From: a virus
DNA: 21,400 bases
Reading direction: 5' to 3' (one strand)
IMG/VR virus record: IMGVR_UViG_3300046491_000197
Span: 1-21,400 of that record
Shown here: positions 1 through 21,400 of the stretch, piece by piece
Layout: each line of letters begins with the position of its first letter
Position numbering within the stretch: position 1 is the first letter of the stretch
Translations under genes and position numbers: made by a program
Notes under the pieces: model-generated
The model's input: the letters and a program-made list of their open reading frames with translations, nothing else
What the model was told of the DNA's origin: nothing
Database searches by the model: none

Positions 1-556
1 GGTCGAGCTCAAGGAGCTCCATGCCCTCTTCGTTTTCGAGGAATGCCAACTGCTCGTCGTCAATATCCTCGTAGGTCTCCTCGGAAATGGTCTCGATCTT
101 ATTGACATACCACTTGGCGATGCCGGTCTTGCGCACGAGTCCATCTTCGAAAAGGCTGTAGAGGACTTGCGCGCCGTCGTTCTCGTTGTGGAAGATGTAG
201 TTGACGTAATCGGTTGCTTGCTCGGCGGCGGCTACCGCGTCGGCGCGGCGGGGGCAGTATTCAACGACGCTCTCGGTTGACAGGAAGACGCGCAGCAGGC
301 TCGGCATCATGGCGAGCACCACATCACGGACTTCCGTCATGACGATCTGCGAGCGGCCGTCTTCCTCGTTGCCAAGGAGCTCGCCGTTGAAATAGCGGGT
401 GGCCTCCTCGCGCTCGGGCGCGACCATGCTGTCAATGAAGTCTTCGCTGTCACGCACCATGAGCGAGACGATCGAGCTCTTCTGGAGGTCAGACAGCGGC
501 TCTCCCGGCTTCCGGCGGGAAACCTCTGGAACGCTGCGCCCTGTCTTCTTTGCCAT
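1..556 (-). CDS. Phage portal protein, P22-like (partial, C-terminus off the left edge)
   Basis: The first 185 codons of a minus-strand gene are visible, with no stop before the window edge. A basic N-terminus (MAKKTGRSVPEVSRRKPGE) leads into a helical region with 'DVVLAMMPSLLRVFLSTESV', then 'AEQATDYVNYIFHNENDG' and 'DGLVRKTGIAKWYV'. From memory this is the pattern of P22-type portal proteins, the dodecameric ring at the head vertex through which DNA is packaged. The ATG at 554-556 follows an AGGAG box with 9 bases of spacing. It lies downstream of the large terminase and the HslV-like gene in the same direction, the usual packaging-to-head order. A promoter (590-618) lies just upstream. The family call rests on recognition, not on an alignment. 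Confidence 0.8.
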   Translation of the reverse strand, partial: MAKKTGRSVPEVSRRKPGEPLSDLQKSSIVSLMVRDSEDFIDSMVAPEREEATRYFNGELLGNEEDGRSQIVMTEVRDVVLAMMPSLLRVFLSTESVVEYCPRRADAVAAAEQATDYVNYIFHNENDGAQVLYSLFEDGLVRKTGIAKWYVNKIETISEETYEDIDDEQLAFLENEEGMELLELD

Positions 557-589
557 CCTGACAAGCTCCTAGATAGTTAGCCGATTGGA

Positions 590-618
590 TAAGTATGGGC
601 TATCACATCAGTTGACAA
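590..618 (-). promoter_or_regulatory. Putative sigma70-type promoter for the portal gene
   Basis: Read on the minus strand, TTGTCA (618-613) and TACTTA (595-590) are separated by 17 bases and lie 34-62 bases ahead of the portal ATG. The stretch 577-596 (plus strand TTAGCCGATTGGATAAGTAT) matches 17 of 20 bases with 3330-3349 upstream of the putative small terminase, so a promoter/leader element seems to be shared by the minus-strand late genes. Confidence 0.5.
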
Positions 619-622
619 AATC

Positions 623-1051
623 TCAAGTGCTTGTATTTGACACAAGCCTGACAGGACCGCCCGAGCCGTTGTCAAAAGTGATGGCAATCGCCACGGCTTC
701 CTCTGCGGAAGCTCCAGCACCCATCGCACCCTTGGCAATTGCGTGGCCCGAGCCGATCGCGAAGAAAGGCCCCTCGACCTCGCAGGCGGTGCCGAACTCC
801 ACGATGTACGCGTTGCCGTTGGGCTTGACCCAAATGACCGAGTTGTCTTCGCCGAGGTCGGGGATCGGCGACTTGCAGCCGCCCTTCGCCCATGCCTTCA
901 GGACTGGCAGGCCCGAAGAGTCGCCGCAGAGCCCGAGAAGATCGCCCTTGGTGGACCTGAAGACCTTTGTCACAAGACCCTGAAAAGAGCCGTCGTATGT
1001 GACCTTGCTGTCACCAGCCAAAACGCCGTCGCGGTACGCGATCGTTGTCAT
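623..1051 (-). CDS. HslV-like Ntn-hydrolase (proteasome beta-type peptidase)
   Basis: This 142-residue protein starts MTTIAYRDGVLAGDSKVT. That matches the N-terminus of HslV, the peptidase of the HslUV complex, in which Met removal exposes the catalytic Thr. Taking Thr2 as the nucleophile, the AGD motif supplies Asp14 and VTKV supplies Lys29, in the order of HslV Thr1/Asp17/Lys33 with a hairpin four residues shorter. Further on, 'AIGSGHAIAKGAMGAGASAEEAVAIA' parallels HslV's IGSGGPYAQAAARAL segment. The gene is about 30 residues shorter than bacterial HslV. It begins one base after the terminase stop, behind AAGGG, so it is probably co-transcribed with the terminase. No HslU unfoldase is in view. 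A role in head maturation or host protein turnover is inference. The 15-base dyad at 631-645 overlaps its last codons. Confidence 0.8.
   Translation of the reverse strand: MTTIAYRDGVLAGDSKVTYDGSFQGLVTKVFRSTKGDLLGLCGDSSGLPVLKAWAKGGCKSPIPDLGEDNSVIWVKPNGNAYIVEFGTACEVEGPFFAIGSGHAIAKGAMGAGASAEEAVAIAITFDNGSGGPVRLVSNTST
631..645. promoter_or_regulatory. Operator-like dyad TTGTATTTGACACAA
   Basis: This is a member of the recurrent TTGTGT-N3-ACACAA family, with right arm ACACAA and left arm TTGTAT. It lies inside the end of the HslV-like gene and 13 bases upstream of the -35 box of the portal promoter, a position suited to an activator or a repressor. Confidence 0.5.
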
Positions 1052-1052
1052 G

Positions 1053-2831
1053 TCAGATAATCCCTTTGATCTTGCGCTTGAGCGGCTGGCCCTTCACCCA
1101 TGACGACGCACGGCCGGCGATGAGGGCGGCTTCACCCGCGAATGTGAGACAGAGCGCGTCGGCCAAGTCGGGCGAGCGCATTCCGCGCTTCTTCAATTCG
1201 CCCTTGCTCTCGACCTTGAGCTTGCCGTTGGAGAGGAAGGTGTAAGTCGGGGCCACGAGCTCTTGGCGGAGATCGTCATTCTTCGGAATGTGGACGGCGC
1301 GGGTTGCCAGCCAGTCGCGAGTTGTCAGCCAGAGCTCGTCACGGAGCTTCGCAGCCTGGGGGTTCATCGCGGCCGTTTCTGACACGTTGACATCGCGGAC
1401 GTTGACACCGAGCTCGCGGAGGCGGTCGGCAACGCCACCACCCACGCCGATCGAGTCCACGCAAACCATGTCGGGCTTGTCGATGCGCCAGTCAGCCATG
1501 ACCTTGCCCGTGGTTTCCATCAGGTCAGCGCCATTCCAAGACTTGACCTCGGCGACCACGTTGCCACGGCGCTTGAGGAGCACGGTCCTATCATTGCCGA
1601 AGCGGGCCACGTCGAGCCCGTAGATCAGGGGCGCGTTGGGGTCGGGAACGATGTCGCGGCTCATGGCGCTGTCAACGAGCTCGGCGGAGATCAGCGTATC
1701 GTCTTCGCTCAGTGCGAACTCGCCGAGGACACGCACGCGGAAAGCGTTGCTGTTCTCGCCGTAGGTCGTCGCGATCTGCTTCACGAAGTCTTGGTTGACG
1801 AGCGGGTTGGCCGTGCAGGGAACGTGGAAGGTCTTCCACTCGTCTGACAGGCGGTGGTGTGACAGGAAGAACAGACCCGAGTTACGGGTTGGGTTTCCAA
1901 TCAGGATTGTCGAAGCCGCGTGACCTGACATCGAGCCTGCGGCGGACTCATAGACTTGCTCGGGGATGGCCGAAGCCTCGTCGCAAATCAGGAGCACGTT
2001 TTCGGAGTGGATACCGGCCAGTGCTTCCGGCCTGTCAGCCGAGCTCGTGCGCGCCGAGATAAACGAACCTTCCGGCGATGACTTGAGCACGATCCTGTCA
2101 GAAAAGACTTCGATCGTTTCGCGCAGCACGGCGGGAAGCTTGTTGATCCAAAACTTCAGTTCCGAGAAGAGCGCGTCGAATAGCTGGCCGGCGGTCGGTG
2201 CCGTACACACTGTTTTCTGCGGGTAGCGTGTCAGCATGTGCCAGATCATGGCCCACGAGCACACCGTAGACTTGCCGACACCGTGACCAGCGCGGACGCT
2301 AATACGCCGCTCGCCCGCTGCCACGGCACGCAGAAACTCTTCCTGCCACGGGAGCGGGTTAGCACCGAGGACATTCCTGACGAACTCGACCGGCTTATCC
2401 TTGTAGGCTTCAATGAAAGCAGCGTAGGCGGCTTTAAACTCTTCAGGGTTCGGGGCCGCGACCTGGCTGTCAGGTTTGGTCTCGGTACTGTCAGTTTTTT
2501 CAGTTTCAGATTTTTCGATTGCCGGAGGAGACGGCTCCCCGGAGGGGGTGGGGGTCTCGGGTGGCAGGCCCTCAAACTGACTTGCGATTTCCACAAGTGC
2601 ATTTTCTTTTTTTTGAGCGCGCTCTTGTTCGCGGCGCAAGCGTTCTTCCTCGATCGAGCGGATTTTCGTGAGCTCGTCTGTCAGCCGTGCGGTCTCTTGG
2701 AAGACAACCTTCTGCTCCTCGCCGAGCTTGGCAGCGGCCTTCTTCAATTCGGCACGGCGGGATTTTTCCTCGGGGGTGAGGGTCTTCCGCTTGATGGGGC
2801 GGCGGCGGGGGGGCTTCTGATTTTCTGCCAT
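1053..2831 (-). CDS. terL: Terminase large subunit (packaging ATPase and nuclease)
   Basis: The 592-residue protein carries the two-domain TerL layout. Walker A is AGHGVGKST (residues 181-189), Walker B is LLICDEAS (280-287, Asp284/Glu285) and the coupling motif is STILIGNPTRN (about 317-327). The C-terminal RNase H-like nuclease starts at IYGLDVARFGND (Asp407), with VCVDSIG (Asp459) and a late SPDLADAL motif as further metal ligands. It drives DNA into the prohead and cuts it into genome units. An unusual N-terminal extension of about 130 residues is rich in Lys, Glu and Arg up to about residue 80 (probable coiled coil), then in Pro, Ser and Thr. An internal start is possible, but the frame is open and CAGG lies upstream of this ATG. 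The gene lies between the putative small subunit and the HslV-like gene. Confidence 0.93.
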   Translation of the reverse strand: MAENQKPPRRRPIKRKTLTPEEKSRRAELKKAAAKLGEEQKVVFQETARLTDELTKIRSIEEERLRREQERAQKKENALVEIASQFEGLPPETPTPSGEPSPPAIEKSETEKTDSTETKPDSQVAAPNPEEFKAAYAAFIEAYKDKPVEFVRNVLGANPLPWQEEFLRAVAAGERRISVRAGHGVGKSTVCSWAMIWHMLTRYPQKTVCTAPTAGQLFDALFSELKFWINKLPAVLRETIEVFSDRIVLKSSPEGSFISARTSSADRPEALAGIHSENVLLICDEASAIPEQVYESAAGSMSGHAASTILIGNPTRNSGLFFLSHHRLSDEWKTFHVPCTANPLVNQDFVKQIATTYGENSNAFRVRVLGEFALSEDDTLISAELVDSAMSRDIVPDPNAPLIYGLDVARFGNDRTVLLKRRGNVVAEVKSWNGADLMETTGKVMADWRIDKPDMVCVDSIGVGGGVADRLRELGVNVRDVNVSETAAMNPQAAKLRDELWLTTRDWLATRAVHIPKNDDLRQELVAPTYTFLSNGKLKVESKGELKKRGMRSPDLADALCLTFAGEAALIAGRASSWVKGQPLKRKIKGII

Positions 2832-2851
2832 AGCGGAACAGCCTGCTAATA

Positions 2852-3262
2852 TTAGAGAGTGCTCCCCGCGCGGGGGGACGCCGGGGGGGTCGCTGGCGCG
2901 TCGCTGACAGCGCTTGTCAGGGCTGACAGGTCGCTTGAAGGCGTGGAAACAGGCGCGACGTTAATAAACTCTTTGGGCGATTGATCCAGATTACCTACTG
3001 TTTCCAATGGGTTATGGTCTATCGTGGGTACAACTTGGCCCGTGAGATTGCGCAAAGCCTCTAATTGCGCGGCTTGGCTATTCACTGTCACGTTGATGTT
3101 AGTTGTCTGCGCCGCTGGCTTGCCAAGCGTGTACGCCATAATGAGCTCTGAGGCTCTTAGCTGCGTCTCTTCCTTCTCCGCCGTCTCTGACAAGATCGTC
3201 AAACGGCGCACGGCGCTGACAAGTCCGCCTTCTAGGATTTCCCTAGCTCTGGCGATTGACAT
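2852..3262 (-). CDS. Putative terminase small subunit
   Basis: A 136-residue protein is encoded immediately upstream of the large terminase with a 20-base gap, the classical position of TerS. The N-terminal half is helical (MSIARAREILEGGLVSAVRR) and contains 'LRASELIMAYTLGKPAAQTT', which resembles the 'aa..il.r..GKP.q' stretch common in small terminases and related DNA-binding phage proteins. The C-terminal half is low in complexity and rich in Pro, Ser, Ala and Thr. I chose the ATG at 3260-3262, with AAGGG 12 bases ahead. The frame stays open to a TTG at 3415, but that longer form would cover the promoter-like 3330-3372 region and the 3401-3415 dyad. The assignment rests mainly on position; a DNA-binding role is inferred. 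Confidence 0.55.
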   Translation of the reverse strand: MSIARAREILEGGLVSAVRRLTILSETAEKEETQLRASELIMAYTLGKPAAQTTNINVTVNSQAAQLEALRNLTGQVVPTIDHNPLETVGNLDQSPKEFINVAPVSTPSSDLSALTSAVSDAPATPPASPRAGSTL

Positions 3263-3329
3263 GGTGCGCTTTGCGCCCTTCACAACATTGTTCAAGATTG
3301 AACGATCCCTTTGACAACCAACATAAAAC

Positions 3330-3372
3330 TTAGCTGATTGGTAAAGTATCAGATCACTTGCGATAAAAACAA
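3330..3372 (-). promoter_or_regulatory. Putative promoter for the terminase operon
   Basis: On the minus strand, TTGTTT (3372-3367) and TACTTT (3348-3343) are 18 bases apart, followed by CCAATCAGCTAA. The 20 bases 3330-3349 match the portal promoter region 577-596 at 17 positions, extending past the -10 box into what would be the first transcribed bases. Confidence 0.4.
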
Positions 3373-3400
3373 CATCGCGACTTGACAGGCTGACAATGCC

Positions 3401-3415
3401 TTGTGTAAAAGACAA
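3401..3415. promoter_or_regulatory. Operator-like dyad TTGTGTAAAAGACAA
   Basis: The left arm TTGTGT is perfect, the spacer is AAA and the right arm AGACAA has one mismatch. It lies 52 bases ahead of the AAA+ gene at 3468, between it and the minus-strand terminase operon, so it could control either or both. Confidence 0.55.
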
Positions 3416-3467
3416 ATCAGGCGACGTTAGATCGCTGACAACTACTCCCGTTTGAAGGAACTAACCG

Positions 3468-4646
3468 ATGACACAACACGTAAGGCTTTCGGCAGAACAG
3501 CGCACGGCGCTTCGCCGCGCCATTACCTCACATGCATCGTGGGAAGCGTATCGCCGCGAGAACAACGGCATGACAAGCGCGGACCTGACATCAACCAAGT
3601 GCTTAGAGATTGCCGCGCGTTTCGGGATCAACGTGATTGACGTGATTTCGTCCGTTGAAACGCAAATCGACGCGCCAAAAGACATTGCTGACATTCAAGA
3701 GGAAAAGCCCGTGATCGCTGAAAAGACCGCGCCCGTTGCCGCTGGCGACGCTAAGACCGCTGCCGCGCTTGCTGCCCTGCAATCGCTTCTGTCGCCTTCT
3801 GTTGATATGGCGACGGTCGAAAAGATCGTTACCGAAAAGGTTGCGGCCGCTCTTGAAGGCACGGCGCTGTTGCGTATCGAGCTCAAGCGCGCTGACAACA
3901 CGGAATACAAGAGCGAAGGACAGCAGCACCCGCTCTTTGGTGACTTGCTTACGTCGCTGTCAACGAAGATGGCAAACGGCGCATATCCTAATGTATGGAT
4001 TGCAGGCCCTACAGGCAGCGGCAAGACACACGCCGCGAAGGAATGCGCTAAGGCGTTTGGCGTTGCCTTCTACTTCAACGGCGCACTGGCAATGCAGCAT
4101 GAGTTGCTAGGCTTTGTCGACGCGGGCGGCAGCTATCACACTACGCCATTCCGTGAGGCTTACGAAAACGGCGGGGTTTACCTCTTTGATGAAGTAGACG
4201 CTTCCGACAATGCCGCGTTGCTGGCGTTGAATGCAGCGCTGGCAAATGGCGAGTGCTCTTTCCCTGACAAGCCGTTGCCTGTCGCACGGCATGAGAATTT
4301 CCGCTGCATTGGCGCGGCTAACACGTTTGGACAGGGCGCAACGGCGGAGTTTATTGGGCGCGCCAAAATCGACGCTGCGTTCCTGTCGCGCTTCGCTATC
4401 AAGTTTCATTGGACATATGACATTGCGCTTGAACAAGCGATTTCGGGCAATGTCGAGTTTGCGAAGCGCGTTCAAGCCGCACGGGCAAGGGCGCAAGCTG
4501 CTGGCGTGAAAATCGTCATTGATCCGCGTCATTCTATGGCAGGCGCGGCTTTGATCGCTGCTGGAATGTCGAGCGATCGCGCGGCGGCGCTGACATACCT
4601 TGCAGGCTTGAAGGATGAGCAAACTCGTATCGTGGAGGGTCGCTAA
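3468..4646 (+). CDS. AAA+ ATPase of MoxR/CobS-like (AAA_5) type
   Basis: The 392-residue protein has an N-terminal region of about 150 residues without a recognised domain, then an AAA+ core: Walker A GPTGSGKT (180-187), Walker B VYLFDEVD (237-244), sensor 1 GAANTFG (about 282-288) and an arginine-finger motif FLSRF (305-309). 'ALAMQHELLGFVDAGG' followed by 'FREAYENGGVYLFDEVD' is the typical order in MoxR/dynein-type chaperones and in CobS. These ATPases remodel partner proteins or insert metals, usually with a VWA-domain partner, and the next gene has a VWA-like segment. AAGGA lies 9 bases before the ATG. Codon use differs from the replication genes (CAA exceeds CAG for Gln; GAGCTC is absent after base 3884). 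The cellular target is unknown. Confidence 0.8.
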   Translation: MTQHVRLSAEQRTALRRAITSHASWEAYRRENNGMTSADLTSTKCLEIAARFGINVIDVISSVETQIDAPKDIADIQEEKPVIAEKTAPVAAGDAKTAAALAALQSLLSPSVDMATVEKIVTEKVAAALEGTALLRIELKRADNTEYKSEGQQHPLFGDLLTSLSTKMANGAYPNVWIAGPTGSGKTHAAKECAKAFGVAFYFNGALAMQHELLGFVDAGGSYHTTPFREAYENGGVYLFDEVDASDNAALLALNAALANGECSFPDKPLPVARHENFRCIGAANTFGQGATAEFIGRAKIDAAFLSRFAIKFHWTYDIALEQAISGNVEFAKRVQAARARAQAAGVKIVIDPRHSMAGAALIAAGMSSDRAAALTYLAGLKDEQTRIVEGR

Positions 4647-4647
4647 C

Positions 4648-5523
4648 ATGCGCCGCACTGTCACCAAATCCATGAAAAAGGGCGCAACGCGCCCTGACAC
4701 GGGCCTTTGCTTTGATAGCTTTGGTGAGTTTGTCGAGCACTGCGCAACGCTTCCGGCTTCAAGCCGTCTAAATGGCGGCACAATGCAGGACAGTTGGACA
4801 GATAACCTTTCCTATGAAGGCGCTGTTGGTATGGCCCGCACTGGCGACCTGTCACGCGTTGCTGCTAGTGAAAAGCTTATGAGCAAGCTAGAAGACTTGC
4901 TCGAGTTTGACACGGCGCAAATGCAGACTGTTGACGCAATGACCGGCGGCATTCCAAACGTTGCCGCCTATCTTGCAGGCGCGCCTATGAACATGCGCCG
5001 CCGTCAACGTGTCATGTCACAAGCCGCGCCCTTGAACGTTATCGTTGACTTGACTTCAAGCGCTGGCGTTTCGTCAGAACAGCTTGCACGTCGCGGCGCA
5101 ACGTTGCTTGCTTTCGTTCGTATCATGTCAGCGCAACGCCCTGTCAATCTGTACGTTGCTAACGCGCACTCGCCTAACAGCGCTCAAGAGCATGAGTGCG
5201 TTGCGATCGCTGTTCGCCTTGACACTTCGCCGCTCGATTTGGCGCGCGCCTCTTATGCTATCTCGGGCGCGGCGTTCCCGCGTCAAATGATGTATTCCGC
5301 TGCTATCCATGAAAGCAAATGCCGCAACACTGACAGCTTGCCTTTCCCCTATAGCGACGTGAATTATTACCGCGCCAACTTGCACGCCTTTTGGTCGCGT
5401 TTCGTGTCAGTCGAGAGCGAAGAAACCGCCGTTATTGGCCCGCTCTATCTGACGGACGATTTCAAAGACCCTGAAGCGTGGCTTAGGAAAATGGTCGCGG
5501 AGTATGCGACACAAGAGGCTTGA
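4648..5523 (+). CDS. Unknown protein with VWA-like segment, partner of the AAA+ ATPase
   Basis: This 291-residue protein starts one base after the ATPase stop, with GGAGG 9 bases ahead of the ATG, so the two are almost certainly co-translated. The middle reads LNVIVDLTSSAGVSSEQLAR (about 129-148), then 'ATLLAFVRIMSAQRPVNLYVANA'. That is a buried strand, a DxTSS loop, a helix and a second strand, reminiscent of a von Willebrand A fold with a degenerate MIDAS (DxSxS) motif. The N-terminal part contains 'SFGEFVEHCATLP' and 'AGAPMNMRRRQRVMS'. MoxR-type ATPases are typically paired with VWA proteins, which supports reading this as the substrate-binding or adaptor subunit. I cannot name a characterised family with confidence. 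A strong terminator follows. Confidence 0.6.
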   Translation: MRRTVTKSMKKGATRPDTGLCFDSFGEFVEHCATLPASSRLNGGTMQDSWTDNLSYEGAVGMARTGDLSRVAASEKLMSKLEDLLEFDTAQMQTVDAMTGGIPNVAAYLAGAPMNMRRRQRVMSQAAPLNVIVDLTSSAGVSSEQLARRGATLLAFVRIMSAQRPVNLYVANAHSPNSAQEHECVAIAVRLDTSPLDLARASYAISGAAFPRQMMYSAAIHESKCRNTDSLPFPYSDVNYYRANLHAFWSRFVSVESEETAVIGPLYLTDDFKDPEAWLRKMVAEYATQEA

Positions 5524-5529
5524 AACAGG

Positions 5530-5551
5530 AAAGGCCCGCAAGGGCCTTTTC
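5530..5551 (+). terminator. Rho-independent terminator after the AAA+/VWA-like pair
   Basis: A perfect 8-bp stem AAAGGCCC/GGGCCTTT (5530-5537 and 5542-5549) with loop GCAA, followed by TTCTCTT, lies seven bases past the stop codon. The A-rich left side also lets it work for the opposing RuvC-like transcript. Confidence 0.85.
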
Positions 5552-5664
5552 TCTTAATCGAGTCACAGAGACTCACAGAACGCCGCTAGCCGCTTCCGGC
5601 TATCTCGACCTATCCAAACCCCACAAAACGCGTCAGTGACTCGCTCTGGCGGTTTCTGGCGGGC

Positions 5665-6174
5665 CTATCCTTTCGACAGGCACCCGAAAAGCGCAATCAA
5701 CGCGGCTTCTGCCCTGTTATGGTCCTTCTCTTTCGGCCAATGCCTGTCAGTGCGGAAAAGCTTTGTGGCGCGCGCCTTAGCTGCCGCCTTGTCGGCAGGA
5801 ACAAGCAAGGCCCGTTTCCATGCGCTAGGGTGCGTCGCCTTGTAATCTTTCCACCCGTGCGACGTAAGCATGGTATCGAGCACGGCGGCAGTCCAGCCAA
5901 GCGAAAACGCAGTAGTTGACGTGATACCGGGCGCACCTGTCAGCCGCTCCACAAAAACCCTGTCAATTCCTAGCTCGGGTGTCAGCAAGTCCCCTAGCAA
6001 GTCATCAAGCTTTTCCGCGTCTAGGCGTTTGGTGTCACGCCTTGACATGCGAATAGTCTTCACGGGCAAGTCGCCTAGCTGGATCACTTCCGGCGGCACG
6101 CCCTTGCTGTCAGGCTGACACTCGACAATGGCCCACGCACCCGTGACACCGGGATCAATCCCCAAAACCCTCAT
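5665..6174 (-). CDS. RuvC-like Holliday junction resolvase
   Basis: The 169-residue protein begins MRVLGIDPGVTGAWAIVE, the RuvC/RNase H-fold first strand with catalytic Asp7. It continues with VFVERL (Glu76) and ends with 'KDHNRAEAALIALFG', where Asp151 and Glu156 or the adjacent His152 would complete the acidic metal site. The length suits RuvC (about 170). Phage RuvC-like enzymes resolve branched recombination and replication intermediates before packaging. The ATG follows GAGG by 7 bases. It is the only minus-strand gene between two plus-strand blocks, and its transcript converges on the terminator at 5530-5551. Its upstream region contains CAATCGGCCAA (about 6234-6244, minus strand), a partial match to the leader motif of the other minus-strand units. 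Confidence 0.85.
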   Translation of the reverse strand: MRVLGIDPGVTGAWAIVECQPDSKGVPPEVIQLGDLPVKTIRMSRRDTKRLDAEKLDDLLGDLLTPELGIDRVFVERLTGAPGITSTTAFSLGWTAAVLDTMLTSHGWKDYKATHPSAWKRALLVPADKAAAKARATKLFRTDRHWPKEKDHNRAEAALIALFGCLSKG

Positions 6175-6524
6175 ATGCGAACCTCATAGTAAGATGGCAA
6201 CAATAGGCCAGGATGCGCCACGTAGACCGAAACAATTGGCCGATTGTTTGCGAATTGAACAAGTGGTTGCTGTCATAGCACGGCGGGCGTGAGCCCTGCA
6301 CGCTGCGAGAGCTTCGGGGAGGAGGAGGGATAGGGTTACTAACGCTGACAGGTATCACTCGGGTTGCAGGGCTTAATTGGGGTCGCTACTAGATAACCCA
6401 TTGAAGATACAAGCGATAATTGACAAAAGTTGCGGGTTGCGGGATTAGCCCCGTAATCTTTTCTATATATGGCTCTATAATGGTCTATTTATTCTTCCCT
6501 AACTTTTTAAAGAGATTAGTGATA

Positions 6525-6599
6525 CCTGCTACCAGAGGGCTTTTATAAAAGAAAATCAGAAAATTAGCGGGTAGCAACTAGAGTAGCAGGTTGCGCTAA
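6525..6599. repeat. Overlapping inverted repeats (mutually exclusive hairpins)
   Basis: CCTGCTAC (6525-6532) is complementary to GTAGCAGG (6583-6590). The alternative pairs TTAGC (6564-6568) with GCTAA (6595-6599) and GCAAC (6574-6578) with GTTGC (6590-6594). Base 6590 is used in both, and the arms interleave, so only one can form at a time. Confidence 0.45.
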
Positions 6600-6646
6600 A
6601 CGCGGGTCGCTCGTGCAGAAAGTTGGCGAGCTTTTCATTTTGTCTA

Positions 6647-6675
6647 TTGTGCTAGACGCAACCTTTTGATATTTA
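6647..6675 (+). promoter_or_regulatory. Putative promoter with operator-like dyad
   Basis: TTGTGCTAGACGCAA (6647-6661) fits the dyad family with one changed base in the left arm. Its left arm TTGTGC could be a -35 box, 17 bases ahead of TATTTA (6670-6675), placing a start about 30 bases before the gene at 6710. Confidence 0.45.
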
Positions 6676-6709
6676 TACAAACACAAACACAAGCCCGGAC
6701 GAGGACTTT

Positions 6710-7150
6710 ATGAGCGCCTATTTTGTATCAGCCGAAACGATCGCGGACGCCGCGTATGCTCTTAGAGTGGACATGAAAGAGACGCCTGCGCCGTGCGTCG
6801 CTGCGCACGACATCACAGGGCTGGGGCGCGTGCTCTGGCAGTTGAACGCGCTGGCGCTTTGGGAACAATATCAAGACCCGATCGGCTCGAACCTGCCTTT
6901 CATTGCCGCGTACACGATCGACACCCGACCGAGCGCCAGCGAAGACCCGTGGCAGCGGTTCAAGAGCCTGCAATGCCTAATCTACCAGTGCGCCGAGGGC
7001 ACCGTGCCGAGCACGGACTTGTTCAAGACGATGGAGCACGCCGAGAACGTGCTCGCCATGAACCTGACAGGCTGCATCAAGATCGCCGACGCCAAGAAGG
7101 CAATGGAGACCATGCCCGAATACGAAAACGCGAGTTGGGGCAGGGGATAA
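6710..7150 (+). CDS. Hypothetical phage protein
   Basis: The 146-residue, mostly helical, soluble protein shows no motif I can tie to a function. Notable segments are 'HDITGLGRVLWQLNALALWEQYQDP' and 'RFKSLQCLIYQCAEGTVP'. GAGG lies 5 bases before the ATG. It is the first gene after the noncoding region and has its own promoter and operator-like site. TGWCA is nearly absent here (one copy, near the 3' end) and GAGCTC is absent, so the word usage differs from the rest of the window. Confidence 0.7.
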   Translation: MSAYFVSAETIADAAYALRVDMKETPAPCVAAHDITGLGRVLWQLNALALWEQYQDPIGSNLPFIAAYTIDTRPSASEDPWQRFKSLQCLIYQCAEGTVPSTDLFKTMEHAENVLAMNLTGCIKIADAKKAMETMPEYENASWGRG

Positions 7151-7166
7151 AACTTTCGATTGTCTC

Positions 7167-7195
7167 TTGCGTAAAACGCAAATCACTTGTAGACT
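7167..7195 (+). promoter_or_regulatory. Perfect operator dyad overlapping a putative promoter
   Basis: TTGCGTAAAACGCAA (7167-7181) has perfect arms TTGCGT/ACGCAA. TTGCGT as a -35 box is followed by 17 bases and then TAGACT (7190-7195). A binding protein would cover the -35 element. A second, looser copy with a longer spacer ends at 7203. The next gene starts at 7265. Confidence 0.5.
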
Positions 7196-7264
7196 AAACG
7201 CAAATGCACATCCTGTCAGACTTGTCAATCGCTGTCAGGGATTACCAACGAAGGGATTATGACA

Positions 7265-7390
7265 ATGGCTTCTGGAACCTACACACCCGCACACATCAAC
7301 AAGCTCAACGCCGCACGCGGCTTCCTGATCGGCGCGGGCATCTGCTCCGCTTTCTGGGTTGCCGTCGCGCTTATCGTCGCCAGCGTTTGA
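7265..7390 (+). CDS. Small membrane protein (41 aa)
   Basis: ATG at 7265 opens a 41-residue frame. A polar N-terminus (MASGTYTPAHINKLNAARG) is followed by one hydrophobic segment to the C-terminus (residues 20-41: FLIGAGICSAFWVAVALIVASV), a probable single transmembrane helix with a very short tail. AAGGGA lies about 9 bases upstream. The gene follows the perfect operator at 7167 and is followed 10 bases later by the next gene. Its role is unknown; small phage membrane proteins include holins, superinfection-exclusion factors and host modulators. Confidence 0.6.
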   Translation: MASGTYTPAHINKLNAARGFLIGAGICSAFWVAVALIVASV

Positions 7391-7400
7391 GGTTGCGCCG

Positions 7401-8000
7401 ATGACGACCGTAAACCTCATGTGGCACCGTGTCGGGCCAGTTGGTGAGCGGCGCACTTCAGCGCCGTGGAAGCTGACAGGCATCGACGGACGGACGTGCT
7501 TTGGACGCGTGCAATACCAAGATGGCAGTTGGCAGGGGCAGGTCATTGTTAACTCGCTCCCTGCCGATTGGCGGCGCAATAACAGGGGCATTAGTTACCC
7601 GAGCGCGTGGCACAACAAGCGCGCTGACGCCTTCAGCGCCGTGGAAGATTTTCTGTCTCGTAGCGTCCGCTCGCTCTTCAAGGCCGATGAGCTGTCATTC
7701 CTGACATGGGATGATGACGACCAGGAGCCCGACGCTGACAAGGCTGACAAGGCGAAGGCCGAGGCTTACAGGCAGCGGTTTAGGGAAGAGTCCGAGCGCC
7801 ATTATAAGCAGTGGAACGACGCGGATAAGCAGTGGAACGAGGCGGATATACAGCGCCACCGGACCGAGGAACTGCGGCGGATCACTGACCGCATCGCGAA
7901 AGAGAGCTTGAAGGACGATTTTGCCAAGTGGGCGAAAGTCCAGATACCAAAGGCGCTGTCCGATACCGAAGCCGACATGCTGAAAAAATATTGGGGGTGA
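7401..8000 (+). CDS. Hypothetical protein with charged helical C-terminal half
   Basis: This gene encodes 199 residues from the ATG at 7401 (GAGG 7 bases ahead). A longer frame opens earlier but would overlap the small membrane gene. The N-terminal half, 'MWHRVGPVGERRTSAPWKLTG' onward, looks like a small beta-rich domain rich in Trp. From about residue 105 the protein becomes extremely charged and probably forms long helices. A 7-residue unit (KQWNDAD/KQWNEAD) occurs twice in tandem from a 21-base DNA duplication. I recognise no family. Confidence 0.65.
   Translation: MTTVNLMWHRVGPVGERRTSAPWKLTGIDGRTCFGRVQYQDGSWQGQVIVNSLPADWRRNNRGISYPSAWHNKRADAFSAVEDFLSRSVRSLFKADELSFLTWDDDDQEPDADKADKAKAEAYRQRFREESERHYKQWNDADKQWNEADIQRHRTEELRRITDRIAKESLKDDFAKWAKVQIPKALSDTEADMLKKYWG
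7806..7847 (+). repeat. 21-base tandem duplication in coding sequence
   Basis: Two adjacent 21-base units (7806-7826 and 7827-7847) beginning AAGCAGTGGAACGA differ by one base (C/G), encoding KQWNDAD and KQWNEAD. This looks like a recent in-frame slippage within a helical region. Confidence 0.8.
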
Positions 8001-8025
8001 GACAGAAAAAAATTTGAAAAAGGAC

Positions 8026-8064
8026 TTGTGTAAAAAACAAATCCGTATATTGTGTGAGACGCAA
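8026..8064 (+). promoter_or_regulatory. Tandem operator-like dyads
   Basis: TTGTGTAAAAAACAA (8026-8040) and TTGTGTGAGACGCAA (8050-8064) start 24 bases apart, about two helical turns, so two dimers could bind on the same face. TTGTGT (8026-8031) with TATTGT (8048-8053) at 16-base spacing is a possible promoter. A TTGACACAA follows at 8069. The next gene starts at 8125. Confidence 0.55.
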
Positions 8065-8124
8065 ACGGTTGACACAAGAACAACCGAAGCAACGAAAAGC
8101 CCCGTAATAGAAGGAATACCGACT

Positions 8125-8805
8125 ATGGAAAATCACAACATCTTCATTATCGAACCGCAACTCGGCCAGATTATCCCGGCTGACCTGACCGCCGATCGCG
8201 GCGCTCCCGGTTTCGAAGGCGCACGCAGCGAGTTCCTTCGCGGCAACGTCACGGTTTTCACGCTTCCCTCTGGCGACCGCATCATTGCCGGCCCGCGTGG
8301 CTTTGGCGTGCTGCCGACCAACACCGCGGAATTTAAGGCGATCTCTCAGGACGTGGGCGCGTTCGCCGTGCTCAAGGAAGCCGTTGACCCGAGCAACCCC
8401 GAGGCACAGCTTGGCTTTACCGCTGATGACGGCGGGCTGCTGGCTGAAATCGTCGGCCCCGCAATCCTCGTCGGCCCCAAGCCGGTCGAAGGCGCGGACG
8501 ATTGGACGCCGAGCTCGCTGACGATCGAAGAGCTCCGCCGCCGTGTCGCCTTCAACCGCTCTGGCATGATGGGCAACCCCCTGTCACGTCTTCTGGAAGC
8601 CCTCTTGCGTGTGCCGGAAGCGCCGGAAGCGGCTGACGGCGACAGCGACGAACGCCCGTGGTCCGAGAGCGTCTACGATGAAGACCTCGTGGATTACCGC
8701 AAGACGCTGACAGATGAAGAGTTGGCCGCGTGCCCGTGCCCAGGTTGTCACGAAGAGCAGGAACGCCGTGTCAAGGCGGCCGGCGGCTCGACCCTGAAGA
8801 ACTAA
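8125..8805 (+). CDS. Hypothetical protein with C-terminal cysteine cluster
   Basis: The 226-residue acidic protein starts MENHNIFIIEPQLGQIIP. I chose the ATG at 8125 because AAGGA lies 9 bases ahead; the frame opens earlier, but that part is AT-rich control sequence. The N-terminal 140 residues alternate strands and Gly-rich turns (LPSGDRIIAGPRGFGVLP), then 'SLTIEELRRRVAFNRSG'. The C-terminus contains CPCPGC, a possible partial zinc knuckle or redox motif. No family is recognised. It is first in the 8.1-10.5 kb cassette, under the tandem operators. Confidence 0.65.
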   Translation: MENHNIFIIEPQLGQIIPADLTADRGAPGFEGARSEFLRGNVTVFTLPSGDRIIAGPRGFGVLPTNTAEFKAISQDVGAFAVLKEAVDPSNPEAQLGFTADDGGLLAEIVGPAILVGPKPVEGADDWTPSSLTIEELRRRVAFNRSGMMGNPLSRLLEALLRVPEAPEAADGDSDERPWSESVYDEDLVDYRKTLTDEELAACPCPGCHEEQERRVKAAGGSTLKN

Positions 8806-8812
8806 GCAGGTC

Positions 8813-8828
8813 GGGGGCTTCGGCCCCT
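8813..8828 (+). terminator. GC-rich hairpin with TTCG tetraloop
   Basis: Stem GGGGC/GCCCC (8814-8818 and 8823-8827) closes an exceptionally stable cTTCGg loop, with a wobble pair outside, 8 bases after the stop codon at 8805. No T-run follows, so it may attenuate transcription or protect mRNA ends rather than fully terminate. A near copy ends the cassette at 10477-10496. Confidence 0.55.
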
Positions 8829-8860
8829 GACAACTCCCCTGACAATTTGAGGAAATACCA

Positions 8861-9091
8861 ATGGTCCCGAACAAACCAAAGGACTACGCGTTGAAGTTCG
8901 CCGTCGGTTTCGGCGTGGCTCTCTTCGCTCTCGCCGTGCTCGGCCTCTTCTCCGTCGGTGCGATGGAGCTCTCCCTTCACCTCTTCGGCAAGGCCGGCTT
9001 CCTGATCGGCTTCGCAGTCATCCTCTCCGCTGTCATCGGTGCCAACTTCGCTTGGAAGACCGACGCCAACGGCAACACCTACAGCAAGTGA
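8861..9091 (+). CDS. Small membrane protein, two transmembrane helices (76 aa)
   Basis: A short charged N-terminus (MVPNKPKDYALK) is followed by hydrophobic segments at about 12-34 (FAVGFGVALFALAVLGLFSVGA) and 43-63 (AGFLIGFAVILSAVIGANFAW), then a polar tail. The helix count puts both ends on the same side, probably the cytoplasm. GAGGAAA lies about 8 bases before the ATG. It lies in a run of small genes that includes two further probable membrane proteins. A small two-helix protein is compatible with a holin, but no lysin is next to it and I do not claim that role. Confidence 0.65.
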   Translation: MVPNKPKDYALKFAVGFGVALFALAVLGLFSVGAMELSLHLFGKAGFLIGFAVILSAVIGANFAWKTDANGNTYSK

Positions 9092-9099
9092 GCCCTGAC

Positions 9100-9348
9100 A
9101 TGACCGATAAGAAACTGTCATTCGCCGAAATGCGCGGCCAGATCAACGCCGCTGCCAACAACTCCCACCTGTCAAACCTCGCCTACGCCCTTGAGGCTGT
9201 CACGCAGGCACGGCGCGAGCTCGACAAGATCGAGAAGGAAGTCACTGACATGGCCGCAGCCGTTGAGGCTGGCGACTTCCCCGACGTGACCGTGCTTCGC
9301 GATCTCTACGACCGCGCCCACGGCAACGCCTTCGCCAAGCGCCGCTAG
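9100..9348 (+). CDS. Hypothetical small helical protein (82 aa)
   Basis: The gene starts nine bases after the preceding stop at 9091, at the ATG at 9100. The product MTDKKLSFAEMRGQINAA onward is almost entirely helical and charged, with 'YALEAVTQARRELDKIEKEV' suggesting a coiled coil. The ribosome site is weak (AGTGAG), so translation may be coupled to the membrane protein upstream. No family is recognised. The stop lies 11 bases ahead of the next gene. Confidence 0.6.
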   Translation: MTDKKLSFAEMRGQINAAANNSHLSNLAYALEAVTQARRELDKIEKEVTDMAAAVEAGDFPDVTVLRDLYDRAHGNAFAKRR

Positions 9349-9359
9349 GATCGAGCACC

Positions 9360-9830
9360 ATGAACGTTGAAATCATTCTCGCAGGCGTAGCCGCTTCAGG
9401 CGTGCTCGCTGCATACTTCGTGGACAAGAAGCACCGCAAGGGCAAGGCAGCAGCCAAGGCAGCGGCCGAGCGCAAGGGAACGCGGCGCGTTGAAAGTGGC
9501 CCGATGCACTTCACGCCGCCGGCAGCAATGCGCAGCTACCCGCAGCCGTCACGCCCTGCCGCGTCCGCTCTGGCGACGAGCTCCGCGCGTGAGGAACCCG
9601 CCCGCTCCACGGCGGACGATGACAACCGCCTGACTCAGATGCTTGTCACGGCGATCGTCATTGACAGCATGATGCCTGACACCCCGGCGGCGAGCTCCAG
9701 CCAGGATAGCGGCTCTTCTTGGAGCTCGTCTGACAGCGGCTCGAGTTCTTATGACAGCGGCTCGTCAAGCTCCTCCTACGATAGTGGCTCAAGCTCGTCT
9801 TATGACAGCGGCGGCGGCGGAGGCTGGTAA
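9360..9830 (+). CDS. Membrane-anchored protein with Ser/Asp/Gly repeat tail
   Basis: The 156-residue protein has an N-terminal hydrophobic helix (residues 3-20, VEIILAGVAASGVLAAYF), a strongly basic stretch (VDKKHRKGKAAAKAAAERK), a Pro/Ser-rich linker, a short hydrophobic patch (LVTAIVIDSMM) and a low-complexity tail. In the tail, YDSGSSS-like units repeat from about residue 115 and it ends GGGGGW. Basic residues right after the helix suggest the bulk stays in the cytoplasm. The tail resembles the Ser/Gly-rich ends of TPM/YgcG-type membrane proteins; this is a composition match, not homology. Repeated codons in the tail may vary in number between relatives. Function unknown. Confidence 0.6.
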   Translation: MNVEIILAGVAASGVLAAYFVDKKHRKGKAAAKAAAERKGTRRVESGPMHFTPPAAMRSYPQPSRPAASALATSSAREEPARSTADDDNRLTQMLVTAIVIDSMMPDTPAASSSQDSGSSWSSSDSGSSSYDSGSSSSSYDSGSSSSYDSGGGGGW

Positions 9831-9834
9831 TCCC

Positions 9835-9942
9835 ATGATGTTCGCAATCATCAACAATCTGCCCGAGCTCGTGCTTGGGCTCACGTGGACCGGCCTTGTG
9901 TTCCGGTCTGGCATGGCCTTCGCCCGCTGGCGGGCAAAGTAA
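9835..9942 (+). CDS. Very small hydrophobic protein (35 aa)
   Basis: An ATG at 9835 (or 9838) follows GGAGG by 11-14 bases and opens MMFAIINNLPELVLGLTWTG and on to FARWRAK. About 20 hydrophobic residues then a basic end suggest a peripheral or single-pass membrane peptide. It lies four bases after the repeat protein stop. A longer upstream start in this frame would run antiparallel to good sense inside the repeat protein's tail and is less likely. Confidence 0.4.
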   Translation: MMFAIINNLPELVLGLTWTGLVFRSGMAFARWRAK

Positions 9943-10007
9943 TCCCGAACTGACAGCCGGGATAAGCTGTCAACCAACAAACCCAACCGTTTAAAAGGAA
10001 TAACGAC

Positions 10008-10463
10008 ATGTTTGGACTGAAGACCCTGAAGAAAGCAATCGGCGCTGGCGCTAAGGAAGTTGCTGCCGAGTACGGCGAAAACAAAGACTTTCTGGAAGCC
10101 GTGCTTGCCGCATCGGCCCTCGTCGCCGCCGCTGACGGTGACATTGAAGAGTCCGAAAAGCGCAAGGTGATCTCGGTTGTCACCAACCACGCGCAGCTTG
10201 CCAAGCTCTACCCGCAGAACGTGATCGAGAGCACGGCCGAAACCATGTTCAAGCGTGCCAAGGACGCCAGCGGACGCCAGTCGCTTGCTCGCGAGCTCGA
10301 TGACGTGAAGACGCGCCCGAATGGCTCGCAGATGGCGGAAGACGTGTACCTGATCGCGCTGGATATCGCCAACGCGGACGGCGATCTTGAAGACGCCGAA
10401 CAGGTTGTCCTCGGCAAGATCGCCTCGCGCCTTAATATCGATGTCAGCAAGTTCGACTTCTAA
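10008..10463 (+). CDS. TerB-like (tellurite-resistance fold) protein
   Basis: The 151-residue all-helical protein has the internal repeat seen in TerB/TerB-like domains: ALVAAADGDIEESEKRKV (about 37-54) and 'ALDIANADGDLEDAEQVV' (about 117-134). Each carries an acidic DGD-xxxxE cluster that binds divalent metal in TerB. TerB proteins work with membrane-linked stress and defence complexes. Here the gene closes a cassette of small membrane proteins, which fits a membrane-associated role; that is inference. AAAAGGAA lies about 7 bases before the ATG. A TTCG hairpin follows the stop. Confidence 0.75.
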   Translation: MFGLKTLKKAIGAGAKEVAAEYGENKDFLEAVLAASALVAAADGDIEESEKRKVISVVTNHAQLAKLYPQNVIESTAETMFKRAKDASGRQSLARELDDVKTRPNGSQMAEDVYLIALDIANADGDLEDAEQVVLGKIASRLNIDVSKFDF

Positions 10464-10476
10464 TTACTGACAAGTG

Positions 10477-10496
10477 ACAGGGGCTTCGGCCCCTGT
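10477..10496 (+). terminator. Hairpin with TTCG tetraloop after the TerB-like gene
   Basis: A perfect 8-bp stem ACAGGGGC/GCCCCTGT (10477-10484 and 10489-10496) has loop TTCG. Only TTG follows, not a long T-run. Together with the downstream CCCAAAA/TTTTGGG hairpin (10518-10538) it probably ends the 8.1-10.5 kb transcript. Confidence 0.65.
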
Positions 10497-10517
10497 TGCG
10501 ACTCGTGCGCAGCTAGG

Positions 10518-10538
10518 CCCAAAAGTATTATTTTTGGG
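10518..10538. terminator. AT-flanked hairpin CCCAAAA/TTTTGGG
   Basis: A 7-bp stem (10518-10524 with 10532-10538) has loop GTATTAT. It lies in the 264-base gap between the TerB-like gene and the next. It could be a backup terminator or a binding site. The rest of the gap holds GGCTA-N9-TAGCC near 10549-10567 and the promoter-like region at 10658. Confidence 0.35.
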
Positions 10539-10657
10539 ACAGGTTTTGTGGCTAATATACCACTAGCCCCCTGTCGATCACCCCCCGATCACGAAATCGG
10601 CATTAGCTAAATGTGGCAATTTTGTGCCGGGGGGAATATGTAAGGTCGAGTGAGTTA

Positions 10658-10672
10658 TTGCTGTTGACACAA
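10658..10672 (+). promoter_or_regulatory. Operator-like half site with TTGACA box
   Basis: TTGCTGTTGACACAA has a perfect right arm ACACAA and a degenerate left arm. Its spacer and right arm create TTGACA (10664-10669), a good -35 box, about 60 bases before the gene at 10728. I do not see a convincing -10 at ideal spacing. Confidence 0.4.
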
Positions 10673-10727
10673 GTGATTGAGACTGGCACAAACTAGACCA
10701 TAACAACACAGACAAAAGGCATGTCCC

Positions 10728-11018
10728 GTGAACGATACTCCCGCATCATTCCATGACCTCGAAAGACAGGCCAAAGAGCTTGGGTTTGACGAGGTGACGT
10801 TGATCTTGTCACAATCGAAAGCCCCCAACAAATTTGTAGTGCGCTCCAGCATCAACCGCCACGCTCGCATGGCGCGGGTCATCGAAGCTGTCGAGCATAG
10901 CATTATAGAGAAGATGATTAGGAATTTGGGTGCTGATGCACCATTCGCGCGCTACTTGGATCGCCGCCGCGCGCGGGCGGGCCGCTGTCCCCGGTCAGGC
11001 GGGGAGGGTATCGGTTGA
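10728..11018 (+). CDS. Hypothetical small protein (96 aa, GTG start)
   Basis: GTG at 10728 follows AAAAGG by 8 bases. The product MNDTPASFHDLERQAKELGF onward is mixed alpha/beta at first (DEVTLILSQSKAPNKFVVRSS), then helical and basic, ending in an Arg/Gly-rich tail. No family is recognised. Its 3' end overlaps the oppositely oriented repressor gene by 24 bases, so the Arg-rich tail may simply be the antisense of that gene. It has its own TTGACA/operator-like region. It could be an early regulator because of its place next to the control region. Confidence 0.5.
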   Translation: MNDTPASFHDLERQAKELGFDEVTLILSQSKAPNKFVVRSSINRHARMARVIEAVEHSIIEKMIRNLGADAPFARYLDRRRARAGRCPRSGGEGIG

Positions 11019-11390
11019 CATGATGCCAATGATGTCTTGCGCGGCTTTTACCGAGAAATCTTTTCTCATTTCTAGCCGCGTAACCCCCGGTCGAGGTGAG
11101 GACATGTTCATAGTTCCCAATGGGATAGACTGCGGTTCGCTGACAGGGATGCTAGGCTCAACCGCAACGCCAGAAAGGCCGAGGCCTTTGGCAAGCTCTT
11201 CCACGGTAATGCCTAGCATCCGTGCAAGTGAAAGGGCTTTCGAAAGGGCCAGGTCTTGCAGTTCCTCGCCAGTGATGAAGCGGCTGACAGTGGCCTGCTG
11301 CGAAGCCCATGCTACCGCAACGTCCTTCTGTCGATACCCGCGACGCTGAAGACCTTCTCTAACCCATTCGTTCTTGGCTCTGCTGGACAT
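10995..11390 (-). CDS. XRE-family HTH repressor-like protein
   Basis: The 131-residue protein carries an N-terminal Cro/CI-type helix-turn-helix: 'LQRRGYRQKDVAVAWASQQATVSRFITG' (about 14-41), followed by 'LALSKALSLARMLGITVEELAKGLGL'. The remaining 55 residues are Pro/Ser-rich and lack the Ser/Lys self-cleavage domain of LexA/CI repressors. A strong site, GAGGAG, lies 8 bases before the ATG. It is transcribed away from the excisionase-like gene across a 79-base gap, the layout of a lysogeny switch. It is the most obvious candidate to bind the TTGTGT-N3-ACACAA dyads, but the sequence does not prove this. Confidence 0.8.
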   Translation of the reverse strand: MSSRAKNEWVREGLQRRGYRQKDVAVAWASQQATVSRFITGEELQDLALSKALSLARMLGITVEELAKGLGLSGVAVEPSIPVSEPQSIPLGTMNMSSPRPGVTRLEMRKDFSVKAAQDIIGIMSTDTLPA

Positions 11391-11469
11391 GTGATTAACT
11401 CCTCATTCATCATGTTTGGGGTTGTGTCCTATAAACAAGACGTTACATAACAATTGAGGCTGACGCAAG
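11391..11469. promoter_or_regulatory. Divergent control region between repressor and excisionase-like gene
   Basis: TTGTGT (11422-11427) and TACATA (11444-11449) at 16-base spacing form a likely rightward promoter. The -35 box is the left arm of TTGTGTCCTATAAACAA (11422-11438), a dyad with a 5-base spacer. TTGAGGCTGACGCAA (11454-11468) is a weaker 15-base site abutting the ATG at 11470. The repressor's ribosome site is at 11399-11404. A repressor bound here would control both directions. Confidence 0.5.
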
Positions 11470-11787
11470 ATGCAACCCAACGAAATAGTTCGCGTTATAC
11501 AAGAAAAAGCTAGCCTTTATGGCGACCATGAGCTTGCGTTTATAGCGCAAGAGCTTGATTTGCACACAAGTCTGTCAAGTCTAAATCGTGCAAAGCCGGT
11601 ACGTATCCCCGGTTTAATTAGCGTCTACGAAGCAGCGAAGCATCTTTCATTGTCTACGGACTACATTTGGAAGCTGATTTACGCAGGCGAACTTAAATCC
11701 CTGAAGATCGGCAAGCGCCGCCTCATCAAAACTACTGAGCTCGACGCCTTCGTCAAAGCTCGCAGCGAGGCGGGCAATGGTCACTAG
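11470..11787 (+). CDS. Excisionase-family HTH (HTH_17) DNA-binding protein
   Basis: In this 105-residue protein the C-terminal half is a typical winged-helix excisionase/MerR-like domain: 'ISVYEAAKHLSLSTDYIWKLIYAGEL' then KSLKIGKRRLIKTTELDAFV. Such proteins are Xis-like architectural factors or early transcription regulators. The N-terminal 45 residues are unassigned. It is divergent from the repressor, in the cro/xis position. The stop overlaps the next gene's start (ATG 11777, TAG 11785). TTGCGTTTATAGCGCAA at about 11533-11549 is a dyad with a longer spacer inside the gene. No integrase is in the window, so a true excisionase role is unproven. Confidence 0.75.
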   Translation: MQPNEIVRVIQEKASLYGDHELAFIAQELDLHTSLSSLNRAKPVRIPGLISVYEAAKHLSLSTDYIWKLIYAGELKSLKIGKRRLIKTTELDAFVKARSEAGNGH

Positions 11788-12001
11788 GACAACTCTCCGC
11801 AGCATCAGGCAGATCGCCGACGCGGCCGGCGCAGACGGCTTCGAGATCGTCCGCGAAAACAAGCACGTCGTAGTTGATTATTTATTCAGCCAGCGGGCAC
11901 CTGCTCGCGTGCGGATTACGATGGCCGCAACCCTTTCCGACAACAAGCGCGGTTTGCTCAACCAGATTGCAGACCTGAAGCGCGCAATAAGGACGCACTG
12001 A
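11777..12001 (+). CDS. Hypothetical small protein, HicA-like pattern
   Basis: The 74-residue basic protein overlaps the preceding gene by 11 bases, so translation is probably coupled. The order 'FEIVRENKHVVVDYLFSQRAPARVRITMAAT' then SDNKRGLLNQIADLKRAIRTH (two strands, then a basic helix) recalls the small phage proteins with a HicA/YcfA-like double-stranded RNA-binding fold. The key GHxxH-type His arrangement of active HicA toxins is replaced by NKHVVVDY, and there is no HicB beside it. I therefore annotate it as unknown with a weak fold resemblance. Confidence 0.55.
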   Translation: MVTRTTLRSIRQIADAAGADGFEIVRENKHVVVDYLFSQRAPARVRITMAATLSDNKRGLLNQIADLKRAIRTH

Positions 12002-12002
12002 A

Positions 12003-12245
12003 ATGACACAACACGTAGCACACCGCGCAAGTGACGAGATCGCGCAGCTAAGGGAAGAGATCATCTTCCTGACCGCCCGTGCCGAAGTCGCCGAGGAAGA
12101 CGCGCTCGACGCATGGCACGCGCTGGTTAAAGTCCACGCCGAATTTGCCAAGCGCGGCGGTGACGCTCTCTTCAAGGAAAACCGCACCGAGTATCTGGCG
12201 AAGCTGGCAGCAGCCGGCAAGCGCATCGCGGCAGTGAGCGCCTGA
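12003..12245 (+). CDS. Hypothetical coiled-coil protein (80 aa)
   Basis: The ATG lies one base past the preceding stop, with AAGGA about 13 bases ahead. The product is helical throughout, 'ASDEIAQLREEIIFLTARAEVAEEDALDAW' being a clear heptad-like stretch, so an oligomerising protein is likely. Function unknown. It begins with the same 15 bases as the AAA+ gene at 3468 (ATGACACAACACGTA). Confidence 0.6.
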   Translation: MTQHVAHRASDEIAQLREEIIFLTARAEVAEEDALDAWHALVKVHAEFAKRGGDALFKENRTEYLAKLAAAGKRIAAVSA

Positions 12246-12412
12246 TGCACAAGCTGCCCGAGCTCTTCCAATCAATCATCGACCACGACAACGCTTGCCC
12301 GGCTGTCAACTCGGTCCTGACAATCCGCGAATACCTGGCTTGGCGCTGGCGTCGCCGGGAACTGTCAACGGCCGCAGCCGGCTACGTGAAAGCTCAAAGG
12401 GGCGGGAAATGA
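12245..12412 (+). CDS. Hypothetical small protein (55 aa)
   Basis: TGATG overlap: the ATG at 12245 shares a base with the previous stop. The product starts MHKLPELFQSIIDHDNACPA, then carries a basic Trp/Arg-rich helix (YLAWRWRRREL) and ends RGGK. The stop overlaps the next start (ATGA at 12409-12412). Overlaps at both ends indicate a real gene in a translationally coupled chain. The basic aromatic helix could bind nucleic acid; no family is recognised. Confidence 0.55.
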   Translation: MHKLPELFQSIIDHDNACPAVNSVLTIREYLAWRWRRRELSTAAAGYVKAQRGGK

Positions 12413-12600
12413 AAGACGACTTTTGGGTATATGGCGGCGTCCCGCCGTTCTCCCGGTTTTCGCTAGGCTGGCACCAAGCCGAAGTCGAGGCCGGCAGGAA
12501 ACACGCGACCGTGCGCCTCAAGACCAAGCGCAAGGTTGTCAAGCTGAAGCTCCCGCAGTGGGAAGAGCTCGTCGCAAAACGTGGGGTTCGGCATGTCTAG
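12409..12600 (+). CDS. Hypothetical small basic protein (63 aa)
   Basis: MKDDFWVYGGVPPFSRFSLG onward; the second half is strongly basic (VRLKTKRKVVKLKLPQWEEL). The start overlaps the preceding stop by ATGA and the stop overlaps the helicase start by 8 bases. GGGGCGGGAAATG provides a weak ribosome site. The pattern of an aromatic N-terminus followed by a lysine-rich beta hairpin suggests nucleic-acid or protein contact, possibly with the helicase encoded next. This is inference from position. Confidence 0.55.
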   Translation: MKDDFWVYGGVPPFSRFSLGWHQAEVEAGRKHATVRLKTKRKVVKLKLPQWEELVAKRGVRHV

Positions 12601-13981
12601 TATCTTGCGTTTGACACAACATCCCTTGTGGAAACATCAAGCGGATGAAGTGCCGCTCATGTTATCAGTGCCGTCGCGCCTACTGGCATGGGAACCGGGA
12701 ACGGGCAAAACCCGCGCCGTGCTTGAAGCGTTCTCACGCCTGTCACCGCATGGTCGCCGTATGCCTGTCATCGTGCCGGCCAACGTCCGCACTCAATGGG
12801 CGTCGGTCGCGACCGAGTACGGCTTCGACGTACACGAGATCACGAAGACGACCGAGGAAGTGAGTCGTGACAGCGAGATCGTGGTTGTCAGCTACGAGGG
12901 CGTTATCGCGCCGATCGTGTGGAAGAGCCTCATGCGCTACGAGTATGACGCCCTGACACTGGACGAACTGCACGCCGCCAAGAACCCGACAGCCAAGCGC
13001 ACGAAGGCAATCTTTGGCGCTCGCAAGAACACGCCGGCCGCTCTTATCAAGCGCGCCGAGCACATTTGGGGCCTATCAGGCACGCCGATGACGAAAGACC
13101 CGAGCGACCTTTGGGTGGCTGTCAGCCGGCTCTTCCCGAGCATCCTTGAAGACGAGGGGATTAAGAACCGGCAGGAGTGGATTGCCCGCTGGTGCGAAGG
13201 CTACGAGACCCCCTACGGGTTCAAGATCACTGGAGCCCGCAACCCCGAGCGCCTTCACGAGCTCCTGACACCGTTCATGAGCCGCGTCCGCAAGCGTGAT
13301 GTTCTGCCAGACTACCAAGAACCGATCTATGACAGGTTCCGCCTGCCGCCGCGTAAGATCGAGATCAGCGACGCCGTTGACTCGGAGCTTCGCGAGTTCT
13401 TGCAGGCTCTCGAAAACCTGACAGACGCCGACGACAACAGCGACGTGATCGAGCTCGCCGAGGGCATGGACCCGCAAGTCTCGACACTGCGCCGCGCCAT
13501 CGGTCTGTCAAAGGCCGGCGAGATCGCTGACAGCATCGCCACCGAACTCGAGCAAACGGGTGAGAAAGCCATCGTGTTCTTCCTGCACACTGACGTAGGG
13601 CACACGATCGCGAAGCACCTGTCAGAAGTTGGCCTGGAGCCTGTCATCTACGACGGCAAGATGTCACGCGGCCAACGCGACAGGAACAAGGACCGCTTCA
13701 TACGCGACCCCACGTGCAGGGTATTCGTCGGGCAAATCCAGTCCGCAGGCACCGGCACCGATGGCCTTCAGATCGCGAGCCGCGTCTTCATCGCCGAGGA
13801 ACCGTGGACCCCCGGCCTTCTGGATCAGGTGATATCCCGCGCTGACAGGGGCGGGCAGGAGGCGCAAGTCTATGCCACCTCCTTTGTTGTCGCCGGCAGC
13901 TACGATGAAGCTGTCAGCAAAGCCCTCGAAACTCGCGGAAGGATCGTGAAAGCGGTCACAGACGGCGAAGCTTTTATTTGA
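12593..13981 (+). CDS. SNF2-type superfamily 2 helicase
   Basis: The 462-residue protein carries all SF2 motifs: Q-motif-like LWKHQ (12-16), Walker A EPGTGKT (34-40), motif II DELH (114-117), motif III LSGTPM (151-156), motif V in 'GTGTDGLQIASRVFIAEEPW' and motif VI QVISRADRGGQ (about 412-422). The compact length and the SNF2-like motif V/VI spacing match phage helicases found beside DUF2800/DUF2815 genes. It probably remodels DNA or displaces proteins in replication or recombination. GGGG lies 6 bases before the ATG at 12593; a GTG four codons upstream is an alternative. A 15-base operator-like dyad covers codons 5-9. Confidence 0.9.
   Translation: MSSILRLTQHPLWKHQADEVPLMLSVPSRLLAWEPGTGKTRAVLEAFSRLSPHGRRMPVIVPANVRTQWASVATEYGFDVHEITKTTEEVSRDSEIVVVSYEGVIAPIVWKSLMRYEYDALTLDELHAAKNPTAKRTKAIFGARKNTPAALIKRAEHIWGLSGTPMTKDPSDLWVAVSRLFPSILEDEGIKNRQEWIARWCEGYETPYGFKITGARNPERLHELLTPFMSRVRKRDVLPDYQEPIYDRFRLPPRKIEISDAVDSELREFLQALENLTDADDNSDVIELAEGMDPQVSTLRRAIGLSKAGEIADSIATELEQTGEKAIVFFLHTDVGHTIAKHLSEVGLEPVIYDGKMSRGQRDRNKDRFIRDPTCRVFVGQIQSAGTGTDGLQIASRVFIAEEPWTPGLLDQVISRADRGGQEAQVYATSFVVAGSYDEAVSKALETRGRIVKAVTDGEAFI
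12605..12619. promoter_or_regulatory. Operator-like dyad inside the helicase start
   Basis: TTGCGTTTGACACAA pairs arms TTGCGT and ACACAA with one mismatch. It begins 12 bases inside the helicase coding sequence. If functional it would act on a promoter overlapping the gene start, or block elongation. Confidence 0.4.
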
Positions 13982-13989
13982 CCTGAAGC

Positions 13990-14027
13990 TTGTGTTTTAC
14001 ACAACTTCCAACTTGACAGGAACACAA
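13990..14027 (+). promoter_or_regulatory. Tandem operator-like sites ahead of the DUF550 gene
   Basis: TTGTGTTTTACACAA (13990-14004) is a perfect dyad. TTGACAGGAACACAA (14013-14027) starts 23 bases later and has a perfect right arm. They fill the 47-base gap between the helicase and the next start at 14029. The spacing resembles the pair at 8026/8050. Confidence 0.6.
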
Positions 14028-14028
14028 C

Positions 14029-14349
14029 ATGTTTGACCTCCGTGCCCACCTCGTTCGCCAGAAGAAATTCTCGCGCAAGACCTTCGGCCCCGGCCCACGC
14101 ACTGAAGGCGTGATCGCCCATATCCGCAAGGAACTGATCGAGATTGAAGCCAAGCCGGATGACTTGGAGGAATGGGTTGACAGCATCCTCCTGAATTTCG
14201 ACGGCGCGCTTCGCCGTGGCTTCTCGCCTGATCAGATCATTGCCGGGATCGAAGCCAAGCAGACGAAGAACGAAAGCCGCAAGTGGCCGAACTGGCGCAC
14301 CGCTGACCCCAACGCTCCGATCGAGCATGTCAAGGGGATCAACGACTAA
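14029..14349 (+). CDS. MazG-like dATP/dGTP pyrophosphohydrolase (DUF550)
   Basis: The 106-residue protein matches the DUF550 pattern: FSRKTFGPGPRTEGVIAHIR, then a MazG-type metal site with Glu35/Glu38 (ELIE) and Glu48/Asp51 (EEWVD), then 'GALRRGFSPDQIIAGIEAKQ' and RKWPNW. All-alpha NTP pyrophosphohydrolases of this type hydrolyse (d)NTPs to monophosphate and pyrophosphate. In a phage this would shape the dNTP pool or drain an alarmone. AGGAA lies 8 bases before the ATG. The stop TAA overlaps the next start (TAATG), so it is coupled to the nuclease gene. Confidence 0.82.
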   Translation: MFDLRAHLVRQKKFSRKTFGPGPRTEGVIAHIRKELIEIEAKPDDLEEWVDSILLNFDGALRRGFSPDQIIAGIEAKQTKNESRKWPNWRTADPNAPIEHVKGIND

Positions 14350-15488
14350 TGGCCCATCGTCACACCAAGCTCTTCGGCTCTACGAGCTACCGCACGCTTG
14401 GTTGTCCCGCGCATTTGCAGCGTGGGGCGACCGTCCCCGAGCCGCCGTCATTGCCGGCCGCGATCGAAGGCACCATGCTTCACGAGTATTCCGAGCACGT
14501 GCTTCAAGAGGGCAAGCCGATCGATTTCTTCCCCGAGTGGGAAGGGTTTGACGAGGATCAGCGCAACATCGTTGAAACCTACGTCGGCCTTGTCAGGGAG
14601 CTCGCCGAAGATGGCCCGCTCCAAGTCGAGCTTCGCACCGAAAGCCCGCACCTTCATGCCGAATGGTTCGGCACCGCCGACGCCGTGGTTGTCAAGCCGC
14701 CGCGCCTGACGATCGCCGACCTGAAATGCGGGCGCGTTCCTGTCAACGTGTTTGAGTACGGTTCTGACACGGAGCCCAACCCCCAGGTTGGTAGCTACGC
14801 GATCAGCGTGCTCGAAAACCTCAAGCCCGAGGTATCCGCGCTCATTCAGGAAGTCGAGCTTGTCATTGTCCAGCCACGCGAAGGCGGGATCAAGCGCGCC
14901 GTCTTCACCCGCCGGCAGCTTGAGAACCTGAAGGCCCGTTTGCTGGCGAAGGCGAAGGAAGCCGAGTCTGACAACCCATCGGCCGCGATCGGCCCGTGGT
15001 GTCACTTCTGCAAGGTCAAGCCGGTCTGCCCGACGCAGGAAGCCTTCATCTACGAGGAAGCGCGGCTCGACTTCGCTCTTGAGGGCAACGACCCGACAGA
15101 CCTTGAGCCTGTCGAGCTTATCCGCGTGCTCAACGTCGCTGACGCGGCGATCGAGTGGGGCAAGGCTGTCAAGAACCACGCCGAAAACCGCCTCCATGAC
15201 AACGAGGAGATCGAGGGCTGGCAGTTGGTCCCGAAGCGCGCCAAGCGCGAATGGGCTGACAAGCGGGCGGTCGAAAGCCTGCTGCTCGATGCAGGGCTGG
15301 AGCTTGAGGACATCATTGAGGAAGCCCTGAAGTCGCCGGCACAGATCGACGCCGTGCTGAAAAAGAAGGGCATCAAAGTCGAAGGGCTCGCCGACCTGAC
15401 AGAGAGTGTCAGCAGCGGCCTGAAAATCGGAAAGATCACGAAAGGATATGAATATGCAGGCGACGACGAAGATCACGGGTGGGATTAA
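14349..15488 (+). CDS. DUF2800 Cas4/RecB-like PD-(D/E)XK nuclease
   Basis: In this 379-residue protein the nuclease core shows His45 (TMLHEYSE), GTADAVVV (Asp111) and IADLKCG (Asp124-x-Lys126), the PD-(D/E)XK order. One Cys near the N-terminus (Cys19, LGCPAHL) and three in 'GPWCHFCKVKPVCP' (Cys218, Cys221, Cys227) form the four-cysteine set that holds a 4Fe-4S cluster in Cas4/AddB-type nucleases. A helical extension of about 130 residues follows. DUF2800 genes regularly accompany DUF2815 ssDNA-binding genes in phages, as here two genes downstream, implying a recombination or end-resection module. This pairing is known; the exact substrate is not. Confidence 0.85.
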   Translation: MAHRHTKLFGSTSYRTLGCPAHLQRGATVPEPPSLPAAIEGTMLHEYSEHVLQEGKPIDFFPEWEGFDEDQRNIVETYVGLVRELAEDGPLQVELRTESPHLHAEWFGTADAVVVKPPRLTIADLKCGRVPVNVFEYGSDTEPNPQVGSYAISVLENLKPEVSALIQEVELVIVQPREGGIKRAVFTRRQLENLKARLLAKAKEAESDNPSAAIGPWCHFCKVKPVCPTQEAFIYEEARLDFALEGNDPTDLEPVELIRVLNVADAAIEWGKAVKNHAENRLHDNEEIEGWQLVPKRAKREWADKRAVESLLLDAGLELEDIIEEALKSPAQIDAVLKKKGIKVEGLADLTESVSSGLKIGKITKGYEYAGDDEDHGWD

Positions 15489-16176
15489 CCAGCAGGGGCC
15501 GCACTACGCCGCAGTGCGTAAGCGCCTCCGCTTCAACCCTCCTGTCAAGAACCGTCTCAAGGAAGTCCTCGCCGCAGCCGAGCAGCGTGCCGCCGATCTG
15601 GCGGCGAAGGCTGACAAGCTGCGTGAGGAGAAGGACGCACTGAGGGCGGAGGCCGAGGAGATCGACCGTAAGGACAAGATCAACTACGAAATGATGTATC
15701 GCCAGCGCCGCGCCCGCAAGGTTGGGAAGAACCGTCAGAAGTTCCTCGCCAAGCACGCCGACACCGCGCAGGACTTCGATATGCGCTTCAAGTTCTGTCC
15801 GTTCAACGTTGAACAATCCCCCGCGCTCCGTGCCGCTGTCACCGTCATCATGAAGCACTTCCGCGTGACGTGGCTGGAGCTCATTTCAAGCGGCCGGGAA
15901 CACCATCTGCTGACAGCGAGAGCCGTTCTTTACAACGTGCTCCGCGACACCGGCTTCACTTGGTACGGCATTTCGAAAGTGACCGGCCATGATGTCGATT
16001 ATTATCCGGCGCGCGCCAAGGCATTCGCCACCAACTGGAGGGAAAAAGCACGTACTAACGCTTGTTTTGAAAACGCAATGACTTGTGTGCAGGACATACA
16101 AGCGGCAGAATTAGCCCTATGGAAAGTGAAGAAATCACCTTTCCTGACAACAACCGAAGAAAACGAAAAGAAGTAA
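15454..16176 (+). CDS. Coiled-coil protein with DnaA domain IV-like DNA-binding segment
   Basis: The gene encodes 240 residues from the ATG at 15454 (AAGGA with 7-base spacing; an ATG at 15448 lies too close to it). A predicted coiled coil (about 35-72, AEQRAADLAAKADKLREEKD) precedes a basic patch (YRQRRARKVGKNRQK). Residues about 122-182 resemble DnaA domain IV: 'VIMKHFRVTWLELISSGREHHLLTARAVLYNVLRDTGFTWYGISKVTG', following the family scheme of a helix, a conserved Arg-bearing loop and a helix-turn-helix. The RDHTTV signature is replaced by HDVDYYP. It would bind DNA, possibly the phage origin. It overlaps the nuclease gene by 35 bases. Confidence 0.6.
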   Translation: MQATTKITGGINQQGPHYAAVRKRLRFNPPVKNRLKEVLAAAEQRAADLAAKADKLREEKDALRAEAEEIDRKDKINYEMMYRQRRARKVGKNRQKFLAKHADTAQDFDMRFKFCPFNVEQSPALRAAVTVIMKHFRVTWLELISSGREHHLLTARAVLYNVLRDTGFTWYGISKVTGHDVDYYPARAKAFATNWREKARTNACFENAMTCVQDIQAAELALWKVKKSPFLTTTEENEKK

Positions 16177-16179
16177 AAA

Positions 16180-16791
16180 ATGGCACAAAAATCCACCCCC
16201 ACGAAGTTCATCATCGGCCCCGGCAAGCTTTCATTCCCGAAGCTCTTTGTTCCGAATGACAAGGAATTTGGCGGCAAATACGCCAACACGCTTCTGCTGC
16301 CGCCCGACTATGATTTCGGCCCGTTGAAGAAGGCAATGCTTGACGTTGCTATCGCCAAGTTCGGCCCTGACAAGGCCAAGTGGCCGCGCAACATGCGTGG
16401 GCCGAAGGAAGTCATTCGCCCCTGCGATGAAAAGAGCCACCTGACAGGCTATCTCCCCGGCTGGCACTTCATCACCGCGTCGAGCGCTGACCAGCCGGGT
16501 ATCGTTGACAGCGTGCTCCAGAAGGTCACGGATCAGCGCGAAGCCTACCCCGGCCGTTGGGCCATGATGTCTGTCAACGTCTACGCTTATTCGAACGTCA
16601 CGCACGGCGTTTCGCTCGGGCTCCAGAACGTGCAGCTGCGCAAGCATGACGATCCGTTCTCCTCGCGTGCTCGTGCTGAAGACGAGTTCGAAGAAATGAT
16701 GGACGACGTGGGCGACTTCGATCGCCAGACCGGCGGCGACGAACCGAAGGTCCAGTCCTCTGACGAGAACGGCGGAGGTTGGGATGACTAA
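16180..16791 (+). CDS. DUF2815 single-stranded DNA-binding protein
   Basis: The 203-residue protein starts 'TKFIIGPGKLSFPKLFVPN', then EFGGKYANTLLLP and a beta-rich core with 'GRWAMMSVNVYAYSNVTHGVSLGLQNVQLRKHDDPF', the DUF2815 layout of an OB-fold protein. The tail is strongly acidic (EDEFEEMMDDVGD) and ends GGGWDD, as in SSB and T7 gp2.5, where such a tail recruits partner enzymes. It starts three bases after the preceding stop behind GAAAAGAAG. It would coat ssDNA for the polymerase and the DUF2800 nuclease. Confidence 0.85.
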   Translation: MAQKSTPTKFIIGPGKLSFPKLFVPNDKEFGGKYANTLLLPPDYDFGPLKKAMLDVAIAKFGPDKAKWPRNMRGPKEVIRPCDEKSHLTGYLPGWHFITASSADQPGIVDSVLQKVTDQREAYPGRWAMMSVNVYAYSNVTHGVSLGLQNVQLRKHDDPFSSRARAEDEFEEMMDDVGDFDRQTGGDEPKVQSSDENGGGWDD

Positions 16792-17002
16792 TCAGCCAGC
16801 AACCGACAAGCCCGAGGCTGACAAGGCCACCTCCATCTACAACGTGACGATCCGTGACAATCTCACGGTTCCTGTCGAGGCTCACAGCCTGACAACCACG
16901 GCAGAAGGGTTCCTCTTCTTCTACGTGGGCGGCGAGCTCGGCGACATCTTCGCTCCCGGCCATTGGTCGCGGGTGAGCCGTGCGGTGCCTGCCAATGCTT
17001 AG
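16784..17002 (+). CDS. Hypothetical small protein (72 aa)
   Basis: The gene overlaps the ssDNA-binding gene by 8 bases, with GGAGG nine bases before the ATG. After a polar N-terminus (TNQPATDKPEADKATS) the rest looks beta-rich: 'YNVTIRDNLTVPVEAHSLTTTAEGFLFFYVGGELGDIFAPGHW'. This pattern of strands with a Gly-rich turn is common in small phage accessory proteins, but I cannot name a family. The coupling to the ssDNA-binding gene suggests a replication-linked role. Confidence 0.65.
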   Translation: MTNQPATDKPEADKATSIYNVTIRDNLTVPVEAHSLTTTAEGFLFFYVGGELGDIFAPGHWSRVSRAVPANA

Positions 17003-17177
17003 TGTCGGCTGGATCATCTGGAACCCGCTGACAGCAAAGAGGGGCAAGACCGGCGGTTACGGCAAGCGTAACTCCAAGGTCTACTCCTCCGAAGCGAAAG
17101 CCAAGGCGTACTGCTACGGCGATCACGTGCCGAAGGAAGTCTTCATCAGCACCGAAGAACAGCTTCCACTCCTCTAG
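16995..17177 (+). CDS. Hypothetical small basic protein (60 aa)
   Basis: ATG at 16995 overlaps the preceding stop by 8 bases; a GTG at 16980 is an alternative start. The product MLSVGWIIWNPLTAKRGKTG onward is basic, with KVYSSEAKAKAYCYGDHVP, then EVFISTEEQLPLL. The shape (Trp-rich strand, Tyr/Ser-Glu-Ala-Lys-Ala helix) is one I associate with small phage proteins of unknown role. A two-hairpin terminator region follows at once, so it ends this transcription unit. Confidence 0.6.
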   Translation: MLSVGWIIWNPLTAKRGKTGGYGKRNSKVYSSEAKAKAYCYGDHVPKEVFISTEEQLPLL

Positions 17178-17250
17178 GCGCTGCTCCTCCAAGCGCCTGA
17201 CAGCGCCGCCCGCGTGTTTCCTCCTTTCCGCGCGGGCGGCGTCTTGTTTT
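17176..17250 (+). terminator. Double hairpin terminator before the polymerase gene
   Basis: The first hairpin is AGGCGCT/AGCGCCT (17176-17182 and 17192-17198, 9-base loop). The second is GCCGCCCGCG/CGCGGGCGGC (17205-17214 and 17231-17240, 16-base loop), followed by GTCTTGTTTT. The second has the form of a Rho-independent terminator, although its loop is long. Confidence 0.75.
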
Positions 17251-17258
17251 AAACACAA
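17244..17258 (+). promoter_or_regulatory. Operator-like dyad ahead of DNA polymerase
   Basis: TTGTTTTAAACACAA has a perfect right arm and one mismatch in the left arm (TTGTTT). It begins four bases past the terminator stem, its left half forms part of the T-run, and it ends 23 bases before the polymerase ATG at 17282. Confidence 0.5.
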
Positions 17259-17281
17259 AATGTTAGATGAGAAAAACACAA

Positions 17282-19348
17282 ATGGACGTAACCAACGATC
17301 CGGCGTGGCGTGTCAACATCGACGTGGAAACCAAGTCCACCGTTGACCTCCGCAAGACCTCCGCGAAGGTCTATGCCCGCTCCCCCGAGACTGATATCAT
17401 CCTCGTTCGCTACTGCCTTGAGAGCGAGCCTCACAAGGTTGGCGAATGGCTTTGCTGGCGTGACCCGATCCCCGCCGATCTCGTCGCCTACATGGAAGAC
17501 GAGGCGTATACGCTGGTAGCTCACAACGCGGGCTTCGAAATCGCCATTCTCAATTCGCCGCATCTGCGTGCGAAGTATCGCATCCCCGCTACCTCAATCG
17601 ATCGTTGGGATGACACAGCCGCTCGCGCGGCTCGTATGGCTATTCCGCGTTCGCTCGACGGCTCCGCCAAGGCGCTCGACCTTCCTGTCAAGAAGGACTT
17701 GGACGGCTCTCGGATCATGATGCAGCTTTGCAAGCCGCGTGCATGGACCGAAGATGACGTTGCTGTCTGGTGGACGCCCGAGGACAGCCCTGACAAGTAC
17801 GAGAAGCTGTCAGACTATTGCGCGACCGACGTGAAGGTTGGTGCGCTCCTGTCAACGGCCACCCGCCCGCTGCCGTCGTCTGAGCTCGCCATCTGGCGCA
17901 TGACGGAAGAGATCAACGAGACAGGTCTTTTCGTTGATTGGCGCTTCGCCGAGGCCGCTGCACGCGTCGCCAAGATTTACCGGAACCTGCTTGACAGCCA
18001 AATGGCAATTGTCACCAAGGGCCAGGTACAGGGCGCGGGCAAGGTCACGCAGCTTAAAGAGTGGTGCGCCGCCCGTGGCTACGTCGTGCAGGACGCGGTT
18101 GCCGATGACAAGATCATACTCGACAAGGGCGCTGTCGCTTCGCTCCTGTCACGTGACGATCTGCCTGACGACATCCGCACGGCCCTGACAATCCGCCGCG
18201 ATGCTGCCAAGTCGTCGGTTGCCAAATACGAAGCTATCCTCAACCGCGTCGATCGCGAGACAGGCCGCGTGCGTGACACGCTGGTCTATCACGGCGCGAG
18301 CACCGGCCGTTGGGCGGGCGCGGGCATTCAGCCGCAGAACTTCCCCCGTGCGACTGTCAAGGATTGGGAAGCGACCGCCGCTGACGTTTACAAGCTCGAT
18401 GCAGGCTCGATGGACTTCGAAGAGTTCGAAGCCAAGCACGGCCCTGTCATGGATGTTCTGTCAAAGATGCTCCGTGGCACGATCATGGCTCCCAAGGGCC
18501 ACGAGCTCCTGTTCCCCGACTACGCGGCTATCGAAGCACGCGGCGTCGCGTGGCTCGCTGGAGCGAGCAAGCTAGTCAACCTCTTCGCTGCCGGCGGCAA
18601 GGTCTATGAGGAGTTCGCAGCCGAAAATCTGTCACCTCCCGGCACGACCGCCGCTGACATTCTGAAGGACAGCTTAGAACGCTTCCTCGCCAAGACCGCA
18701 ATCTTGGGCGCTGGCTATGGCATGGGCTGGAAAAAGTTCGTGTCAACCACGACGGCGCAGGGCGCGGAAGTGACCGACGAAGATGGCGTGAGGGCGATCA
18801 CCGCCTATCGCACGGCCTATCCCGAAATCCCCGCTCTCTGGAAGGGACTCGAGAACGCTGCCATCAGCGCTGTCATGAACCCCGGCACGGAGTTCACGTA
18901 TCAGGGCAACCCGGACGCGCCGAAAGTCACCTACCTCGTCAAGAACGGTTGGCTTCTCTGCAAGCTCCCAAGCGGCCGGCTGCTCTTTTATAAGAAGCCG
19001 CGTGTTGTGCAAATCGCAAGTCCTTTCGGCCCACGCATGGCGCTGGAGTATTCTGCGGTCAATTCGCTCACCAAAAAGTGGGAACGCGAAACGACGTGGG
19101 GCGGCAAGCTGACAGAGAACGTGGTGCAAGGCATCTGCCGCGACCTGATCGCTCTCGCCATGCTCCGCCTTCGCAAAGCTGGCTACAAGCTTGTCGGCTC
19201 GGTCCACGATGAAATCGTGATCGAAGTCCCCGGCACGGGCGAACAGCACAAAGTCAAAGTCCTTCAAATCATCTGCATGGTGCCGGAATGGGCGATGGGT
19301 TTCCCGATCTCCGCCGAGGCTGGCAGCGGCAAGCGCTACGGGAAGTAA
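17282..19348 (+). CDS. Family A DNA polymerase with 3'-5' exonuclease
   Basis: The protein has 688 residues from ATG 17282; ATG 17267 would add five residues and has no better ribosome site. The exonuclease domain is intact: NIDVET (Asp14, Glu16), VAHNAGFE (His81-Glu86) and DYCATD (Tyr179, Asp183). The polymerase domain has STGRWAGAGIQPQNFPR, motif A FPDYAAIEARG (Asp413), motif B 'KTAILGAGYG' (Lys471) and motif C VHDEIVIE (His642, Asp643, Glu644). No 5'-3' exonuclease domain is present, as in many phage enzymes. It would be the replicative polymerase, with the prim-pol and SSB encoded nearby. It follows a terminator and an operator-like site, so it is separately controlled. All five Leu-Ser pairs are written CTG TCA, building the TGWCA word. 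Confidence 0.95.
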   Translation: MDVTNDPAWRVNIDVETKSTVDLRKTSAKVYARSPETDIILVRYCLESEPHKVGEWLCWRDPIPADLVAYMEDEAYTLVAHNAGFEIAILNSPHLRAKYRIPATSIDRWDDTAARAARMAIPRSLDGSAKALDLPVKKDLDGSRIMMQLCKPRAWTEDDVAVWWTPEDSPDKYEKLSDYCATDVKVGALLSTATRPLPSSELAIWRMTEEINETGLFVDWRFAEAAARVAKIYRNLLDSQMAIVTKGQVQGAGKVTQLKEWCAARGYVVQDAVADDKIILDKGAVASLLSRDDLPDDIRTALTIRRDAAKSSVAKYEAILNRVDRETGRVRDTLVYHGASTGRWAGAGIQPQNFPRATVKDWEATAADVYKLDAGSMDFEEFEAKHGPVMDVLSKMLRGTIMAPKGHELLFPDYAAIEARGVAWLAGASKLVNLFAAGGKVYEEFAAENLSPPGTTAADILKDSLERFLAKTAILGAGYGMGWKKFVSTTTAQGAEVTDEDGVRAITAYRTAYPEIPALWKGLENAAISAVMNPGTEFTYQGNPDAPKVTYLVKNGWLLCKLPSGRLLFYKKPRVVQIASPFGPRMALEYSAVNSLTKKWERETTWGGKLTENVVQGICRDLIALAMLRLRKAGYKLVGSVHDEIVIEVPGTGEQHKVKVLQIICMVPEWAMGFPISAEAGSGKRYGK

Positions 19349-19427
19349 TCACATGGCCGGGAACGGAACAGATTTCAACGAAAACGGTGGCATCGCCGCC
19401 AAACACGACAATCAAGGAGCAATCGAA

Positions 19428-19892
19428 ATGATCGAACGCGCAGGCCCGCCGACCGCCCGCAAGAAGGCAGACACCAAGGAAACCAACCCGAAGGACGCTG
19501 TTGGCGTGCGCAAGGTTCCCGGTCACGTCATCCCGCCGCGCGTCGTCGCCGAAAGCGGTCTGGCGTTTCTGGAGGGAGCCCGCAAATACGGCTCCTACAA
19601 CTGGCGCGAAGCCGGCGTCCGTGCGTCGGTCTACTACGACGCGGTTGTCACGCGGCACCTGGGGGCTTGGTGGGAAGGGCAGGACACCGACCCTGACAGC
19701 GGGCTCTCGCATGTCACCAAGGCTATCGCCGGCCTGATGATCCTCCGCGACTCGATGATGCATGGAAATTGGGTGGATGACCGCCCGATCGCGGCGGATG
19801 ACAGTTGGGTGCATACCATGAACGAAAAGGCGGCGGAAATTATCGAGCGCTATCCCAACCCGAAAGCGCCTTTCACGCAAAAGAAGGCTTGA
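19428..19892 (+). CDS. dATP/dGTP diphosphohydrolase-like protein (DUF5664)
   Basis: The protein has 154 residues from ATG 19428, which has an excellent AAGGAG 8 bases ahead; the frame is open to ATG 19353 (25 more residues, five bases after the polymerase stop) but that part looks non-conserved. TNPKDAVG opens the domain, then FLEGARKYGSYNWR, 'YYDAVVTRHLGAWWEGQDTDPDSGLSHVTKAIAGLMILRD' and GNWVDDRP. This is the DUF5664 pattern, named for dATP/dGTP diphosphohydrolases such as cyanophage MazZ. The acidic and His residues (Glu83, Asp86, Asp90, His95) would hold metals. It is a second, unrelated-looking nucleotide hydrolase beside the DUF550 gene at 14029. Substrate is unknown from sequence. Confidence 0.78.
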   Translation: MIERAGPPTARKKADTKETNPKDAVGVRKVPGHVIPPRVVAESGLAFLEGARKYGSYNWREAGVRASVYYDAVVTRHLGAWWEGQDTDPDSGLSHVTKAIAGLMILRDSMMHGNWVDDRPIAADDSWVHTMNEKAAEIIERYPNPKAPFTQKKA

Positions 19893-19907
19893 CGCACGAG
19901 CAACGAC

Positions 19908-19922
19908 TTGTGTAAAACACAA
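19908..19922. promoter_or_regulatory. Perfect operator dyad TTGTGTAAAACACAA
   Basis: Both arms are perfect around an AAA spacer. TTGACG (19889-19894) and TAAAAC (19913-19918, 18-base spacing) form a possible promoter whose -10 box sits inside the dyad, so a bound protein would block it. The next gene starts 24 bases further on. Confidence 0.6.
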
Positions 19923-19946
19923 TTACCGTCTTAGGAGAATGACATA

Positions 19947-20447
19947 ATGAACAAGAAAACCGAAGCAAAAATCTTCCTCGATATGGATGGCGTTCTCGCC
20001 GACTTCGACACGGGCGCGGGCCATCTGCTCGGCACCGATGACATTCACAAGTGGGAATTTGTGCATGGCCCGAAAGAGTTCTGGAAGCGCCTCGACAGCT
20101 ACCCAAATTTCTTCGGCTCGCTGCCGGTGATGGAAGGCGCTTACGGGCTTTGGGCGGAGGTCGTGCATAAGGAACCGATCATCCTGACAGCGCTCCCGAA
20201 GGTTGGCGCGACCGACGTTGACAAGCAGAAGCGCGAATGGGTGTCGAAGTACCTGCACGCCAACTACGAGGTCGATGTCATCACCTGTCAGACGCACGAA
20301 AAGCCGGGGTTCTGCAACGAGGGCGACGTGCTGGTTGACGACCGTGCTGTCAATCGCGAGGCGTGGGAAGCCAAGGGCGGCAAGTTCATCCTGCACACGT
20401 CCGCCGAGAGCTCCCTGACGCAACTGAAAGCCTTGGGGTACATCTAA
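19947..20447 (+). CDS. HAD-family 5'(3')-deoxyribonucleotidase-like protein
   Basis: The 166-residue protein has HAD motif I FLDMDGVLADF (Asp12 nucleophile, Asp14 acid/base), motif II ILTALP (Thr81), a Lys-containing helix (VDKQKREWVSKYL) and motif III DVLVDDR (Asp131, Asp132). The DMDGVLADF signature is typical of the NT5C deoxyribonucleotidases, which remove phosphate from dNMPs. With two dNTP pyrophosphohydrolases nearby it could complete a dNTP-to-nucleoside route, or trim unwanted nucleotides from the pool. AGGAG lies 9 bases before the ATG, behind a perfect operator dyad. Confidence 0.85.
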   Translation: MNKKTEAKIFLDMDGVLADFDTGAGHLLGTDDIHKWEFVHGPKEFWKRLDSYPNFFGSLPVMEGAYGLWAEVVHKEPIILTALPKVGATDVDKQKREWVSKYLHANYEVDVITCQTHEKPGFCNEGDVLVDDRAVNREAWEAKGGKFILHTSAESSLTQLKALGYI

Positions 20448-20680
20448 TGGACAAGCTGACTGAAATCACCGACTCGGGCCAGTTCCGCGACATTGTGGAA
20501 GCCCGCCGTCAGGAAGCCAATCTCGGCTTCCGGCCAATGGCGCGTAAAGCCGGCGTCGCGCACGGCACGTATTGGGTTTGGCTGCGGATCGACCCCGGCA
20601 AAGTGACCCTTGAAAACGCGATCGCCTACGCACAGGCCATAGGGCTCAAGCTCTTCGTCGCGAAAGATGACGGTGAATAA
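20447..20680 (+). CDS. Small XRE-family HTH protein (77 aa)
   Basis: The ATG overlaps the preceding TAA (TAATG). Residues about 14-72 form a Cro/CI-type HTH: 'IVEARRQEANLGFRPMARKAGVAHGTYWVWLR' then 'VTLENAIAYAQAIGLKLFV'. It is little more than a DNA-binding domain, as in Cro. It is an alternative candidate for the protein that binds the TTGTGT-N3-ACACAA sites, since its gene lies directly downstream of one. A hairpin terminator follows. Confidence 0.75.
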   Translation: MDKLTEITDSGQFRDIVEARRQEANLGFRPMARKAGVAHGTYWVWLRIDPGKVTLENAIAYAQAIGLKLFVAKDDGE

Positions 20681-20686
20681 AAAAAG

Positions 20687-20740
20687 GCCGGGGTGAAAAC
20701 CCCGGCTTAATTCCCGTTTAGAAGAAACCCCGAGGGGTTC
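20687..20740 (+). terminator. Hairpin terminator region after the small HTH gene
   Basis: The 7-bp stem GCCGGGG/CCCCGGC (20687-20693 and 20700-20706, loop TGAAAA) is flanked by an A-run on the left and TTAATT on the right. A second small hairpin, AACCC/GGGTT (20726-20730 and 20735-20739), follows. Confidence 0.7.
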
Positions 20741-20767
20741 TGTCATCCAACTTAGGAATAGTTTCTC

Positions 20768-21400
20768 ATGAAGTCAACCCCGAATTTCGGTGCGGTTGTC
20801 GCCGACCTGACACGTGCAGGGTTCGCAGCGACCGACCTGCTGCCGTTGATCCCTCCCGGCGCACCGCTGTCAGAAAACTCCCAAGTGCAGCCTTTCCAGA
20901 TCGGCAAAATCCCCGGCCGCTACTTCGGCGGCAAATGGTCCGGCCTTGCTGGCGCATGGGCGTCAGTCGGCATGAGCGAGCGCGACGTTGACCGTGCGAA
21001 GTCGTGGCCGACACAGAACGTAGGTCTGCGCGGTGGCGCATACCCTGGAATTGACATTGATACTGACAGCGCCGCCGCCTTCAAAATGGTGGAAGAGCTC
21101 ATCGTTGCACGGTTCGGCGACACTGCCCCTGTCCGTTACCGTGGCGACGCCCCACGCGCGCTCTATGCCTTCCGTCTCGACCCGTCGAGTGATCCTGTCA
21201 GGAAGCATAGGATTGAATGGAAGGACGCCGACGGCCGCGCCCACGCTGTCGAAGTTCTCGGGCTTGGTCAGCAATACGCCATCCAAGGCATTCACCCTAC
21301 GGGTGTTGCGTATGAATGGCGCGAGCGGCCGGACGGAACCGTAGGCGACCTCGCCGCTGTCACGGCTAACGGGCTCCCCAAGCTGTCAGTCGATGAAGTG
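20768..21400 (+). CDS. Primase: bifunctional prim-pol domain (partial, C-terminus off the right edge)
   Basis: The first 211 codons are visible, open to the window end, from ATG 20768 with AGGA 10 bases ahead. After 'FAATDLLPLIPPGAPLSENS' the text runs NVGLRGGAYPGIDIDTDSA (about 84-102), the prim-pol (AEP) signature with the catalytic DxD, then 'VRYRGDAPRALYAFRLD' and VEVLGLGQQYAIQGIHPTG, where the catalytic His of the family is expected. Such proteins usually continue into a D5/superfamily 3 helicase. It would prime replication for the polymerase encoded at 17282. The preceding terminator shows it begins a new unit. Confidence 0.85.
   Translation, partial: MKSTPNFGAVVADLTRAGFAATDLLPLIPPGAPLSENSQVQPFQIGKIPGRYFGGKWSGLAGAWASVGMSERDVDRAKSWPTQNVGLRGGAYPGIDIDTDSAAAFKMVEELIVARFGDTAPVRYRGDAPRALYAFRLDPSSDPVRKHRIEWKDADGRAHAVEVLGLGQQYAIQGIHPTGVAYEWRERPDGTVGDLAAVTANGLPKLSVDEV

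Follow-up and report, generated by a model that had tools for sequence, protein, structure and literature searches.

A two-gene phage unit pairing a MoxR-class AAA+ ATPase with a predicted compact VWA-type DUF7192 protein

Introduction

Several hundred phage genomes, including staphylococcal and Listeria phages, contain an ATPase gene annotated as "porphyrin biosynthesis" or "AAA family ATPase", with a partner listed as "hypothetical protein". Such a pair lies at positions 3468–5523 of the window, i.e., the whole stretch of 21,400 nucleotides of viral DNA analyzed here (positions 1–21,400 of an IMG/VR virus record), and raises the question of what kind of machine, if any, the two products form and on what it might act. 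A first-pass annotation made from the letters alone had proposed a stand-alone unit of a MoxR-type ATPase and a VWA-like partner acting as chaperone or metal chelatase. The window resembles Sinorhizobium phage phiM5, a podovirus of LUZ24-like morphology.

Results

Gene layout

The following features surround and make up the unit:

623–1051, minus strand: HslV-family peptidase gene, beside the terminase gene
1053–2831, minus strand: terminase large subunit gene, flanking the pair
3454–3459, plus strand: GAAGGA, ribosome-site-like, 8 bases 5' of the ATPase start, read from the sequence
3468–4646, plus strand: MoxR-class AAA+ ATPase gene, 392 aa (AAA_5, phrog_249)
4634–4639, plus strand: GGAGGG, ribosome-site-like, 8 bases 5' of the DUF7192 start
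4648–5523, plus strand: DUF7192/phrog_1909 gene, 291 aa
5527–5552, plus strand: GC-rich hairpin terminator, AGGAAAGGCCC-GCAA-GGGCCUUUUCU, closing the two-gene unit
5665–6174, minus strand: RuvC-like resolvase gene, flanking the pair

The TAA of the ATPase gene ends at 4646 and the ATG of the DUF7192 gene stands at 4648, leaving the gap of a single base that had been described before, and both ribosome sites claimed for the unit are found as purine-rich stretches, the second one within the end of the ATPase gene. The postulated own terminator is likewise borne out, as the stretch enclosing the hairpin reaches –19.4 kcal/mol (z = –3.5), a value equalled by 0 of 200 shuffles; the hairpin is absent from the list of a terminator pattern scanner, apparently because much of its T run lies within the stem. 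The location between packaging and ruvC-like genes also agrees with the earlier description. A terminator-like hairpin on the minus strand is additionally present at 4679–4695, in the first part of the DUF7192 gene, where no minus-strand gene is known. Elsewhere in the window, 10008–10463 (plus strand) encodes a tellurite-resistance-type protein (phrog_632) with gp50 as counterpart in phiM5, and the product of 19353–19892 (plus strand) matches both phrog_2252 ("endolysin; inhibits RNA polymerase") and a dATP/dGTP pyrophosphohydrolase family, the "endolysin" label looking doubtful in this case.

The ATPase

The ATPase, encoded on the plus strand, is divided as follows:

Residues 1–63: helical N-terminal part
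Residues 64–94: linker
Residues ~135–392: AAA+ core

This protein is a MoxR-class AAA+ ATPase. Its AlphaFold2 model (pLDDT 87.9) is in fold nearest to MoxR structures, and with VIA-align the first ten rows are all NorQ and CbbQ at Z values of 18–21, the next class reaching 16. Walker A and B, sensor 1, arginine finger and sensor 2 are conserved over 65 sequences, with K186 (Walker A), N285 (sensor 1), R308 and R354 each present in all aligned relatives, D241 in 64 and E242 in 61 of them. The most conserved 20-residue windows cover the loop following sensor 1 (around residues 284–310). In the predicted model, the short strands 216–217 and 223–224 sit where the hairpin of a helix-2 insert is expected, and the motif GFxDAxGxYHxTPFR of this insert region is conserved. 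When the window ATPase was used as query against bacterial genomes, no relative was found.

Given the HslV-family peptidase encoded in the window as well as in phiM5, the ATPase might be imagined as the unfoldase of this peptidase. However, the peptidase family occurs in only 3 of 48 pair-bearing records and the ATPase belongs to the NorQ/CbbQ type; hence, the link is not supported and this role is extremely improbable.

The DUF7192 partner

The second protein, for which no clear known family had been seen at first, does belong to one: it matches PF23822 (DUF7192) with 72.7 bits against a Pfam gathering cut-off of 27, and phrog_1909 with an E-value of 6e-38. The DUF7192 match of Pfam extends to all 71 relatives, the family annotation is without function and the term DUF7192 was not found in a literature search. 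Its plus-strand product comprises:

Residues 1–80: small N-terminal part
Residues 92–122: hairpin
Residues ~125–291: VWA-type core

At the sequence level, none of the 71 partners matches the VWA or CobT families of Pfam included in the search at an E-value of 1, and comparison of the DUF7192 profile with PDB sequences gave nothing meaningful. Structure prediction is more telling. The AlphaFold2 model built with the 71 relatives is confident (pLDDT 91.6, pTM 0.85) and of VWA type, in line with the VWA-like partner suspected initially. VIA-align places the VWA domain of NorD on top (Z of 8.2 and 8.0), followed among the next rows by the MIDAS domain of Rea1/MDN1 (human and Chaetomium midasin, Z of 6.8–6.5), with deviations of about 4 Å across about 160 residues in the top rows. 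All rows listed are of VWA type, the others including integrin I domains, VWF A1, collagen VI and Ku, at Z values of only 5.6–8.2, which is middling. Foldseek is likewise led by NorD VWA and then Rea1-MIDAS, although the E-values, 6e-3 and 2e-2, are weak, and among predicted viral structures (E < 1e-3) the named matches are DUF7192 and then viral VWA/CobT-like proteins, except for two that are named only as uncharacterized. With these weak E-values and middling Z values, the VWA assignment draws on all listed rows being of this type and on the kind of ATPase with which the protein is paired. Few strands follow strand 3 in the model, and the partner would therefore be a short, irregular VWA. 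DUF7192 is accordingly predicted with confidence to be a compact VWA-type domain, and the separate analyses of both proteins point to the two components of a single machine of known type. The DUF7192 protein of Rhizobium phage P106B (L003:6123-7301) is extended at its N-terminus by a stretch whose weak match to DUF5710 stays under the Pfam cut-off.

MIDAS motif and hairpin

Two elements of the DUF7192 gene deserve closer description:

4921–5013, plus strand, codons 92–122: hairpin, candidate pore-inserting finger (from conservation, the model and comparison with NorD; PMC13036017)
5047–5061, plus strand, codons 134–138: DLTSS, first MIDAS motif (D-x-T-x-S), from the sequence

The DLTSS motif had been considered degenerate. 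In the window protein it is a near-normal first MIDAS motif; the description fits most of the family, the first motif being complete in only 19 of the 71 partners and its Asp retained in 42. A third MIDAS Asp was sought in the DUF7192 family and not identified, and the full set of metal ligands (DxSxS, T and D) is not conserved. As the MIDAS is mostly incomplete, target recognition in most members should not need the canonical MIDAS metal. In NorD, MIDAS mutants keep NorQ binding and lose target activation (PMC13036017, PMC9976466).

In the predicted model, hairpin 92–122 consists of two strands with a short helix in between, is located immediately before the first VWA strand and is bordered by the lower-confidence stretches 81–90 and 121–130. 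Five of the 10 near-invariant positions of DUF7192 (start Met excluded) fall into these 31 of 291 residues. Judging from sequence position and conservation, the hairpin may protrude as a finger.

Pairing and distribution

Seven highly divergent DUF7192 proteins gave an alignment whose variability precluded scanning the collection with it. Loci were therefore gathered via the ATPase alignment alone, which makes the test of pairing independent of the partner. In the resulting set of 80 viral loci, some being near-duplicates, DUF7192 is encoded downstream on the same strand in 76, at a spacing of –31 to 120 bases in 74 of these; the adjacency seen in the window is thus kept in other phages. Neither of the two outcomes named beforehand as refuting the first proposal, a confident non-VWA fold of the second protein or genes that are never adjacent in relatives, was observed. 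Among the unpaired loci, the contig ends inside the ATPase gene or at most 0.2 kb past it in three (L013, L023, and L072), and in the fourth (L063) DUF7192 is found elsewhere in the same genome. The partner is consequently a conserved neighbor, as in the AAA+-VWA chaperone pairs of the NorQD, CbbQO, and RavA-ViaA type. DUF7192 was detected by Pfam in 47 of 48 records and in the remaining one (L024) with a profile built in this analysis, while 0 of 14 cellular control genomes contained it. No co-conserved third gene adjoining the pair was found. The hosts of named pair-bearing phages belong to Sinorhizobium, Rhizobium, Acinetobacter, Gordonia, Mycobacterium, Staphylococcus, Listeria, Lactobacillus, and Tunturiibacter, and the pair spans phages of at least four bacterial phyla. 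Pairwise distances of ATPase and DUF7192 correlate with r = 0.83 over 64 loci and, for 12 loci with a shared terminase family, with r = 0.94 versus 0.77 for ATPase and terminase, a correlation that shows joint inheritance, not contact.

Two DUF7192 copies, as putative adaptors, are carried by mycobacteriophages; in Silverleaf, an additional DUF7192 gene (L094:7378-8256) lies about 3 kb off without an ATPase gene of its own. A tandem second copy is present at L014:5930-6787.

Cobaltochelatase reading

Of the two roles suggested at the outset, the chaperone is favored in the form of an AAA+-VWA pair, whereas the chelatase option is not supported. According to the latter, the pair would be a viral cobaltochelatase module, CobS plus CobT, working with host CobN in cobalt insertion and yielding more B12 during infection. 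Indeed, phrog_249 carries the label porphyrin biosynthesis, CobS-type proteins being annotated together with this ATPase family, and the ATPase profile matches PDB chains of midasin AAA (best), CobS (1.6e-13), and NorQ. Moreover, cobST clusters, likewise pairs of AAA+ and VWA genes, occur in tailed viruses of eight host orders, where CobST has been proposed to boost B12 (Liu et al., 2021, PMC8651126), and an increase of cobalamin-related host genes has been reported for a pecentumvirus, CKA15 (PMC12282133), pecentumvirus A511 having the pair. However, the window ATPase shows no match to CobS (TIGR01650) at an E-value of 0.01, with the best relative reaching only 2.5e-8, and the partners, lacking any Pfam match to CobT, are also devoid of the long N-terminal portion of CobT and, for the most part, of the MIDAS. 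CobN is encoded in 0 and ribonucleotide reductase in only 2 of 48 records. In addition, 236 staphylococcal phage records contain the ATPase and 236 contain DUF7192, while Staphylococcus species are reported to be B12 auxotrophs without B12-dependent enzymes (PMC8123684). Lack of CobN in the 48 records and carriage by staphylococcal phages, whose hosts are without B12, make the CobS/CobT reading quite improbable, although the pair might act with host CobN in some other hosts. At the cyanophage CobS locus examined, a DUF7192 neighbor is absent, and profile comparison of DUF7192 with the cyanophage "peptidase" near cobS gave no match; hence, sequence homology to cyanophage CobT is not claimed.

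Genome position and timing

The main rival is a chaperone for packaging or capsid assembly that remodels terminase, portal or scaffold, since in 26 of 61 loci terminase genes, of several families, are encoded on the opposite strand no more than 4 kb upstream of the pair. This adjacency can equally reflect an early/late boundary, though, and was set aside as packaging evidence, such a boundary effect being the probable cause. In phiM5 the pair is at the genome end opposite the terminase, phage P108 has no packaging gene annotated within 4 kb of it, and neither pair protein is marked as found in virions in the phiM5 annotation. Altogether, a packaging function is unlikely. A 65-aa ORF in another frame inside the phiM5 ATPase gene (gp65, L002:1349-1546) is annotated as detected in the particle proteome; the ATPase is not.

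The leftward arm of phiM5, which holds the replication genes, begins with the pair. We read the pair as the start of an early region beside a late one, and it is probably expressed early. In a paper on Kayvirus transcription, in which the timing of the pair was sought, the passages retrieved mention no gene of this kind.

This place at the start of the non-structural arm would also suit a defense or counter-defense element akin to McrBC or to conflict systems of the MoxR-VWA kind, and McrBC has a NorQD-like finger-in-pore assembly (PMC13036017). PADLOC, however, gave no convincing match, only weak ones for the ATPases (E ≥ 0.0027) and none for DUF7192, and does not support this reading; within phage lineages, moreover, the pair is conserved almost strictly, which would be unlike most accessory anti-defense genes. 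A defense role is decidedly unlikely, somewhat more so than one in packaging.

Discussion

Taken together, the predicted folds, the conservation of the active site, the strictness of the pairing and the place at the start of the phiM5 replication arm make it probable that the two genes encode a phage AAA+-VWA remodeling machine or chaperone, consisting of an ATPase ring and one docked DUF7192 VWA. The closest known system is NorQ/NorD (PDB 9qh4-9qhg), the top structural match for both proteins independently. Both ATPases share an invariant active site, and in DUF7192 a hairpin stretch precedes the VWA core at the place of the finger in NorD. In NorQD, this finger (residues 403–448 of P. denitrificans NorD) inserts into the NorQ pore and touches the helix-2 insert, and the NorD C-terminus contacts the post-sensor-1 loop (PMC13036017, PMC9976466). 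The regions corresponding to hairpin 92–122 and the post-sensor-1 window touch in NorQD (PMC13036017), and both candidate docking surfaces are conserved in the phage proteins. By analogy, we infer that DUF7192 docks on its ATPase as NorD does on NorQ. The ATPase would form a MoxR-type hexamer whose ring takes up one DUF7192, hairpin 92–122 entering the pore against the helix-2 insert and the C-terminal side meeting the post-sensor-1 loop. ATP hydrolysis would then rotate or pull the VWA subunit, which may pass the force to a bound target for refolding, assembly or disassembly. Most likely, the target functions early in infection and is a protein of the phage or the host, not a component of the virion.

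Differences from the known systems are nevertheless evident. NorD, of about 70 kDa, has a long N-terminal domain and a MIDAS that is both intact and essential, whereas DUF7192 has 291 aa and a variable MIDAS, and no nitric oxide reductase genes were seen near the phage pair. The CbbQ/CbbO Rubisco activase shares the ATPase fold (6l1q, 5c3c), but the phage pair has no Rubisco context and a much smaller partner. Midasin/Rea1 unites AAA ring and MIDAS/VWA in one chain and ranks second among the fold matches of the partner. Unlike the phage pair, it is one giant protein of eukaryotes that works on ribosome precursors.

Both AAA+-VWA pairs and cobST clusters of viruses have been reported before, and the finding is for this reason useful rather than astonishing; new is the recognition of DUF7192 as a compact VWA, often devoid of the MIDAS, that is paired with a widespread phage ATPase. 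Once the partner is recognized as a VWA, two orphan genes become a single machine that can be tested, and the B12 label on the ATPase, likely a false auxiliary metabolic gene, is corrected. Being small and naturally reduced, these AAA+-VWA pairs are suited to testing the role of the MIDAS. More tentatively, at rather less than an even chance, DUF7192 and the PHROG 249 ATPase might constitute a virus-specific AAA+-VWA class, spread over phages of the phyla mentioned above, in which MIDAS adhesion has mostly been lost in favor of another target recognition. If true, this class would be a general phage remodeling factor hidden under a B12 label.
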